Origin: Pacificispira spongiicola
Lineage (GTDB): Bacteria > Pseudomonadota > Alphaproteobacteria > UBA8366 > Aestuariispiraceae
Length of the DNA: 64,000 nt
NCBI RefSeq assembly: GCF_012926505.1
Contig: NZ_JABBNT010000005.1
Location: forward strand, 186,001 to 250,000
Direction of reading: 5' to 3'
Program-made: the position numbers and the translations under genes
Part shown: one piece after another, positions 1-64,000 of the stretch
Layout of the letters: each line of letters begins with the position of its first letter
Numbering within the stretch: position 1 is the first letter of the stretch
Notes under the pieces: model-generated
What the model was told of the DNA's origin: nothing
Seen by the model: the letters and a program-made list of their open reading frames with translations, nothing else
Database searches by the model: none

Positions 1-1
1 C

Positions 2-964
2 ACGGCCCGCGCCGGTTCCGATGCCGGATTGGGCGGATTCGGCGCATTCTTCGACCTGAAGGGCGCCGGTTTCAAGGATCCCCTGCTGGTGTCCGGCACG
101 GACGGGGTTGGCACGAAGCTGAAAATCGCCATCGATTCCGACATTCACCACACGGTCGGAATCGATCTGGTCGCGATGTGCGTGAACGACTTGGTCGTCC
201 AGGGGGCGCAGCCGCTGTTTTTCCTCGACTATTTCGCCTGCGGCTGTCTGTCGGTCGATGTGGCGGAACAGGTCGTCAAGGGTATTGCCGACGGCTGCAT
301 CCAGGCGGATTGCGCCCTGGTCGGCGGCGAAACGGCGGAAATGCCGGGCATGTACGGCGACGGCGACTATGACCTCGCCGGGTTCGCGGTCGGCGCGGTC
401 GAACGCGACGCCGTGTTGAGCGCGGATAAGGTCGCGGAAGGCGACGTCCTGGTCGGCATGTCGTCCAGCGGCGTCCATTCCAACGGGTTCAGCCTGGTTC
501 GGCGCGTCCTGTCGCTCGAGGGTCTGGGCTTCGACGCCCCCTGCCCCTGGGAAGACGGTAAAACGGTCGGCGAGGCCCTGCTTGTCCCGACCAAGATTTA
601 TGTACAATCCGCCCTGGCGGCAATCGCAGCGGGCGGCGTTCATGGCATTTGCCACATTACCGGCGGCGGTTTCTACGAAAACCTGCCGCGTATCCTGCCC
701 GATACGCTGGGGTGCCGAATCGATGGCGCAAGTTGGCCGAAGCTGCCGGTCTTCACGTGGTTGGCCGACGCGGGCGGGATTACGCCGCATGAAATGCTGC
801 GCACCTTCAACTGCGGTGTCGGCATGGTAATGGCCGTCGCCCCGGACAGCGTTGAAGCGGTGTGCAAGGCGTTGAGCGATGCCGGTGAGACCGTCACCGT
901 GATCGGCGAGATAGAATCGCGCGATACGCTGGGCCGTCCGGTTCTCGTGGACGGAATCGACTGA
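2..964 (+). CDS. purM: Phosphoribosylformylglycinamidine cyclo-ligase (AIR synthetase), 5' end missing
   Basis: PurM closes FGAM to aminoimidazole ribonucleotide using ATP, the fifth step of de novo purine synthesis in the cytoplasm. The frame is open from the window edge, so the first few dozen residues lie outside. Visible are the N-terminal [11 protein letters not shown] segment, the ATP-binding loop [13 protein letters not shown], the family signature [11 protein letters not shown] and [17 protein letters not shown], followed by a complete C-terminal domain. The stop is four bases before the purN start, so the two genes form a purMN operon, the usual arrangement. Family identity is certain from these motifs; only the start is unknown. 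Confidence 0.97.
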
Positions 965-968
965 TCCG

Positions 969-1628
969 ATGGCGCAGGAGTCCGGCCGTACCAAGGTCGC
1001 CGTCCTGGCATCCGGCGGCGGCACGAATCTTCAAGCCCTGATCGACGCGGCGGCGGCACCGGATTTTCCGGCGGAAATCTGTCTTGTCCTGACGAATTCC
1101 CCCGGTGCCTATTGCCTGGAACGGGCACGGCAGGCCGGTATTCCGGGCCGCGTGATCGATCACCGCGACTATCCTGACCGCGAAAGCTTCGAACGCGAAA
1201 TCGACTTGGTGCTGCGGGAATACGGAACGGAGATCATCTGTCTTGCGGGGTTCTTGCGTATCCTGACCAGCAGCTTCGTTTCGTTGTGGCTGGATCGCAT
1301 GTTGAACATCCATCCGTCGCTGCTGCCGCATTTCAAGGGGTTGCATACCCATCGCCGCGCCCTGGAGGCGGGCCACGATACGCATGGATGTTCCGTGCAT
1401 CTGGTGCGCCCGGAACTGGACGACGGCCCGTTGATCGTACAGGCGGAAGTCCCCGTCCTACCTGACGATACGGAAGACAGCCTGGGGCAACGCGTGCTGA
1501 CCCGCGAACATGTCATCTACCCGCTGGCCCTGTCGCTCCTGGCAAGCGGTCGAATTGACGTCGCCGGGGATGAAACCAGGATCGACGGCGCGCCGGGGCC
1601 GCTGCTTCTGCATTGGGACGACAAATAG
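969..1628 (+). CDS. purN: Phosphoribosylglycinamide formyltransferase
   Basis: PurN transfers a formyl group from 10-formyl-tetrahydrofolate to GAR in purine synthesis. The 219-residue product opens with the phosphate-binding loop VLASGGGTNLQALIDA and carries the catalytic block NIHPSLLPHFKGLHTH (Asn and His of the formyl-transfer site) followed by HGCSVHLVRPELDDGP with the conserved Asp. Length is normal for the family. It starts four bases after purM stops. The C-terminal 25 residues are slightly longer than in the E. coli enzyme, which is common in alphaproteobacteria. Confidence 0.97.
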   Translation: MAQESGRTKVAVLASGGGTNLQALIDAAAAPDFPAEICLVLTNSPGAYCLERARQAGIPGRVIDHRDYPDRESFEREIDLVLREYGTEIICLAGFLRILTSSFVSLWLDRMLNIHPSLLPHFKGLHTHRRALEAGHDTHGCSVHLVRPELDDGPLIVQAEVPVLPDDTEDSLGQRVLTREHVIYPLALSLLASGRIDVAGDETRIDGAPGPLLLHWDDK

Positions 1629-1642
1629 GCCCACCGGAACAC

Positions 1643-1670
1643 TTGAGCCTGACGCTGGGTTCTGTATAAA
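1643..1670 (+). promoter_or_regulatory. Possible sigma-70-type promoter for the small oxidase subunit gene
   Basis: TTGAGC at 1643-1648 and TATAAA at 1665-1670 are separated by 16 bases. They stand about 80 bases before the next start codon. This is a pattern match by eye, without experimental support. Confidence 0.35.
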
Positions 1671-1752
1671 CGCTGTTGGACCATGACTGCGGCACTCTGG
1701 AAACCGAGATGGGAACCGGGGGCCGCGCAAACGCGGATGGGGAAGGATCAAC

Positions 1753-1896
1753 ATGCACTCCGAACCGGATATGGAATTCACCAAGGCATCGCCGCAGTTC
1801 ACCCAGACGTGGGGCGGCGTGAAACGTCTGATCACGATCGGCGCGATCGGTGTTATCATCGTGCTGGGCCTGATGGCGCTGACGCTGACGCCGTAA
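1753..1896 (+). CDS. Small aa3-type cytochrome c oxidase subunit IV-like membrane protein
   Basis: This is a 47-residue frame preceded by a good ribosome binding site (GGGGAAGGA about six bases upstream). The product has a short charged N-terminus with MEFTKASPQFTQTWGGVKR and one hydrophobic helix (LITIGAIGVIIVLGLMALTL) ending at the C-terminus. This layout, and the FTKASPQF..TW..V..L pattern, match the bacterial aa3 cytochrome c oxidase subunit IV family (Pfam COX4_pro_2), proteins of roughly 40-70 residues that associate with haem-copper oxidases in alphaproteobacteria. No oxidase subunit genes lie nearby, so the partner is inferred. A strong terminator follows 25 bases downstream, which supports a monocistronic gene. 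Confidence 0.7.
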   Translation: MHSEPDMEFTKASPQFTQTWGGVKRLITIGAIGVIIVLGLMALTLTP

Positions 1897-1920
1897 CGGC
1901 TCGCTTCTTCTGAACAAACA

Positions 1921-1952
1921 AAAAGGGCGCCGAGATTTCTCGGCGCCCTTTT
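1921..1952. terminator. Bidirectional rho-independent terminator
   Basis: A perfect 14-base stem (AAAAGGGCGCCGAG, loop of four, then its complement) has A and T tracts on both sides. It lies between the convergent small oxidase subunit gene and ndk and can stop transcription from either direction. Confidence 0.9.
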
Positions 1953-1972
1953 TCTATTCAGATCGCGAAGGA

Positions 1973-2395
1973 TCAGCCGACGATTTCGGCACCCGCGAAG
2001 AAATAGGCGATTTCGATCGCCGCATTTTCCGGCGAGTCGGAACCGTGGGCGGAATTCGCTTCCACGGATTCGCCGAACAGCTTGCGGATCGTGCCGTCTT
2101 CGGCGTTGGCCGGGTTGGTCGCGCCCATGACTTCACGGTTCTTCAGGACGGCGCCTTCGCCTTCCAGAACCTGCACGACGACCGGGCCGGAGGTCATGAA
2201 TTTGACCAGATCCGGGAAGAACGCGCGTTCCTTGTGCACACCATAGAAGGTTTCGGCCTGTTCCTGGGTCATGCGGATGCGCTTCTGGGCAATGATGCGC
2301 AGGCCGGCATCTTCCAGCATCGCATTGATTTTGCCGGTCAGGTTGCGGCGCGTCGCGTCCGGTTTAATGATCGAAAAAGTACGTTCCAGAGCCAT
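1973..2395 (-). CDS. ndk: Nucleoside-diphosphate kinase
   Basis: Ndk equilibrates nucleoside di- and triphosphates through a phospho-histidine. The 140-residue protein has the standard length and begins [14 protein letters not shown]. The active-site segment is [13 protein letters not shown], with the phosphorylated His near residue 117; the nucleotide-binding [13 protein letters not shown] is intact. The frame stays open for 57 codons further upstream, but that part is not ndk-like and the ATG at 2395 matches family starts and has an AGAAGAGA-type site. It is transcribed away from the ABC-F gene and ends at the shared terminator. Confidence 0.97.
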
Positions 2396-2597
2396 GGTTG
2401 TCTCTTCTCGTTTCGTTAGTGAGGGCGTCCCGGGCGACTGCCGCAAGGAATGCCGGTGAATTCGGGCCTTTTCGCTTCTGCGAAGGGCGCGGCGCCTTAT
2501 AGACGGCGCGGCGGCGGGCTTCAAGTCCCGGCTTCGTCCACCGGGATCGGTTTCCCGGATTTCCACCGCCCCCCGGTCATGCTATTCGCTGGCCACC

Positions 2598-4520
2598 ATG
2601 TTGAAGATCGAAAATATCACCTATCGCGTCGGTGGGCGCGTTCTGTTCGACGGTGCCTCGGCTCAGGTTCCGGATGGGCACCGCGTCGGCCTCGTCGGCC
2701 CTAACGGAACCGGCAAAACAACTCTGCTGCGCCTGATTTCCGGGGAAATGTCCCCGGATGCGGGATCGATCGACCATGGACCACGCGAATTCGTCGGCAC
2801 GGTCGCGCAGGAAGAACCCGACGGTACCTTGTCGCCCCTGGAAACTGTGTTGGCATCCGACCCGGAACTGGCGGAACTGCGCGCCGCGGCGGAACAAGGG
2901 GCGGCGGAACAGGGGGCGGCGGAACAAGGCAACGACCATCCCGATATCGGTGAAATCCATGCAAGGCTACTCGACCTCGACGGCCATCGGGCGGAAGCGC
3001 GGGCCGCGCGGATCTTGAACGGTCTGGGATTCGACGAAGAAACGATCCACCGCCCGCTTTCCAGTTTTTCCGGTGGGTGGCGGATGCGCGTCGCCCTGGC
3101 AGGCGCGTTGTTCCGGGAGCCGGACATCCTGCTGCTGGACGAACCGACCAACCATTTGGACCTGGAAGCGTCCATGTGGCTGGAAACCTATCTGTCGCGC
3201 TATCCGCGCACCTTGATCATCGTCAGCCATGATCGCGGTTTCCTGAACCGTATCCCGACCGCGATCCTGCATTTAGACGGTGGGCGATTGACCCTCTATA
3301 CCGGCGGCTACGACCGGTTCGAGCGCGCGCGCGCGGAAAAGCAGGCGCGCCAGACCGCCCTTTACGCGAAACAGCAGGAACAGCGTCGCCATATCCAGTC
3401 CTTCGTCGACCGATTCCGCTATAAGGCGTCGAAAGCGCGTCAGGCCCAATCGCGTCTGAAAATGCTGGAAAAGATGGAACCGATCGCCAGCGTCACCGAC
3501 GCCCATACGGTGCGGTTCGACCTGCCCAAGCCGGATATCCTGCCGCCGCCGATCATCACACTGGAAGACGTCGCCGTCGGCTACGACCCGGAAAAGCCGA
3601 TCTTGAAGCGGCTGAACCTGCGTGTCGACATGGACGACCGCATCGCGCTGCTGGGGGCCAACGGTAACGGTAAAACGACACTGCTGAAGCTTCTGTCTGA
3701 CCGGTTGAAACCGATCTCCGGCAAGCTGCGCCGGTCGGGTAAGCTGGAAGTCGGTTATTTCGCCCAGAACCAGATGGAAGAGCTGACCGGCACGCGCACC
3801 CCGGTGGAGGAGTTACAGGCCCTCGAACCCATGGCGGTGGAAGAAAAGCTGCGGTCCCATCTTGGCCGCTTCGGATTCCCGCAGGGCAAGGCGGATACGA
3901 AGATCGCCAGCCTTTCGGGCGGGGAAAAAGCGCGATTGGCCTTGGCCGTCATCTGCCGCCGCAGCCCGCAATTGCTACTGCTCGACGAACCGACCAACCA
4001 TCTGGACATCGATGCACGCCAGGCCCTGATTCAGGCGCTCGCCGCCTATGAAGGCGCGGTCATCCTGGTCAGCCACGACATGCACCTGATCGAAACCTCC
4101 GTCGACCGCCTGCTGCTGGTCGAGGGCGGTACGATGACCCGGTTCGACGGCGATATGGCGGATTACCGGCGTCACCTATTGGAACAACGCCGCCTGCGCG
4201 ACGAGAAGCCGGGAAACGGTGCCCCGCGTGCCGACGCGCAAGAAGACAAGAAAGCCGACCGCCGTACCCGCGCCGACGCCCGCGCCAAACTCGCCCCGCT
4301 CCGCAAGGCGGCGGCGGGTTTGGAAGAACAGTTGGAAAAGCTGACGGCGGAACGCGCCAGGATCGATGTGAAATTGGCCGACCCGGCGCTTTACAACGGT
4401 GACGGCAAGACCCTCGCCGACCTCACCAAATCCGCGTCAGACCTCGACCGCGCCATCGCAAAAACAGAAGATGCGTGGCTACAAGCCCAGGAAACTTTGG
4501 AACGCGCGGAGCAAGTTTAA
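2598..4520 (+). CDS. ABC-F family ATPase (YheS/Uup type)
   Basis: ABC-F proteins carry two ATPase domains, have no membrane part and act on ribosomes, usually to relieve stalled translation. Domain 1 has Walker A GPNGTGKT (about residues 34-41), signature SSFSGGW and Walker B ILLLDEPTNHLD. The linker contains SFVDRFRYKASKARQAQS, typical of the YheS branch. Domain 2 has Walker A GANGNGKTT near residue 355, signature SLSGGEKARLALA and LLLLDEPTNHLD. A charged coiled C-terminal tail (residues 535-640) is the Uup-type extension. An unusual triple AAEQG repeat lies in the arm region near residue 97. There is no hint of antibiotic specificity; a housekeeping translation factor is most likely. Confidence 0.93.
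   Translation: MLKIENITYRVGGRVLFDGASAQVPDGHRVGLVGPNGTGKTTLLRLISGEMSPDAGSIDHGPREFVGTVAQEEPDGTLSPLETVLASDPELAELRAAAEQGAAEQGAAEQGNDHPDIGEIHARLLDLDGHRAEARAARILNGLGFDEETIHRPLSSFSGGWRMRVALAGALFREPDILLLDEPTNHLDLEASMWLETYLSRYPRTLIIVSHDRGFLNRIPTAILHLDGGRLTLYTGGYDRFERARAEKQARQTALYAKQQEQRRHIQSFVDRFRYKASKARQAQSRLKMLEKMEPIASVTDAHTVRFDLPKPDILPPPIITLEDVAVGYDPEKPILKRLNLRVDMDDRIALLGANGNGKTTLLKLLSDRLKPISGKLRRSGKLEVGYFAQNQMEELTGTRTPVEELQALEPMAVEEKLRSHLGRFGFPQGKADTKIASLSGGEKARLALAVICRRSPQLLLLDEPTNHLDIDARQALIQALAAYEGAVILVSHDMHLIETSVDRLLLVEGGTMTRFDGDMADYRRHLLEQRRLRDEKPGNGAPRADAQEDKKADRRTRADARAKLAPLRKAAAGLEEQLEKLTAERARIDVKLADPALYNGDGKTLADLTKSASDLDRAIAKTEDAWLQAQETLERAEQV
2886..2930 (+). repeat. Three tandem 15-bp repeats inside the ABC-F gene
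   Basis: Units at 2886-2900, 2901-2915 and 2916-2930 are nearly identical (GCGGCGGAACAAGGG with third-position changes) and encode AAEQG three times. The 15-bp period keeps the frame, so copy number can change without breaking the gene. Confidence 0.9.
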
Positions 4521-4524
4521 CCGA

Positions 4525-5052
4525 TCAATACCGCCCCAATTGAAGATAGCCTTCCGACAGGACGTCGTAATGGTCGTCATCGAGATAGCGCACGGCTTCG
4601 ATCCGGACGGAATAGAGGTTTCCCTCGCCGCCCGAACAGGGCGCTAGATATCCCGCTTCGCCGATATCGTCCCGGTTTTCGGCTTCCAACCAAACGCCAT
4701 CCGGCATATCGGTCGTGCCGCCCGGCACCGCTGGCAGGTCGACACGCCCATCCTTGGGCGCAACCTCGAAGCCGACAATGCCGTGACCGCCACCGGTCGA
4801 AAGCGGCTCGTAATCTTCATCATTGAAGAAAAGCAAAATAGCGTTTGTCCCGTCGGGTAAGCCGGACAAGCGTAGCGGCGGGGTCGCACCCGCCCCGTCG
4901 AATTCCTGGCACTGTTGCCCATCGGGAATGTGCTTCCCGTCCCAAGCCGAGTCCAAGAATTCAGCGGTCAGGTTAGCGGCAAACACTGCTCCTGCAATCA
5001 GTCCACTGATTAAGGATGCCGAGATAGTGCCTGCGACCCGTCGGATGATCAT
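4525..5052 (-). CDS. Secreted PEBP/YbhB-like hypothetical protein
   Basis: The 175-residue product starts MIIRRVAG and has a signal peptide ending near GAVFA-AN. The mature part has the layout of the phosphatidylethanolamine-binding-protein family: a PPLRLSGLPDGTNAILLFFND segment resembling the PPLxWxGxPxGTxSxAL motif, a HGIVGFEV strand in place of HWVVYNIP, and GYLAPCSGGEGNLYSVRIEA matching the GYxGPxPPxGxHRYxF block. Identity is low, so function is unknown; bacterial members are mostly uncharacterised periplasmic proteins. The ATG at 5052 was preferred over an upstream TTG because GGGGGA precedes it at proper spacing. It converges with the ABC-F gene four bases away. Confidence 0.65.
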   Translation of the reverse strand: MIIRRVAGTISASLISGLIAGAVFAANLTAEFLDSAWDGKHIPDGQQCQEFDGAGATPPLRLSGLPDGTNAILLFFNDEDYEPLSTGGGHGIVGFEVAPKDGRVDLPAVPGGTTDMPDGVWLEAENRDDIGEAGYLAPCSGGEGNLYSVRIEAVRYLDDDHYDVLSEGYLQLGRY

Positions 5053-5138
5053 AGCGTCCCCCAAAAGTATCTAAGAGAATCCTATGTCAGTCCGCGACAG
5101 TCGGTCAAACTGCAGTCTGAAAACGCCAAGCTCTGATG

Positions 5139-7790
5139 TTAACGGAGCGCCGCTTCGATTGCGCCGACGGCACTGGCCGCCTGACTGCCGTCCGGAGCGC
5201 CGCCCTGGGCCATGTCGGGACGACCGCCGCCGCCCTTGCCGCCCATGGCTTCGGAACCGGCACGGACCAGTTGAACCGCATCGAATTTCGAGGTCAGGTC
5301 GTCCGTGACACCGACGACGATGGACGCCTTGCCATCATTCACCGCGATCAGCGCAATGACGCCGGAGCCGAGTTGGCTTTTCAACTGATCGGCCAGAGGC
5401 TTCAGTTCCTTCGGATTGACACCGTCCAGGATGCGGCTGGCGAATTTGGTACCGGCGATGTCCTTCGCGTCGGCCCCCGCCCCGCCGCCACCGGCAGCCA
5501 GCTTGCGCGTCAATTCGGAAACTTCCCGTTCCAGCTTGCGGCGTTCCTCCATTAGCGAGGTGACGCGGTCCGTCAGTTCCGACGGGTTCACCTTCAAGGC
5601 GGCCGAGGCCGCCCGGACGCGCGATTCCTGCGCCGCCAGATAGTCGAAGGCCGCTTGACCGGTCAGGCATTCGATGCGCCGCACACCCGCCGCCACCGCG
5701 CCTTCGCTGACGATATGGAACAGGCCGATATCGCCGGTGCGGCGCACATGGGTGCCACCACAGAGTTCGGTCGAATAGACGTGGCCCGCCTTTTCCGCCT
5801 CATACCCGCCCATTGACACGACGCGGACTTCCTCGCCGTATTTCTCTCCGAACAGGGCGAGCGCCCCGGCCTTGATCGCCTCGTCCGGCGTCATCAGGCG
5901 GGTATCGACGGCCTCGTTCATGCGGATCTGCGCGTTCACGATCCGCTCCACCTGTTCGATTTCGTCCTGGGTCATCGCCTTGGGATGGGCGAAGTCGAAC
6001 CGCATGGCATCGGCCCCGACCTGGGAGCCCTTCTGCGTCACGTGATCGCCGAGAACGCGGCGCAACGCTTCATGCGCCAAATGGGTGACGGAATGGTTCG
6101 CGCGCAGCTTCGTTCGGCGCTCCCCGTCCACCAGCATTTCCAACACGTCGCCGACCTTCAGCGCGCCCGTGGACAGTTTGCCGATATGCAGATGCATGTC
6201 GCCCAGTTTCTTCTGGGTGTCGGTGACGGTGAAGACCGCACCGTCAGCCGTTTTCAGAACGCCCTGGTCGCCCATCTGACCGCCGCTTTCGCCGTAGAAC
6301 GGCGTCTGGTTGGCGATCACGATGGCGTCGTCGCCCTGGGCGATGCTTTTGACCGGCTTTCCGTCCTTTACGATGGCCGAGACGACACCTTCCGCCTTTT
6401 CGGTTTCGTAGCCGAAAAATTCGGTCGCACCGATTTCGTCCTTCAGATCGAACCAGACGCTTTCCGTCGCCGCCTCGCCGGACCCGGCCCAGGCCTTACG
6501 AGCCTTGGCCTTCTGTTCGGCCATGGCCTCGTCATAACCGGCCTCGTCTACCGTGCGCCCCTGGCCGCGCAGGATGTCCTTCGTCAGGTCCAGCGGGAAA
6601 CCGTAGGTATCATAGAGCGTGAAAGCGACCCGGCCCGACAATTCGCCGTCTTCCGGCAGGTCCGCCGTTTCCTCGTCCAGCAGTTTCAGGCCCCGGTCCA
6701 AGGTGGTCTGGAAGCGGGATTCCTCCAGCTTCAACGTCTCGGTGATCAGCGCTTCCGCCCGGCGCAATTCTTCGAAATGGCCACCCATCTGGCCGACGAG
6801 CGACGGAACCAGGCGATGCATCAGCGGGTCTTTCGCGCCCAGCATATGCGCATGGCGCATGGCGCGGCGCATGATACGGCGCAGGACGTAACCGCGCCCC
6901 TCATTCGACGGCAGAACCCCGTCCGCAATCAGGAAGGACGACGCGCGCAGGTGGTCGGTGATGACCTTATGGCTGGCGGCTTGCGGACCGTCCGGATCGA
7001 CGCCGGTCAGGTCGGCCACGGCCTCGATGATCGCGCGCATCAGGTCGATATCGTAGTTGTTGTGCTTGCCCTGCAACACGGCGGCGATGCGTTCCAGGCC
7101 CATGCCGGTGTCGATCGACGGTTTCGGCAGGGTCACGCGGTTGCCCGGTTCGATCTGTTCGAACTGCATGAAGACGAGGTTCCAGATTTCAATGAACCGG
7201 TCGCCGTCCTCTTCCGCACTGCCCGGGGGGCCGCCCCAAATCTTGTCGCCGTGGTCAAAGAAGATTTCGGAACACGGACCGCAGGGGCCGGTATCGCCCA
7301 TCTGCCAGAAGTTATCCGAGGTTGGGATGCGGATGATCTTGTCGTCTGACAGGCCCGCGATCTTCTTCCAAAGGCCGTGCGCCTCGTCGTCTTCGGAATA
7401 GACGGTGACCAGCAGCTTGTCTTTCGGCAGACCGTATTCCTTGGTCACCAAGGTCCAGGCCAGATCGATCGCCTGTTCCTTGAAATAATCACCGAAGGAA
7501 AAGTTCCCCAGCATCTCGAAAAACGTGTGGTGGCGCGCCGTATAGCCGACATTTTCAAGGTCGTTATGCTTCCCGCCCGCGCGCACGCATTTCTGAGAGG
7601 TCGCGGCGCGGCTGTAGTCGCGGTGTTCCTGGCCGGTGAAAACGTTCTTGAACTGCACCATCCCGGCATTGGTGAACATCAAGGTCGGATCGTTGCGCGG
7701 GACCAACGGCGAACTGTCCACGACCTCGTGGCCGTTCTTCGCGAAGAAGTCCAGGAATTTGGCGCGGATGTCGTTGGCGCTCGCCACCAT
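5139..7790 (-). CDS. alaS: Alanine--tRNA ligase
   Basis: AlaRS charges tRNA-Ala and edits mischarged Ser and Gly. The 883-residue protein has the class II catalytic domain from the N-terminus ([18 protein letters not shown], then [21 protein letters not shown]), the editing domain with zinc ligands [11 protein letters not shown] near residue 570 and CGGTHV near 670, a coiled segment, and the C-terminal DHHA1 domain ending [15 protein letters not shown]. Length equals that of well studied AlaRS enzymes. It stands alone, downstream of no other gene, with its own upstream region of about 160 bases shared with the end of the polyamine operon. Confidence 0.98.
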
Positions 7791-7900
7791 GATGATCTGT
7801 CCTCAAAAAACCTAATGATACCCAGGAAAATGTGGGTTTGAGTAAGTAGCGATCAAGCGTCCCCTTGTCCAGTACACCAAACCGCACCGGTCGAAAAGGA

Positions 7901-7928
7901 AACCGGCCCGCACACTGGCGGGCCGGTT
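7901..7928 (-). terminator. Terminator of the polyamine transporter operon
   Basis: An 11-base perfect stem (AACCGGCCCGC and its complement, six-base loop) stands just after the binding-protein gene on the minus strand and is followed by a TTTCCTTTT stretch. It separates the operon from alaS. Confidence 0.85.
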
Positions 7929-7954
7929 CCAATTTAACGGACTGTCAGTGACGA

Positions 7955-8989
7955 TTATTTCGTCAGTTCGGTCCAAATCGCGGTCCGGAACTTCTGCGAT
8001 TCCGGCGGGCATTCCTTCGTGAACACACCCTTGCCGGCAAATTCCGCCGGGACGACGATTTCCGGCGCCGTCTTCATGTCTTCCGGCATGAATTCGTCGG
8101 AGCCCATAATGCCGTTGGAATACCGGGCGAAGGCCGAAATCAGAGCGGCGTTTTCCGGCGCCATGATGTAGTTCATGAACAATTTCGCGTTTTCGACGTT
8201 CTGAGCGTCCGCCAGGATCGCGACGTTGTCCATCCACACCGGATAGCCGGTCACCGGGTAGCCGTAGACGACATCCGGGTTGTTCAGACGGGCGCGGAAG
8301 GTCGACCCGTTCCAGTTCACGCTGGCCATCAGGTCACCCTTGGACAGCTTTTCCGTCGTGCCGTAGTCCATGGCGATCCATTTCGGCTTCGCGGCCATCA
8401 GGATGTCGCGCACTTCCTTCAGCTTTTCCTTGTCCGTCGTGCACTGTTCGGCACCGACATACAGTTCGGCCATCGTCATGACGTCGTTCATTTCCGGAAC
8501 GACGTTGACCTTGCCGACCAGTTCTTCCGGCGGATTCAGGAAGATGTCGGCCGTGTTCGGATCGCCGGAATAGACCGACGTATTGACGGCAACGCCCGTC
8601 GTGCCCCACTGCCACGGAACCGTGTAATGACGACCCGGATCGAATTCGACATCGACCCATTTCGGATCCATGTATTTGAAGTTTTCCATCTGGTCCGGGC
8701 GCGCTTCCATCAGCAGGCCCTTGCCGACATAAATCTGGATATAGCTGGCCGACGGCACGACGATGTCAAAACCATGGCCGCCCGCTTCGATCTTCGTCAG
8801 CGCGGTGGTGTTGCTGTCATAGTCCGTAACAGTGACTTCGACGCCGTATTCCTTGGAAAACTTCTCAATCAGGTCGGGGTTGGTGTAGTTGCCCCAGTTG
8901 TAGATATTCAGGCTTCCTTCGGCGAAGGCCGGCCCGGCCGAAGCGACCATCGCAGCCACGGCAATGCCGCCGATCCGTTTCACATCCAT
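7955..8989 (-). CDS. Spermidine/putrescine-type ABC transporter substrate-binding protein
   Basis: This periplasmic protein of 344 residues delivers a polyamine to the ABC importer encoded upstream in the operon. It starts MDVKRIGGIAVAAMVASA with a signal peptide cleaved near AFA-EG, followed by the PotD/PotF hallmark LNIYNWGNYTNPDLIEKF and VTVTDYDSNTTALTKIEAG. Later blocks such as VPWQWGTTGVAVN and MNDVMTMAELYVG fit SBP_bac_8-type polyamine receptors. The frame is open 21 codons further upstream, but the ATG at 8989 has GGGAGT at good spacing and begins the signal peptide. It is the last gene of the operon. Whether the ligand is putrescine, spermidine or another amine cannot be read from sequence. 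Confidence 0.9.
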   Translation of the reverse strand: MDVKRIGGIAVAAMVASAGPAFAEGSLNIYNWGNYTNPDLIEKFSKEYGVEVTVTDYDSNTTALTKIEAGGHGFDIVVPSASYIQIYVGKGLLMEARPDQMENFKYMDPKWVDVEFDPGRHYTVPWQWGTTGVAVNTSVYSGDPNTADIFLNPPEELVGKVNVVPEMNDVMTMAELYVGAEQCTTDKEKLKEVRDILMAAKPKWIAMDYGTTEKLSKGDLMASVNWNGSTFRARLNNPDVVYGYPVTGYPVWMDNVAILADAQNVENAKLFMNYIMAPENAALISAFARYSNGIMGSDEFMPEDMKTAPEIVVPAEFAGKGVFTKECPPESQKFRTAIWTELTK

Positions 8990-9056
8990 CTTGTTAGACT
9001 CCCTGCTTATTGGAAAAAGCCCCTCGCCCCACGCGTGGGCCTCCTCATTCACATGC

Positions 9057-9908
9057 TCACTCTTTCTTACTCGTCAGGAAAAAGATGGTGGTGAGCAAAA
9101 CCACCGTAATGGCGAGCAGCGCCGTGGAAATCGCATTGATCTCCGGCGTGATCGCACGTCGCAACTGACCCAGCATATAAGTGGGCAGCGTATCCTGTCC
9201 CGCCGCCTTCACGAGTTCCGTAATGACGACGTCATCCAGCGAGATGACGAAGGCCAACATCGCCCCCGCCACGATGCCCGGCGTCATCAACGGCAAGGTG
9301 ATCCGCCGGAACGCCTGAATCGGTGTGGCGTAGAGATCTGACGCGGCCGCTTCCAGCGTCTTGTCCATCCCTTCCAGCCGCGCACGGATCGGCAGATAGG
9401 CGAATGGAATACAGAAAGCCGCATGCGCCGCGATCAAATAGATCAGCCCCGTATAACCGGTGGCGACCTTGATCATGGCGAAGAATACCAGCAGTGCGAC
9501 GCCGGTGACGATTTCCGGCACCATCAGCGGCTGGTTGATCAGCACGTAGATCAGGGTCTGCCCCCGGAAAGGCTGGGTCCGCGTTGTTCCCAAGGCGGCG
9601 AGAACCGCCAGCACGGTCGCGATACCGGAAGCGCAGGCGGCAACAATCAAACTGCGAACCGTCACGTCCTTCACCAGATCGTTCGACCACGCGCTGACAT
9701 ACCAACGCCAGGAAAAACCTTGCCAGACAGCAATGGAATCCCCCGCATTGAAGGAATAGAACGCCATCGGAAACAACGGCGCATACAGCGCGATGAAGCA
9801 GATTACCGCAATGGTCGTGAAGCCCGGCATGGTGCGGACATCAAAGCGTTTGGACTGCGCTCGTTCGGCGGCCCGGCGCAAGACGTCGTCGGACAGCGTA
9901 TCAGCCAT
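9057..9908 (-). CDS. Polyamine ABC transporter permease (PotC/PotI type)
   Basis: This is one of two inner-membrane subunits of the importer. The 283-residue protein has about six hydrophobic helices, and near residue 195 the ATPase-contacting EAA loop LEAAASDLYATPIQAFRRIT..P, as expected for the PotC/PotI branch. The ATG at 9908 is preceded by GGAAGGAGGGAAG, a strong ribosome site; it overlaps the end of the preceding permease gene by eight bases, so translation is probably coupled. An upstream in-frame start would extend it by 11 residues with no support. Confidence 0.92.
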   Translation of the reverse strand: MADTLSDDVLRRAAERAQSKRFDVRTMPGFTTIAVICFIALYAPLFPMAFYSFNAGDSIAVWQGFSWRWYVSAWSNDLVKDVTVRSLIVAACASGIATVLAVLAALGTTRTQPFRGQTLIYVLINQPLMVPEIVTGVALLVFFAMIKVATGYTGLIYLIAAHAAFCIPFAYLPIRARLEGMDKTLEAAASDLYATPIQAFRRITLPLMTPGIVAGAMLAFVISLDDVVITELVKAAGQDTLPTYMLGQLRRAITPEINAISTALLAITVVLLTTIFFLTSKKE

Positions 9909-10860
9909 GGCCGCTTCCCTCCTTCCCGACATTTCGGACATAGAAGATGAGCGCGATCATCACGATGAACAGCAGCGTAATCGACAGCGCCGCACCCAGC
10001 GGCCAGTTCCGGCCCGCGCCGAACTGCATCTCGATGAAATTGCCCATCATCATATTGCGACCGCCGCCCAGAAGACGCGGCGTGACATAGGCCCCCAAGG
10101 ACGGGATGAAGACCAGGATCGATCCGGCAATCACCCCGGGCTTGACCAGAGGCAGGATGACCCGGCGTAAGACTTGAAGACGCGAGGCGTAGAGATCGTA
10201 GCCCGCTTCCACCAACCGGAAATCCAGACGTTCCATCGACGCATAGAGCGGCAGAACCATCAACGGCAGATAGACATAGGTCATTCCGACCAGGGTCGCC
10301 CCATCGGTAAACAGCATCTGGATCGGGGTATCGATCAAACCGGCCTTCAACAGCACCGTATTGATCAGGCCTTCGTTTCGGATCAATTCCATGATCGCAA
10401 AGGTGCGGATCAGAAGGTTCGTCCAAAACGGGATCGTCACGAGAAACAGCCACATCGGACGGCTGCGCGGCGACCGGGTCGCGATGAAATAGGCGGTCGG
10501 AAACCCGAAAACCAGGGTCGTGGCCGTTGTCATCAACGACAGGCTGATCGACCGCCAGAAGATCGACAGATGCGCATCCGCCATGGTGACGATGGTTTCG
10601 TCGAAGATATCCCGTGTGAACAGGACCTGAAACCAGGCGTCGGTCGAAAAATCCCAGACCACGCCGACATAATCGCCGGGCGTCAGGAAGCTGTAGACAA
10701 CCATGATCAGCAGCGGACCGCTGGCGGCGAAGGCAAGCCAAACCAACGCAGGCAAGGAAAGCAGCCAATTCACCCGCACACGGCGGCGTTCGGCCTCCGC
10801 TTCGGTGAAGCCGCCCGCTGATTTTCCGGTGGTCGTCTGGCTCATTTGCGTATTAGCCAT
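9901..10860 (-). CDS. Polyamine ABC transporter permease (PotB/PotH type)
   Basis: This is the second inner-membrane subunit, 319 residues. After a hydrophilic N-terminus of about 30 residues come roughly six transmembrane helices, with LVEAGYDLYASRLQVLRRVI as the EAA loop and SLGAYVTPRLLGG, a stretch typical of PotB/PotH proteins. It starts nine bases after the ATPase gene stops and overlaps the next permease gene. The pair of different permeases is the rule for polyamine importers. Confidence 0.92.
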   Translation of the reverse strand: MANTQMSQTTTGKSAGGFTEAEAERRRVRVNWLLSLPALVWLAFAASGPLLIMVVYSFLTPGDYVGVVWDFSTDAWFQVLFTRDIFDETIVTMADAHLSIFWRSISLSLMTTATTLVFGFPTAYFIATRSPRSRPMWLFLVTIPFWTNLLIRTFAIMELIRNEGLINTVLLKAGLIDTPIQMLFTDGATLVGMTYVYLPLMVLPLYASMERLDFRLVEAGYDLYASRLQVLRRVILPLVKPGVIAGSILVFIPSLGAYVTPRLLGGGRNMMMGNFIEMQFGAGRNWPLGAALSITLLFIVMIALIFYVRNVGKEGSGHG

Positions 10861-10869
10861 GACGTGCCC

Positions 10870-11979
10870 CTAGTCCTTCAGAACTTGAACCGCCGACGCA
10901 GCGATCGCGACCTGGACCGCCTGCCCCTGCGCCGGCAGGAACCCGCCCCGGTCGTCGTTCTGGACCCGCGCGATGAACGCTTCGTCCGACGAAAGTTTCA
11001 GGTGGTAGTGCGTGTCGGTCCCGACATAGACGATGGTTTCGACCGTCGCGGGCAAGGATACTTCGGACGCACCGGCCTCCCCATCCTTCAGGAACCGCGC
11101 CCGTTCCGGCCGGACGACGACGGTAACATCGCCGCTGGACGCCACACCTTCTGGCAATATCGCCTGAACCGTCGCCCCGGCGGTCAGCGACAGCGTCGCA
11201 CGGCCATCGGATACGGATTCGATTCTCGCATTCATGAAATTGGATTCACCGATGAAATCCGCGACGAACCGATCCGCCGGATGATCGTAGATATCGCGCG
11301 GACCGCCGACCTGCAGGATGTTTCCATCGCACATGACCGCAATCCGGTCCGACATGGTCAGGGCTTCTTCCTGATCGTGGGTCACGAAGACGAAGGTAAT
11401 GCCCGTTTCGTGTTGCAGCCGCTTCAGTTCAAGCTGCATTTCCTTACGCAGTTTGTAATCGAGCGCGGAAAGCGGTTCGTCGAGCAGCAGGACCTTCGGC
11501 TGCGGCGCCAAGGCGCGCGCTAAAGCGACACGTTGCTGCTGTCCCCCGGAAATCTGACTGGTCTTACGATCCCGCAACGCTTCCATGCGCACCAGTCGCA
11601 ACATGCGTTCGACGGTATCCGACACCTCCGCCTTGGGTCGGCCCAGCATCTCCAAGCCGAAGGCGATGTTCTGCCCGACGGTCAGATGCGGGAACAACGC
11701 ATAGTTCTGGAAAACCGTGTTGATCGGCCGCTTGTTCGGCGGCAAACCGGCGATATCGATACCGCTGAGGAAAATCTGTCCCGCGGTCGGTTGCTCGAAC
11801 CCCGCCAGTAGGCGCAGTAGCGTTGTCTTTCCGCACCCCGACGGCCCGAGAAGCGTAAAGAATTCATTCTGTCTAATGGAAACGGAGACGTCGTCCAAAG
11901 CGCGCACTTCGCTTGCGCCCTGCCCGAAAACCTTAGATACGCCCACCACTTCCACCGCGTTTTCCGCGGATTGTTTCAT
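10870..11979 (-). CDS. Polyamine ABC transporter ATP-binding protein (PotA/PotG type)
   Basis: This 369-residue ATPase energises the importer. It carries Walker [15 protein letters not shown] (about residues 44-57), Q-loop [13 protein letters not shown], signature [14 protein letters not shown], Walker [13 protein letters not shown] and switch His [10 protein letters not shown], then a TOBE-type C-terminal domain (about residues 285-369) with [11 protein letters not shown], which is typical of PotA/PotG. It is the first gene of the four-gene operon; the promoter region in front holds a duplicated GTGATCAC element. Confidence 0.94.
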
Positions 11980-12327
11980 GGATCACCTTTTTGTTTGCCC
12001 CTCGATCGCACACACTCTCCCGAAGTTGCGACGCCCAAAATCGTCCCTGTTCTTTTCGTTTTTCAGGCACGCTTATTAGGTCGGAAACGTGATCACATTT
12101 CAATGAAAAAAAGTGATCACATTTAAACCGAGCCCGTCGGAACGAACCGCAACCCTATACAAAGCTAACACGAATTGCGGATACACGCCGCCGGAATAGT
12201 ACGATCAGAGAAGAGACTGCTAGGGCAAGCAATCAAAGGTTTTTCAGCATCGGGGCCCATCCGTCGCCGCGCAGCAGGTGCTTTTGCTGCGATCCTATAT
12301 CAAGCTGCTGTTCTCGCTGCGCCGCGG
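11980..12327. other. Intergenic region: promoter area of the polyamine operon
   Basis: These 348 bases separate the start of the ATPase gene from the end of the MFS gene. The half next to the ATPase is AT-richer and holds the duplicated GTGATCAC element. I see no convincing gene, RNA or terminator in the remainder; a frame reading rightward at 12175 runs into the MFS gene as an antisense frame and has no ribosome site. Confidence 0.6.
12089..12124. promoter_or_regulatory. Duplicated palindromic operator GTGATCAC-ATTT upstream of the polyamine operon
   Basis: The 12-mer GTGATCACATTT occurs at 12089-12100 and again at 12113-12124, a 24-base period. The core GTGATCAC is a perfect palindrome. 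The pair lies 110-145 bases before the operon's first ATG. A repressor dimer binding each copy is the simple explanation; the cognate regulator is not in the window. Confidence 0.6.
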
Positions 12328-13575
12328 CTACCGGCGGCCGTCAGCCAAATGCACGGCATCGGGGTGCCGACGTAACTTCGCCATCGCCCAAATTCCGAAC
12401 AACGGACCTGGCGCGAGGATGACGAACGACCATTCCCAGCCGACCAAATTCGCGAACCAGGGAATCACGTGAATGGCGGCCAAGGTCAGCAGAAACCCCG
12501 CGGAGGTCTGAATCGTGATGCTGGTACCCACCAGATTGGCGGGCGCCAATTCGCTGATGGCCGCTGAGAACTGAGCGGAATCCGCGATCACGAAAATTCC
12601 CCAGACGAGGCACAGCGTTACCATCGCCGCAATCGGCGCGTCATAGGTGATTCCGACCAACAGCGAACAAGCCGCACTGACCGACATCGCGACGATCGTT
12701 GTGGCGGTTCTGCCCCAACGGTCGGCGATCCAACCGGCCCCGGCCGCCCCCGCTGCCCCGATGGCCAATACCCAAAAATGGGTAAAGGCGGCCCAGAAGG
12801 GCGCATCCTCAATACCTCTATCCCGATAGCTGGACAGTAAGAACAAGCCAATCCACGCCCACATGGCATAGAGTTCCCACATATGCCCCAGATAACCGAA
12901 ATTGGCGTAACGCATGGCGGGGCGACGGAATCCTTCGAACGCAAGGCCGATACGGAACGGCGGGGCCTTCGCGGTTTCCCCGCCCAACGACACGAACCCG
13001 ATCAATACGGCGGCCAACAGGGCGGATAGGCTGGAGCAGGCGATGGGAATACGCCAATCGACCGCCCCCAAACTGTTGAACAGATGCGGGAACGCCGATC
13101 CCAAGGTCAGGGCGGCGACCAACACCCCGACCAGAAGCCCGCGGTCACCCCGCGCCCAGGTCGTCACGATCTTCACGCCGACCGGATAAATACCGGCCAT
13201 GCAAATCCCGGTCAGGAAGCGCATGGCAAGGACGACAGGTCCCGTAGGATCCAGAAACAGGATGATGCCATTCGCGGTTCCGGCGATAACGGCACTTGCC
13301 GCAAAGAAGCGACGGGGCTCCAAACGGTCTGCAAGTCCAAGAATGGCGCTGCCCAATGTACCGACGACGAACCCAACCTGAACAAGGCTGGTGAAAAGCG
13401 ACGCATGGGCCGGTTCGATACCGTAATCCCGAATCAGGGACGGCACGACCGCCGTGGCGGAAAACCACAAGGTCATGGCCAGCACTTCCGCAACCGCGAG
13501 AAGCGCGACGAACCGTCCCTTCCCCGGTAGGACCGTTTCAGTGCCCGCCGCCATGCATCCCACCAGTTTTTTCAT
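12328..13575 (-). CDS. MFS transporter
   Basis: This major facilitator superfamily protein of 415 residues has about 12 hydrophobic helices. Family marks include the loop between helices 2 and 3 (LGLADRLEPRRFF) and its C-half counterpart GWIADRWGRTATT. The VVPSLIRDYGI segment after helix 1 and the overall pattern suggest an uptake-type carrier, but no substrate can be assigned. Two starts are possible, ATG at 13575 and ATG at 13554; the second has a GGTGGGA stretch upstream and may be the real one. It is monocistronic, and no pathway genes flank it. Confidence 0.85.
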   Translation of the reverse strand: MKKLVGCMAAGTETVLPGKGRFVALLAVAEVLAMTLWFSATAVVPSLIRDYGIEPAHASLFTSLVQVGFVVGTLGSAILGLADRLEPRRFFAASAVIAGTANGIILFLDPTGPVVLAMRFLTGICMAGIYPVGVKIVTTWARGDRGLLVGVLVAALTLGSAFPHLFNSLGAVDWRIPIACSSLSALLAAVLIGFVSLGGETAKAPPFRIGLAFEGFRRPAMRYANFGYLGHMWELYAMWAWIGLFLLSSYRDRGIEDAPFWAAFTHFWVLAIGAAGAAGAGWIADRWGRTATTIVAMSVSAACSLLVGITYDAPIAAMVTLCLVWGIFVIADSAQFSAAISELAPANLVGTSITIQTSAGFLLTLAAIHVIPWFANLVGWEWSFVILAPGPLFGIWAMAKLRRHPDAVHLADGRR

Positions 13576-13635
13576 TCATCGCATGTTTTGCCCGCCGCCT
13601 GCGGCAAGACAAGGGAAAATAGATCGGAACGGCAT

Positions 13636-13725
13636 ATGAACGACCGCAATCGCAAATTGTTGAACCGATCGCACCCGGAAGAGCTTTTGTCGCTGTACCC
13701 GTTCGAAGAGATGCTGCTGCCCTGA
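13636..13725 (+). CDS. Possible 29-residue small protein
   Basis: An ATG frame encodes MNDRNRKLLNRSHPEELLSL followed by YPFEEMLLP. Third codon positions are GC-rich like those of neighbouring genes, and a weak GGAACGG lies upstream. It sits between the divergent MFS and SDR genes. No family is recognised and the frame is short enough to be chance. Confidence 0.25.
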   Translation: MNDRNRKLLNRSHPEELLSLYPFEEMLLP

Positions 13726-13818
13726 AGACAGTTTGTTCGGTGTAAAATTCGGTCTTGGCATTGAAACCGTCGGTCCTACATGTCTCTCTTCCTAGGAGTA
13801 ACGAAGGGAGCGACCGGC

Positions 13819-14595
13819 ATGGACCAGATCAGCGGCAAGACAGTTATCATTTCGGGCGCAAGTCGCGGCATCGGCGCGGCGACTGCAATGCTGATGGCGG
13901 AGCGCGGTGCGCATATCGTTCTGGCGGCTCGGTCGGCCGACGCCATCGCTGCCATCGCCAACGATTTGACCGACGCGGGATACAGCGCCCTCGCCGTCCC
14001 CTGCGACGTGTCCGATTATGCCAGCGTCAAGGCGCTGGTCGACAAGACATTGGATGCCTTTGGACGCATCGATGTGCTGGTCAACAATGCGGGCGTCATC
14101 GACCCTATTGCGCGTATCGACGAAAGCGACCCCGACGGCTGGTCCCGCGTGGTCGATATCAACCTGAAAGGCGTCTTTTACGCCGTCCGTGCCGCCCTAC
14201 CCGCCATGCTGTCCCAGGGATCGGGCGTCATCATCAATATCAGTTCCGGCGCCGCCACCGGCGCGATGGAAGGATGGAGCCATTATTGCGCGACAAAGGC
14301 GGGGGTACTGTCCCTGACCAAATGCTTGCATAAGGAATATGCCGATAAAGGAATCCGCGCGGCAGGCCTTAGTCCCGGTACGGTCGCAACGGACATGCAG
14401 GTTAAGATCAAGGAGTCCGGGATCAATCCGGTCAGCCAGATGGATTTCAGCGACCATATTCCGCCGGAATGGGTCGCAAAGGCCATCGCGTGGTTGAGCA
14501 CCGAGGACGCCGCCGATATTGCCGGTATCGACTTCACATTGAAAACGAACGAGGAGCGCGCCCGGATCGGCTTACCCCCGGTCGGCTCCCGATAA
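13819..14595 (+). CDS. Short-chain dehydrogenase/reductase (SDR)
   Basis: This is a 258-residue classical SDR oxidoreductase. It has the cofactor loop TVIISGASRGIGAA at the N-terminus, the NNAG motif (VLVNNAGVIDPI), catalytic Ser in INISSGAATG and the YxxxK pair in HYCATKAG. An Arg after the second beta strand (AARSADAI) suggests NADP(H). The ATG at 13819 has GGGAG at proper distance; upstream in-frame starts precede any family similarity. The substrate is unknown and no co-operonic gene follows. Confidence 0.9.
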   Translation: MDQISGKTVIISGASRGIGAATAMLMAERGAHIVLAARSADAIAAIANDLTDAGYSALAVPCDVSDYASVKALVDKTLDAFGRIDVLVNNAGVIDPIARIDESDPDGWSRVVDINLKGVFYAVRAALPAMLSQGSGVIINISSGAATGAMEGWSHYCATKAGVLSLTKCLHKEYADKGIRAAGLSPGTVATDMQVKIKESGINPVSQMDFSDHIPPEWVAKAIAWLSTEDAADIAGIDFTLKTNEERARIGLPPVGSR

Positions 14596-14641
14596 TCCTC
14601 GGCCCCAAATAATCCGTCTGCACCCCGCTCCAAATACGAAA

Positions 14642-14670
14642 AAGCGACCCTCCCATAGGAAAGGCCGCTT
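14642..14670 (-). terminator. Terminator downstream of the 59-residue small gene
   Basis: On the minus strand AAGCGGCC pairs with GGTCGCTT (one G-U) across a 13-base loop and is followed by a run of T. Its place, 60 bases past the small frame, supports that frame as a transcribed gene. Confidence 0.65.
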
Positions 14671-14730
14671 CGGGCGTCAGAGTACGCGTGTCGGGGTTGC
14701 GGTTCGGTGACCGGCCCCTTGATGATCGTG

Positions 14731-14910
14731 TCAGATCACGCGAATGCTCGACGGGGAGTCATACATCTCGGTAATCAGGTGGGTCGCATGGTCAATCATC
14801 GTGCGCCCCTCCGTGCCATTGATAGTAAAGCAGTCTACGCCCGATGAGGCGGAATGCGTAACGAAGTGGTGTAGTCCAAAACGAACAAGAAACGCGGTTT
14901 CAATAGACAT
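14731..14910 (-). CDS. Hypothetical 59-residue protein
   Basis: An ATG frame of 60 codons with no recognised family. The product starts MSIETAFLVRFGLHHFVTHS and ends MYDSPSSIRVI; it is soluble-looking, His-rich and has a single Cys. The second half has alphaproteobacterial codon use, while the first half is more AT-rich. There is no strong ribosome site, only AAAGGG about 18 bases upstream. Support for a real gene comes from the terminator-like hairpin just downstream in the same direction. Confidence 0.45.
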   Translation of the reverse strand: MSIETAFLVRFGLHHFVTHSASSGVDCFTINGTEGRTMIDHATHLITEMYDSPSSIRVI

Positions 14911-14976
14911 AATTATCTAACCGAATACCCTTTCTGAATGAGTTGCCAAATTCGGCAAAATTGATCGAAACGAAAG

Positions 14977-15000
14977 CGGGAAGCGCCGAAACGCTTCCCG
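14977..15000 (-). terminator. Terminator of the cold-shock gene
   Basis: A perfect 9-base stem CGGGAAGCG with a six-base loop stands 23 bases after the cold-shock stop codon and is followed on the minus strand by CTTTCGTTTCG. Confidence 0.8.
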
Positions 15001-15023
15001 TCTCGAATCCGCTTGAACGGAAA

Positions 15024-15233
15024 TTAGTCGGCGATCGACAGATTTTCCGCCGAGGCCTTCCCGTCGCGACCCGGTGTCAGGTCGAACGAGACGCGCTGGC
15101 CTTCGGCCAAGCTGGAGAGGCCGGCGCGCTCAACCGCGCTGATATGCACGAAAGCGTCTTTGGAGCCGTCTTCCGGCTGAATGAAGCCGAAGCCTTTGGT
15201 TGCGTTGAACCACTTAACAGTACCGGTAGCCAT
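15024..15233 (-). CDS. Cold-shock domain protein
   Basis: This is a 69-residue single cold-shock domain, an RNA/ssDNA chaperone. RNP1 is KGFGFIQP and RNP2 is DAFVHIS, with the N-terminal [10 protein letters not shown] and the aromatic patch intact. Size and sequence match the CspA family. The region upstream is long and AT-rich, as expected for genes with long cold-sensitive leaders, though no leader structure can be proven here. It has its own terminator. Confidence 0.96.
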
Positions 15234-15571
15234 GATAGATTCCTTTCACGACAAAGTGTGCGGACCGTCGCCGCATGCGACAGACCTTTTTTAACGCTCG
15301 AATTGTCGGAGAGAGACCTAGCCATCCGCCTAAGCGGGAAATAGTAGTACTGCAGCGACTTCTAACGTAACGCTAATATAAGCGCCTTTTTAAAAATTAC
15401 CAATGAAATAATGCAAAATATTTTCCGCCATAATATTTTGAGCGCCGGATAATAGTTTTTACATCTCTCCAACCATCGAATTATTTTAAGCGTCCGTTCA
15501 AATTAATCATAGAGCCCCAAGAGAATTTCACCGTAAACTCCGGACCGTAATCCCCATTGTTTGAGGCTCCC
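15234..15571. other. AT-rich divergent promoter region
   Basis: These 338 bases lie between the divergent cold-shock and flavoprotein genes and are clearly more AT-rich than the surroundings. They hold a perfect inverted repeat at 15414-15440. No ORF with a ribosome site is seen. Part of it probably forms the long 5' leader of the cold-shock transcript. Confidence 0.6.
15414..15440. promoter_or_regulatory. Perfect inverted repeat, possible operator
   Basis: CAAAATATT at 15414-15422 and AATATTTTG at 15432-15440 are exact reverse complements with a nine-base spacer (18-base period, almost two helical turns). It is 132 bases before the flavoprotein start and 181 bases before the cold-shock start. 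Confidence 0.4.
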
Positions 15572-17560
15572 GTGCAATCGTCGCGCTATGACATTCTCTT
15601 CGAACCGATCACGCTTGGCCCCGTCACGGCGCCGAACCGGTTCTATCAGGTCCCGCACTGTACCGGCATGGGATGGCACAGACCGAAGACCCTGGCGGCC
15701 ATGCGCGGCATCAAGGCCGAAGGCGGTTGGGGCGTCGTCTGTACGGAATACTGTTCCGTCCATGAAAGCACGGATGACGGCTATTACCCCTATGCCCGAC
15801 TGTGGAATGACGAGGATATCCGCGCCAATGCCCTGATGACGGATGCCGTGCACGAGCATGGCGCGCTGGCGGGGGTCGAGTTGTGCATCGGCGGGAACTA
15901 CGTCGCGAATACCGATAGTCGCGTGCCGACTTTGGGGATGATCAGTCGACCGTCGACGAATGTCGATCTGCCCCACCCGTTCCAGTGCCGCCGTTTGGAT
16001 AAGGAGGATATCCGAAACGTCCGGAAATGGCAGCGGGACGCCGCGAAACGCGCGATCGAAGCCGGGTTCGATATCGTCTATGTCTATGCGACGCACGGTT
16101 ATCTACTCTCCGAATTCCTCAGCGCGACGATCAACACCCGAACCGACGAATATGGCGGGTCCTTGGAAAACCGCACACGGCTGGTCCGGGAACTGATCGC
16201 CGAAACACGCGACGCGATTGGGGATAAGGCCGCCCTCGCCGTCCGCTTCGCCGCGGACCTGTCCGATCCCGAAACCTATGACGCCTTCGCCATGATGGCG
16301 GACATGCCGGACCTTTGGGACCTGACGGTCCATGACTACGGCATCGAAATGGGCGCCTCCCGCTTCGTTAAAGAAAGCGCGCTGGAAAATAGCATCGCCA
16401 AGGCGAAATCGATGACGTCCAAACCGGTGGCTGCTGTCGGGCGTTTCACCTCCCCCGACACGATGGCGCGGGTCGTGCTCGGTGGCGTGCAGGATATGAT
16501 CGGGGCCGCCCGCCCGTCGATTGCAGATCCGTTCCTTCCGGTAAAGATCCGCGAGGGGCGACCGGAAGACATCCGCGAATGCATCGGCTGCAACATCTGT
16601 TACGCCCATAACTCCCTGGGCGTGCCGATTCGCTGCACCCAGAACCCGACCATGGGCGAGGAACACCGAAAAGGCTGGCATCCGGAACGGATCGCGACGG
16701 TTTCCAAGGCGGAACGCGTTCTCGTCGTCGGCGCAGGCCCGGCGGGGCTTGAGGCCGCACGGGCCCTGGGCCAACGCGGATACGACGTCATGCTGGCGGA
16801 AGCCAGCCGCGACCTCGGTGGACGGGTCACGCAAGAATCGAAGCTGCCGGGCCTGTCCGAATGGGCCCGCGTTCGTGACTGGCGCGTCGGCCAGATCGAA
16901 AAGATGACGAATGTGGAGATATTCCGCGAAAGCCGCCTAGGCGCGAGCGATGTTCTTTCGGTCGGTGCGGACCGTGTTCTTGTCGCGACCGGCGCGTCCT
17001 GGACGGTGGATGGGATCGGGCGGCACCGCGACACGCCCGTACCGAGGACCGACGATGCGACCGTGGTTTCCGCCGATACGGTGCTATCGGGCGGCGACCT
17101 GCCGGACGGGCCGGTCCTGATCCATGACGACGACCATTATTACCTCGCCGCCGTGCTGGCGCTGGCACTGCGGCAGCGGGGAATTGACGTCACCTACATG
17201 ACGCCCGGCGGCCGTCCGGCGAGTTGGACCCGCTACACCAACGAACAATGCGCCACGATCAAAAGCCTCGCCGATGCCGGGGTGACGGTCCTGACCAACC
17301 GGTTGATAGACCGTGTCGAACGCGATCACGTCGTCTCCCACTGCGTGCTGACCGGGACCGACATTCCCGTGGCGGCGGATTGGGTGATCCCCCTGACCCG
17401 CCGCGAAGCGCACGAAGCGCTGTTCCGAGACATCGAAGCGGCCATGACGACGAGCGGTCCCGGCGCCCCGAAATCGGTACAGCGTATCGGTGATTGCGAC
17501 GCGCCCGGCATCATCGCAACCGCCGTCTATAGCGGCTACAAGGCGGCGGTCGAACTTTAA
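15572..17560 (+). CDS. Trimethylamine-dehydrogenase-like iron-sulfur flavoprotein
   Basis: This 662-residue protein has the trimethylamine/dimethylamine/histamine dehydrogenase architecture. An N-terminal TIM barrel (about residues 1-350) contains NRFYQVPHCTGMG, whose Cys aligns with the Cys that binds FMN covalently in TMADH. A 4Fe-4S site follows (CIGCNIC, 11 residues, then Cys), and then an ADP/FAD-like domain with VLVVGAGPAGLEAARALG. Conserved YVYATHGYL retains the active-site Tyr and His. Two of the three aromatic-bowl residues of TMADH appear lost (Asn at the Trp355 position and a shortened loop at Trp264), so the substrate is probably another N-methylated amine. The GTG at 15572 was chosen: GAGG stands just before it and the product then aligns with the family start. 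No partner gene is adjacent. Confidence 0.9.
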   Translation: MQSSRYDILFEPITLGPVTAPNRFYQVPHCTGMGWHRPKTLAAMRGIKAEGGWGVVCTEYCSVHESTDDGYYPYARLWNDEDIRANALMTDAVHEHGALAGVELCIGGNYVANTDSRVPTLGMISRPSTNVDLPHPFQCRRLDKEDIRNVRKWQRDAAKRAIEAGFDIVYVYATHGYLLSEFLSATINTRTDEYGGSLENRTRLVRELIAETRDAIGDKAALAVRFAADLSDPETYDAFAMMADMPDLWDLTVHDYGIEMGASRFVKESALENSIAKAKSMTSKPVAAVGRFTSPDTMARVVLGGVQDMIGAARPSIADPFLPVKIREGRPEDIRECIGCNICYAHNSLGVPIRCTQNPTMGEEHRKGWHPERIATVSKAERVLVVGAGPAGLEAARALGQRGYDVMLAEASRDLGGRVTQESKLPGLSEWARVRDWRVGQIEKMTNVEIFRESRLGASDVLSVGADRVLVATGASWTVDGIGRHRDTPVPRTDDATVVSADTVLSGGDLPDGPVLIHDDDHYYLAAVLALALRQRGIDVTYMTPGGRPASWTRYTNEQCATIKSLADAGVTVLTNRLIDRVERDHVVSHCVLTGTDIPVAADWVIPLTRREAHEALFRDIEAAMTTSGPGAPKSVQRIGDCDAPGIIATAVYSGYKAAVEL

Positions 17561-18045
17561 TCCTGTTCGCGGCCGATCATCAGATAGACCGCCCAGTATT
17601 TCAGCAGATAGGTCTGCGATTCCGGCTGTACGATCATGCCCCCGAAGGGCCCGTCGCAGTCGAAATCGACCAAGGTCACATCGTAACCCGCCGCCGACGT
17701 TTCGATCAGACCGACCTCCGACCACGATCCGCCCGCCGTCCCGAAGCTTTCCCAATCGTCTTTCAGGGTTTCGTGCCGAACCGATGCGACATGGCACAGC
17801 TCGCTGGTCGGCAGCACGATATGATCCCCATGGACGGTCAGAAAATACCCGATGAAATCGCGCGCCTCGTCTTCTTCCCCGGACGAATAGATACCCGCCG
17901 CCGCGAAATCCTTTAGCTCGTAGATACCGGATAAGTCGGCGAGTTCTGGATAGGACGCTTCATGCGCCCGCACGCATACCAACGGTATGACCGCAGAAGT
18001 CAGGACTGCCACAAACGACAAGAGCAGGGAAAATCTACGAAGCAT
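17557..18045 (-). CDS. Secreted hypothetical protein
   Basis: The 162-residue product begins MLRRFSLLLSFVAVLTSAVI with a signal peptide cleaved near VRA-HE. The mature part is acidic, has a cysteine pair (ELCHVAS and DFDCDGPFGG), and is rich in short beta-like segments. I recognise no family. Its stop codon overlaps the stop of the flavoprotein gene by three bases in a convergent arrangement, and it is monocistronic. Confidence 0.7.
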   Translation of the reverse strand: MLRRFSLLLSFVAVLTSAVIPLVCVRAHEASYPELADLSGIYELKDFAAAGIYSSGEEDEARDFIGYFLTVHGDHIVLPTSELCHVASVRHETLKDDWESFGTAGGSWSEVGLIETSAAGYDVTLVDFDCDGPFGGMIVQPESQTYLLKYWAVYLMIGREQD

Positions 18046-18080
18046 GAGGCAATCCTATCTCTGTCGTCAGAATAAAAAAA

Positions 18081-18108
18081 CGCTGCCCCCGGATGGTCGG
18101 GAGCAGCG
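18081..18108. terminator. Terminator of the rplM-rpsI operon
   Basis: CGCTGCCCCC pairs with GGGAGCAGCG around a short loop with one mismatch. On the minus strand it is followed by seven T residues, directly after rpsI, so it is a strong terminator for the ribosomal operon. A TTTT run on the plus side gives weaker activity there. Confidence 0.9.
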
Positions 18109-18148
18109 CCTTTTGAAAGCATCCACCCAAAGGCGAAGACGAACCGTC

Positions 18149-18634
18149 TTAGCGCTTGGAGAACTGGAAGCTACGGCGGGCTTTCGCGCGGCCGTATTTC
18201 TTACGTTCGACCTGACGCGAGTCGCGGGTCAGGAAGCCGGCGGCCTTGAGCGCGCCGCGCAGGCCCGGCTCGAAGTTGACCAAGGCGCGGCTGATGCCGT
18301 GGCGCAGGGCGCCGGCCTGACCGGACAGGCCACCGCCGGTGACCGTGCACATCACGTCGAACTGATCGACGCGGTCGGCCTGTTCGAACGGCTGCTTCAA
18401 GATCATGCGCAGAACCGGACGGCCGAAATAGACTTCCTGGTCCTTGCCATTGATCACGACCTTGCCGGAACCCGGCTTGATCCAGACGCGGGCGACCGCG
18501 TTCTTACGACGACCGGTCGCATAGGCGCGGCCGAATTCGTCTTTCTTCGGTTCCGCCGGGGCGGCGGCTTCCGCAACGACGGCACCGGTGGCACCGCCCA
18601 GTTGGGACAGATCGGTGAGAGTTTGTTCGGCCAT
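18149..18634 (-). CDS. rpsI: 30S ribosomal protein S9
   Basis: S9 binds the 3' major domain of 16S rRNA and its C-terminal tail reaches the P-site tRNA. The 161-residue protein has an extra N-terminal extension of about 35 residues (Ala/Pro/Glu-rich) seen in alphaproteobacteria, then [37 protein letters not shown] and the conserved tail [17 protein letters not shown]. It starts two bases after rplM stops, the universal L13-S9 pairing. Confidence 0.98.
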
Positions 18635-18636
18635 GA

Positions 18637-19101
18637 TTAACGGCTCCGCTTGTTCTTGGAGTTGCGCGAGGCCAGATCGAGGGCCACCGGCGACTGAGCT
18701 TCATGCGGATGCTCGGTGCCGGCATAAACGCGCAGGTTCTTCATCTGCTGACGGCCCAGCGGACCACGGGGGACCATGCGCTCAACCGCCTTTTCGACGA
18801 CGCGCTCCGGGAAACGACCCGTCAGGATCTGTTCCGCCGTGCGGCTCTTGATCCCACCCGGATGGCCGGTGTGCCAGTAATACGTCTTGTCCGCCAGTTT
18901 ACGGCCGGTGAGTTTCACCTTGTCCGCGTTGATGACGATGACGTTGTCGCCGCAATCCACATGCGGGGTATAGCCCGCCTTGTGCTTGCCGCGCAGGATT
19001 TTCGCGATTTCCGAAGCCATGCGGCCGAGGACCATGTCCTGAGCGTCGATGACGTACCAGGTCTTTTCGACCTCCGCCGGCTTCATCGAAAAGGTTTTCA
19101 T
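18637..19101 (-). CDS. rplM: 50S ribosomal protein L13
   Basis: L13 is an early assembly protein of the large subunit. The 154-residue product starts [31 protein letters not shown] and the [16 protein letters not shown] segment are typical. Two adjacent ATG codons exist (19104 and 19101); the second gives the family N-terminus, and AGGCAGG precedes both. It is the first gene of the rplM-rpsI operon. Confidence 0.98.
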
Positions 19102-19340
19102 CATTGCTGCCTGCCTAATCTTTGGCCCGCGCATCGCCCATTGCGATGCCGTAGCCGATCATACTTTTCCCGGAATTCCCGGAGACGGCGGTTGATATAC
19201 CGGGCACGGCGGCACGTCAATGCCTTGATTTTCGATTTTTCCCAAAAATACTTAATATTATCAATATGTTAAATTAACGGTATTATTTTACCGCACAAAA
19301 AGTCACTGTTTTTAGGCAAAAAACCGGGGATCGCCACCCA

Positions 19341-19847
19341 TCACCTTCTATATTCCGGACGGAAAACCAACACCACACGGTCGACGGTCCAACCGTCCGT
19401 CGCCAGAGGATGCGCGGTTCGGCTGTATTCCAGGACATGTTCATGCCGCCAAGGGAGACGGATATGATCGCGGAAATCCGGTTGCCGCGTCTCCACCACC
19501 GTCGTGAAAAAGGCGTTGAAGTCAGCCAGTGCCTGTCCGGTATAAATCTCTTCAAAACGCGCGCCGGTCGGATCCCGCCAGTAAAACTGACTGGTCTCCG
19601 TCCCGACGAGCCGATAGCGAAAGCACAAGGGGGCATCCGGCGGTCGTTCGACATCGATGATCATCATAACCGGCAGCAGTTTACGGGGCAGAGTCACAGG
19701 GTCGATATCGCGGCGGCCGGGTAGTCGGCCGGTATCCCGCACGTGATCGCACCAAAAGCGGTGAAACCATGCCTGCTCCTCCGATCGCAATTCATCAGCG
19801 GAATAGGTGCGTCCCAGTATGTCGTTCAATACCGTCTTATCGACCAC
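19341..19847 (-). CDS. PAS_5 family sensory-type protein
   Basis: The 168-residue protein fits the alphaproteobacterial PAS_5 family: a single PAS-like fold with LPRKLLPVMMIIDVE, FRYRLVGTETSQFYWRDPTG, and a C-terminal VLEYSRTAHPLATDG strand. There is no output domain, so it may sense redox or ligand state by binding another protein. The GTG at 19847 follows AGAGG at correct spacing. No partner gene is adjacent, and the molecular role of the family is unknown to me. Confidence 0.75.
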   Translation of the reverse strand: MVDKTVLNDILGRTYSADELRSEEQAWFHRFWCDHVRDTGRLPGRRDIDPVTLPRKLLPVMMIIDVERPPDAPLCFRYRLVGTETSQFYWRDPTGARFEEIYTGQALADFNAFFTTVVETRQPDFRDHIRLPWRHEHVLEYSRTAHPLATDGWTVDRVVLVFRPEYRR

Positions 19848-19884
19848 TCTCGACCTCTAGCTTGCCCCCTTACGCTATCCGCCG

Positions 19885-20310
19885 CTAATCGCGTGGCGGA
19901 ATCGAATAGGTCCCAGTGACATGGGCACAAAGTTCCTTTTCCCCATCCGCGTGGATATCGACCCGCCCGACAGCCAACCGCTTGCCGAGCTTTAACAGCG
20001 TAACCTCCCCGATCAGATCGGTATCTGCCGGTTTCCGCAGGAAATCGATATTCATATTGGTGGTAACCGCCAGGGCCACGGGTCCGATCGCGCCCATGAC
20101 CGCGATGTACATCGCGAAATCCGCCAGGGCGAACATGGCCGGGCCGTTGATCGTCCCGCCCGGCCGGATCAGTTTTTGGTTATAGGGCAACCGGACCGTC
20201 GCCGTCCCTTCCCCGTATTCTTCCACGACAAAGCCGTAAAGCTCTGCAAACGGTGCATCATGCGCCAGAACCTTCTCCAGAACGTCTCGCGGCAAATGTT
20301 TCGTGGACAC
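19885..20310 (-). CDS. PaaI-type hotdog-fold thioesterase
   Basis: This is a 141-residue hotdog-fold protein that probably hydrolyses an acyl-CoA or aryl-CoA thioester. IRPGGTINGPAMFALADFAM is the family helix with the Gly-rich turn and the acidic catalytic residue (Asp in ALADFAM). VTTNMNIDFLRKPADTDLIG is the following conserved strand block. The GTG at 20310 has AGGGAG at eight bases; a much longer upstream frame lacks any support. It is divergent from the enoyl-CoA hydratase gene, with about 130 bases between, suggesting joint control of acyl-CoA genes. Confidence 0.85.
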   Translation of the reverse strand: MSTKHLPRDVLEKVLAHDAPFAELYGFVVEEYGEGTATVRLPYNQKLIRPGGTINGPAMFALADFAMYIAVMGAIGPVALAVTTNMNIDFLRKPADTDLIGEVTLLKLGKRLAVGRVDIHADGEKELCAHVTGTYSIPPRD

Positions 20311-20443
20311 TGTTAGGCTCCCTACCCTGCGTATCGGGCGGCGCCCCATTTTATCGCGGGACGCGCCGCTGCGTTCATCTTGAACAGCCACGCTAATTGG
20401 TTGATGCTCCTGCTTTCCAGAAAAAAGTACCGGGAGAGGAAAC

Positions 20444-21253
20444 ATGAGCGTCGACGCAGCCCAACAGGCCGATATGCCGGAACCGCTTGTTCTGCGCCGC
20501 ACGGACGGCGCCGTCGCGACGCTGACGCTGAACCGGCCCAAGGCCTATAACGCCCTATCCATCGCGTTGATGGAAGCAATTCTGGACGAACTGGCGGATT
20601 TGGACCGCGACCGGTCCGTTGCCGTCGTGGTCCTTGAAGGCAGCGGGCGCGGCTTTTCCGGTGGCCACGACCTGAAGGAGCTTCAGGCCAATCCGGACGT
20701 CGCCTTCCGTCAACGTACCTTCGATACCTGCACCAAGATGATGCTGGCCGTCACACGCCTGCGCCAGCCGGTTATTGCCAAAGTTCACGGTATCGCCACG
20801 GCCGCCGGATGCCAGTTGGTCGCGACCTGCGATCTGGCCATCGCCGCCGACACGGCGAAATTCGGCACACCGGGCGTCAATATCGGTCTGTTCTGTTCCA
20901 CGCCCATGGTCGCGCTCAGCCGCGCGGTGCATCGAAAGCAGGCGATGGAAATGCTGCTGACCGGGGACGTCGTTTCGGCACAGCATGCGGCGGAAATCGG
21001 TTTGATCAATCGCTGCGTGGCGGAAGATCAACTGGATGCGGAAACGAATGCGCTCGCGGCGGTCATCGCCTCCAAATCCCGCAAGGTTCTGAAAACCGGG
21101 AAGGAAGCCTTCCACCGACAGATCGACATGACGCTGGAAGACGCCTATGCCTATGCCGGTAGCGTCATGGTGGAAAATATGGGCTATGCCGACACGGATG
21201 AAGGCATCGACGCCTTTATCGGCAAGCGCCCGCCCCTTTGGTCGCATGAATGA
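20444..21253 (+). CDS. Enoyl-CoA hydratase/isomerase family protein
   Basis: This crotonase-fold protein of 269 residues resembles the mitochondrial ECHDC3-type group. It shows LTLNRPKAYNALSIALM, oxyanion-hole segments GRGFSGGHDLKEL and GIATAAGCQLVATCDLAIA, and the FGTPGVNIGLFCSTPMVAL block. In ordinary hydratases two Glu residues act; here the first glutamate position is occupied by Gln (AAGCQL), so hydratase activity is uncertain. GGGAGAGGAAAC gives a strong ribosome site. It is followed by a CoA-binding protein gene. Confidence 0.88.
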   Translation: MSVDAAQQADMPEPLVLRRTDGAVATLTLNRPKAYNALSIALMEAILDELADLDRDRSVAVVVLEGSGRGFSGGHDLKELQANPDVAFRQRTFDTCTKMMLAVTRLRQPVIAKVHGIATAAGCQLVATCDLAIAADTAKFGTPGVNIGLFCSTPMVALSRAVHRKQAMEMLLTGDVVSAQHAAEIGLINRCVAEDQLDAETNALAAVIASKSRKVLKTGKEAFHRQIDMTLEDAYAYAGSVMVENMGYADTDEGIDAFIGKRPPLWSHE

Positions 21254-21269
21254 CGGTAAAGAGTCGGAT

Positions 21270-21791
21270 ATGACCGAAACGATTTCCAATACCGCCCTGT
21301 TCGACCATTCGCATGATTTTTACGCGGATGCGTATATCCGTCATATCCTGCGCACCTGCCGGACCTTCGCCATGGTCGGGGCCAGCACGAACTGGAACCG
21401 GCCCAGCTATTTCGCCATGCAATACATGCTGAAAAAGGGAATGAACGTCGTCCCCGTCAATCCCGGCGCGGCAGGGCAGGAAATTCTGGGACGCATGGTG
21501 GTCGCCTCCCTGGCCGACATTCACGAACCGGTCGATGTCGTACAAATCTTCCGCCGGTCCGATCAAGTGCCGAGCGTCGTGGAGGCCGCTCTCAATCTGC
21601 TGCCGCTGCCGAAAGTTATCTGGATGCAATTGGGCGTGGTGAACGAAGAAGCAGCCCATATGGCGGAGGCCGCAGGCCTATCCGTTGTCATGAATCGCTG
21701 CCCGAAGATCGAACATGCGCGCCTGTCTGGGGAATTGGGCTGGAACGGGATCAACACCCGCGTCATCACCTCAAAGAAGAAAACACTCTAG
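21270..21791 (+). CDS. CoA-binding domain protein (YccU-like)
   Basis: This 173-residue Rossmann-like CoA_binding_2 domain contains TFAMVGASTNWNRPSYFAMQYM, VVPVNPGAAGQEILG and MNRCPKIEHARL, as in E. coli YccU-type proteins. Such proteins bind CoA but have no settled function. The ATG at 21270 was chosen over ATG at 21246 (which overlaps the hydratase stop) because an AAAGAG site precedes it; the longer form adds eight residues. It is co-directional with the enoyl-CoA hydratase gene and probably in one operon. Confidence 0.85.
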   Translation: MTETISNTALFDHSHDFYADAYIRHILRTCRTFAMVGASTNWNRPSYFAMQYMLKKGMNVVPVNPGAAGQEILGRMVVASLADIHEPVDVVQIFRRSDQVPSVVEAALNLLPLPKVIWMQLGVVNEEAAHMAEAAGLSVVMNRCPKIEHARLSGELGWNGINTRVITSKKKTL

Positions 21792-21994
21792 CTGTTCAGC
21801 AGGCACAGAACGCCATAACAGCTGTCGAAGCCGAAACGGAAGATCGCATAGAACAGGATATCCAACAGGATCATGGCGAGCATAAATAGGACGATGACCC
21901 GCCAGGTCAGCCGAAAGCTGCCCCATTTCCTTTTCTGCGTGGACTTACCGCCGGTTTCGAACCCCGCCTGTTTCCGCCGCTTGCTTTCACCCAT
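21788..21994 (-). CDS. Small single-helix membrane protein
   Basis: The 68-residue product has a basic N-terminal half (MGESKRRKQAGFETGGKSTQ) followed by one transmembrane helix (VIVLFMLAMILLDILFYAIF) and a short tail with two Cys. I recognise no family. Its TAG stop shares a CTAG palindrome with the TAG of the convergent CoA-binding gene. The start at 21994 lies 33 bases from the start of the FemAB-like gene on the other strand, so the promoters overlap. Confidence 0.65.
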   Translation of the reverse strand: MGESKRRKQAGFETGGKSTQKRKWGSFRLTWRVIVLFMLAMILLDILFYAIFRFGFDSCYGVLCLLNS

Positions 21995-22027
21995 GACCGC
22001 CGTCCCATCCTGTAAGCGCCGCCCCAC

Positions 22028-22957
22028 ATGAACACCATTCAACTTGATTGGGAAAGCCCCGACGAGGCCCACTGGCGGGACCGTCTGGCGAAATGCGGGC
22101 GCAGCACGATGTTTCAGTCCTGGTCCTGGGGCCGCGCCCTAGAAGCCACCGGGCAAGCGAGGGTGCGGCGGGCGTATATCCAGAAGAACGGACGCCCCGT
22201 CGGCCTCGTTCAGGTCTTCGAGGAAACGCGATTGGGCCTGTTTACCCTGGGCCGGATATTGCGCGGTCCCTTATTCTTCCAATCCGTCCTGCCGGAAGAC
22301 CGGATCGCGGCGATGAAAGAAGTACGCCGCGCCTATCCGCTCGGCCGGATGAAGCGCCTGTCCATCCTGCCCGAACTGCCGGACGGTCCGGCGGTAGTGG
22401 ATCTGTTACGGAATGCCGGGTTCCACAAGGTGCTCAAGCCCTACGAGACCGCATGGTTGGACTTGTCGTTGCCGCTATCTGGAATAAAGGCGGCAATGCG
22501 CCAGAACTTCCGGAACCAGTTGCGCCGTGCGACGGATCGGGCAACCGCCGGGACCCTGACGGTGGCGGAGGTGGAAGACCCCCGCCCCCTGCTCACCCGA
22601 TACGACAGGCACCGTAAGAAGGTAGGCTATGCCGCGCCGTCCGGCATGTTATTGGGCGCCTTGACGGATTCCGACAGATTGTGCCTGGAAGCGCGCATGG
22701 GGGATGACGTGATTGCCGGTGTTCTGTTCGTCATGCATGGACAGGCCGCGACCTATCAGATCGGCTGGACCAGTCCCGACGGACGGGCGATACATGCCCA
22801 TAACCTGCTGCTCTGGCGGGGGATCGAGACACTGCAACAACGCGGCATCCGCTTCCTGGACCTGGGCGGGCTGGACTGGGACAGCGCCCCGGGTGTGGCA
22901 CATTTTAAGGCGGGTATCGGTGGTGAGGCTTTCACCCTTCCCGGCACCTACGTATAG
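22028..22957 (+). CDS. FemAB-like/GNAT-fold transferase
   Basis: The 309-residue protein has the twin-GNAT pattern of FemAB-type aminoacyl transferases: [15 protein letters not shown] near residue 30, an internal [15 protein letters not shown] stretch, and a C-terminal block with [20 protein letters not shown] and [18 protein letters not shown]. Gram-positive FemAB proteins build peptidoglycan bridges; in proteobacteria these homologues usually have unknown substrates, some in surface polysaccharide or peptide modification. It is followed 26 bases later by hisI. Confidence 0.78.
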
Positions 22958-22983
22958 TCGCGCCGCAAATCGGAGGAAGCCTC

Positions 22984-23391
22984 ATGTCCCTGACTGACCG
23001 CACCGGCCTGACCAAATCGGATATCGAAACCGGCGACCGCCTCGCGCCGAAATTCGACGCCGACGGATTGTTGCCCGCCGTCACCACCGACGCCGACACG
23101 GGCGAGGTGCTGATGGTCGCCTATATGAATGCCGAAGCCCTGGAGAAAACACTGGAGACGGGCGAAGCGCATTATTGGTCGCGCAGCCGGGGGGAGCTTT
23201 GGCACAAGGGCGCGACTTCCGGTCAGGTCCAGATCGTTAAGGAACTGCGTATCGATTGCGATCAGGACGCCGTGGTGCTGCGCGTTCGTCCGCAAGGCGA
23301 CGGCGGTTGCTGCCATGTCGGCTTCCGCACCTGTTTTTTCCGAAAGGCGGATAAGGACGGCACCCTGACGACGGATCAGGAGCGCCTGTAA
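22984..23391 (+). CDS. hisI: Phosphoribosyl-AMP cyclohydrolase
   Basis: HisI opens the adenine ring of PR-AMP in histidine synthesis. The 135-residue single-domain enzyme contains [36 protein letters not shown], the metal-binding [11 protein letters not shown] and the Cys pair in [13 protein letters not shown]. It is a stand-alone cyclohydrolase without the HisE domain, as usual in alphaproteobacteria. GGAGGAAG precedes the start. It is isolated from other his genes. Confidence 0.97.
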
Positions 23392-23394
23392 CCC

Positions 23395-24609
23395 CTACTC
23401 CGCCGCCGCGGCTTGCAGCGTGTCCTCCGCATAGTCGCGGCTGCGCGGCAGCATCATCGCCACCAGGACGACGAACAGCGACGCGGCCGCATAGGTCAGC
23501 AGTAGCAGCGTGAAATCACCCGTCGCGTCCCGAACCTGGGTCAGCATATAGATGCCCAACGGTGCGGCCCCGAAGGACACGACGAATTTCACCCCAAAGA
23601 TGACGCCCTGATGATCGGCGGGCGCAAACCGGGACAACATCATGTTTTCCGCCGGCAGGATCGCCGTCCCTGCCATGGCCAGTCCAACCGCCGCGATGCC
23701 CAAGGGAATGCCCGCATGCTCCGCGAGGATATAGAGCAGCGGCGCTTGGAGGACCCACAGCAACACGTAAATCCGTTTCAACGGATACCGGTCGGCGAGA
23801 TAACCGCCGACAAGCTGCATCGCCGCGCCGATGGCATAAACCACCCCGACCGCCGTCCCGACGAGACCGATCTGGCCCGATAACAGGTCGATCATCCGCT
23901 CTTCGAACAGTTTCGGCATCGCATTCTGAACCGTGTTGTAAATCAGGCCCAGCATGAACATCGGGATCAGCATCAGCGCGACCGCTTTCAGGTTCCCGGC
24001 GCTACTGCCCTTGCCCGTGCGGCCCGGCGCGGATCGCGCGCCTTCGGCAATGCGCCCGGTTTGCAGACAGTAAAGCATCGCGAAACCGATTACGGTGCAA
24101 ACCGCCCCCGGTAGAATAAAGGCACCCCGCCAGCCCAATCCTTCGATCAGCCAGCCGGACAACATCGCCGCCGCCGCGGCCCCCAGACCGCCGAAAATAC
24201 CATTCACGGCAAGGCGCATCCCAACCTTACCCTCACTGGTCTTGATGACCCAGGGAATGCCCACCGGGTGATAAATAGCGCCGAACAGGCCCAGACCGGC
24301 CAGAAAGATCATCAGCCCGGCATGCCCGTCGACAAACCCGCAGGCGAAGGTCGCGACCCCCATGCCCAGAAACATGACGATCAGCATGCCCGGACTGGAC
24401 CACCGGTCCGCCAGACGCCCGGCAGGCAGCGCCGCCAACCCGATCAGCAGCGACGCCGGCACCCACAATTCCATCAGCACCGAATAGGGATCGTTCCAGT
24501 CACGTTCAATCGCCAGGACGATGGTGAAATACATCGCCGCGAAATAGTGAAACAGGAAATGCCCGACATTCGAAAAACCTGCCGCAAGCCGGGGCGACGG
24601 GTGCCGCAT
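23395..24609 (-). CDS. MFS transporter, fosmidomycin-resistance-like group
   Basis: This is a 404-residue carrier with about 12 helices. The N-terminus FSNVGHFLFHYFAAMYFTIV and the loop LPAGRLADRWSSPGM resemble the Fsr-type group of MFS exporters; GGYLADRYPLKRIYVLLW is the C-half loop. The substrate is unknown. It converges with hisI (three bases between stops) and is monocistronic, with a leader region of about 100 bases shared with the end of valS. Confidence 0.85.
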   Translation of the reverse strand: MRHPSPRLAAGFSNVGHFLFHYFAAMYFTIVLAIERDWNDPYSVLMELWVPASLLIGLAALPAGRLADRWSSPGMLIVMFLGMGVATFACGFVDGHAGLMIFLAGLGLFGAIYHPVGIPWVIKTSEGKVGMRLAVNGIFGGLGAAAAAMLSGWLIEGLGWRGAFILPGAVCTVIGFAMLYCLQTGRIAEGARSAPGRTGKGSSAGNLKAVALMLIPMFMLGLIYNTVQNAMPKLFEERMIDLLSGQIGLVGTAVGVVYAIGAAMQLVGGYLADRYPLKRIYVLLWVLQAPLLYILAEHAGIPLGIAAVGLAMAGTAILPAENMMLSRFAPADHQGVIFGVKFVVSFGAAPLGIYMLTQVRDATGDFTLLLLTYAAASLFVVLVAMMLPRSRDYAEDTLQAAAAE

Positions 24610-24713
24610 GGATCGTCTCCAATCTCTATGATTGCAATCACGGTCTCACGAATACCGCTGCCGCTCAAGCGGACGCCGGTTCATAACATCCGTTCCGATG
24701 CGACACCGCCCGG

Positions 24714-27368
24714 TTAAAGGGCGGCAATCCGGGACAGGGCTTCGGCCAGCTTGTCGCGTTGGGCCTGTTCCTCGGCGAGGCGGTCGCGGTTTTCCTGGAC
24801 GACCTCTTCCGGAGCGTTGGCAACGAATTTCTCGTTGCCCAGCTTGCCCGCGATTTTCTTGATCTCACCGTCGGCTTTGGCAATCGCCTTTTCCAGTCGG
24901 GCGCGTTCGGCGGCCAGATCGATGACGCCCGCCAGCGGAATCCCCACCGTCGATTCGTCCACGACGATCTGAATAGCACCTTCCGGCATGGCCTCGACAT
25001 GATCGATTTTCTCGGCGCGGGCCAATGTGGAAATCAGCGACGCATGGCGTTCCAGCCAGGCCTTCGCCTGGTCGCCCATGCCCTGGATCGCCAGCGAAAT
25101 CTTGGTCCCCGGCGGCACGTTCATTTCCGACCGGGCGGACCGGATTTCGGAAACCAGGCGCACGACCCAGCCCATTTCGCCTTCGGCATCGGCATCGACA
25201 GCAGGCGCGTCGGGCCAGGCGGCGATAATGATGTCTTCCGCACCCTCGCCCTTTACATGGTTCCACAATTCCGCCGTCACGAAAGGCGCAATCGGATGCA
25301 TCAGACGCAGAATGCGTTCCAGAACGAAGGCCGCCGTCTTGCGGGTTTCGTCGGCAGCGGCCTGATCGTCACCCGCGAAGAGCGGTTTCGCGAATTCCAG
25401 ATACCAATCGCAGAAGGTGCCCCAGACGAACTGATACAGCGCGCCCGCGGATTCGTTGAACCGGAATGTTTCGATGGCCGTGGTCACCGCGTCGCGGGTC
25501 TTGCCCAATTCGCCCAGGATCCAGCGGTTGACCGTTTCCTTGGCGCTTGCCGGATCGAAGCTTTCGTCCAGAACGCAGTCGTTCATTTCGCAGAAACGCG
25601 CGGCGTTCCACAGCTTCGTCATGAAGTTGCGGTAGCCCTCGACCCGCTGCGTCGACAGTTTGATGTCGCGGCCCGCCGCCGCCAGAGCAACCAGCGTGAA
25701 GCGCAGGCTGTCCGCGCCGTATTCGTCGATCAGCTGCAGGGGATCGATAACGTTCCCCTTCGATTTCGACATTTTCTGGCCCTTCTCGTCCCGAACCAAG
25801 GCGTGGACATAGACGGTTTCGAAGGGCTCCGTTTTCATGAAATGCAGCGTCATCATCATCATCCGGGCGACCCAGAAGAAGATGATGTCAAACCCGGTCA
25901 CCAACACGTTGGTCGGGTGGTAGCGGTCCAATTCCGGCGTCTTGTCCGGCCAGCCGAGGGTGGAGAAAGTCCACAGCGCCGAGGAGAACCAGGTATCCAG
26001 CACGTCCTCGTCGCGGGTCAATTCGACCGTCTTTCCGTAATGCGCATCGGCGGCGGCCTGGGCTTCCGCCGCGTCATGGGCGACGAAGGTTTCCCCATCC
26101 GGGCCGTACCATGCCGGAATCTGGTGCCCCCACCATAACTGGCGAGACACGCACCAGGGCTGGATGTTGCGCATCCATTCGTAATAGGTCTTGGTCCAGT
26201 TTTCCGGGACGAATTTGGTGCGTCCCTGCTCCACCGATTCAATGGCCGGTTTCGCCAGGGTCTTGGCGTCGACATACCATTGATCGGTCAGATAGGGTTC
26301 GATCGGCACGCCGCCGCGGTCGCCATAGGGAATGGAATGATCGATATCCTCGATTTTCTCCAACAGGCCCAGGGCGTCCAGATCCTCGACCACCACCTTG
26401 CGCGCCTCGAACCGATCCATGCCCCGATACTTTTCGGGCACGTTCTCGTTCAGCTTCGCCTGCGGGGTCAGGATATTGATCATCTCAAGGTTCTGACGTT
26501 TGCCGACCTCGAAATCGTTGAAGTCGTGGGCAGGCGTCATCTTCACCGCGCCGGTCCCGGTTTCCGGGTCGGCATAACTGTCGGCAACAATCGGAATCGC
26601 GCGGCCGACCAGTGGCAGGATCACATTCTTGCCGACCAGATGCTTGTAGCGTTCATCGTCCGGGTGCACGCAGACGCCGGTATCGCCCAGCATGGTTTCC
26701 GGGCGCGTCGTGCCGACCGTCAGGAAGACGCCGTCCTCGCCTTCCACCGGATAGCGGAAGAACCACATCTTGCCCTTGGTTTCGACCTGCTGCACTTCCA
26801 AATCGGAAATCGCGGTTTCAAGCGCCGGGTCCCAATTGACGAGACGCTTGTCCTTATAAATCAGCCCCTCACGATACAGATCGACGAAAACTTTCAGGAC
26901 GGCCTTGCTCAACCCGTCATCCATGGTGAAGCGTTCGCGGCTCCAATCGCAGGACGCGCCCAAGCGGCGTAACTGGTTGGAAATCGCCCCACCGCTTTCG
27001 CCCTTCCATTCCCAGACCTTCTCGATGAAGGCGTCGCGGCCCATGTCGCGCCGGGACTGGTTGCCTTCCTGGGCCAGTTTGCGTTCCACGACCATCTGCG
27101 TCGCGATACCGGCATGGTCCATGCCCGGTTGCCACAGCGTGTCGCGCCCCGCCATACGGCGATAGCGGATCATCACGTCCTGGATCGTGTTGTTAAGGGC
27201 GTGCCCCATATGCAGGCTGCCGGTGACGTTCGGCGGCGGAATGACGATGGTAAACGGGTCGGCGTCCGGGCGCTGACCGCATTTGAAATACCCGCCTTCT
27301 TCCCAACGCTTGTAGTGCGCGCCTTCGGCCTGATCCGGCCGATAGGTCTTGTCCAGCTTGTCCGCCAT
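24714..27368 (-). CDS. valS: Valine--tRNA ligase
   Basis: ValRS charges tRNA-Val. The 884-residue class I synthetase has PPPNVTGSLHMGHAL (HIGH motif near residue 53), the editing domain with TVGTTRPETMLGDTGVC, the KMSKSKGNVIDP loop near residue 530, an anticodon-binding domain and the C-terminal coiled coil (ERARLEKAIAKADGEIKKIA). Length is normal. It is separated from popZ by a terminator and so has its own promoter. Confidence 0.98.
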   Translation of the reverse strand: MADKLDKTYRPDQAEGAHYKRWEEGGYFKCGQRPDADPFTIVIPPPNVTGSLHMGHALNNTIQDVMIRYRRMAGRDTLWQPGMDHAGIATQMVVERKLAQEGNQSRRDMGRDAFIEKVWEWKGESGGAISNQLRRLGASCDWSRERFTMDDGLSKAVLKVFVDLYREGLIYKDKRLVNWDPALETAISDLEVQQVETKGKMWFFRYPVEGEDGVFLTVGTTRPETMLGDTGVCVHPDDERYKHLVGKNVILPLVGRAIPIVADSYADPETGTGAVKMTPAHDFNDFEVGKRQNLEMINILTPQAKLNENVPEKYRGMDRFEARKVVVEDLDALGLLEKIEDIDHSIPYGDRGGVPIEPYLTDQWYVDAKTLAKPAIESVEQGRTKFVPENWTKTYYEWMRNIQPWCVSRQLWWGHQIPAWYGPDGETFVAHDAAEAQAAADAHYGKTVELTRDEDVLDTWFSSALWTFSTLGWPDKTPELDRYHPTNVLVTGFDIIFFWVARMMMMTLHFMKTEPFETVYVHALVRDEKGQKMSKSKGNVIDPLQLIDEYGADSLRFTLVALAAAGRDIKLSTQRVEGYRNFMTKLWNAARFCEMNDCVLDESFDPASAKETVNRWILGELGKTRDAVTTAIETFRFNESAGALYQFVWGTFCDWYLEFAKPLFAGDDQAAADETRKTAAFVLERILRLMHPIAPFVTAELWNHVKGEGAEDIIIAAWPDAPAVDADAEGEMGWVVRLVSEIRSARSEMNVPPGTKISLAIQGMGDQAKAWLERHASLISTLARAEKIDHVEAMPEGAIQIVVDESTVGIPLAGVIDLAAERARLEKAIAKADGEIKKIAGKLGNEKFVANAPEEVVQENRDRLAEEQAQRDKLAEALSRIAAL

Positions 27369-27471
27369 GGGACTCCCTCAACTGACAGAAAATCGATCGA
27401 TTGCGACGGTTATACGGTTTGCCGCAAGGAGGTCAAACCCGGCACGCAGGAAATGCGACCGGGACGATGCA

Positions 27472-27504
27472 AAAAGGCCCCGACCGAGATCGGTCGAGGC
27501 CTTT
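27472..27504. terminator. Terminator between popZ and valS
   Basis: AAAAGGCC and CGACCGA pair with their complements around a short loop with flanking A/T runs (one bulge per arm). It stands 26 bases past the popZ stop in the minus direction. Confidence 0.88.
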
Positions 27505-27529
27505 TGACATTGTTAAACGACTTTGGCCG

Positions 27530-28198
27530 TCAGTCTTCCTCGTCCCAGCGTTTGCGGGCGCGGTGGGCCATGCGTTGTATTTCTTCCTGCACGAGGCGTT
27601 CGACGAGCCCCGGCAGATTTTCGTCCAGCCAGCCGCGCAGCATGGGCTTCAACAAGCCCTTGACGATGTCTTCCAGCGTTTCCCCGGCCTGCCCCATGCG
27701 GATGGAACGTTCGAGGGACGCGAATTGATGCATGCCGAAATCTTCGGTGCGATCCGAGATGATCCGGTCGTCTTCCGACAGGGCCGGCATGATCGGATCC
27801 ATATCGGGTTCCGGACGCGGCGGCGGAGGGGGTGGCGGCGGCGGAGGGGGCGGCGGAAAGTCGTCTTCCTCTTCCTCCGGCTCTTCCTCTTCCATATCAA
27901 CGAGTTCGAGTTCCGGCGGTTCCTCGACGACCTCGTCTTCCAGCTCCAAGGGCTCCTCCTCGAACTCTTCTTCCAGCTCGAGCGGTTCTTCTTCGGGTTC
28001 CGGTTCAGGCTCCGGCTCTGGTTCGGGCTCCGGCTCCGGCTCTGGTTCGGGCTCTGGTTCGGGCTCCGGCTCCGGTTCCGGCTCAGGAGCCGGTTCGGGT
28101 TCGGGCGCTTTTTGCGGCTCGTCCTCACCATCCTCGGAAATGATCTTCCGAATGGATGCGAGGATTTCCTCCATCGAAGGTTCTTGGTTGTCGCTCAT
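27530..28198 (-). CDS. popZ: Polar organizing protein PopZ (DUF2497) with expanded acidic/proline linker
   Basis: PopZ self-assembles into a condensate at the cell pole and tethers ParB and cell-cycle regulators. The N-terminal helix EPSMEEILASIRKIISEDG and the C-terminal block TLEDIVKGLLKPMLRGWLDE, followed by LPGLVERLVQEEIQRM, match the family's client-binding and oligomerisation parts. The linker between them is extreme: about 18 Pro-Glu pairs (near residues 32-68), a long Glu/Leu-rich segment and 13 consecutive prolines near residue 120. In Caulobacter the linker is also acidic and Pro-rich but less repetitive. Position between tolC and valS is the conserved alphaproteobacterial setting. 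Confidence 0.93.
   Translation of the reverse strand: MSDNQEPSMEEILASIRKIISEDGEDEPQKAPEPEPAPEPEPEPEPEPEPEPEPEPEPEPEPEPEPEPEEEPLELEEEFEEEPLELEDEVVEEPPELELVDMEEEEPEEEEDDFPPPPPPPPPPPPPRPEPDMDPIMPALSEDDRIISDRTEDFGMHQFASLERSIRMGQAGETLEDIVKGLLKPMLRGWLDENLPGLVERLVQEEIQRMAHRARKRWDEED
27990..28106 (-). repeat. Hexanucleotide repeat encoding Pro-Glu in popZ
   Basis: A run of degenerate six-base units (on the plus strand GGCTCC, GGTTCC, GGTTCG, GGCTCT) encodes alternating Glu and Pro. Interruptions are only in third positions, so protein periodicity is kept while DNA identity has drifted. Slippage could change the linker length. Confidence 0.85.
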
Positions 28199-28395
28199 CG
28201 TTCCGTCACCGTTCCGTCACGCCCCAGAAATAACACCACAGGGGCGTTCTCCAGCGGCAGCGTAGCCCGATTCCTCGGGCGTCACTAAAATTACACCCGA
28301 AAACCGGCTTTGAGACTGCCCGATTCTGATACGTCAGCGCAAGCCCACACTGGATGCATGGGCTTGCGGCCTAGAAGACGGAAATGATTGGATTG

Positions 28396-29817
28396 TTACG
28401 GCTGAACGGCCGCGGCCTTGGCATCGCTGTCATGGGTTTCGACGTCATCGCCCAACCCCCACCACGTATCCTTGACGCTGTCATAGTGCAGCGCCGGATC
28501 ATAGGCTTCAACATCCAAGCCGAGGTCACGGGCCGTAAGACCGCCGACGGCGGAGATCAGTTCGAACTTCGCTACCGTCTCGTCACGCTCCGCCTGCACA
28601 AGGCTAACCTTGGCGTCCAGCAGTTCCTGCTCGGCATCCAGGACGTCGAGGACAGTGCGCTGACCGACCAATTCTTCCTGCTGCACACCGTCCAGGGCGA
28701 TTTCGGCGGCACGCACTTCCTCGCGAATGGCAACGATCGCCGCGACGACGGACTGGTAGGTTTCCCAGGCGCTCAACGCCTGTTCCGTCACGGACCGTCG
28801 CGCGGTCTCGACATCCTGAAGCGCCTTCGCGGCGGTCATCTTTGATTCGCGGACCTGACTGGTCTCATAACCCTGCTGATAGATCGGAACCGACAGCTGC
28901 GCCGTCACCGTATAAGTGCGCTGGAACGATCCTTTCGTCGATTTATCCCAGTCGTGAGAGGCCGTGCCCGACACATCGACGGACGGCAGCAGATCGGCCT
29001 CCTGTTCGTCGATGCCGTGCAATGCGGCACGCCGATCAAATTCGGCCGAAACGACGCTGGGATTGCGTTCGACCGCCATGCTTTTCGCTTCGTCCCGGCC
29101 GGCCGGCAAGGTCAGCGGCAGTGTCGGCAACGACAGGTTCGTCGGCGGGATCCCCACCACTTCCTCGAACACGGTTCGGCTGACTTCCAAATCGCCGCGC
29201 GCGGAGGAAAGATCCGAACGCGACCGCGCCAGACGCGATTCGGCCTGGGCAACGTCGGTCAAGGTAGCAACCCCGGCATTGTACCGGTCGCGCGTCGCTT
29301 CAAGCTGACGTTCCAGACGCACGACGTTCTGTTCATTCAGGGACACGACCGCCTGGTTCTTGAACACGTCCATATAGGCCGTACCGACATCCAGCATGAT
29401 CGATTGTTCGGTGGAAACCAGATCCGCGCGGGCGGCAAGCACATCGGCCTTCGCCCCCTCAACGGCAGCGGAAGTCGCGCCGCCGTCATAGACGTTCTGC
29501 GTGATCTGTAGCTGAACACCGGAGGTCATGCGCGTCGATTCCGTCCGCGTCGCGGAGGTTTTAAGGCGGGAACGAACACCGTTCACATCCGCCGTGAATT
29601 CGACATTCGGACGCCAGCCTGCAAGCGCCTGCGGCACGCCTTCATCCGTTGCCCGCAGTTGCGCGCGTTGGGCGAGTAGCGTCGGGTTGGTGATATAAGC
29701 CTCGACCAGCGCCTCTTCCAGCGTCTGAGCGGACGCTGCCCCCATCGGGACAGTGGCGATCCATACGCCCGTCGCAGCAGAAAGAAGCGCCGCCTTGAAA
29801 CCGTACCCTCGAAGCAT
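28396..29817 (-). CDS. tolC: TolC-family outer membrane channel protein
   Basis: TolC forms the outer-membrane exit duct for tripartite efflux pumps and type I secretion. The 473-residue form starts MLRGYGFKAALLSAATG with a signal peptide ending near ASA-QT and then TLEEALVEAYITNPTLLAQR. The two internal OEP repeats are seen, with NVYDGGATSAAVEGAKADVL and later VPIYQQGYETSQVRESKM. The ATG at 29817 is preceded by AAAGGGT; a start 21 codons upstream gives a poorer signal peptide. It lies between pcm and popZ, a conserved gene order in this class; its inner-membrane partners are elsewhere. Confidence 0.93.
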   Translation of the reverse strand: MLRGYGFKAALLSAATGVWIATVPMGAASAQTLEEALVEAYITNPTLLAQRAQLRATDEGVPQALAGWRPNVEFTADVNGVRSRLKTSATRTESTRMTSGVQLQITQNVYDGGATSAAVEGAKADVLAARADLVSTEQSIMLDVGTAYMDVFKNQAVVSLNEQNVVRLERQLEATRDRYNAGVATLTDVAQAESRLARSRSDLSSARGDLEVSRTVFEEVVGIPPTNLSLPTLPLTLPAGRDEAKSMAVERNPSVVSAEFDRRAALHGIDEQEADLLPSVDVSGTASHDWDKSTKGSFQRTYTVTAQLSVPIYQQGYETSQVRESKMTAAKALQDVETARRSVTEQALSAWETYQSVVAAIVAIREEVRAAEIALDGVQQEELVGQRTVLDVLDAEQELLDAKVSLVQAERDETVAKFELISAVGGLTARDLGLDVEAYDPALHYDSVKDTWWGLGDDVETHDSDAKAAAVQP

Positions 29818-29921
29818 GTGTCGTACCCTTTTCAGCACAGAAGCCAGACCTTGTAACCCGAGTCCGGGCGCGGTCATCAACTAGATCGCCGGTCGATAAC
29901 TTCAACCGACATTCAACCCCG

Positions 29922-30575
29922 TTAAAAAACGAAAGCCGCTTCCTTCTCGAAGCCCGGCAGCGCCTTGATCGACATATCGAACAATTCGCGGTGCGACACC
30001 GCGCCGTTGCGCTTTCCATACAGCATCGCGCGGCCGATCTGACCCGGCGCACCGACGATAGCCATCAGACGCCCCCCTTCGGCCAATTGGTCGAACAGCG
30101 ACTGCGGCACTTCCGATACGCTGCCGTCCAGCAGGATGATGTCATAGGGGCCTTCCTTCGGGAAACCGGCCTTCAACGGGGCCTCCACGGCAACCACGTT
30201 ATCCGCCGCAAGATCGGTCAGAACGCTGGACATCGCCGACACGAATTCCGCGTTGTCGTCCGTCGCGAAAACCGACCGGCACAGGCGTCCCAAAATCGCG
30301 GCCGAATACCCGTATCCGGCGCCGACGACCAAGGCATTGTCGGTCGCGGACGGATACGCCTCCTGGATCAGGCGCATGATCGGCATGGCCGGAGCGAGCC
30401 AGCGCCCCTCCCCGATTGCCACATGTTCGTCGGAATAAGCCTGCCCCTTGCGGGCGACCGGAACGAAGCGTTCGCGCGGAACGCTGTGCAGCGCGGCCAG
30501 GATATCCGGCGAAACGATCTTGTTCGTGCGAAGTTGGCACTCGACCATGTTGCGGCGTGCGAGAGCAAAATCCAT
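29922..30575 (-). CDS. pcm: Protein-L-isoaspartate O-methyltransferase family protein
   Basis: The 217-residue SAM-dependent methyltransferase is annotated in this family as repairing isoaspartyl residues. It begins MDFALARRNMVECQLRTNKI, contains SVPRERFVPVARKGQAYSD (the PCMT substrate region) and motif I ALVVGAGYGYSAAIL; post-motif I and motif II (YDIILLDGSV) follow. Motif I differs from the classical GTGSGY, so a changed substrate is possible. The ATG at 30575 was preferred over longer frames, as the family begins with MDF/MDY. It is directly upstream of tolC. Confidence 0.85.
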   Translation of the reverse strand: MDFALARRNMVECQLRTNKIVSPDILAALHSVPRERFVPVARKGQAYSDEHVAIGEGRWLAPAMPIMRLIQEAYPSATDNALVVGAGYGYSAAILGRLCRSVFATDDNAEFVSAMSSVLTDLAADNVVAVEAPLKAGFPKEGPYDIILLDGSVSEVPQSLFDQLAEGGRLMAIVGAPGQIGRAMLYGKRNGAVSHRELFDMSIKALPGFEKEAAFVF

Positions 30576-30859
30576 TTTAGAAACCCGCCCGTTTGGAAAA
30601 TGACGTTCTAGGATTTGTTTATAGGTATCGGCGAGGAAATTTGCAATGCGGCATGGCATGGGAAAGACATTGATCCTGACGTTTTTTCTGAACCGGACCC
30701 CGCGAATCATTTTCCCCCAAACCAACCGAAGTCGGTGTAGAGTTCCAAATTGAACCCGTGGCGGACGTGGCGGCACTGTCCCGCAACGGGCGAAATGGGG
30801 AGATCGTCCGATCCGACTGTAGGTGTCGCACCATCCGCGAAATTCGTGGGAGGCACCTT

Positions 30860-31639
30860 ATGCAGACACAAAGCATTACGACCCGAGGACGCGGTCCGTG
30901 CGGCGGATCGGTACGGCCACTTCTTTTCGGACTGTTCTTACTGCTTGCCGTTGGGATTTTCCCGCGCCCGTCCCAAGCGGAGGAAGAACTCGTCTTTGCC
31001 GTCGGAGAATGGCCGCCTTTCGTATCGGAACTTCAGATCGGGTACGGAACTTACGCCCAAAAGGTCGTAGAGACCTACAAATCCGCCGGATACAAGGTCC
31101 GTCTCGTATTCATGCCGTGGCAGCGGGCGATCGCGGCCACGAAGATCGGCGATTTCGTTGCGACCTTCCCCTGGCGGCGAACGAAGGAACGAAACAGAGA
31201 TTTCTTTATGAGCGAGCGGGAAGTCGGCCCGCATATCGATGTCCCCTTTTACGACAAGACCCGCTTTCCGGAAGGATTGGATGGGGAAACTTTGGATGAC
31301 CTAATTGCCGCCGGATACCAGTTCGGCGGTGTTCGCTCCTATACAATTACGGAAATCCTCGAACGAAAGGGCGCGAAACTGCATATCGTGAGTCAGGCCC
31401 TGAATGCCTGGAAGATGCTGGATTACGGCAGGATCGATATCTTCGTTGAAAATGTCGATGTCGGTATGATGGAAAGTGCGGATTTTCTAGGTGCGGATAG
31501 GGCCGCCGACATTGCCCATACAAAACCTGTTACACGCGAAACGCTGCATATCGCCTTTAGCAGAGAGCATCCATTGAGCCCGCGCCTGAAGGAGATATGG
31601 GATTCGGTGGAGGATGCGAGCGGCGACACGGTCAACTGA
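30860..31639 (+). CDS. Periplasmic solute-binding protein (SBP_bac_3 type)
   Basis: The 259-residue product has a long signal peptide (LLFGLFLLLAVGIFPRPSQA) and then the amino-acid-receptor-like fold: LVFAVGEWPPFVSE, YGTYAQKVVETYKSAGYKV, FMPWQRAIAATKIGDFVATF. GGGAGG precedes the ATG at 30860. There are no permease or ATPase genes beside it; such orphan proteins often act as sensors or have lost transport, so the ligand and role are open. Confidence 0.8.
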   Translation: MQTQSITTRGRGPCGGSVRPLLFGLFLLLAVGIFPRPSQAEEELVFAVGEWPPFVSELQIGYGTYAQKVVETYKSAGYKVRLVFMPWQRAIAATKIGDFVATFPWRRTKERNRDFFMSEREVGPHIDVPFYDKTRFPEGLDGETLDDLIAAGYQFGGVRSYTITEILERKGAKLHIVSQALNAWKMLDYGRIDIFVENVDVGMMESADFLGADRAADIAHTKPVTRETLHIAFSREHPLSPRLKEIWDSVEDASGDTVN

Positions 31640-31731
31640 CCGGACGCCAAAAATTTTACGATCTTGCCGATGCGTCGGCGCCTAAAACGCTTGACTGTAA
31701 GGACCCGCCACCATATCCCTCCGCCCGGTAA

Positions 31732-31805
31732 GGCGCGATGGCGGAGTGGTGACGCAGCGGACTGCAAATCCGTATACGCCGGTTCGATTCCGGCTCGCGC
31801 CTCCA
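31732..31805 (+). tRNA. tRNA-Cys (anticodon GCA)
   Basis: The acceptor arm GGCGCGA pairs with TCGCGCC; the discriminator is T, the cysteine identity base, and CCA is encoded. The anticodon loop CTGCAAA gives GCA. The T-arm GGTTCGATTCC is intact and there is no intron. No att site or integrase is nearby. Confidence 0.96.
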
Positions 31806-31860
31806 ACCTTTTCTTCTGACAAGTCGACACCACGCACGCACCGGCCCCGCGCCGAGCGGT

Positions 31861-32907
31861 TTACGCCGCGTCTTTTTCCAATTGTGCCAGCGTCTTCAAT
31901 CCTGTTTGCGTATCGACGAATGACACGACGGACGACGCATTATACGCCGCCATCCGCAAGGCTTTCGTCGGCGCCACACCCCCGACCAACGCCCCGGCCA
32001 AGGTGGACGCAAAAGCATCCCCCGCCCCCGCCGTGCCGACGACATGGGCCGGGACGATATCCTGGTGATAGACGGCGCAGTCTTCCGACAGATAGGAACC
32101 CTCCCCGCCCCTCGTTACGGCCACAAAACGCGGTCCGAGCGAATGAATGCGTCGGAAATATTCGGATAGCGGCAGCTTAAAGCCCTCGATTTCCATTGTG
32201 GGCAGAACCGCATCGTCTCCACATCGCGCCGCATATTCCCGTTCCCAGCCGGTACGGTTCACCAGTGCCGGAACCAAACTACGTGCTTCGTTGAAATTGC
32301 AGGTGAAGAAATCGACATGCTTCAGGCTGTCGAAAAAGGCGTCTGTCTGCCGCGTCAACTGGCGGATACCCGGATTGGACGCCACAAAAGCCCCCGCCGC
32401 CTTGGCCTGTTCGACGATTTTCGGAAAGCGGTTCACGGAATCGTTCGACAGATTGGTGACGAATACCAGATCCGCGCCGGCAAAGGCGTCGTCAGGAATG
32501 TCGTCTTCCGTCAGGAACCCATTCGCACCGCGATGGGTGAAGATCGCCGCGTTCCGGTCATGCGACGCGACCATGACGGACACCGCCGTCGCCTCCGTTT
32601 CCGTATAGCGGACAAGATCGCCCGATATCCCTTCGGTCGCCAATCGGTCCACCAACATTTCGGCATTATGATCGCGACCGAGTTTTACCAGCGCCGCGAC
32701 GTCGAAACCCTGCCGGGCCAGGGAAACCGCCGCATTTACCGCACCACCGCCTGTATGCGTGACGACACTGAGCGCGTCGATCTTCCGGCCCGGCTCCAGC
32801 AGCAGGAACGATGTCGTGCTGTTGTGAAGCGTCATCTGCTCAATGTCCTCGCTCGCCACCGTGGCGATGACGTCCACCGTGGCGGAGCCTACCGTTACCG
32901 CTTTCAT
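31861..32907 (-). CDS. PfkB-family carbohydrate/nucleoside kinase
   Basis: This 348-residue ribokinase-fold enzyme phosphorylates a sugar or nucleoside. THTGGGAVNAAVSLARQG is the first PfkB signature, and GTAGAGDAFASTLAGAL is the second, with the catalytic Asp and anion hole. FVAVTRGGEGSYL is the ATP-site strand. There are no sugar-specific neighbours. The next gene on the same strand is methylglyoxal synthase, 18 bases upstream, suggesting a two-gene operon in triose/sugar-phosphate metabolism. Confidence 0.87.
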   Translation of the reverse strand: MKAVTVGSATVDVIATVASEDIEQMTLHNSTTSFLLLEPGRKIDALSVVTHTGGGAVNAAVSLARQGFDVAALVKLGRDHNAEMLVDRLATEGISGDLVRYTETEATAVSVMVASHDRNAAIFTHRGANGFLTEDDIPDDAFAGADLVFVTNLSNDSVNRFPKIVEQAKAAGAFVASNPGIRQLTRQTDAFFDSLKHVDFFTCNFNEARSLVPALVNRTGWEREYAARCGDDAVLPTMEIEGFKLPLSEYFRRIHSLGPRFVAVTRGGEGSYLSEDCAVYHQDIVPAHVVGTAGAGDAFASTLAGALVGGVAPTKALRMAAYNASSVVSFVDTQTGLKTLAQLEKDAA

Positions 32908-32925
32908 CCTACCCTCTTCGATCTG

Positions 32926-33339
32926 CTACCGTTTGACCGGCTCGCTGCGCATGATCGGCGCATTCAGACGCGGACTGTCGATGACGAAATCCGCCGTTAC
33001 CCGGTTGCACGCGAATACCGTGTTGTAGAGCGCCGCCAAACGGATCAACGCCTTCACATCCACGTCGTGCGGCATGGACGACAGCGAATCGGTGAAGAAG
33101 ATCAGAATGTCGAGCTTCCCTTCCGCGATCCGCGCGCCGAGTTGCGCGTCTCCGCCCAACGGGCCGCTTTTCAGGCATTCGACATCCAAGCCCGTCGCCT
33201 CCCGGACCGCGCTGCCGGTCGTCCCGGTGCCGACAAGATCATGCCTTGCAAGGATTTCACGCCGTTCCTTCGCCCAGGCGACGAGGTCCGGCTTGCACCC
33301 GTCATGCGCCACCAGGCCGATCGTCTTGCGTTCCGTCAT
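32926..33339 (-). CDS. mgsA: Methylglyoxal synthase
   Basis: MgsA converts dihydroxyacetone phosphate to methylglyoxal and phosphate, a bypass when sugar phosphates accumulate. The 137-residue product carries LVAHDGCKPDLVAW, GTGTTGSAV (phosphate site), CLKSGPLGGDAQLGARI and FFTDSLSSMPHDVDVKAL. The usual DPL motif reads DSL here, with the catalytic Asp kept. The ATG at 33339 fits the family N-terminus. It precedes the PfkB kinase gene. Confidence 0.93.
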   Translation of the reverse strand: MTERKTIGLVAHDGCKPDLVAWAKERREILARHDLVGTGTTGSAVREATGLDVECLKSGPLGGDAQLGARIAEGKLDILIFFTDSLSSMPHDVDVKALIRLAALYNTVFACNRVTADFVIDSPRLNAPIMRSEPVKR

Positions 33340-33455
33340 CCGTGTTCCCTTCCCTTGTACCGCATCCCTGAAATAGGTGTTCGCGCCATTATAGGGTAAA
33401 CTTCCCGACAATGAGCGGCGCAGATCGCTCTTACCCAACGCGGGAGGATAAAACC

Positions 33456-33695
33456 ATGTATGCCATGATCCTGGTAGCGTGTGTCACGTTGCTGGGCGAA
33501 ACCCACTGTCAGTCCTTCGAACGGGATCATCAATTCAATTCGGCCTTCAACTGCCAGGTAGCGGCAGCCATCGACAAAGGCCGCTACGCGGATCGGATCG
33601 AACGCCGTAAGGACTGGTTGACCTATGACTGGCAGTGTCAGCCGGTCACGGTAGCGGATGCGTCCAGCCGTCAACCTACGGGTCTGACAGAGTGA
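33456..33695 (+). CDS. Hypothetical 79-residue protein
   Basis: The product begins MYAMILVACVTLLGETHCQS; the start resembles a short hydrophobic stretch but is not a clear signal peptide. It has four Cys (near residues 9, 18, 33 and 61) and a WLTYDWQCQPV motif near the end. Similar small cysteine-containing proteins are common in alphaproteobacteria and uncharacterised. GGGAGGA lies seven bases upstream of the ATG, so translation is likely. It is divergent from mgsA. Confidence 0.7.
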   Translation: MYAMILVACVTLLGETHCQSFERDHQFNSAFNCQVAAAIDKGRYADRIERRKDWLTYDWQCQPVTVADASSRQPTGLTE

Positions 33696-33716
33696 ATCGG
33701 CACATGTGACTAAATT

Positions 33717-33741
33717 TTAACCAAACTGTCATTTTGGTTAA
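33717..33741. promoter_or_regulatory. Perfect inverted repeat upstream of the urea operon
   Basis: TTAACCAAA at 33717-33725 and TTTGGTTAA at 33733-33741 are exact complements separated by seven bases. It lies about 120 bases before the -24 element. It may be an operator for the urt operon, or a weak terminator for the small upstream gene, since a T run follows. Confidence 0.45.
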
Positions 33742-33859
33742 TTTTTGTTCACTTTTTGCTATGCACAAACACGCAATACGCGATGCCGTTTTTGCAAATA
33801 GTTACTGTTTTACTATTAAAAACAATACCTTATCACCGTAAGTTCGTTAGCGTATCAAC

Positions 33860-33875
33860 TGGCACAAATGTTGCG
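33860..33875 (+). promoter_or_regulatory. Sigma-54 (-24/-12) promoter for the urt-ure operon
   Basis: TGGCACA, four bases, then TTGCG places GG and GC exactly ten bases apart, matching the RpoN consensus TGGCACG-N4-TTGCW except at two positions. Transcription would start near 33886, about 42 bases before the urtA ATG. An NtrC site was not found with confidence upstream. Confidence 0.75.
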
Positions 33876-33927
33876 GTGCACAAGGCAGCCGGCGGTTGGG
33901 GCCGGCGTCACAAGGAGTGCATTCAAC

Positions 33928-35232
33928 ATGAAAAACATGATGAACAGGGTAATGAAGGGGGCGGCTGCTACGGCGCTTGCCATGGGCGTCTCCGTCGGGG
34001 CTGCGCAGGCCCAGGACGACACGATCAAGATCGGCGTCCTACACTCGCTGTCGGGGACGATGGCGATTTCCGAAACCACGCTGAAGGACACCGTCCTGAT
34101 GCTGGTCGACGAGCAGAACAAGAAGGGTGGCCTTCTTGGTAAGAAACTGGAAGCCGTGGTCGTCGACCCGGCGTCCGACTGGCCGCTTTTTGCGGAAAAA
34201 GCGCGTGAACTGCTGGAAGTGAACAAGGTCGCTGCGGTCTTCGGCTGCTGGACATCCGTGTCCCGCAAGTCGGTCCTGCCGGTTTTCGAAGAACTGAACG
34301 GTATGCTGTTCTATCCGGTTCAGTATGAAGGTGAAGAATCGTCCAAGAACGTGTTCTACACCGGCGCCGCGCCGAACCAGCAGGCCATTCCGGCGGTCGA
34401 CTACCTGATGAGCGAGGAAGGCGGTTCGGTGAAGCGCTTCGTCCTGGCCGGTACCGACTATGTCTATCCGCGCACGACCAACAAGATCCTGGAGCAGTAT
34501 CTGCTCGACAAGGGAATCCCGGCCGAAGACATCATGATCAACTACACGCCATTCGGTCATTCCGACTGGCAGACGATCGTGAGCGACATCAAGGCCTTCG
34601 GTTCCGCCGGCAAGAAGACCGCGGTCGTGTCCACGATCAACGGCGACGCCAACGTCCCGTTCTACAAGGAACTGGGCAACCAGGGCATCGCCTCCTCCGA
34701 CATTCCGGTCGTCGCCTTCTCGGTCGGCGAAGAGGAACTGTCGGGCATCGACACCGGCCCGCTGGTCGGTCACCTCGCCGCCTGGAACTACTTCATGAGC
34801 GCCGAATCCCCGGTGAACGACGAGTTCATCGAAAAATGGCAAGCGTTCATCGGCAGTGAGGACCGCGTGACCAACGACCCGATGGAAGCCACCTATATCG
34901 GCTTCAACATGTGGGTGAAGGCCGTGGAAGCCGCCGGGACGACGGATGTCGACATGGTGCGCGACGAAATGAACGGCATTACCTACCCGAATCTGACGGG
35001 CGGTATTGCGGTCATGAACACCAACCATCACCTGACCAAGCCGGTCCTGATCGGCGAAATTCAGGATGACGGTCAGTTCCAGATCGTCTGGTCCACGCCG
35101 AAGGGCGTGATCGGCGACGCCTGGACCGATTTCCTGCCGGAGTCGAAGAATCTGGTTGCCGATTGGACCGCGCCGATCTCGTGCGGGAACTTCAACATCA
35201 CCACGGGCAAATGCTCGGGTCAGAATTACTGA
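33928..35232 (+). CDS. urtA: Urea ABC transporter substrate-binding protein
   Basis: UrtA is the periplasmic urea receptor. The 434-residue protein starts MKNMMNRVMKGAAATALAMG with a signal peptide ending AQA-QD, then IKIGVLHSLSGTMAISETTL, the LIVBP-type opening, and the UrtA-specific AAVFGCWTSVSRKSVLPVFE and LFYPVQYEGEESSKNVFYTG. The ATG at 33928 follows AAGGAG; upstream in-frame codons lie before the probable transcription start. It is the first gene of the urea operon. Confidence 0.96.
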   Translation: MKNMMNRVMKGAAATALAMGVSVGAAQAQDDTIKIGVLHSLSGTMAISETTLKDTVLMLVDEQNKKGGLLGKKLEAVVVDPASDWPLFAEKARELLEVNKVAAVFGCWTSVSRKSVLPVFEELNGMLFYPVQYEGEESSKNVFYTGAAPNQQAIPAVDYLMSEEGGSVKRFVLAGTDYVYPRTTNKILEQYLLDKGIPAEDIMINYTPFGHSDWQTIVSDIKAFGSAGKKTAVVSTINGDANVPFYKELGNQGIASSDIPVVAFSVGEEELSGIDTGPLVGHLAAWNYFMSAESPVNDEFIEKWQAFIGSEDRVTNDPMEATYIGFNMWVKAVEAAGTTDVDMVRDEMNGITYPNLTGGIAVMNTNHHLTKPVLIGEIQDDGQFQIVWSTPKGVIGDAWTDFLPESKNLVADWTAPISCGNFNITTGKCSGQNY

Positions 35233-35246
35233 TCGGGGGGTGATCG

Positions 35247-35274
35247 GTGGGCGGTTCTTTCGGGAACCGCCCAC
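35247..35274 (+). other. Intercistronic hairpin between urtA and urtB
   Basis: An 11-base perfect stem (GTGGGCGGTTC, six-base loop, complement) begins 14 bases after the urtA stop and lacks a T run. Such structures stabilise the binding-protein mRNA or attenuate transcription into the permease genes, giving more receptor than channel. Confidence 0.75.
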
Positions 35275-35366
35275 TGTCCCTGGTGTTTATTTCGCGGCCC
35301 CGTCGACGGACCCTAGAGACGGCCCGCCTTTTCAGAGAAGTTTCCACAATTAGAGGCGAGAGAGCC

Positions 35367-37001
35367 ATGCTTCGCATCCCGGTCTCGTTACGGGCGCGTC
35401 CCGTCATCCTCGCATTTCTGGCCTTGAGCTTTCTGCTCGACCTGTTGTCGGCCACGCCGTCCCGCGCCGACGATTTCGAAACATCCGTCGCAAAACTGAA
35501 CGACCAATCCTTCACCGTGAAGGAGGAGGCGGTTCTGGAACTGGTGCAGTCGGGCGACGACCGCGCCCTGGCGATCCTGAGCGCCCTCCAGGACGGCGAA
35601 TTGTTCAGCCACAAGAAACAGAACAACGTCATCGTCTTCAGCCAGGAAATCGACGGCGCGCCCCATGCGATCGACGTGCTGACCGCCGCCGATCTGGGCG
35701 AACACGGCAAGCGCGACCTGAAGAAGATCACGATCAACAACAAGCTGCGCGGGGCGCTCAAGGCCGCGCTCGGGGCGCTGCGCCTCTATTCGAAAGACCC
35801 AGATACGCGCATCGCGGCGGCGAAGGCGGTCCTGGCCAATCCGTCGCCGGAAGCCCTGCCTCTTGTCGTCGAAGCGATCGAAAAGGAACAGGACGACGCC
35901 GTCCGCGAGGCCCTGGATATGGCGCAGGCGGCCTTGTTGCTGACCAATGGCGACGCGGAAGAACGACTGGCCGCCGTCGGGATGTTGAGCGGTTCCATGG
36001 ATCCCGATGTCTGGCAGGTCCTGGGCCGCGCGGCGGGGCAGGAAGCCGACGCGGACCTCGCCGCCGCGGCGCAGGCCGCCCTCGCCTCCATCGAAAATCA
36101 GAAGTCGGTCTACAATCTGCTGGAAACCCTGTTCTTCGGGGTCAGTCTTGGGGCCGTCCTGCTGCTGGCGGCGGTGGGGCTCGCCATTACCTTCGGCGTC
36201 ATGGGCGTCATCAACATGGCGCATGGCGAAATGCTGATGCTGGGGGCCTATACCACCTTCGTGGTGCAGCAGTTGATGCCGAATGCTATCGAATATTCGT
36301 TGTTCGTCGCGGTGCCCGCCGCCTTCATCGTCACCGGGCTGGTCGGGATCGCCATCGAACGGTCGATCATCCGCCTGCTCTATGGCCGTCCGCTGGAAAC
36401 GCTGCTCGCCACCTTCGGGATCAGCCTGTTCCTGCAACAGGCGGTGCGCAGCATCTTCTCGCCCTTGAACCAGCCGGTCACCACACCGGATTGGATGAGC
36501 GGCTTCTACGCCGTCAACGGCGCGTTGTCGCTTACCTATAACCGGCTCTACATCATCGTCTTCTGCATCCTGGTTTTCCTGGCCCTGTTGGCGGTTCTGA
36601 AACGCACACCGCTGGGCCTGCAAATGCGGGCCGTGACGCAAAATCGGGCGATGGCCAGTTCCATGGGCATCCGCACCGGACGCGTCGACGCGCTGACCTT
36701 CGGCCTGGGGTCCGGTATCGCCGGGATCGGCGGCGTGGCGTTAAGCCAGTTGACCAATGTCGGCCCGAATCTGGGGCAGGCCTATATCGTCGACAGCTTC
36801 ATGGTCGTCGTCTTCGGCGGGGTCGGTAACCTCTGGGGAACGCTGGTCGGGGCCTTGACCCTGGGCGTCGCCAATAAATTCATGGAACCCTGGACCGGGG
36901 CGGTTGTCGCCAAAATCCTGGTACTGGTCTTCATCATCCTCTTCATCCAACGCCGGCCGCGCGGACTCTTCGCGCTCAAGGGCCGGGCCGTGGAGTCCTG
37001 A
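35367..37001 (+). CDS. urtB: Urea ABC transporter permease UrtB
   Basis: UrtB is one of two membrane subunits of the urea importer. The 544-residue protein has a signal-like N-terminus, then an extra domain of about 220 residues made of helical, HEAT-like repeats (for example RIAAAKAVLANPSPEALPLV), typical of UrtB, and a LivH-type permease from about residue 255 with GVMGVINMAHGEMLMLGAYT. The ATG at 35367 has GAGGCGAGAG upstream. It is followed three bases later by urtC. Confidence 0.95.
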   Translation: MLRIPVSLRARPVILAFLALSFLLDLLSATPSRADDFETSVAKLNDQSFTVKEEAVLELVQSGDDRALAILSALQDGELFSHKKQNNVIVFSQEIDGAPHAIDVLTAADLGEHGKRDLKKITINNKLRGALKAALGALRLYSKDPDTRIAAAKAVLANPSPEALPLVVEAIEKEQDDAVREALDMAQAALLLTNGDAEERLAAVGMLSGSMDPDVWQVLGRAAGQEADADLAAAAQAALASIENQKSVYNLLETLFFGVSLGAVLLLAAVGLAITFGVMGVINMAHGEMLMLGAYTTFVVQQLMPNAIEYSLFVAVPAAFIVTGLVGIAIERSIIRLLYGRPLETLLATFGISLFLQQAVRSIFSPLNQPVTTPDWMSGFYAVNGALSLTYNRLYIIVFCILVFLALLAVLKRTPLGLQMRAVTQNRAMASSMGIRTGRVDALTFGLGSGIAGIGGVALSQLTNVGPNLGQAYIVDSFMVVVFGGVGNLWGTLVGALTLGVANKFMEPWTGAVVAKILVLVFIILFIQRRPRGLFALKGRAVES

Positions 37002-37004
37002 GCC

Positions 37005-38162
37005 ATGACGACGTCCCTTTCGACTTCACGCGGCTTCCTGTTCGGGGCCATGACGGGCCGGGCCACGGTCATCACCCTGGGCCTGATCCTGGGGGCGGCG
37101 GTCCTGGTTCCGGTCCTGAACGCCTTACCCGACGGCAGCCCGTTCAAGGTGCCGACCTATACGGTCAGCCTGTTCGGGAAATATCTGTGCTACGCCCTGT
37201 TGGCGCTGGCCGTCGATCTGGTCTGGGGATATTGCGGTATCCTGAGCCTGGGTCACGGCGCGTTCTTCGCCCTGGGCGGATATGCCATGGGCATGTACCT
37301 GATGCGCCAGATCGGCGACCGCGGCGTCTACGGCCACCCGGTCCTGCCGGATTTCATGGTCTTCCTGAACTGGAAGGAACTGCCCTGGTACTGGTACGGG
37401 TTCGACAATTTTGCCTTTGCGATGCTGATGGTCGCCCTCGTACCGGGCATCCTGGCCTTCGCCTTCGGCTGGTTCGCCTTCCGATCCCGAGTGACCGGCG
37501 TCTATCTGTCGATCATCACCCAGGCCATGACCTACGCCCTGTTGCTCGCCTTCTTCCGCAACGACATGGGCTTCGGCGGCAATAACGGGCTGACCGATTT
37601 CCGCGATCTGCTGGGCTTCGACCTGCGATCCGACGGGGTGCGGCGGGGGTTGTTCATCGCCTCCGCCCTGGCATTGGCGCTCGGCTATATCGCCTGCCGC
37701 TTCGTCACGACGTCGCGCCTGGGGAAGGTTCTGATTGCCGTGCGCGACGCGGAAAGCCGCAGTCGGTTCATGGGGTATCGGGTCGAACACTACAAGGTCT
37801 TCGTCTTCACCCTGTCGGCGGTTCTGGCGGGGATTGCCGGGGCGCTTTACGTGCCGCAGGTCGGAATCATCAATCCGGGCGAATTCGCGCCGATCAACTC
37901 CATTGAAATCGTCATCTGGGTGGCACTGGGCGGGCGCGGTTATCTGTTCGGCGCCATCTTTGGAGCCTTGGCGGTGAATATCGCGAAAAGCTACTTCACG
38001 GTGGCCTTCCCCGAAATCTGGCTGTTCTTCCTGGGCGCCTTATTCGTACTGACAACGCTGTTCCTGCCGAAAGGCTGCGCCGGGTTGCTGTCCATTCTGA
38101 AATTTCCGGGATTGGGCACCGGTATGGGCTTCGCCCGTAAAAAGGAGGCCGGCAATGACTAG
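37005..38162 (+). CDS. urtC: Urea ABC transporter permease UrtC
   Basis: UrtC is the second membrane subunit, 385 residues, of LivM type. Marks are LVWGYCGILSLGHGAFFALG, a long internal segment with GFGGNNGLTDFRDLLGF, and RDAESRSRFMGYRVEHYK. It overlaps urtD by eight bases, so the two are translationally coupled. Confidence 0.95.
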   Translation: MTTSLSTSRGFLFGAMTGRATVITLGLILGAAVLVPVLNALPDGSPFKVPTYTVSLFGKYLCYALLALAVDLVWGYCGILSLGHGAFFALGGYAMGMYLMRQIGDRGVYGHPVLPDFMVFLNWKELPWYWYGFDNFAFAMLMVALVPGILAFAFGWFAFRSRVTGVYLSIITQAMTYALLLAFFRNDMGFGGNNGLTDFRDLLGFDLRSDGVRRGLFIASALALALGYIACRFVTTSRLGKVLIAVRDAESRSRFMGYRVEHYKVFVFTLSAVLAGIAGALYVPQVGIINPGEFAPINSIEIVIWVALGGRGYLFGAIFGALAVNIAKSYFTVAFPEIWLFFLGALFVLTTLFLPKGCAGLLSILKFPGLGTGMGFARKKEAGND

Positions 38163-38982
38163 AATTCCGACACCCGTCATGCAAGCGACCGCCGTCCCGG
38201 CGGAAGCGCCATTCGACATTTCGCCGGGCGCCCCGACCATGGCGGCGGGGTCCCTGCTCTATCTCGACAATGTCAGCGTCAGCTTCGACGGTTTCCGGGC
38301 GATCAACAAACTGTCCATGATCATCAAGCCGGGCGAAATGCGGGCGATTATCGGCCCGAATGGCGCCGGTAAAACGACGATGATGGATATCATCACCGGC
38401 AAGACCCGACCGGACGAAGGCGACGTTATTTATCAAGGCAAGGTCGATCTGACCAAGCACGACGAAGCCGCCATCGCCAATATGGGCATCGGCCGGAAAT
38501 TCCAGAAACCGACGGTGTTCGAAAGCCATTCGGTTTACGACAACCTGCTGCTGGCCCTGAAACAGGACCGTCGCGTCTTCCCGATGTTGTTTCGCCTGCC
38601 CAGCAAGGACGAACAGACCCGTATCGACGAGCTTCTGGCCCTCACCCGCCTCGGCGACCTGCGCGAGACGGTCGCGGGATCCCTTTCGCACGGACAGAAG
38701 CAATGGTTGGAAATCGGCATGCTGCTGGCGCAGGACCCGCAACTGCTGCTGATCGACGAGCCGGCCGCCGGGATGACCGACGCGGAAACAGAAGAAACGG
38801 CGAAGCTGCTGAAGGATATCGCCCAGACGCATTCCGTCGTCGTGGTCGAACACGACATGGATTTCATCCGCTCGCTGGGCGTGCGCGTGACCGTGTTGCA
38901 CGAAGGCAGCGTCCTGGCGGAAGGAAGCCTCGATCAGGTCAGCGCGAACCAACGCGTCGTCGAAGTCTATCTGGGCCGGTAA
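38155..38982 (+). CDS. urtD: Urea ABC transporter ATP-binding protein UrtD
   Basis: This 275-residue LivG-type ATPase has Walker A IIGPNGAGKTTMMDIITG, an IGRKFQKPTVF Q-loop, the unusual signature SLSHGQKQWLEIGMLL characteristic of UrtD, and LLLIDEPAAGMTD as Walker B. The N-terminal 35 residues precede the ATPase fold proper, which starts LLYLDNVSVSFDGFRA. Confidence 0.95.
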   Translation: MTRIPTPVMQATAVPAEAPFDISPGAPTMAAGSLLYLDNVSVSFDGFRAINKLSMIIKPGEMRAIIGPNGAGKTTMMDIITGKTRPDEGDVIYQGKVDLTKHDEAAIANMGIGRKFQKPTVFESHSVYDNLLLALKQDRRVFPMLFRLPSKDEQTRIDELLALTRLGDLRETVAGSLSHGQKQWLEIGMLLAQDPQLLLIDEPAAGMTDAETEETAKLLKDIAQTHSVVVVEHDMDFIRSLGVRVTVLHEGSVLAEGSLDQVSANQRVVEVYLGR

Positions 38983-39000
38983 CGGGAGGGGATTGGGACC

Positions 39001-39696
39001 ATGCTTTCTGTCGACTCCATCGACCTCTATTACGGCGCGGCGCAGGCCTTGCGCGGCGTCTCTCTCAGCGCGGAACCGGGGCACGTCACCTGCGTCCTGG
39101 GTCGCAACGGTGTCGGCAAGACCAGCCTGCTGCGCGCCATTACCGGACACCAACCCATCGCCAAGGGCACGATCGCCATGGACGGGGCATCCATCGACGG
39201 GATGAAACCCTACGATCGGGCGCGTAAGGGCATCGCCTATGTCCCGCAGGGCCGCGAAATCTTCCCCCTATTGAGCGTTCGGGAAAACCTGGAAACCGGG
39301 TATGCCTGCCTGTCGTCGAAGGACCGCAATGTCCCGGACGAAGTGTTCGAATTGTTCCCCGTCCTGAACGACATGTTGCGGCGACGCGGGGGCGACTTGT
39401 CCGGCGGCCAGCAGCAGCAGCTCGCCATCGGCCGTGCCATGGTGACCCGCCCGAAAGTCCTGGTCCTGGACGAACCGACGGAAGGCATTCAGCCGTCGAT
39501 CATCAAGGATATCGGGCGGGCCATCACCTTCCTGCGCGACAAGGGCGACATGGCGATCATCCTGGTGGAGCAGTATTTCGACTTTGCGAAGGAATTGGCG
39601 GACAAATTTATCGTCCTGGACCGTGGCGAGGTGGTAGCATCCGGCGGTCAAAAGGAACTCGCGGAAACCGATGTACGACGGCACCTTACAGTCTAA
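39001..39696 (+). CDS. urtE: Urea ABC transporter ATP-binding protein UrtE
   Basis: This 231-residue LivF-type ATPase pairs with UrtD. Walker A is VLGRNGVGKTSLLRAITG; the signature is LSGGQQQQLAIGRAM; Walker B is VLVLDEPTEGIQPS. The 3' end overlaps the ureD start by 26 bases, joining transporter and urease genes in one transcript. Confidence 0.95.
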   Translation: MLSVDSIDLYYGAAQALRGVSLSAEPGHVTCVLGRNGVGKTSLLRAITGHQPIAKGTIAMDGASIDGMKPYDRARKGIAYVPQGREIFPLLSVRENLETGYACLSSKDRNVPDEVFELFPVLNDMLRRRGGDLSGGQQQQLAIGRAMVTRPKVLVLDEPTEGIQPSIIKDIGRAITFLRDKGDMAIILVEQYFDFAKELADKFIVLDRGEVVASGGQKELAETDVRRHLTV

Positions 39697-40522
39697 TCTG
39701 GACGCCCCGCCCGCCTTACAGCGGGCGAAGGGTGTGATCAGGCTGGACGCGGTGACGCGCGCGGGGAAAAGCCGCCTGGGGAACCTTTATCAATCTGGCT
39801 GCGGCAAGGTTCGCTTCCCCCGGATATACGATCATTCCATGATGGAGGCGGTGATTATCAACACCGCCGGCGGCCTGACGGGCGGCGACCGATTCGACGT
39901 GACGGCCGGTGTCGGCCCCGATGCGGCCCTGCGCCTGTCCGGACAGGCCTGCGAACGGCTGTACCGCAGGCGCGACGGTCAGGCCTGCATGGAAACCCGA
40001 CTGTCCGCCGCGGATAATGCGGATCTGCATTGGCTGCCGCAGGAAACCATCCTGTTCGACGGCAGCGCCCTGTCGCGCCGATTGTTCGTCGATCTGGCGG
40101 TCGGCGCGCGCTTCATCGGCTTGGAGGCGACGGTCTTCGGTCGCGCGGCCATGGGGGAAACGTCGATTTCCGCCCGGTTCCGCGAATCCTGGCGCCTTCG
40201 GATCGACGGGAAACTGGTTTACGCGGACGAGGCCGGTTTGGACGGCGATCTGACCGCGACCCTGTCGCGCGCGACGGCAACGCTGGGCGCGACCTGCACG
40301 GTCGGCTGCGCCTATGTCGGCCCCGATCCCGAAGCTTTTCGCGACCTTCTGCGCGCGGAGGTTCCGCCACAAGACGGATTGGATTGGGGATGCAGCCTGC
40401 GGCGCGGGGTCCTGGTCTGCCGCGCGGTCGCAGAGGCTTCCGGCCCGCTGCGCCTATGGATCGCGGACATCTATCGGATTCTGTCGGGCGGGCTCTCCCT
40501 GCCCCGACCTTGGTATTGTTGA
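39671..40522 (+). CDS. ureD: Urease accessory protein UreD
   Basis: UreD binds apo-urease and, with UreF and UreG, forms the nickel-insertion complex. The 283-residue protein has KVRFPRIYDHSMMEAVIINT, TAGGLTGGDRF, HWLPQETILFDGSALSRRL and WRLRIDGKLVYADE, all UreD marks. Starting within the end of urtE, it is translated by coupling. Confidence 0.94.
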   Translation: MYDGTLQSNLDAPPALQRAKGVIRLDAVTRAGKSRLGNLYQSGCGKVRFPRIYDHSMMEAVIINTAGGLTGGDRFDVTAGVGPDAALRLSGQACERLYRRRDGQACMETRLSAADNADLHWLPQETILFDGSALSRRLFVDLAVGARFIGLEATVFGRAAMGETSISARFRESWRLRIDGKLVYADEAGLDGDLTATLSRATATLGATCTVGCAYVGPDPEAFRDLLRAEVPPQDGLDWGCSLRRGVLVCRAVAEASGPLRLWIADIYRILSGGLSLPRPWYC

Positions 40523-40549
40523 TTTGGTAAAGAGTGGGAGGAAAACCGC

Positions 40550-40852
40550 ATGAACCTGACGCCGCGTGAGAAGGACAAGCTCCTGATCGCCATGGCCGCC
40601 GTGGTCGCCCGCCGCCGTTTGGAACGCGGCGTGAAGCTGAACCATCCGGAAGCCATCGCGCTGATAACCGATTTTGTCGTGGAAGGCGCGCGTGACGGTC
40701 GATCGGTCGCCGATCTGATGTCCGCCGGGGCACAGGTCATCACCCGCGAACAGGTCATGGACGGCGTGGCGGAAATGATCCACGACGTCCAGGTCGAGGC
40801 GACCTTCCCCGACGGAACCAAGCTTGTCACCGTCCACGAACCGATCCGCTGA
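40550..40852 (+). CDS. ureA: Urease subunit gamma
   Basis: The gamma subunit is 100 residues, the standard size. It opens [20 protein letters not shown] and contains [17 protein letters not shown] and EVMDG-type sequence ([20 protein letters not shown]), ending TVHEPIR. GGGAGGAAA precedes the ATG. It assembles with UreB and UreC as the heterotrimer unit. Confidence 0.97.
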
Positions 40853-40868
40853 AGCAGGAGGAACGACC

Positions 40869-41174
40869 ATGATTCCGGGCGAAATCTTTCCCGCCGACGG
40901 TGAGATCGAAATCAACAAGGGCCAGCCGTCCGTGACGATCACCGTTGCCAATACCGGCGACCGACCGATCCAGGTCGGATCCCACTATCATTTCTTCGAA
41001 ACCAATGAGGGCCTGTCCTTCGACCGCGACAAGGCGCGCGGCATGCGCCTGGACATTCCGTCCGGCACCGCCGTTCGCTTCGAACCGGGACAGACCCGCG
41101 ACGTGACCCTGGTGCCCTATCTCGGCGCTCGGGAGGTCTATGGCTTCAACCAGAAAATTCAGGGGGCGCTCTAA
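40869..41174 (+). CDS. ureB: Urease subunit beta
   Basis: The beta subunit, 101 residues, starts [20 protein letters not shown], with [11 protein letters not shown] and [20 protein letters not shown] as signatures. AGGAGGAACG is an excellent ribosome site, so the ATG at 40869 is secure. It is separate from the gamma subunit gene, unlike fused forms in Helicobacter. Confidence 0.97.
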
Positions 41175-41176
41175 TC

Positions 41177-42889
41177 ATGCCGATGAAATTGAGCCGCGCC
41201 GCCTATGCCGACATGTATGGTCCGACCGTGGGCGACCGCGTCCGACTGGCCGATACCGAACTTGTCATCGAGGTTGAAAAAGACTTCACAACCTACGGGG
41301 AAGAAGTGAAATTCGGCGGCGGAAAAGTGCTGCGCGACGGCATGGGCCAGGCCCAGACGACGCGCGCGCAAGGCGCCGTCGATACCGTCATCACCAACGC
41401 CCTGATCGTCGACCACTGGGGCATCGTGAAGGCCGATGTCGGGCTGAAGGACGGTCGTGTCGTCGCCATCGGCAAGGCCGGGAACCCGGATGTCCAGCCG
41501 GGAGTCGATATCATCGTCGGCCCCGGCACGGAAGCCATCGCCGGGGAAGGCAAGATCCTGACGGCGGGTGGGTTCGACTGCCACATCCACTTCATCTGCC
41601 CGCAGCAGATTGAGGACGCGCTGATGTCCGGCGTGACCACCATGCTGGGCGGCGGCACCGGCCCGGCGACGGGCACGAATGCCACAACCTGCACGCCCGG
41701 CCCCTGGCATATCGCCCGCATGCTGCAGGCGGCGGACGGTTTCCCGGTCAATCTGGCGCTGTCGGGGAAGGGCAACAGCGCGAAACCGGAGGGGCTGGTC
41801 GAACAAATCCTGGCCGGGGCCTGCGCCCTGAAATTGCATGAAGATTGGGGTACAACGCCGGGCGCAATCGACAATTGCCTTGCCGTCGCCGACGACTACG
41901 ACGTTCAGGTCATGATCCATACGGATACGCTGAACGAAAGCGGTTTCGTCGAAAACACCGTTGCATCCTTCAAGGGCCGCACCATCCATGCCTTCCATAC
42001 CGAAGGCGCGGGCGGCGGGCATGCACCGGACATCATCAAGGTCTGCGGGGAAACCAACGTCATCCCCTCCTCCACCAATCCGACGCGCCCTTACACGGTC
42101 AATACGCTGGAAGAACATCTGGATATGTTGATGGTCTGCCATCATCTGGATTCCGGTATTCCGGAGGATGTGGCCTTCGCGGAATCGCGTATCCGCAAGG
42201 AAACCATCGCGGCGGAAGACATCCTGCACGATCTGGGCGCGTTCTCCATCATCGCATCGGACAGTCAGGCCATGGGCCGTGTCGGGGAAGTCCTGATCCG
42301 CACCTGGCAGACCGCCGACAAGATGCGGCGTCAGCGCGGCCGACTGCCCGACGAAACCGGACAGAACGACAATGTCCGCGTGAAACGCTATATCGCGAAA
42401 TACACGATCAACCCTGCCATCGCGCATGGCATGTCCAAGGAAATCGGCTCTGTCGAGGTCGGCAAGCGTGCCGATCTGGTCCTGTGGTCGCCCGCCTTCT
42501 TCGGTGTGAAGCCGGATATGGTACTGATCGGCGGAATGATTGCCGCCGCGCCGATGGGCGATCCCAATGCATCCATCCCGACGCCGCAGCCGGTGCATTA
42601 CCGCCCGATGTTCGGGGCCTTCGGCAAGGCGACCGGGGCGATCGGCGCGACCTTCGTTTCCGCCGCGTCCATCGCCGATGGACTGGCCGACCGACTGGGC
42701 GTCGAAAAGACGCTGCTGCCGGTCGAAAACACGCGGTCCGGCATTTCCAAGGCGTCGATGATCCACAATACGGCCACCCCGCAGATCGAGGTCGATCCCG
42801 AAACCTACGAGGTCCGGGCCGATGGGGAATTGCTGACTTGCGAACCGGCGGAGGTTCTGCCCATGGCACAGCGTTACTTCCTGTTCTAG
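41177..42889 (+). CDS. ureC: Urease subunit alpha
   Basis: UreC holds the dinuclear nickel centre that hydrolyses urea to ammonia and carbamate. The 570-residue subunit keeps the nickel ligands and catalytic residues: HIHFICPQQ, the carbamylated Lys in [37 protein letters not shown], the flap Cys in LMVCHHLD, and ASDSQAMGR with the Asp ligand. Length and order are canonical, and it starts two bases after ureB. Confidence 0.98.
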
Positions 42890-42898
42890 AGTGGGACG

Positions 42899-43408
42899 AT
42901 GTTGAGAGCGGACACAGTCGTCTCCAAGGGAGACTGGGCGGGCGATCCGGTCGACACGGTCAGCCTGGATTTCGATTCCCGGCACCGTCGCCGGATCACC
43001 ATGACCGGAACGAACGGCCTGAAATTCCTGATGGATTTGCCGCGTCCGGTGGCCCTCGCCGCGGGCGATGCACTGAAGTTGGAAGACGGCACCTACGTCG
43101 CCGTTGTCGCGGCACCGGAGGCCTTGCTGGAAATATCCGCCCCGACGCCGTTTCTTATGACCCGGATCGCGTGGCATCTGGGCAACCGTCATTTACCGAC
43201 GGAAATCGCGGAAGACCGGTTGTTCATCCGCTACGACCATGTGATCGAGGCGATGCTGGCCGGGCTGGGCGCCCTGACCGCGCGGGTCGACCGTCCCTTC
43301 CAACCGGAAGGCGGCGCTTACGGGCAGGGCCGCGTGATGGGACATGATCACAGCCACGATCATTACCATTCTCACGATCAGGGACACCACCACCATCACC
43401 ATGACTGA
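42899..43408 (+). CDS. ureE: Urease accessory protein UreE with histidine-rich tail
   Basis: UreE is the nickel metallochaperone. The 169-residue protein has the N-terminal peptide-binding domain and the metal-binding domain with AWHLGNRHLPTEIAEDRLFI and YDHVIEAMLAGLG. The last 20 or so residues are a His-rich tail (HDHSHDHYHSHD, then GHHHHHHD), giving many nickel ligands; such tails vary between species. The stop overlaps the ureF start by eight bases. Confidence 0.95.
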   Translation: MLRADTVVSKGDWAGDPVDTVSLDFDSRHRRRITMTGTNGLKFLMDLPRPVALAAGDALKLEDGTYVAVVAAPEALLEISAPTPFLMTRIAWHLGNRHLPTEIAEDRLFIRYDHVIEAMLAGLGALTARVDRPFQPEGGAYGQGRVMGHDHSHDHYHSHDQGHHHHHHD

Positions 43409-44056
43409 CGGCAATGCCCTTTTGCGTTTGATGACCTGGATGTCACCGGGTTTCCCGGTTGGCGCCTATACCTATTCCCACGGTATCGAATGGGTCGTCG
43501 AATCCGGCGACATCAAGGACGGTGACGACCTGACCGCCTGGATCGGCGATTTGCTGGAAAGCGGATCGGGGCGCAGCGATGCCGTCCTCTGCGCGTTGGC
43601 CATGCAAGTGGACGCCGATCTGGTCGAACTGGCGGAACTCGGCCTCGCCCTGTCCCCGACGGAAGAACGCCTGCTGGAAACGGAAGCTCAGGGTCAGGCC
43701 TTCATCCGGGCCGTAAAATCCGGATGGCCGGACCTTGTACCCGATCTGCCGAACGGCACTGTCCTTCCTTACCCCGTGGCGGTCGGATCGGTGGCCGCGG
43801 CCTCCGGCATTCCGGCGCGGCAGGCGCTTGCCGCCTATCTGCACGCCTTTGCGGCCAATATCATTTCCGCCGGGGTCCGGCTGGTTCCCTTGGGGCAAAG
43901 CGACGGAGTCCGTGCCCTAGCCACGCTGGAACTCGCCATCGATAAATTGGCGCTATGGGCCTGCGGGGCGACGATGGACGACCTCTGGTCCTTCTCCCCG
44001 CTCAGCGACATCGCCTCCATGAAACACGAAACACAGTATACGAGGTTGTTCAGATC

Positions 44057-44060
<4 letters not shown>
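43401..44060 (+). CDS. ureF: Urease accessory protein UreF
   Basis: UreF links UreD and UreG in the maturation complex. The 219-residue helical protein starts [20 protein letters not shown] and has [36 protein letters not shown] and the conserved C-terminal [19 protein letters not shown]. An open extension upstream would begin inside the ureE His tail and is not UreF-like. It overlaps ureG by four bases. Confidence 0.95.
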
Positions 44061-44683
<623 letters not shown>

Positions 44684-44692
<9 letters not shown>

Positions 44693-45583
44693 CCGCGCGA
44701 AGCGGCCTGGCGGCATTCCGACATGGCGGCTGAAAGCGGTGCTGAACGTACTGGCGGATCCATATCCAATTCGCCGGGCTACCTCGTCCAACGCCACCTG
44801 ACCGGAGCGGAGCAAATCCTTCGCCACCGCCATACGCCAGGCGTGAAGGTATTCCATAGGCCGCATTCCGACGATGCGCGAAAAGCGATCGAAAAAGGCA
44901 GACCGCGACAATCCCGCGACAGCCGCCAAATCTGAAACCGTCCAGGCCCTTTCAGTATCGCCATGCATGCCGTGCAATGCCTTGGCGACTCGCGGGTCTG
45001 AAAGACCGCGCAACAGGCACGGCGGCATGTCCTGCCCCGGTGCGGCCCGCAATGCTTCTATCAGCAGGATTTCCACCAGACGCGACAGAACTAGATCGCG
45101 CCCTGCACGGTCTTCTTCCGCTTCTGCGCCAAACATCGATACGAGCGCGGTCAGCCTGTCGAGGCCGTGAATATGAATCATAGTGGGCAGCAGCGACACC
45201 AGGAGATCGGCATCGGGAGACTCAAACGTGAAATAGCCGCCGCGCAGGCGCACATCCGGCGGTCCGTCGGCCCGTCCGTGGCGTACCTCATCCTTATGAT
45301 CCCGCGCTGCTTGCATCGCGTCCAAATGCTTGGGTTGCGCCGGATCCAGGCTGGACATTGTGAAGGCCGGTGTCGCCGGCAGGAGGACGAAATCCCCCTT
45401 GGATAGAACGACGGGCCGTTCCCCCTCCACGGAAAGGCGGCACTGCCCTTCAACAACGGCGCAGAATCCGGGATGGCCAAACGCGGAATAACTGACAGCC
45501 CACCGGCCCGCGCCGCTGACTCCTTTCGCGAAGATGGCCTGCGGACGCAGAAGCTGGATGATTTCGACAAGTGGATCGGACAA
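44684..45583 (-). CDS. AraC-family transcriptional regulator (cupin_6 type)
   Basis: The 299-residue regulator has an N-terminal cupin sensor ([34 protein letters not shown]) and a C-terminal double helix-turn-helix with [20 protein letters not shown] and [20 protein letters not shown]. The cupin_6 group often controls divergently transcribed oxidoreductase genes. A TTG start at 45583 is proposed; GGAG lies upstream. Direct repeats matching an AraC-type site stand just ahead of it, so autoregulation and control of the divergent SDR gene are likely. Confidence 0.9.
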
Positions 45584-45584
45584 T

Positions 45585-45613
45585 TTCGGACTATCTCCAA
45601 TATTATTCGGACT
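45585..45613. promoter_or_regulatory. Direct repeat TTCGGACT, probable AraC-type operator
   Basis: TTCGGACT occurs at 45585-45592 and 45606-45613, a 21-base period (two helical turns), the spacing used by AraC-type activators on adjacent half-sites. It lies between the AraC gene and the divergent SDR gene. Confidence 0.55.
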
Positions 45614-45690
45614 TATGATTGATGTTAGTCCAGTCTATCGCCGCTATCTTCCCGTCGTCAACTGAACCGATAGGGAAGAAGGACCCCATC

Positions 45691-46431
45691 ATGAAAACCG
45701 TCCTCATTACCGGCTGCTCGTCGGGCTTCGGCCTGGAAACAGCCCGCCACTTCCATACTCAAGGATGGAATGTCATCGCCACCATGCGGAATCCGAAGGA
45801 AGGAATACTGCCGGAATCCGGCCGCATGCGCATACTGCCCCTGGATGTAACCAATCCAGCCAGCATTGCAGAAGCCGTCCAGGCCGCCGGTGACGTCGAC
45901 GTTCTGGTCAACAATGCGGGGATCGGTATCGTCGGTGCCTTCGAAGCGACGCCAATGGACTACATTCGCAAGGTCTTCGAAACCAACACATTCGGCGTCA
46001 TGGCGATGACGCAAGCGGTGATCCCGCGATTCCGTGCCCGTCGATCCGGCACCATCGTCAATGTGACTTCCAGCGTAACCCTGGCCGCCATGCCTTTGGC
46101 CGCGGCGTATACGGCCAGCAAGACCGCCATCGCGGGCTTCACCGGATCCTTGGCGCATGAATTGGCGGCATTCGGGGTACAGGTGCGGCTCGTCGCCCCC
46201 GGCTACGCACCGTCGACCCAATTCGCTCATAATTTGGATATCTCGGTCGAGGACCTCATCCCGGAATCCTACGCCGCCTTCGCCAAACCGATTTTCGAGA
46301 GTTTTGCGAAACCCGGACTGATCACGACGGAAACCGATGTGGCGGAGGCCGTCTGGACAGCGGCGACGGACACCGGCGATCGGCTGCTATATGCCGCCGG
46401 TGCCGATGCCGCCGCGCTGATCCGCGACTAG
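45691..46431 (+). CDS. SDR family oxidoreductase
   Basis: The 246-residue SDR has TVLITGCSSGFGLETARHF, VDVLVNNAGIGIVG, VTSSVTLAAM and AYTASKTAIAGF, giving the cofactor loop, NNAG motif and Ser-Tyr-Lys catalytic set. ATMRNP after the second strand hints at NADP preference. GGGAAGAAGG precedes the ATG at 45691. It is divergent from the AraC regulator, the usual regulator-target pairing; the substrate is unknown. Confidence 0.9.
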   Translation: MKTVLITGCSSGFGLETARHFHTQGWNVIATMRNPKEGILPESGRMRILPLDVTNPASIAEAVQAAGDVDVLVNNAGIGIVGAFEATPMDYIRKVFETNTFGVMAMTQAVIPRFRARRSGTIVNVTSSVTLAAMPLAAAYTASKTAIAGFTGSLAHELAAFGVQVRLVAPGYAPSTQFAHNLDISVEDLIPESYAAFAKPIFESFAKPGLITTETDVAEAVWTAATDTGDRLLYAAGADAAALIRD

Positions 46432-46433
46432 AG

Positions 46434-46868
46434 TCAGGCCGCCATTTCGACGGATAGGTCGGAAACCGCCAGGGCCGCCTGCGCGGCTTCCCGGCCTTTC
46501 TGGACGAAATGTTGCTTGAAGATGCCGATATGGTGGTCGGTTTCCTGGAAATGATGCGGGGTCAGCGAGACGGACAGGATCGGAACTTCCGTCTCCAAAC
46601 CGGCCTGCATCAATCCGCTGACCACGGCTTGGGCGACGAAGTCATGCCGGTAGATGCCGCCGTCGACGACAAGGGCCGCCGCCGCGACCGCCGCATATCG
46701 ACCGGTCTGCGCCAGTTTCTTGGCCAGCAGGGGCATTTCGAAGGCACCGGGCACATCGAAGACGTCGACCTGTTCCGACGGGATAATTTGCTGAAATCCG
46801 ACCAGTGCCTGATTGACGATATCGGCATGCCAGTTGGCTTTAATGAAGGCATATCGGGTGTGTGTCAT
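46434..46868 (-). CDS. ribH2: 6,7-dimethyl-8-ribityllumazine synthase, RibH2 type
   Basis: This enzyme condenses 5-amino-6-ribitylamino-uracil with dihydroxybutanone phosphate in riboflavin synthesis. The 144-residue sequence (FIKANWHADIVNQALVGF, FDVPGAFEMPLLAKKLAQTG, VDGGIYRHDFVAQAVVSGLM, VSLTPHHFQETDHHIGIF) matches the RibH2 group known from Brucella and Mesorhizobium rather than the standard RibH. The ATG at 46868 has GAGGAG upstream; the longer open frame reads through the riboswitch. It is a stand-alone gene controlled by the FMN riboswitch ahead of it; a second ribH probably lies elsewhere. Confidence 0.93.
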   Translation of the reverse strand: MTHTRYAFIKANWHADIVNQALVGFQQIIPSEQVDVFDVPGAFEMPLLAKKLAQTGRYAAVAAAALVVDGGIYRHDFVAQAVVSGLMQAGLETEVPILSVSLTPHHFQETDHHIGIFKQHFVQKGREAAQAALAVSDLSVEMAA

Positions 46869-46947
46869 TTGGGACTCCTCGGTTAGCGACACGTCACCCA
46901 AGGCGATCCCAAACGTCACGGCCCGCCGGTCGCGGGTCGTGCGTTGG

Positions 46948-47100
46948 TTCTCTTTCATCCGGACTATGACCGTCGGCCCGAGACTCTCACTCGGTCTGCT
47001 GGACCCTTCCCCTTTGATGAACAACGGAGAAGGCGCTCGCGGGCTTACAGATTTCGCTGCTTACCGCCGGTGGGGATTTCCACCCCGCCCTGAGAACGGC
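46948..47100 (-). ncRNA. FMN riboswitch (RFN element)
   Basis: On the minus strand the RFN consensus is clear: TTCTCAGGGCGGGGTG, CCCCACCGGCGGTAA, AGCCCGCGAGCGC, GGGCCGACGGTCATAGTCCGG and GATGAAAGAGAA in order. It lies 80 bases before ribH2. A seven-base stretch at 46907-46913 can pair with bases 46868-46874, which include the first base of the start codon, so translation control is a reasonable guess; no U-rich terminator is seen. Confidence 0.95.
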
Positions 47101-47136
47101 GGCACTATGACCGATGCTGCACAGGCGGGGCAAGCC

Positions 47137-48024
47137 TTATGACAGGAGATCCCCTATGCCAGCGGCTAAAAGGCCGGTCAGGTCGATCCCATTGCTGGCA
47201 TGCGGGATCGTGTTGCAGGTCACGATCTGCCCGGTCCCCGCATTGGACAGGGCGCGGTAGGCGTCCCCCGCGAAGACCGCATGCACGCCGACGCAGATTG
47301 GCGGCGCCATGCCCGCCCGTTTCAGATGGCCGACTGTTTCGATCATCGTGCGCGCGGTGGAGATGATATCGTCGATCAGGATCGGCGTATGGTCGCGCCA
47401 CGCATCGACATCGGGGACGGAGACGTCCACGTCCCGGTCGCCGTGCCTTGTTTTCAGCAGGACCGTATGCGGACAGCCGACTTCCTCCGCCACCGCGGCG
47501 ACCCATTGTTCGCTTTCGCCGTCGGGACCGACCAAGACGGGATTCTCCACTTCTTCTCGAATCCAATCCGCGATGGCGCCGGCCGCATGCAGCGTCGCGG
47601 TCGGCATGGTGTAGATTTCGGACAGGCTCGTCCGGCGATGAAGATGCGGGTCGACCGTCGCCATCCAATCGAACCACCCGTTCAGGACCGATGCGAAATG
47701 GGTGGAGGTTACCGCCTCTCCCTCCTGAAACCGCTTATCTTGACGCATATAGGCCAGATAGGGGGCGACGAGCCCGATCCTTTCGGCACGCAACTCCTTT
47801 GCCGCCCCTGCCGCGAAAATCAACGGCAGAAGCTTCCCGTCCGGCCTGTCCAACGTGCAGACGAAAACGACCGACCGCCCGGCAACCGGCGTGGCGAGCC
47901 GGATATAGCTTTCGCCGTCCGGAAATTGCCGTGTTTCGACCGCGCCGACTTCCCCGTCCAGTTGGTCGGCGAGGGAATGCGCCAAGGCCTCGTTTTCCGG
48001 CATCGGCAGGATCAACGGCTTCAT
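47137..48024 (-). CDS. Archaeal-type (class III-like) ribose-phosphate pyrophosphokinase
   Basis: The 295-residue protein matches the PRPP synthetase fold: PYLAYMRQDKRFQEGEAVTS (ATP site), VDPHLHRR in place of the classical D-H-H metal loop, and PRPP loop LIDDIISTARTMIETV. These variants resemble the Methanocaldococcus enzyme more than ordinary bacterial Prs (315 residues), which has PYFGYARQDRK and VDDMIDTGGT. It may therefore not replace the housekeeping prs. The start overlaps the stop of the AMP phosphorylase gene by four bases (ATGA), so the two are coupled. No regulation other than this operon can be seen. Confidence 0.85.
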   Translation of the reverse strand: MKPLILPMPENEALAHSLADQLDGEVGAVETRQFPDGESYIRLATPVAGRSVVFVCTLDRPDGKLLPLIFAAGAAKELRAERIGLVAPYLAYMRQDKRFQEGEAVTSTHFASVLNGWFDWMATVDPHLHRRTSLSEIYTMPTATLHAAGAIADWIREEVENPVLVGPDGESEQWVAAVAEEVGCPHTVLLKTRHGDRDVDVSVPDVDAWRDHTPILIDDIISTARTMIETVGHLKRAGMAPPICVGVHAVFAGDAYRALSNAGTGQIVTCNTIPHASNGIDLTGLLAAGIGDLLS

Positions 48025-49550
48025 GCGTCTTCCGTCCCTATTTCGATCGTTTGCGGATGATTGCGGAAATAGTCGAGGGCATAGTTCAACTCCCCCTTCG
48101 AATCCGCGTGCAGCGTGACCAGGGGCTCCCCTTTCGTCACGCGTTGCCCCAATCGACAGGCCATGACGAGACCGGCTGCCTTGTCTTCCGGCGCACCGGC
48201 CAGTTTCGCGGCCCGACTGAGCCGTCGATTGTCGATACGAACGACCGATCCGCTCGCCGGGGCGGGGATAATTTCCTGAAACTTCGATCGCGGCGGCGTC
48301 CGCATGCCGCCCTGGGCGTCGCAGATCGCCTGAAACTTCGCCCAGGCCCGCCCACTGCTCAAGACTTCTCCCGCCATCGCGCTCCCCTCGCCCGCAGCCG
48401 CGCGTCCGGCGGATTCCAGCAAGGACCCGGCCAGCAGGACGGCCCGTTCGCGCAGATCCTGCGGCGCATCCGCCTCGTTCTGCAAGACGGCCAGCACGTT
48501 CCAGGCTTCCAGGGCCGGGCCGATGCCGCGTCCAACGGGCTGCGTCCCGTCCGTTTCAACGACATGGGCGTTGATGTCCAGAGCCGCCGCCGTGGTCAGC
48601 AGGCTTTCGCCCAGGGAGGCCGCGTCCTGACGGCTGCGCACCTTCGCTGTCGGACCGATGGGCAGGTCGAGCACCAAATGCGTGGCGCCCGCCGCCGCCT
48701 TCTTGGACAGAACGGAGGCCACCATCTGTCCCTCGCTGTCGATATCGAGGGCGCGTTCGACGCGGATCAGGATATCGTCCACGGGGCTGAGATCCGCCGC
48801 GCCGCCCCAGGCGATGCAGCCACCTTCCTTTTCTACCACGCGGCGCAGATCGGCGAGGCTGAGTTCGACCGGGGCCAGGGTTTCCATCGTATCCGCCGTC
48901 CCGGCAGGCGATGTGATGGCCCGCGACGAGGTTTTCGGCATCATCAACCCGCAACAGGCGACGATAGGCACAATGATCGGCGTCGTCCGATTGCCGGGCA
49001 ATCCGCCGACGCAATGCTTATCGACGATGGGTGACACGCCCCAGTCCAACCGTTTGCCGACATCCACCATGGCGCGGGTCAGGCCGATGACTTCCGTCTG
49101 GTTCAGTCCCCGCGCGGAACAGGCGGTGATGAAGGACGACAGTTGGATATCCGAATACCGGCCTGCCACGATATCCGTCAGAATTTCGTTCATTTCCGGG
49201 TCGGTCAGCGTGTGGCCGTAGATTTTTGCCCGAACGTGGCCCAGCGAATCCACCGGGCTGGGATGTTCGACGTAGATTGGGTCGCCTTCCGCCACACCCA
49301 GCCGTATCCAGGCCGATTCGGACAGGCTCGCCTGCCCCTGCGCCAACATGCCGTCCGTCGTCGTGTTCAACGTCGCGATGATCGAATTGCCGTTGGCCCG
49401 CACGCGAACACGGGCATGGGCGGTGAACCCCTCCGCTCGGCAGATATGGCAATCCTTGCGCATATAGATGACCGCCTCATCATGGGTATCGATCCCCAGA
49501 CGTTTCAGCCTCAACCCGTTACGCGCAGTTTTGGAACCGTGTGAAGTCAT
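48021..49550 (-). CDS. Archaeal-type AMP phosphorylase / thymidine phosphorylase family
   Basis: This 509-residue enzyme has the family's four parts: an extra N-terminal domain (about residues 1-90) found in AMP phosphorylases, the helical domain (SSFITACSARGLNQTEVIGL), a central domain with DKHCVGGLPGNRTT and PKTSSRAITSPAGTADTME, and a C-terminal domain. Classical thymidine phosphorylases have DKHSTGGVGDK instead; the present form is that of archaeal AMP phosphorylase, which converts NMP and phosphate to a free base and ribose 1,5-bisphosphate. Its start lies nine bases after the nuclease gene stops. Neither RuBisCO nor ribose-1,5-bisphosphate isomerase is in the window. Confidence 0.88.
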   Translation of the reverse strand: MTSHGSKTARNGLRLKRLGIDTHDEAVIYMRKDCHICRAEGFTAHARVRVRANGNSIIATLNTTTDGMLAQGQASLSESAWIRLGVAEGDPIYVEHPSPVDSLGHVRAKIYGHTLTDPEMNEILTDIVAGRYSDIQLSSFITACSARGLNQTEVIGLTRAMVDVGKRLDWGVSPIVDKHCVGGLPGNRTTPIIVPIVACCGLMMPKTSSRAITSPAGTADTMETLAPVELSLADLRRVVEKEGGCIAWGGAADLSPVDDILIRVERALDIDSEGQMVASVLSKKAAAGATHLVLDLPIGPTAKVRSRQDAASLGESLLTTAAALDINAHVVETDGTQPVGRGIGPALEAWNVLAVLQNEADAPQDLRERAVLLAGSLLESAGRAAAGEGSAMAGEVLSSGRAWAKFQAICDAQGGMRTPPRSKFQEIIPAPASGSVVRIDNRRLSRAAKLAGAPEDKAAGLVMACRLGQRVTKGEPLVTLHADSKGELNYALDYFRNHPQTIEIGTEDA

Positions 49551-49559
49551 GGCGGTGCA

Positions 49560-50924
49560 TTAAACCAGATCGTAACCATCACGGAATTCGGGAACCGTGC
49601 ACTCCCAGCCCAATTCTTCCTCAATCCGCAGGCGAAGGGCGTCCGACGCCTCCGGTTCGCCGTGGGTGATGAAGGTCATGCGCGGCGGTGCCTCGAAATT
49701 CTTCAACCAGCCCAGAATTTCGTCCGCATCCGCATGGGCGGACAGCATGTCCAAATTGTCCACATCCGCCCGGACGGCATGATAGCTGCCATGGATCTTT
49801 ATCTTCTGCGCGCCGGTAACCAGGGCCCGACCCCGCGTGCCGCCCGCCTGGAACCCCGCGAACAGCACGAAGTTCCGGCGATCGGGCAGATAGCGTTTCA
49901 GATGGTGCAGGATACGCCCGCCGGTCGCCATGCCGCTGGCCGACACGATGATCTTCGGCACGATATTCTCGTCCAACCGCTTCGATTCCTCCGGCGACCG
50001 GACATAGGTCGCGACCTGACAGGTCTCCCGGCTTTCCTCCTCCGTCAACCGATGATCCTTGCGGTACTTCCAGAACAGCTCGCTGGCGTCGATGGCCATC
50101 GGACTGTCCAGATAGACCGGCAGATCGGGAATGCGCCCTTCCTTCTTCAGCCGGGAGATATGATAGAGCAGCATCTGCGACCGGCCGACAGCGAAGGACG
50201 GAATCAGGACCGTACCACCGCGCTGTGCGACCTTGTTCACGATTTCCGCGATGCGTTCTTCCGCGTCGGCCTTGTCGTGCAAACGGTTGCCATAGGTGGA
50301 CTCCACCACAAGGTAATCCGCCTGTTTCACCGGTGTCGGGTCGACCATGGTGGCGGAGCCCGGCCGCCCCAAATCGCCGGAAAGCAGGATTTTCGCCTGC
50401 GGCGTATAAACCTCGATCATCGACGCGCCCAGAATATGCCCGGCGGGCAGAAAGCGGACGCGCAGACCGTCGCCGAGTCTCAGGTCTTCCTCGAATTTCT
50501 GGGCCCGGAAGTGCTCCAACGCCAGTTCTGCGTCTTCTTCGGTATAGAGCGGCACGGCGGGCTTGTGCTTCGAATAGCCGTAGCGGTTTGCCTGCTCCGC
50601 CTCCCGCTCCATCAAATGGCCGCTGTCATGCAGGAGCACATCGCACAATTCGCAGGTCGGCGGCGTGGCATAGATCGGCCCGGAATAGCCGTCGCGCACA
50701 AGGGCGGGCAAATAACCCGAATGATCGACATGCGCATGGGTCAAAAGCACCGCGTCGATCGATTTCAGATCGACGGGCAACGGCGCCCAGTTCCGCCGCC
50801 GCAACTGCTTGAATCCCTGAAACAGGCCGCAATCGATCAAGATGCGCCGATCGCCCGTATCCAGAAGGTATTTGGACCCGGTCACCGTCCCCACGGCGCC
50901 CAGGAAAGTCAGATCAACCGCCAT
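49560..50924 (-). CDS. Beta-CASP metallo-beta-lactamase RNA-processing nuclease
   Basis: The protein resembles CPSF73/Ysh1-like exonucleases. The 454-residue form starts MAVDLTFLGAVGTVTGSKYL. It has the zinc motif LLTHAHVDHSGYLPA, the HILGAS histidine, LLSGDLGRPG, and the beta-CASP motifs SPMAIDA, IHGSYHAVRAD and DMLSAHADADEIL. All key metal ligands and catalytic His are present, so it is likely an active RNase. An upstream ATG (50945) would add seven residues. It is the first gene of the operon with AMP phosphorylase and PRPP synthetase; the substrate is inferred to be RNA. Confidence 0.9.
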   Translation of the reverse strand: MAVDLTFLGAVGTVTGSKYLLDTGDRRILIDCGLFQGFKQLRRRNWAPLPVDLKSIDAVLLTHAHVDHSGYLPALVRDGYSGPIYATPPTCELCDVLLHDSGHLMEREAEQANRYGYSKHKPAVPLYTEEDAELALEHFRAQKFEEDLRLGDGLRVRFLPAGHILGASMIEVYTPQAKILLSGDLGRPGSATMVDPTPVKQADYLVVESTYGNRLHDKADAEERIAEIVNKVAQRGGTVLIPSFAVGRSQMLLYHISRLKKEGRIPDLPVYLDSPMAIDASELFWKYRKDHRLTEEESRETCQVATYVRSPEESKRLDENIVPKIIVSASGMATGGRILHHLKRYLPDRRNFVLFAGFQAGGTRGRALVTGAQKIKIHGSYHAVRADVDNLDMLSAHADADEILGWLKNFEAPPRMTFITHGEPEASDALRLRIEEELGWECTVPEFRDGYDLV

Positions 50925-51070
50925 GCGTTTTACCCGCCATATCATTGTTTTAACGACAGGGTCCCCGCTTTGCCGGTATCCTGCAAGGGATATCGCTGCG
51001 GCGAAGTCGCATAAGAGTTTGGAACAGTGGCGGGAATCAAAAAAGCAGCGCCCAAGCGCTGCTTCGAAAA

Positions 51071-51145
51071 TGGCTCCGCGGGTAGGATTCGAACCTACAG
51101 CCGATCGGTTAACAGCCGATTGCTCTACCGTTGAGCTACCGCGGA
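51071..51145 (-). tRNA. tRNA-Asn (anticodon GTT)
   Basis: The acceptor arm TCCGCGG pairs with CCGCGGA; the discriminator is G and CCA is encoded. The anticodon loop CTGTTAA gives GTT. D-arm AGCTCAACGGTAGAGC and T-arm GTAGGTTCGAATCCTAC are regular. Confidence 0.96.
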
Positions 51146-51248
51146 TTAGCCTGTTCTTTTCGCCGTGCCGAGCCCCCGAATTGGCGGCTCCGCGTCGGTG
51201 AGCGGGCTTATAGCAATCGCGCCGGAGCTTGCCAAGACCGGAAAATCG

Positions 51249-51278
51249 ACCGGGAAATATTTATTTCATATTCCCGGT
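51249..51278. repeat. Imperfect dyad upstream of the CheZ-like gene
   Basis: ACCGGGAAATAT and ATATTCCCGGT are complementary except for one bulged A, with a seven-base loop. It is 140 bases before the CheZ-like start. Hairpin or operator is possible; nothing else in the 270-base gap is recognisable. Confidence 0.4.
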
Positions 51279-51416
51279 TAGGCTTCGTTAAGGAATTTAG
51301 CGGATAGTCGCCTGCGGGGTGGGATTACGGTTGTGTTCGGGCGGGAGAATGCCGTTGGCGTCGCTGCGAAGCTGTCGTGTCCCGGATAAACAAAGCTGAG
51401 AGTATGAGCATTGGCC

Positions 51417-52166
51417 ATGAGCAATCCGCAATCACGTCGTCCCTTTTCCGCCGAACGCCGCGCCGGTCTTCCCGCAGGAGGTAACGGACGCGCATATCCC
51501 GTCGATACAACCGCGCCGGTAGGGGATGTCGCCACGTTGGTGAGCGAAATCGCCGCGCTGCGCAGCGAGATGGCGGCGATGCGGACCCAGATGGAAACCG
51601 GTGTGAAACCGACGGCCCCCTCGCCGTCGGGAGACGGATCGGAAATTGTGGCGGTCCAGATTGAAATCGCGCAATTGGTGAAATCCATTGCCAAGGCAAA
51701 GGCCGAAATCGCGGCGATCAAACACCCCATGTCGGAAGGCGACAGGCTTCTCGACGCCTCCAACGAACTGGATGCCATTGTTCAGGCAACCGAGATGGCG
51801 ACCCACAATATCCTGGAAGCCGCCGAGAATATCGAGAAGGAAGCAGCAAACCTGGCCGGTCTCTGCCATGAGGATCAGGATGTCATCGCTGCCACGGAAC
51901 GAATCGTTGGCCAAGTCGTCCGCGTGTTGGAAGCCAGTAACTTCCAGGACATTACCGGACAGCGGATCAACAAGGTCGTGCAAACCGTTCGATTCATCGA
52001 ACAGCGTGTGCTGGCCATGATCGACATTTGGGGCGTGGAAGCGTTCGAAGCCCTACCGTTACCGATTTCCGGCGGAGCAGGCGGAACGGACGACGACCTA
52101 CTGAACGGGCCGCAGTTGGAAAACCAGGGGATTTCCCAGGCGGATATCGACGCCCTGTTCGACTGA
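51417..52166 (+). CDS. CheZ-like protein phosphatase
   Basis: CheZ dephosphorylates CheY-P in chemotaxis. The 249-residue protein has a coiled N-terminal part (LVSEIAALRSEMAAMRTQME), long helices, the catalytic block SNFQDITGQRINKVVQTVRF (the Asp and Gln of the FQDxTGQ motif correspond to the active pair of CheZ) and a C-terminal ISQADIDALFD helix fit for CheY binding. CheZ is uncommon in alphaproteobacteria, many of which use a phosphate sink. No che or fli gene is near. The ATG at 51417 has no strong ribosome site. Confidence 0.8.
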   Translation: MSNPQSRRPFSAERRAGLPAGGNGRAYPVDTTAPVGDVATLVSEIAALRSEMAAMRTQMETGVKPTAPSPSGDGSEIVAVQIEIAQLVKSIAKAKAEIAAIKHPMSEGDRLLDASNELDAIVQATEMATHNILEAAENIEKEAANLAGLCHEDQDVIAATERIVGQVVRVLEASNFQDITGQRINKVVQTVRFIEQRVLAMIDIWGVEAFEALPLPISGGAGGTDDDLLNGPQLENQGISQADIDALFD

Positions 52167-52187
52167 CCGGATACACATACTGAACAC

Positions 52188-52221
52188 AAAACCCCTCCCC
52201 GGAGATCCGGAGAGGGGTTTT
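52188..52221. terminator. Bidirectional terminator after the CheZ-like gene
   Basis: AAAACCCCTC pairs with GAGGGGTTTT around an inner small stem; T and A runs flank. It separates the convergent CheZ-like and XRE genes. Confidence 0.92.
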
Positions 52222-52241
52222 TCTTTACTTCGAATCGTCGC

Positions 52242-52604
52242 TTAAAGGGCGTCCAACTGCGTTTCGATATCGTTCAACAGCAGTTTCAGCTCATTCAACT
52301 TCAATCGAACGGAATCGAGTTGCGCCTTGGCCGCCTCCGCCGGGTTTGCCGTATCGGTCGGGCCGAACTCGCCGCTACCGTCCAACAGCCAATGGGCGCT
52401 GACACCCAGGATGCCCGCGAGCGTCACGATCCGGTTGGAACGCGGGTCGCGCACGCCGGTTTCCCATTCGTCGATCGTTTCGACCGTCACGCCCAAACGA
52501 TAGGCGAGGTCTTCCTGGGACCAGTCGAGGGCTTCCCGCGCTTCCTTGATGCGCTGGTTGATCCCCGTATCCTGATCTTCTTTCGTGGCAGTAGCCTGCT
52601 GCAT
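52242..52604 (-). CDS. XRE-family transcriptional regulator
   Basis: The 120-residue protein has an N-terminal Cro/CI helix-turn-helix: INQRIKEAREALDWSQEDLA, then YRLGVTVETIDEWETGVRDP. A C-terminal Leu-rich helix (LDSVRLKLNELKLLLNDIET) may dimerise it. AAAGGAAT precedes the ATG at 52604. It lies 70 bases after ccoS on the same strand and may be part of that transcript, though its targets are unknown. Confidence 0.85.
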   Translation of the reverse strand: MQQATATKEDQDTGINQRIKEAREALDWSQEDLAYRLGVTVETIDEWETGVRDPRSNRIVTLAGILGVSAHWLLDGSGEFGPTDTANPAEAAKAQLDSVRLKLNELKLLLNDIETQLDAL

Positions 52605-52674
52605 GCGCCGATATTCCTTTCTGAAAGTCGCGCTGCCGCCCCACCCGGATCGAACGATCCGGACAGGCCGAACG

Positions 52675-52845
52675 TCAGTGATTATCGTGGTTTCGATCGT
52701 CGGGCGTGTCGTCCTCGAAGAGCACACGATGCGCCGCACCGTCCAAATCCTCGAATTGCCCAGACCGCATCGCCCAGAGGAAGGCCGCCAAACCAAGGGC
52801 GCCCAAGAGCAACGCGATGGGAATGAGATAGAGCAATCCGCTCAT
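52675..52845 (-). CDS. ccoS: cbb3-type cytochrome oxidase assembly protein CcoS
   Basis: CcoS is needed for maturation of cbb3 oxidase, probably in cofactor insertion. This is a 56-residue frame: MSGLLYLIPIALLLGALGLA is a single N-terminal helix, followed by FLWAMRSGQFEDLDGAAHRV and an acidic tail. The pattern helix-W-x-x-x-x-GQFDDLDxxxxRIL is the CcoS hallmark. It follows ccoI by 50 bases, completing the ccoGHIS set. Confidence 0.93.
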   Translation of the reverse strand: MSGLLYLIPIALLLGALGLAAFLWAMRSGQFEDLDGAAHRVLFEDDTPDDRNHDNH

Positions 52846-52895
52846 AACGCGACCAACCTTTTCGGTTCTATTTCGCCCGGGCCGTCGCCCCGCAA

Positions 52896-55283
52896 TTACG
52901 CAGAACGGGAGCCGGACGGGTCACTCCCCATCGAAACCGGTGTGGCTTTAAGCCTAGCGGACCCCGCCGAGTCCGTCCAGCCCCGACCCGAAGATTTACC
53001 GCCGGGAGAGTTTCCGCCCCGCCGCCAGCCGAGACGCAGCGCATTGCCGATCACGACGATGGAAGACGACGACATGGCGACCGCCGCCAGCAACGGCGTG
53101 ACGAATCCCGCAAAGGCCAGCGGCACCGTTACGGCATTGTACAGGAAAGCGAGCGCGAAATTCTGCTTCACCAGCCGTTCCGCGTCCCGGGCCGTGTGAT
53201 ACGCCTCCAACACCGGCGCAAGATGGCTACCCTGGAATACGACATCGGCGGCGGTGCGGCTGATATCCGCCCCCGACGCGGGCGACAGAGATACCAGTGC
53301 GGCGGCAAGCGCCGGGGCGTCGTTCAGACCGTCCCCGACCATAGCGGGCTTTCGTCCCGCCGCCCGCAGGTCTTCCAGGTACCGCAGCTTGCCGTCCGGC
53401 GTGATCCGCGCTTCCCAGGCGTCGATGCCCAGCGCCGACGCCGTCTGTGCGACCACATCGTCCCGATCGCCGGACAGAAGGTGGATATCCATGCCCAGGC
53501 GCTTGAATTCGGCGACAACAGCCGCCGCGTCGTCGCGCAGGGCATCCATAAAGGCGAACCGGATTGGTGCCTGACCGGGACGCGCATACCAGATTTCCGG
53601 ACCGGATGTGCTGTCCCCACCGCCTGACGGGACGGCATCCTCCGCAAGCTTCAGGAAGGCGCGGCTGCCCAGTCGATGCAGACCGTCGCGACCTTGCCAT
53701 TCCAGTCCCGCGCCGGGCACTTCGCGCACGTCGTCCAGCGGGGCGACCCCCGGCCCGGCCGCCGCGACCAATGCCCGCGACAGCGGGTGCAGGCTGGCGG
53801 CGGCGATGCCCGCCGCACGCCGGATATCGTCCGGATCGGCGTCTTGGTTCGGTACTAGAACCGGCTGTCCCTTGGTCAGGGTGCCCGTCTTGTCGAAGAC
53901 CAGCGTGTCGATATCCGCCAGCCTTTCCAGCGCCGATCCGCTTTTCAGCAAAATGCCTTGCCGCATTAAGCGCGAACAGGCGATGACCTGCACCACGGGT
54001 ACGGCGAGCCCCAACGCGCAGGGGCAGGTGATGATCAGGACCGCAATGGAAATCATCAGGGAATCCTGCCAGATCAGCCCCATCCCGAAGAACCAGAAGA
54101 TAAACGCTGCCAACGCCATGGTGTGGACCACCGGCGCATACCACCGCGCCACCGCATCCGCGATCCCGACATAGCGGGCGCGGCGCTGTTCGGCGGCTTC
54201 CATCAGGCGCGCGATTTCGGCCAGCAAGGTCCCCTCACCCGCCGCATCCACGCGGATCTTCAACGGCGCCGACACGTTCATCGCGCCGGCGAAGACCGAA
54301 ATGCCGGGACGCACCGCTTCCGGCAGGCTTTCCCCCGTGATCAGTTGCGCATCGACATCCGATTGTCCCTGCAGCACCGTGCCGTCGACCGGGATACGGC
54401 TTCCGGCGGGAACGAACACGGTCATGCCCGCTTCCACCGACGACGGCGCCATGGCCTGCAAGCTGCCGTCCGGCAGTAACACCGTTACCGCCGTCGCCGA
54501 CAGGCCGGTCATCTGTTCGGCGGCGGAACGCGCCTTGCTGCGGGCACGGCGATCCAGGAAGCGACCGATCAGAAGGAAGAACAGCAGGGTCACCGCTGAA
54601 TCGAAATAGGCATGTTCCGCCGCGCGCAGGGTTTGAAACACGCTCATCCCCGTCGCCAGCAACACGGCGAGGGAAATCGGCACGTCCATATTCGTTCGCC
54701 CCGCGCGGATCGCGGTCAACGCGCTGTCGAAGAACGGACGTCCGGCGTAAAAGACCGCCGGAACCGCGACCAACGCGGATATCCAATGCAGCAGCGTGCG
54801 CGTCGCCGGGCCCATATCCTGATATGTTCCGGCCCAGACCGCGACCGACAGCAACATGACATTCGCGGCCGCGAAGCCGGCCACCGCCATGGCGCGCAGC
54901 AATTGCTTGTCTTCCTGATCCCGGCCTTCCTGCAACGCCGCAGGATCGTACGGCACAGCCCGATAACCGAGGAGGTCGAGTGTCGCAATCAGATGTTCCG
55001 GCGCGACCCGTTCCGGATCGTAGGTGACCTTCAATCGCCCGGTGGACAGGTTGACCCGCGCCTTGGAGACCGCCTCTTCCTTCAAAAGGGAACGCTCTAT
55101 CGTGGAAATGCAGCCGCCGCAGGTGATCCCCTCCACCATCATGTTGAGGGTTATATGGCCGTCGGGTTCGGCGATCAGGTAAGGGTCCAGCGGTCCCAGA
55201 CGACCGCGCACGGCGTCGGTGGCGTCTGCGTCCGGTCCTTCGACCAGCGGCGCGCAGCATCCTCCGCCGACCAGAGTTCCCAT
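52896..55283 (-). CDS. ccoI: Copper-transporting P-type ATPase CcoI (FixI)
   Basis: CcoI delivers copper for cbb3 oxidase assembly. The 795-residue P1B-ATPase has an N-terminal Cys motif (GGGCCAP), a heavy-metal domain with GITCGGC near residue 55, eight membrane helices, the metal-site ITCPCALGLAVP near residue 424, phosphorylation DKTGTLTKG, SLHPLSRAL and hinge GDGLNDAPAL. An unusual Gly/Ser-rich hydrophilic tail of about 40 residues follows the last helix. It overlaps the ccoH stop by one base in the coupled arrangement. Confidence 0.93.
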   Translation of the reverse strand: MGTLVGGGCCAPLVEGPDADATDAVRGRLGPLDPYLIAEPDGHITLNMMVEGITCGGCISTIERSLLKEEAVSKARVNLSTGRLKVTYDPERVAPEHLIATLDLLGYRAVPYDPAALQEGRDQEDKQLLRAMAVAGFAAANVMLLSVAVWAGTYQDMGPATRTLLHWISALVAVPAVFYAGRPFFDSALTAIRAGRTNMDVPISLAVLLATGMSVFQTLRAAEHAYFDSAVTLLFFLLIGRFLDRRARSKARSAAEQMTGLSATAVTVLLPDGSLQAMAPSSVEAGMTVFVPAGSRIPVDGTVLQGQSDVDAQLITGESLPEAVRPGISVFAGAMNVSAPLKIRVDAAGEGTLLAEIARLMEAAEQRRARYVGIADAVARWYAPVVHTMALAAFIFWFFGMGLIWQDSLMISIAVLIITCPCALGLAVPVVQVIACSRLMRQGILLKSGSALERLADIDTLVFDKTGTLTKGQPVLVPNQDADPDDIRRAAGIAAASLHPLSRALVAAAGPGVAPLDDVREVPGAGLEWQGRDGLHRLGSRAFLKLAEDAVPSGGGDSTSGPEIWYARPGQAPIRFAFMDALRDDAAAVVAEFKRLGMDIHLLSGDRDDVVAQTASALGIDAWEARITPDGKLRYLEDLRAAGRKPAMVGDGLNDAPALAAALVSLSPASGADISRTAADVVFQGSHLAPVLEAYHTARDAERLVKQNFALAFLYNAVTVPLAFAGFVTPLLAAVAMSSSSIVVIGNALRLGWRRGGNSPGGKSSGRGWTDSAGSARLKATPVSMGSDPSGSRSA

Positions 55284-55801
55284 CAGAAATTCTCCGGCTT
55301 CAGGAATACACGTTCGACCGTTTGATGGGTTTCCTCGCCGTGCCAGACGAGACGGCGCAGATTCCAGGCCCCCGCCTCCGCCAGATCGACGGTTCCGACA
55401 TAAAGCCCCGGCTCAACCTCCGACAGTTCCGCGCGGGAATCGATGCCGTAATGTGTCGGCCGTTCGAACGACGCCACCACACGCGCGGCGCGCAACGGTT
55501 CGCCCGCCTTGTCGGAAATGCGGATCGACACGGCGAAGCGACCGGGTTGTCCCACCGGCGCGATCGAGCTGTCTACCGTCCAATGCAGGGCGTTCTGCGT
55601 GCTGACCTCTTCCAGGGTTTTATTGTAGTCCAACCCTTTCAGATAGGAATTCGGCGTTTCCAATCCCGTCCACGTGGACAGCGCGATGTAGATCATGATC
55701 CCGTTCGCGATCAGAACAACGCCAAAGAATGCAAAGAAGATCAACGGGATACGGCTGCGCCGCGTCGGTTGTGTCGGTTCCGTCATGGACATGCTCATCA
55801 T
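55283..55801 (-). CDS. ccoH: cbb3 oxidase assembly protein CcoH (FixH)
   Basis: CcoH is a membrane-anchored assembly factor. The 172-residue FixH-family protein has one helix near the N-terminus (IPLIFFAFFGVVLIANGIMI) and then a periplasmic part with PNSYLKGLDYNKTLEE, DKAGEPLRAARVVASFERPT and GLYVGTVDLAEAGAWNLRRL. Start is one of four nearby ATGs; 55801 is the first, behind TAAGGGG. Confidence 0.93.
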   Translation of the reverse strand: MMSMSMTEPTQPTRRSRIPLIFFAFFGVVLIANGIMIYIALSTWTGLETPNSYLKGLDYNKTLEEVSTQNALHWTVDSSIAPVGQPGRFAVSIRISDKAGEPLRAARVVASFERPTHYGIDSRAELSEVEPGLYVGTVDLAEAGAWNLRRLVWHGEETHQTVERVFLKPENF

Positions 55802-55809
55802 TCGGCCCC

Positions 55810-57309
55810 TTACTTTTCAGGTCCGCGGAAGCGGGCTTCGAAGTCGCTTTCCACGGGTCCGCCGAAAACGGAGCCATCGTCGGCGACATTTTCGATCAGA
55901 ACGAAATTGAAATCCATCGTCGTATCGCTCAAGGCCGATTCTGGAATGGTCACGAAGGCCTTGACGGTTCTAACGCTGTCTTCGGCAACGACCAGATCGG
56001 TTTGCTGCCCTTCGGTATCCTGGCCTTGCAACGCGATCTTGAAGTCCGGCAGGCCGTTCACCGTCAGGATGAAATAGCGCGGACGCAGTGTCTTGTTCAG
56101 GATGCGCAGGGTAAACCCGTTGCGGATGGACCCGTCCTTCAGCTTCACGAAGATCGGGTTCCGATCCGGAATGACGGACATGTCCAGATGCGACCGGGTC
56201 GCCAAGGTAAAGAAGAAGGCCCCGGCGACGATCGCCATAACGGCCATATAGATGAAGGTGCGCGGCCGGAAGAACCGACGCTTCACCGGTTTTCCTTCGG
56301 CCCGGGCATTCTGGCGGTTGACCGAGTCGTAGGTGATCAGATCTTTCGGCAGGCCGACCTTCTCCATCACCGCGTTACACGCGTCGATACAGAGCGCACA
56401 GCCGATACATTCCAACTGGTTCCCGTTGCGGATATCGATCCCGGTCGGGCAGACCGCCACGCATTGCCCGCAATCGATGCAATGCCCGCGATCTTCGTAG
56501 TTCCCGTCCCGCGCCGGTTTCGCGCGCGGTTCGCCCCGCCATTTCTCGTAGGTCACGATCATCGTGTCCTCGTCCAGCATCGATGCCTGGAAACGCGGCC
56601 ACGGACACATATAGGTGCAGACCTGTTCGCGCGCGAACCCGGCCAGGGCGTAGGTCGTCGCGGTGAACAGACCGATGAAGAACAGTTGGTTCCCGGTCAG
56701 ATCGAAATGGATCACGTCGCGCACCAGGGTCGGCGCATCGTTGAAATACATGACCCAAGCCCCGCCGGTCAGCAGCGAGATCAAAATCCAAGACGCGTGT
56801 TTCGCCGTCCGCTTCCACAGCTTTTCAAAACTGAAACCGGCCTTGTCCAGGCGGATACGCGCGCCGCGATCGCCTTCAATCAGGCGTTCCACCCACATGA
56901 ACAAGTCTGTCCATACCGTCTGCGGGCAGGAAAAGCCGCACCAGACCCGGCCCAGCAGCGCTGTCGCGAAGAACAGCCCGACCGCCCCCATGATCAGCAG
57001 CCCGGCGATGTAGTAAACCTCCTGCGGCCAAATTTCGATCCACAGGAAATAGGCCCGGCGATTGGGCATATCGATCAGGAAGGCTTGGTCCGGCGCGCTC
57101 AATCCCCGATCCCAGCGCAGCCAGGGCGCAATGTAGTAAATCGCCAGCAGGACGATGACGGCAGCCCATTTCAGTTTGCGATAAATACCGGAGACCGATT
57201 TCGGATGAATCTTCTTCCGCGCGGCATAAAGCGGCTGATTTTCCGGGTCGAACTCAGGTTCGATCGGACCCGGATTCGGTTCGATCAGCGTTTGGGTGGT
57301 GTCGGTCAT
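55810..57309 (-). CDS. ccoG: cbb3 oxidase accessory protein CcoG (RdxA/FixG)
   Basis: CcoG is a membrane iron-sulfur protein that reduces Cu(II) for cbb3 assembly. The 499-residue protein has about five helices, CGFSCPQTVWTDLFMW, VCTYMCPWPRFQ, and two 4Fe-4S clusters of ferredoxin type: CIDCGQCVAVCPTG and CIGCALCIDACNAVMEK. A periplasmic Ig-like C-terminal domain follows. It is first in the ccoGHIS cluster. The structural ccoNOQP genes, which normally stand just upstream, are absent here. Confidence 0.95.
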   Translation of the reverse strand: MTDTTQTLIEPNPGPIEPEFDPENQPLYAARKKIHPKSVSGIYRKLKWAAVIVLLAIYYIAPWLRWDRGLSAPDQAFLIDMPNRRAYFLWIEIWPQEVYYIAGLLIMGAVGLFFATALLGRVWCGFSCPQTVWTDLFMWVERLIEGDRGARIRLDKAGFSFEKLWKRTAKHASWILISLLTGGAWVMYFNDAPTLVRDVIHFDLTGNQLFFIGLFTATTYALAGFAREQVCTYMCPWPRFQASMLDEDTMIVTYEKWRGEPRAKPARDGNYEDRGHCIDCGQCVAVCPTGIDIRNGNQLECIGCALCIDACNAVMEKVGLPKDLITYDSVNRQNARAEGKPVKRRFFRPRTFIYMAVMAIVAGAFFFTLATRSHLDMSVIPDRNPIFVKLKDGSIRNGFTLRILNKTLRPRYFILTVNGLPDFKIALQGQDTEGQQTDLVVAEDSVRTVKAFVTIPESALSDTTMDFNFVLIENVADDGSVFGGPVESDFEARFRGPEK

Positions 57310-57396
57310 GTGTCCTCATCCCAATCGGGCTTGCGTCGCATCGTGGCGAGTCAACGGTATGATGCATCACCTATCCGACAGTCCGGTCGACCGTCT

Positions 57397-57410
57397 TTGC
57401 GATGGATCAA
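57397..57410. promoter_or_regulatory. Possible Fnr/FixK-type box upstream of ccoG
   Basis: TTGCG-ATGG-ATCAA matches the TTGAT-N4-ATCAA consensus perfectly in the right half and in three of five bases on the left. It is 88 bases before the ccoG start. Oxygen control of ccoG is common, which raises plausibility. Confidence 0.4.
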
Positions 57411-57533
57411 ACTATCTGAATGCGATGGATATCTTAGCGACGAAGAGGACGTATCGCTAGGATGGAGCCCTGTAACGGATCGTCGCGGGGCCGCATCGGT
57501 ATCGCGACGATCAAACCTGCAAGACGGGTAAGG

Positions 57534-58205
57534 TCAGCTCATGACCTCGAAGGCAGCCTGGGAATCGGTCTGCAATTGCTGGACGATCTCGTCGTTGCCC
57601 GGCTTCGGTTCGGTCAGATCGCCGATCGCCTCGCAGGTATAGCCCAAACGCACGATGTCCCGGATATAGACGAGGTCCGTGCGTTCCCCGCCCTCGCGTT
57701 CCTTACGCAGGATAAAGCGGCGGAAATAGATATCCGTCGAAATTTCCTGATCAAGATTCCGGAAACTGTCGAGATAAGGCTGGATTTCCGGCGGGATCGT
57801 ATCCTTGGACAGATCGAAGCAATAGGTCTGCACGTCATAGTTCGTGCGCGACAGACGGACCAGGGCACCAGGCGCCTCTTCGAAGTCGTCGCCGTCCCGC
57901 TTCAGAAGGTGGATACCCAAGAATTGTTCCGGCTCTTCCGCTGTCCGTTCCTGGAACCACCAGATCGGGCCGTCGAACATGCCAGGGGCGGAAATGTAGT
58001 CTTCCGCTGAATCGGACTGAACGAATTCATAGGAAACGTTGATGCGTTCCGCCACCGGCAGGACGACACTCAACTCGTTTTGCAGGTCGAATGTGTTGCC
58101 GGAAACCTTCGGATAGGCCTCTGGTTCATCCGGATTGATGGAACAACCCGCCAGCATCAGCCCGCCCGCGACGAACACCGCTGCCCTTTTGAACCCGCAC
58201 CGCAT
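57534..58205 (-). CDS. Hypothetical lipoprotein
   Basis: The 223-residue product starts MRCGFKRAAVFVAGGLMLAG with the lipobox LAGC, so it is a lipoprotein. The mature part has no family I recognise; it contains two Cys (QTYCFDL, GYTCEAI) and an aromatic IWWFQER stretch. AGGAGTGGG precedes the ATG at 58205; an upstream frame of 18 codons lacks a signal. It is followed on the plus-strand side by nothing co-operonic. Confidence 0.75.
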   Translation of the reverse strand: MRCGFKRAAVFVAGGLMLAGCSINPDEPEAYPKVSGNTFDLQNELSVVLPVAERINVSYEFVQSDSAEDYISAPGMFDGPIWWFQERTAEEPEQFLGIHLLKRDGDDFEEAPGALVRLSRTNYDVQTYCFDLSKDTIPPEIQPYLDSFRNLDQEISTDIYFRRFILRKEREGGERTDLVYIRDIVRLGYTCEAIGDLTEPKPGNDEIVQQLQTDSQAAFEVMS

Positions 58206-58292
58206 ATGCCCACTCCTGCCTTCCGGTACATCCCACGCGCGGTCGGCGCGGCAATGCATGCCGCCCCCGCACCATTCGCTGATAGGACGATT

Positions 58293-58760
58293 CTAGTTAT
58301 TTTCGAAAGCGGAAAAGCGGACTTTATCGCCGGAACGTATGCCGAAACGGTCGATGCTTCCCCCCGGCAGCTCCAAAACGGCGCGCACGCGCCCTTTCGA
58401 CGGGATCGGCGTCAGGGAATGCGGTACCGCCCGTTCCCGAATGCTTTCCACGGTACCGTCGGATTCGAGGAACAGCATATCCAGCGGGATGAACGTGTTC
58501 TTCATCCACATGCTGACACGCTTGTCATACGGATAGATGAAGATCATCCCGTGATCCGGCGCCAATTCGTTCCGATACATCAGGCCGACCTGACGTTCTT
58601 CCGGGCTGGTCGCGACCTCCACCTCGAAGACATGCTCCGCCCCGTCCTGCGTGACGATGGTCAGCGGTTCCGTCGGCAGGTCCTGACCTTCCGACTGGGC
58701 CCGCGCCAAGCCGGTGAGGCAGAAGACACAAATAAAGACGGTAAGGAGCGCGCGTTTCAT
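58293..58760 (-). CDS. DUF192 family secreted protein
   Basis: The 155-residue product begins MKRALLTVFICVFCLTGLAR with a signal peptide ending ARA-QS. The DUF192 core is clear: ATSPEERQVGLMYRNELAPD, GMIFIYPYDKRVSMWMKNTF and IPLDMLFLESDG. The family has no known biochemical function. A GTG three codons upstream (58769) is an alternative start. The HDAC-family gene upstream ends 22 bases away, so the two may be co-transcribed. Confidence 0.88.
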   Translation of the reverse strand: MKRALLTVFICVFCLTGLARAQSEGQDLPTEPLTIVTQDGAEHVFEVEVATSPEERQVGLMYRNELAPDHGMIFIYPYDKRVSMWMKNTFIPLDMLFLESDGTVESIRERAVPHSLTPIPSKGRVRAVLELPGGSIDRFGIRSGDKVRFSAFENN

Positions 58761-58781
58761 CCTTCGCACATAGCAACGCGA

Positions 58782-59891
58782 TCAACGCGAGGCAAGCAGC
58801 GACGCACGGACCGTTTCCCGCGTGCTGTCGCGCACCGGACCGTGGTTCGAGGGGTCCAGCAATGTTCGGAACCAGCGGTCCGGCGGCGTCCGGGCGCGGC
58901 TGTGCTTCCAATCGAGCGCCCGCAACACGGATTCCGCCGCGTCCGGCAGGGCGTCCGGTACCGAATGACCGTCCAACACCGCCCATATCCCAGCCCAGGC
59001 ACGCGCCACGGCATAGGGGTTATACCCGCCCCCACCCAACACGATCCGGCGCGGCGCAAGCGGCAGCAAATGGGCGACCGCCATTCGGTAAACGCCGTTC
59101 GACAGGGATAGTTTCGACAAGGGATCGTCTTCCAACCCATCGACCCCGCATTGGATCACCAGGGCCTGCGGGGCGACGGCCGACACTTTGGGCAGGATCG
59201 CCGTTTCCAGGACATATTGGAATTCGTCATCGTTGAACCCGGCCTCGACCGGCAAATTCATCACCGACGAACCGAGGTCATGCGCGGCGGGCCCGCTGCG
59301 CGGCCAAAGGTCTGCTTGATGAAGAGAAATTGTCGTAACCCGGAGATCGTCGCGAAACGCGTCTTCCACGCCGTCGCCGTGATGCGCGTCCAAATCGACA
59401 TAGGCAATCGGCGCGATCCCCTTATCCAACAGGGTCAGAATGCCCAGCACCGGATCGTTCAGATAACAGAACCCGCTGGCCCGGTCGCGTCGACCGTGAT
59501 GGGTGCCGCCAGCGGGGCTGTAGACCGTCCCGCCTTCCGCGATCAGGGAGGCGGCGAGAATGGACGACCCCGCCGCCGTAGCGGGTCTGCGGAATACCTC
59601 GCCATAGATCGGGTTTCCATTGCGACCGATGTTCCAACGCGCCTTTTCCTCGTCGGACAATCCCTGCCTTTCCGCACGTATCAGCGCGTCGATATAGTCC
59701 GGATCATGAAAGCGCAGCAATTGATCGCGTGTCGCCACCGGCCCATCCCGGAACCGGTCTTCCGGCAACCATCCCAGTGCCGCCACCAGATCGGTCACCG
59801 CCGCAACGCGCGAGATCGACAGCGGGTGTTTCGCGCCATATCGCGAATGGCGGTAAATTTCCGATGAGATGAAGTAAGGCCGATCGTTCAT
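58782..59891 (-). CDS. Histone-deacetylase-family hydrolase (AcuC/APAH type)
   Basis: The 369-residue protein has the zinc-dependent deacetylase fold. AGGTHHGRRDRASGFCYLND holds the His-His pair, VDLDAHHGDGVEDAF the zinc ligands, then QCGVDGLEDDPLSKL (third ligand and substrate side) and LGGGGYNPYAVARAW. Bacterial homologues deacetylate small molecules (polyamines, acetoin-related) or proteins; the polyamine type is possible given the importer in the same window, but this is inference. It is transcribed towards the DUF192 gene and divergently from the peroxiredoxin. Confidence 0.9.
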   Translation of the reverse strand: MNDRPYFISSEIYRHSRYGAKHPLSISRVAAVTDLVAALGWLPEDRFRDGPVATRDQLLRFHDPDYIDALIRAERQGLSDEEKARWNIGRNGNPIYGEVFRRPATAAGSSILAASLIAEGGTVYSPAGGTHHGRRDRASGFCYLNDPVLGILTLLDKGIAPIAYVDLDAHHGDGVEDAFRDDLRVTTISLHQADLWPRSGPAAHDLGSSVMNLPVEAGFNDDEFQYVLETAILPKVSAVAPQALVIQCGVDGLEDDPLSKLSLSNGVYRMAVAHLLPLAPRRIVLGGGGYNPYAVARAWAGIWAVLDGHSVPDALPDAAESVLRALDWKHSRARTPPDRWFRTLLDPSNHGPVRDSTRETVRASLLASR

Positions 59892-59992
59892 GTTGCTTTC
59901 AGGATGGATTTTGTTCTGTACTACATGCCGTGATCGGTTTCGACGGGGCGGCCCAACGAACCGTGCGGAACAAGTTTGGTATTGGGGAAGTT

Positions 59993-60655
59993 ATGCCGCT
60001 TAGCATCGGGTCGCTAGCGCCGAATTTTCGGGCTGAGTCTACACAGGGTGAAATTGATTTCCACAATTGGGTCGGCGATTCCTGGTGTATCCTGTTTGCT
60101 CACCCGAAAGCGTTCACATCGGTTTGCACATCCGAACTGGGTGCGGTCGCGCGACTCGAACCGGAATTCGCAAAGCGTGACACGAAGATCGCGTCCCTGT
60201 CGGTCGATACGCAGCATTCATACGTCAAATGGATGCAGGATATCGAGCAGACACAGGGACACCGCCCGTCCTTCCCGATGATTTCCGACCCGGATCTGAA
60301 TATTTCCAAGGCCTACGGTATGCTGCCAGCAAGTGCGCAGGGCCCGGCGGGCGCCCGGAATGCCGGCGACAATATGACGGTCCGTAACGTCTTCGTCATT
60401 GCACCGGACAAGACGATCCAGATGATTCAGGTCTATCCCCTCCTCGTCGGTCGGAATTTCGATGAGGTTCTGCGCTGTCTGGACGCGTTACAATTGACCG
60501 AACGTCATCCGGTCGCCACCCCGGCCAATTGGAAGCGCGGCGACAAGGTCATGGTCGGCCCTGACCTGTCGGATGCGGAAATCGAGCGCCGCTTCGGCGA
60601 TACGTCGGATAGGCTGAATTCCTATATCAGCATGATCCCCGATCCCGAAGCCTGA
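59993..60655 (+). CDS. 1-Cys peroxiredoxin (Prx6 type)
   Basis: The 220-residue thiol peroxidase reduces hydroperoxides. The active site reads HPKAFTSVCTSELGAV (the family PVCTTE appears as SVCTSE), with the peroxidatic Cys in place and a long C-terminal domain (WKRGDKVMVGPDLSDAEIER) typical of Prx6. No second resolving Cys is seen. GGGGAAG lies just before the ATG at 59993. Confidence 0.93.
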   Translation: MPLSIGSLAPNFRAESTQGEIDFHNWVGDSWCILFAHPKAFTSVCTSELGAVARLEPEFAKRDTKIASLSVDTQHSYVKWMQDIEQTQGHRPSFPMISDPDLNISKAYGMLPASAQGPAGARNAGDNMTVRNVFVIAPDKTIQMIQVYPLLVGRNFDEVLRCLDALQLTERHPVATPANWKRGDKVMVGPDLSDAEIERRFGDTSDRLNSYISMIPDPEA

Positions 60656-60786
60656 TCCGGGAGATCAGTGACACTGCCCCGCAACCGGGGTTTGCGCGAA
60701 AAGCCCGGTTTCGATAGAAGTCCACCCCTGTCACGGCGTCGGATTAACCGGGGGCCGGATCGGATGCAGGTGGAAGGGCGAATACC

Positions 60787-62169
60787 ATGACGACGCGCGA
60801 CAAACCGGTTCTGGTGATTGGTGGCGGCTTGGCGGGCAGCGAGGCCTGCTGGCAATTGGCGCAACGCGGCGTGCCCGTGACGTTGATCGAAATGCGCCCG
60901 ACCCGGAAAACCGATGCCCACCATACCGACGGATTTGCCGAACTCGTTTGTTCCAATTCCTTCCGGTCCGACGACCCGGAAGGCAACGCGGTCGGGTTGC
61001 TGCATGAAGAAATGCGCCGTGCGGGATCGTTGATCCTGACCATGGGCGACCGGGCGAAGGTTCCGGCGGGCGGCGCGCTCGCCGTCGACCGGGACGAATT
61101 TTCCGGCCTAGTGACAAAGGCGCTGACCGACCATCCGCTGATCACCATCGAACGTACCGAGGTCGAGGCCCTGCCCGACCCCGACGACTGGGACAGTGTT
61201 ATCGCCGCCACGGGGCCGCTGACCTCCGCCGCGCTGACCCAATCCATCCTGGATGTGACCGGGGAGGCGCAACTCGCCTTCTTCGACGCCATCGCGCCGA
61301 TCGTACACTTCGACAGCATCAATCTGGAGCGCGCCTGGTTCCAATCCCGTTACGACAAATCCACCGATGGGGGCGACGGTAAGGACTACATCAACTGCCC
61401 GATGGACGAGGCACAGTACAACGCCTTCATCGACGCCCTGATCAACGGCGAAAAGACCGAATTCAAGGAATGGGAAAAGAACACCCCCTATTTCGAGGGC
61501 TGCCTGCCGATCGAGGTCATGGCGGAGCGCGGACGCGAGACGCTGCGCTTCGGCCCCATGAAACCGGTCGGCCTGACCGACCCGCATTCGGATGCGCGCC
61601 CCTATGCCGTCGTGCAACTTCGCCAGGACAACAAATTGGGCACGCTGTACAACATCGTCGGGTTCCAGACGAAACTGAAATACGGCGCGCAGACGGAGGT
61701 TTTCCGGTCGATCCCCGGACTTGAAAACGCCGAATTCGCACGGTTGGGCGGCATTCATCGCAATACCTTCCTGAACAGCCCCCGGCTGCTCGACCCGGTC
61801 CTGCGGTTGAAGGCGCGGTCCTCCATCCGTTTCGCCGGTCAGGTAACGGGCGTCGAAGGCTATATCGAATCCGCGGCCATCGGCCTTTTGGCCGGACGGT
61901 TCGCGGCGGAAGAACGCCTGGGGCTAACGCCGTCCCGTCCGCCGGTCACGACGGCGCTTGGCGGGTTGCTGGAACACATCACCGGCGGCGCGGCGGAAGA
62001 AACCTTCCAGCCCATGAACGTCAATTTCGGGCTGTTCCCCGGCCTGCCCGGCGACGAGACGAAAAAGACCCGCAAACGCGGCCGCGACCGCAAGGCCGCC
62101 CTGTCGGCTCGTGCTTTGGAAGAACTGGGCGTCTGGCTGGACGGCAGCAGCCGCGCGGCGGCCGCCTAA
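60787..62169 (+). CDS. trmFO: tRNA (uracil-5-)-methyltransferase TrmFO (folate-dependent)
   Basis: TrmFO makes ribothymidine at U54 of tRNA using methylene-tetrahydrofolate and FADH2. The 460-residue protein has the FAD loop [40 protein letters not shown], the conserved [18 protein letters not shown] and [14 protein letters not shown]. These are diagnostic, and length is normal. Its stop overlaps by three bases the stop of the convergent gene. GGAAGGG precedes the ATG. Confidence 0.96.
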
Positions 62170-63020
62170 AGCCTTCCGAACAGGGCGAGCGGCAGCAGAC
62201 AAGCTGCCCGCCGGGCCTGCCCCATCTGGACCATATCGACGCGAAACGGGTCGTAACCGCTGGCGGTAATGCCGCGGTCATAGCGCCGCGCCAAACGGAT
62301 GGGGCCGAGCGCGGGCAAGGCGGCCTTCGCAACTTGCCCCTTCAACGCCTGCACCCTGGCCGTCTCTTCCCGGCCACGCTCCAGCAACATTCGCGTCCAA
62401 TCGCGCACCGCGTCGCTGACCGTTGCCATCTCGATGTCGTCAGCCAGGGTCGGCGCGGCACGCAATCTATCGGCGGGCACGGTCTGGCGGCCCTGGCGTT
62501 TGTGAACGTGCAGGCCTCTTACCAACCCGACCCAGCCCCAGGCACGACCGGCGGCCCGCCCCGCTTCGATATCGGCTTCAGCCGCCTCGCGTCCGACCAG
62601 GCATCGCACCGCCAATTCCCCAATCGCCCCGCCCGTCGCGTCGATATAGGCCGCAAGCGCCGCATCGTCCTCGGGCGGCATTTCGTCCAAATCACGGGCA
62701 CGGGCATCAATCGCTTCCAGGAACGGCCCTTCCGGCAAGGCGGCCTCGGTGATGGCATGCGACAGCGGATGGACGACCTGATGTCGTCGCGGCGACCCGG
62801 CGCGACATTCGGCCAAGGCGTCCCGCCACCATTGCAGTCGGATTTCGCCAAGCAGGATATCGCTGACGGATTCCCGCAAACGGGCGATTTCGAGATTGAA
62901 GGCGTACAAGGCCATCAGCCGGGCGCGGCCGTCCGGCGGGGCCAGCATGGCGGTCGCAAACCGGTCGGGGTCGCCCTCCCGAACCTGACCGGCGCAGTAG
63001 TCCAGGTCTTCCCGGTTCAT
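62166..63020 (-). CDS. NDUFAF6-like squalene/phytoene-synthase-fold protein
   Basis: The 284-residue protein has the squalene/phytoene synthase fold, but the first aspartate motif is replaced ([20 protein letters not shown]) and the second reads [18 protein letters not shown], lacking the paired Asp. It closely resembles the mitochondrial complex I assembly factor NDUFAF6, so it is probably not a prenyl-diphosphate synthase. The ATG at 63020 overlaps the TGA of the upstream gene (ATGA), so they are translationally coupled. A longer open frame upstream reads the neighbour in another frame and is discarded. Confidence 0.8.
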
Positions 63021-63970
63021 GCCAGTCCCAACCGATCCAACAGCGTTTCGCGCAGCCGCGCGGTTACACGGCGGCGGCCTTCTTCGCAAGGCATCGGGTC
63101 GCGGTTCAGATCGTCTTGCAGGCCTTCGTAGATGCCGAACAGGGCTTCCAGAATGCCCCGTTCCCGGACCGCCAGATCGGGGGACATCGCGGCAAGGTCG
63201 ACCTTCGCCATTTCCCGATAGACTGCCGCCCGTTCCGCCAATGCCGTCAATACGGGCAAGCAGGCGTCCGGCCCCGATCCCGGCAGCGGCGGCCCGCCTG
63301 CGCATTCCTGCGGCACGGTCAGCAATTGTCCGCCCCGTGCGTGATCCTTCGCGAAGTCCCGCTGGATATGAACCAGATAGCAGAAGGTCGCCATGGCTCG
63401 CGCCTTATCGAACAGCGCAGCCGCGGTCAAATCGGCGTGCAGCGTGGTCGCATCCGCGTGCAGGACATGCAGGAACACCGCCGCCGGGGCGACCGTCGCA
63501 CCGTCGCAATAGGCCTCAAAATCCTGCCACGTTGTCAGACGCCCTTCGGTCACGTCGAAGCGCATGGCTTCGGCCAGGGCGTTCCAGGGCCGACACGGTA
63601 TATCCGATCCTACGGCGGCGATGCGCAGCGCATCAAACAGCGCGTCGTCGCGCGGGTCGCCCGTTTCCGCGATGTATCCATCCAAGGCCGCGACCGCCGC
63701 CTGTTCCCATTGATCGATGTAGGAAAGTGCCGCCTGTCGGGTTTCCGCCCGTTCGACAGGACCGCGCGCCAGGAATGTATCGTCAACGAAATCATCGACC
63801 ACACGCATCGTCGCATAGGCGGCCTCAAACAATTTACGCTTCCGTGACGGCAGCGCCCGCCCGACAAACCACAGGTTGGAGGCACTGCGCCGTGTCAGGT
63901 CGGCGGCTAAGGAGGTAGCCTGGGAGGCCGTATCTGTCGCGGAACGATCCATGCGGGCACTCAACGCCAT
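63017..63970 (-). CDS. Squalene/phytoene synthase family enzyme
   Basis: The 317-residue protein has an intact first motif (ATMRVVDDFVDD) and second motif (YLVHIQRDFAKDHARGG), so it can probably condense prenyl diphosphates to squalene, phytoene or a hydroxysqualene intermediate (HpnC/HpnD-like). The start at 63970 is 30 bases from the window end, with an alternative ATG at 63952. It overlaps the NDUFAF6-like gene by four bases. Any further hopanoid or carotenoid genes would lie outside the window. Confidence 0.82.
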   Translation of the reverse strand: MALSARMDRSATDTASQATSLAADLTRRSASNLWFVGRALPSRKRKLFEAAYATMRVVDDFVDDTFLARGPVERAETRQAALSYIDQWEQAAVAALDGYIAETGDPRDDALFDALRIAAVGSDIPCRPWNALAEAMRFDVTEGRLTTWQDFEAYCDGATVAPAAVFLHVLHADATTLHADLTAAALFDKARAMATFCYLVHIQRDFAKDHARGGQLLTVPQECAGGPPLPGSGPDACLPVLTALAERAAVYREMAKVDLAAMSPDLAVRERGILEALFGIYEGLQDDLNRDPMPCEEGRRRVTARLRETLLDRLGLA

Positions 63971-64000
63971 CGACGGTCGAAGCGCAAGGGCCCTGCCCGC

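Follow-up and report, generated by a model that had tools for sequence, protein, structure and literature searches.

The archaeal pentose bisphosphate pathway, or NMP shunt, consists of an NMP phosphorylase, a ribose 1,5-bisphosphate (R15P) isomerase and RuBisCO (PMC9700705), and metagenomes have also yielded reports of it in some bacteria, among them CPR (PMC9700705, PMC12628685). The T. kodakarensis homologue of the phosphorylase considered here phosphorolyses NMPs to R15P (PMC8376864, PMC9700705). On the bacterial side, orthologues of the three genes of this study have already been published for Bradyrhizobium diazoefficiens, where they are induced by microoxia and depend on FixK2. The transcripts of bll3117, bll3116 and bll3115 are up 5.1, 7.7 and 15.4 fold in microoxia (PMC6515984), and those of bll3117 and bll3115 are down 6.6 and 30.6 fold when fixK2 is deleted (PMC9104804). 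In the accessible part of PMC6515984 the three genes are not marked as FixK2 targets and show no rise in bacteroids. The published Bradyrhizobium FixK box lies at position -74.

A literature search covering few subscription papers returned none that joins thymidine phosphorylase, ribose-phosphate pyrophosphokinase and metallo-beta-lactamase in a gene cluster. A second search of the same scope, for thymidine phosphorylase, phosphoribosylpyrophosphate synthetase, copper and plasmid, also returned none. The accessible part of PMC6315756 holds nothing on a cluster of the trio.

Organization and conservation of the operon

The window is the whole stretch of 64,000 nucleotides of Pacificispira spongiicola that was analysed, and its features are given in Table 1. 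The genes of a beta-CASP metallo-RNase, a type 2 "thymidine" phosphorylase (TP2) and a divergent PRPP synthetase (Prs) are minus-strand neighbours, located where the initial annotation had placed them. Its description of a co-directional trio with a 9-base gap (from the stop codon TAA of the RNase to the ATG of TP2), an ATGA overlap and the motifs DKHCVGGLPGNRTT and LIDDIISTARTM was confirmed in the sequence throughout. The RNase gene may alternatively start at an in-frame ATG at 50945. The operon promoter is expected between the tRNA-Asn gene and the RNase gene, and we infer that the FMN riboswitch is the downstream border.

Table 1. Features of the operon and its borders in the window (scores as score/cut-off)
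Feature	Position	Strand	Basis or remark
Beta-CASP metallo-RNase	49560..50924	minus	First operon gene; PF00753, PF10996, PF07521; phmmer to TTHA0252 E=8e-74
Type 2 "thymidine" phosphorylase (TP2), putative 5'-NMP phosphorylase	48021..49550	minus	NF003338 688/434 bits
Divergent Prs paralogue, PRK07199 subfamily	47137..48024	minus	NF005537 424/322 bits
ATGA stop-start overlap, TP2/Prs	48021..48024	minus	Sequence
TP2 motif DKHCVGGLPGNRTT	48981..49022	minus	GG.PGN[RK] form common to T. kodakarensis AMP phosphorylase
Prs loop LIDDIISTARTM	47344..47379	minus	Alignment with E. coli and M. jannaschii Prs
Prs signature DPHLHR	47635..47652	minus	E. coli equivalent DLHAEQ
Prs signature GPDxESxQW	47503..47529	minus	E. 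coli equivalent SPDIGGVVR
tRNA-Asn, upstream of operon	51071..51145	minus	ARAGORN; sequence
FMN riboswitch of next unit	46943..47101	minus	Rfam RF00050, 106 bits

As expected of a beta-CASP RNase, the protein has matches to Lactamase_B, Beta-Casp and RMMBL, and its closest solved relative is TTHA0252 of Thermus thermophilus. Its best NCBIfam score is with the Cas14 model of type VII CRISPR (384 bits against a cut-off of 800), while the aCPSF1 model gives 268 bits against 580. A role in CRISPR or phage defence was rejected, since the Cas14 score is far under the cut-off and PADLOC matched none of the three operon proteins.

In a sample of 398 genomes from the window's phylum, which judging from the named relatives is Pseudomonadota, TP2 exceeded its cut-off in 44. 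Around 47 TP2 places, Prs was found within 3 kb in 38, the RNase in 20 and all three genes in 17, in two gene orders. Among the best 80 of at least 585 named loci, ranked by similarity to an alignment headed by the window, Prs was within 3 kb of TP2 in 63, the RNase in 53 and all three in 41; this set contains apparent near-copies (L086/L087; L126, L129, L130, L132, L133, L135; L136/L138) and some loci cut by contig ends. The arrangement recurs in distant genomes in varied gene orders, frequently near genes of low oxygen or copper stress, and this recurrence in varied orders puts it beyond chance, so the trio passed the test of conservation set beforehand, on which the initial annotation had staked its reading. 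Some counts speak against a salvage operon: TP2 and Prs occur without the RNase at 21/47 places and TP2 has neither partner at 6/47, and two haloarchaeal AMP phosphorylase genes have neither a Prs nor an RNase neighbour in their annotation. Another TP2 neighbour, in L079, L080 and L082, exceeds the NadC cut-off and not that of ModD, and its assignment as ModD was rejected. For the counts of PhnN, phosphoketolase and copper P-ATPase given below, 40 TP2 genomes were used, i.e. the 44 minus G392, G382, G308 and G249; TP2 of the four left out has neither partner within 3 kb, and the sample therefore favours trio genomes.

Our proposal, which we hold at about an even chance, is that the operon may serve, in connection with stress, to salvage the ribose of RNA. 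It is based on gene content, conservation, co-localisation and the finding of no R15P isomerase over the cut-off; microoxic expression under FixK2 is documented for the Bradyrhizobium orthologues only. The RNase would degrade RNA to pieces and 5'-mononucleotides, as may be expected at the level of its family. From its relationship and motif, TP2 would then phosphorolyse the 5'-NMPs to free base and R15P, and the specialised Prs would connect R15P, PRPP and ribose 5-phosphate, so that ribose could re-enter the pentose-phosphate or PRPP pool. This chain from RNA over NMPs to pentose had been put forward in the initial annotation. Conservation, the relationship of TP2 and the missing isomerase support it, while the missed AMP phosphorylase cut-off, the occurrence of PhnN and the invariant substitutions in Prs do not.

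The divergent Prs and the oxygen and copper context

The cluster Prs is the second prs of its genome and shares 25% identity with the housekeeping copy (C14:358919). It exceeds the cut-offs of TIGR01251 (191/113 bits) and of the PRK07199 subfamily model in Table 1, and falls below that of archaeal PRK00934 (211 vs 296 bits). The initial name of archaeal-type PRPP synthetase needs correction in this respect, although the best solved match is the M. jannaschii enzyme. The SPDxGG and DLHAxQ motifs of E. coli and of its own housekeeping Prs are replaced by GPDxES and DPHLHR. In 65 cluster Prs sequences, L128, H129 and R130 of DPHLHR are invariant, as are E170, S171 and W174 of GPDxESxQW, with Q173 at 98%. 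Also invariant are K191, R193 and H127, which we take to be the flexible-loop Lys and Arg and the conserved His of PRPP synthetases; LIDDIISTARTM is presumably the 5-phosphate loop. In view of the invariant substitutions at two motifs, plain PRPP synthesis is only a putative activity of the cluster Prs.

Control by FixK/FNR was rejected as a general trait. Exact boxes (TTGAY-N4-RTCAA) were found at 6/71 operon heads and 14/279 control heads, which is not a significant enrichment (P=0.26), and boxes with one mismatch at 14/71 and 41/279. Upstream of the window operon no such box was found; the best candidate, at 51040 directly behind the tRNA gene, has two mismatches. Of the six exact boxes, five begin 74 to 77 bases ahead of the head gene, and in some cases this gene is not one of the trio.

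It is conceivable, though unlikely, that the operon is a bypass under metal stress, in which the cluster Prs would be a spare, metal-tolerant PRPP synthase replacing a copper-poisoned housekeeping Prs, and the RNase and TP2 would feed it or, through the recycling of ribose, spare PRPP. Copper or heavy-metal genes were found in 9 of 14 annotated bacterial plasmid loci, some of them on copper-resistance plasmids and adjoining CopA, in a non-random set picked by hand among 25 listed TP2 rows and having incomplete gene tables; in three of them (L170, L173, L177) the genes of Prs and a metal P-ATPase overlap. A copper P-ATPase over the cut-off lies no more than about 4 kb from TP2 in 7/40 genomes, the window's own FixI-like gene included, compared with 0.3 expected from 96 Cu-ATPase places, which were counted by hand with three split genes. 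On the other hand, no CopA-like gene was present in the fetched stretch of 53 of the best 80 of at least 585 named loci, nor within about 4 kb in 33/40 genomes. The window P-ATPase stands with fixG and fixH, which is an oxidase accessory context. Further points against the bypass are that expression in Bradyrhizobium follows oxygen (PMC6515984, PMC9104804) and that the cluster Prs keeps the active-site His that PMC10249872, in its accessible part, invokes when speculating on the action of Cu(I).

Identity of the phosphorylase

TP2 could also be a thymidine or other nucleoside phosphorylase giving (deoxy)ribose 1-phosphate, which we consider improbable. It is named thymidine phosphorylase by NCBI, shares its fold family with DeoA and PyNP, and exceeds the cut-offs of the type 2 thymidine phosphorylase models NF003338 (Table 1) and TIGR02645 (590/434.6 bits). 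The same name, however, was borne by the T. kodakarensis enzyme before its activity was found (PMC8376864). TP2 is 42% identical to that AMP phosphorylase over 433 aa and 27% to E. coli DeoA, and it is under the curated cut-offs of the DeoA and PyNP models (TIGR02643 166/570.7, TIGR02644 205/409 bits). When aligned with the T. kodakarensis and two haloarchaeal enzymes, it has an N-terminal extra part and a GG.PGN[RK] motif; the corresponding motif is GGVAGNR in the two haloarchaeal enzymes and GGV-GD in DeoA, and GG.PGNR occurs in 120/127 loci. In addition, no DeoB was found in the window genome to use ribose 1-phosphate.

In the tree, TP2 belongs to a bacterial clade of 55 rows (support 99/99) adjacent to the archaeal NMP phosphorylases and well apart from DeoA; the order of this clade against the 3 archaeal rows is ambiguous (86/8), with a single, very distant outgroup. 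By sequence, TP2 is nearer to the archaeal NMP phosphorylases than to DeoA. The initial name of archaeal-type AMP phosphorylase nevertheless needs correction: TP2 belongs to NF003338/TIGR02645, and the curated cut-off of 535 bits of the equivalog model TIGR03327 is missed with 484.

Possible fate of ribose 1,5-bisphosphate

An R15P isomerase over the cut-off was found in 0/44 TP2 genomes, with a weaker relative in 23/44. The sole IF-2B protein of the window genome exceeds the MtnA cut-off and scores 137/314 with the R15P isomerase model TIGR00511. The same genome has one RuBisCO-like protein, which exceeds the Pfam RuBisCO_large_N cut-off (35.6/20.7) and is under all six matching NCBIfam models (rubisco_III 261/497; best OiaX 417/700). 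With no isomerase over the cut-off, the archaeal route of isomerase and RuBisCO does not fit and was rejected, and the salvage without RuBisCO that had been suggested is in line with the data. The genome-wide check for a PhnN-type kinase turned out less favourably: PhnN is present in the window genome, adjoining PhnM on another contig, and exceeds its cut-off in only 10/40 TP2 genomes, and so it was rejected as a general partner of TP2.

In some relatives, phosphoketolase-like and acetate-kinase-like genes in the same run would yield acetyl phosphate and ATP. For example, in L086/L087 the genes of TP2, acetate kinase, phosphoketolase and Prs overlap end to end, 0.7 kb downstream of the beta-CASP gene, though in L086 the phosphoketolase and acetate kinase are under the NCBIfam cut-offs for those enzymes. 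Further runs with a phosphoketolase-like gene were found in other relatives. In the 40 TP2 genomes, five cases of a phosphoketolase no more than about 4 kb from TP2 were counted, where 0.04 would be expected. Only this local clustering is significant; co-occurrence at the genome level is weak (12/40 vs 6/40, P=0.18) and was rejected. Among the best 80 of at least 585 named loci the count depends on the method, with 18/80 by clustering and 24/80 by tblastn. In the window genome (97.85% complete) neither phosphoketolase (PF03894) nor acetate kinase (PF00871) had a match, and a partial XFP_N match is within what appears by eye to be a split transketolase. Here the pentose phosphate would therefore be passed on via transketolase or return to nucleotides.

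A bacterial fermentation of RNA ribose is a further, quite improbable reading. RNA would be taken over 5'-NMPs to R15P, and the cluster Prs, altered at its sugar side, would either pass the C1 phosphate of R15P to AMP (giving ribose 5-phosphate and ADP) or work in reverse from PRPP. Phosphoketolase and acetate kinase would then make ATP from the pentose. Carried on stress and copper-resistance islands, the module would supply energy independently of oxygen or serve as a metal bypass.

Phosphorylases are reversible enzymes, and TP2 might build NMPs from bases and R15P while Prs sets the sugar supply, as base salvage under PRPP shortage; this is very improbable, since within the operon neither an R1P kinase nor another source of R15P was observed, and neighbours resembling phosphoketolase and acetate kinase suggest breakdown. 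The known case in its favour is Thermococcus, which converts nucleoside to NMP via R15P (PMC9700705).

Comparison with known systems

If the salvage proposal is true, bacteria would have a RuBisCO-free return of RNA sugar to pentose phosphate, PRPP or ATP, which would serve under oxygen shortage or metal poisoning. The name of the gene family may refer to the wrong substrate, and the proposal would supply this family with a function. It would also account for a FixK2-dependent operon and for the recurrence of these metabolic genes in copper islands, and R15P would deserve to be measured in bacteria.

The RNase resembles TTHA0252 in length. The same three gene products are encoded by the predicted operon bll3117-bll3116-bll3115 of B. 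diazoefficiens, in the order TP2-Prs-RNase, unlike the window; the accessible parts of the papers give expression and no proposed function (PMC9104804, PMC6515984). The E. coli PhnN route from R15P to PRPP (PMC9700705) is a known bacterial use of R15P, and PhnN is also present in the window genome, but there it is beside PhnM on another contig, and it exceeds its cut-off in only 10 of the 40 TP2 genomes. In halophilic archaea, the non-carboxylating pentose bisphosphate pathway (PMC9700705) is likewise an R15P-centred breakdown of ribose without RuBisCO. As far as that source describes it, it uses guanosine phosphorylase, R1P kinase, R15P isomerase, RuBP phosphatase and aldolase, none of which is in the operon. 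With the archaeal pentose bisphosphate pathway the operon shares a homologous NMP-phosphorylase step, of which R15P would be the product. It differs in combining this step with a divergent Prs, an RNase and, in some relatives, phosphoketolase-like and acetate-kinase-like genes, in the R15P isomerase count of 0/44, and in that the window genome has only a RuBisCO-like protein. The best reading of these genes is that the salvage line may be a bacterial variant of archaeal NMP phosphorolysis.

Conservation and gene order of the trio

The coordinates of the three genes, and the 9-base gap and ATGA overlap between them, as given in the initial annotation, were borne out by the sequence. Because a tRNA-Asn gene lies upstream and an FMN riboswitch downstream opens another unit, the trio is probably a separate unit. 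The closest solved relative of its first protein, the beta-CASP RNase (CASP), is TTHA0252.

Coordinates of the features discussed (L-handles denote loci of relatives, G000 the window's own genome)
Feature	Location	Strand	Remark
Prs-like gene (PRS)	window 47137-48024	-	
Type 2 phosphorylase (TP2)	window 48021-49550	-	
CASP	window 49560-50924	-	
fixG-, fixH-like oxidase accessory genes, FixI-like P-ATPase	window 52896-57309	-	about 2 kb upstream of trio
5_ureB_sRNA match	window 41330-41618	-	Rfam, 108 bits; opposite to apparent urease operon (read by eye)
RuBisCO-like protein	G000:C1:934456-934806 (L001)		adjoins dehydrogenase-like gene; best match OiaX, below its cut-off
Divergent phosphoketolase relative	L086:8426-10840		trio run; XFP_N 51 bits, XFP_C absent
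Divergent phosphoketolase relative	L170:4224-6593		trio run; plasmid annotation xylulose 5-phosphate 3-epimerase
Divergent phosphoketolase relative	L176, L179		as L170
PGSR-motif TP2 adjoining nadC	L079:6470-7306		no Prs or RNase within 3 kb
PGSR-motif TP2 adjoining nadC	L080:9783-10616		as L079
PGSR-motif TP2 adjoining nadC	L082:6425-7267		as L079
TP2, 57% identity	MT836048.1 5360-6838		13.5 kb entry under the name Bacteriophage sp.; may be bacterial DNA with a wrong label

In 398 genomes drawn evenly from the Pseudomonadota, a TP2-family phosphorylase above the family cut-off was found in 44, P. spongiicola included. Neighbourhoods were read at 47 TP2 places (46 over the cut-off and one below, the window's own excluded), where Prs lies within 3 kb at 38, the RNase at 20, the whole trio at 17 and neither partner at 6, one of these at a contig end. 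The orders were TP2-PRS (21), CASP-TP2-PRS (10), TP2-PRS-CASP (7), CASP-TP2 (2) and CASP opposite TP2 (1). Among the 80 best of at least 585 named loci, which include Bacteroidota and one Acidobacteria genome, the counts are 63 for Prs, 53 for the RNase, 41 for the whole trio and 5 for neither. The trio is thus conserved in other genomes, and since the same genes recur in different orders, this speaks for a joint function and not merely common descent.

Identity of the phosphorylase

The window phosphorylase belongs to NF003338/TIGR02645 and scores below the AMP phosphorylase cut-off, a correction to its initial label of archaeal-type AMP phosphorylase. It is 42% identical to the AMP phosphorylase of T. 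kodakarensis, 41 and 39% to two haloarchaeal enzymes and 27% to E. coli DeoA. TP2 and the T. kodakarensis enzyme share GG.PGN[RK]; the equivalent is GGVAGNR in the haloarchaeal enzymes and GGV-GD in DeoA. Over 127 loci, GG.PGNR occurs in 120, a PGSR form in 4 and no motif in 3; the PGSR subgroup is possibly a phosphorylase for another mononucleotide, e.g. a nicotinate nucleotide. A 59-row tree groups all 55 bacterial TP2 enzymes into one clade (99/99); its branching order relative to the three archaeal rows is weakly supported (86/8), and DeoA has a very long branch. The T. kodakarensis enzyme converts nucleoside monophosphates (NMPs) to ribose 1,5-bisphosphate (R15P) by phosphorolysis (PMC8376864, PMC9700705), and we infer that the bacterial clade does likewise.

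Cluster Prs and the possible fate of R15P

The window's cluster Prs belongs to subfamily PRK07199 and is 25% identical to the housekeeping Prs of its own genome. All 65 cluster sequences compared retain the loop Lys, loop Arg and active-site His, but GPDxES and DPHLHR replace SPDxGG and DLHAxQ of the E. coli and own housekeeping enzymes, at positions which we take to be substrate-side; a six-frame scan of the 127 loci found these two cluster motifs in 104 and 105, respectively. The pattern is compatible with an ordinary PRPP synthase that is regulated in a new way, and equally with an altered reaction.

In the P. spongiicola genome (97.85% complete), no phosphoketolase, acetate kinase or phosphopentomutase was found, and in the search for an R15P isomerase the sole IF-2B protein reached the cut-off for MtnA. 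One RuBisCO relative was found, above the Pfam cut-off and below that of each NCBIfam model matched. An apparent split transketolase (read by eye) is present, and the PhnN-type kinase that the initial annotation proposed to look for is present beside PhnM. Given this inventory, R15P could pass to PRPP via PhnN or via some act of the cluster Prs.

Phosphoketolase-like genes occur at 5 of the 47 places and at 24 of the 80 best of at least 585 named loci; for acetate-kinase-like genes (ACK) the figures are 3 and 9. At L086/L087, TP2, ACK, the phosphoketolase-like gene (XFP) and PRS form a run in which each gene overlaps the next, and CASP lies 0.7 kb upstream of it; both the divergent phosphoketolase and the acetate kinase of L086 are above Pfam and below NCBIfam cut-offs, and the phosphoketolase of L107 is a full family member (1509 bits vs cut-off 962). 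In 40 TP2 genomes (the four left out have neither Prs nor RNase within 3 kb), 5 of 15 phosphoketolase places lie about 4 kb or less from TP2, against 0.04 expected. Six places in 80 genomes score low (55 to 146 bits), and four of these adjoin TP2; co-occurrence at genome level is weak (12/40 vs 6/40, P=0.18). The divergent relative may have a different substrate.

Copper, plasmids and oxygen

Seven of the 40 genomes, against 0.3 expected, have a copper P-ATPase gene about 4 kb or less from TP2, the window's FixI-like gene being one. Among 14 annotated bacterial plasmid loci, hand-picked from 25 TP2 rows with incomplete gene tables, 13 carry Prs, 12 the RNase, 9 copper/heavy-metal genes and 4 a phosphoketolase-like gene. 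These copper links make a real rival of a metal-stress bypass, with the cluster Prs as a spare, metal-tolerant PRPP synthase, and in S. aureus Prs is a target of Cu(I) inhibition (PMC10249872); we nevertheless consider the bypass unlikely as the reading of the trio. An island shared by Burkholderiales and Pseudomonas (L175, L126, L129, L130, L132, L133, L135) joins the trio to genes for a heavy-metal P-ATPase, AarF/UbiB and a type II GAPDH of archaeal type, the last assignment resting on L121; these may be metal-tolerant substitutes for enzymes that the metal poisons.

In B. diazoefficiens, bll3117-bll3116-bll3115 are predicted to form an operon, which has a FixK2-type box at -74, and fixK2 deletion lowers bll3117 by 6.6 fold and bll3115 by 30.6 fold (PMC9104804). 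All three rise in microoxia as transcript and protein, as does the phosphoketolase bll2518; the table of that source lists no increase in bacteroids for the trio genes and does not flag them as targets of FixK2 (PMC6515984). No FixK2-type box was found before the window's operon, nor any significant enrichment over 71 operon heads.

The outline of the initial annotation, by which RNA would be degraded to NMPs and its ribose would re-enter the pentose pool by way of R15P, with no need for RuBisCO, withstood the refuting condition that was checked, conservation of the trio, and is unproven in its chemistry. We file the trio as a variant form of archaeal NMP phosphorolysis in a conserved, partly mobile stress operon.
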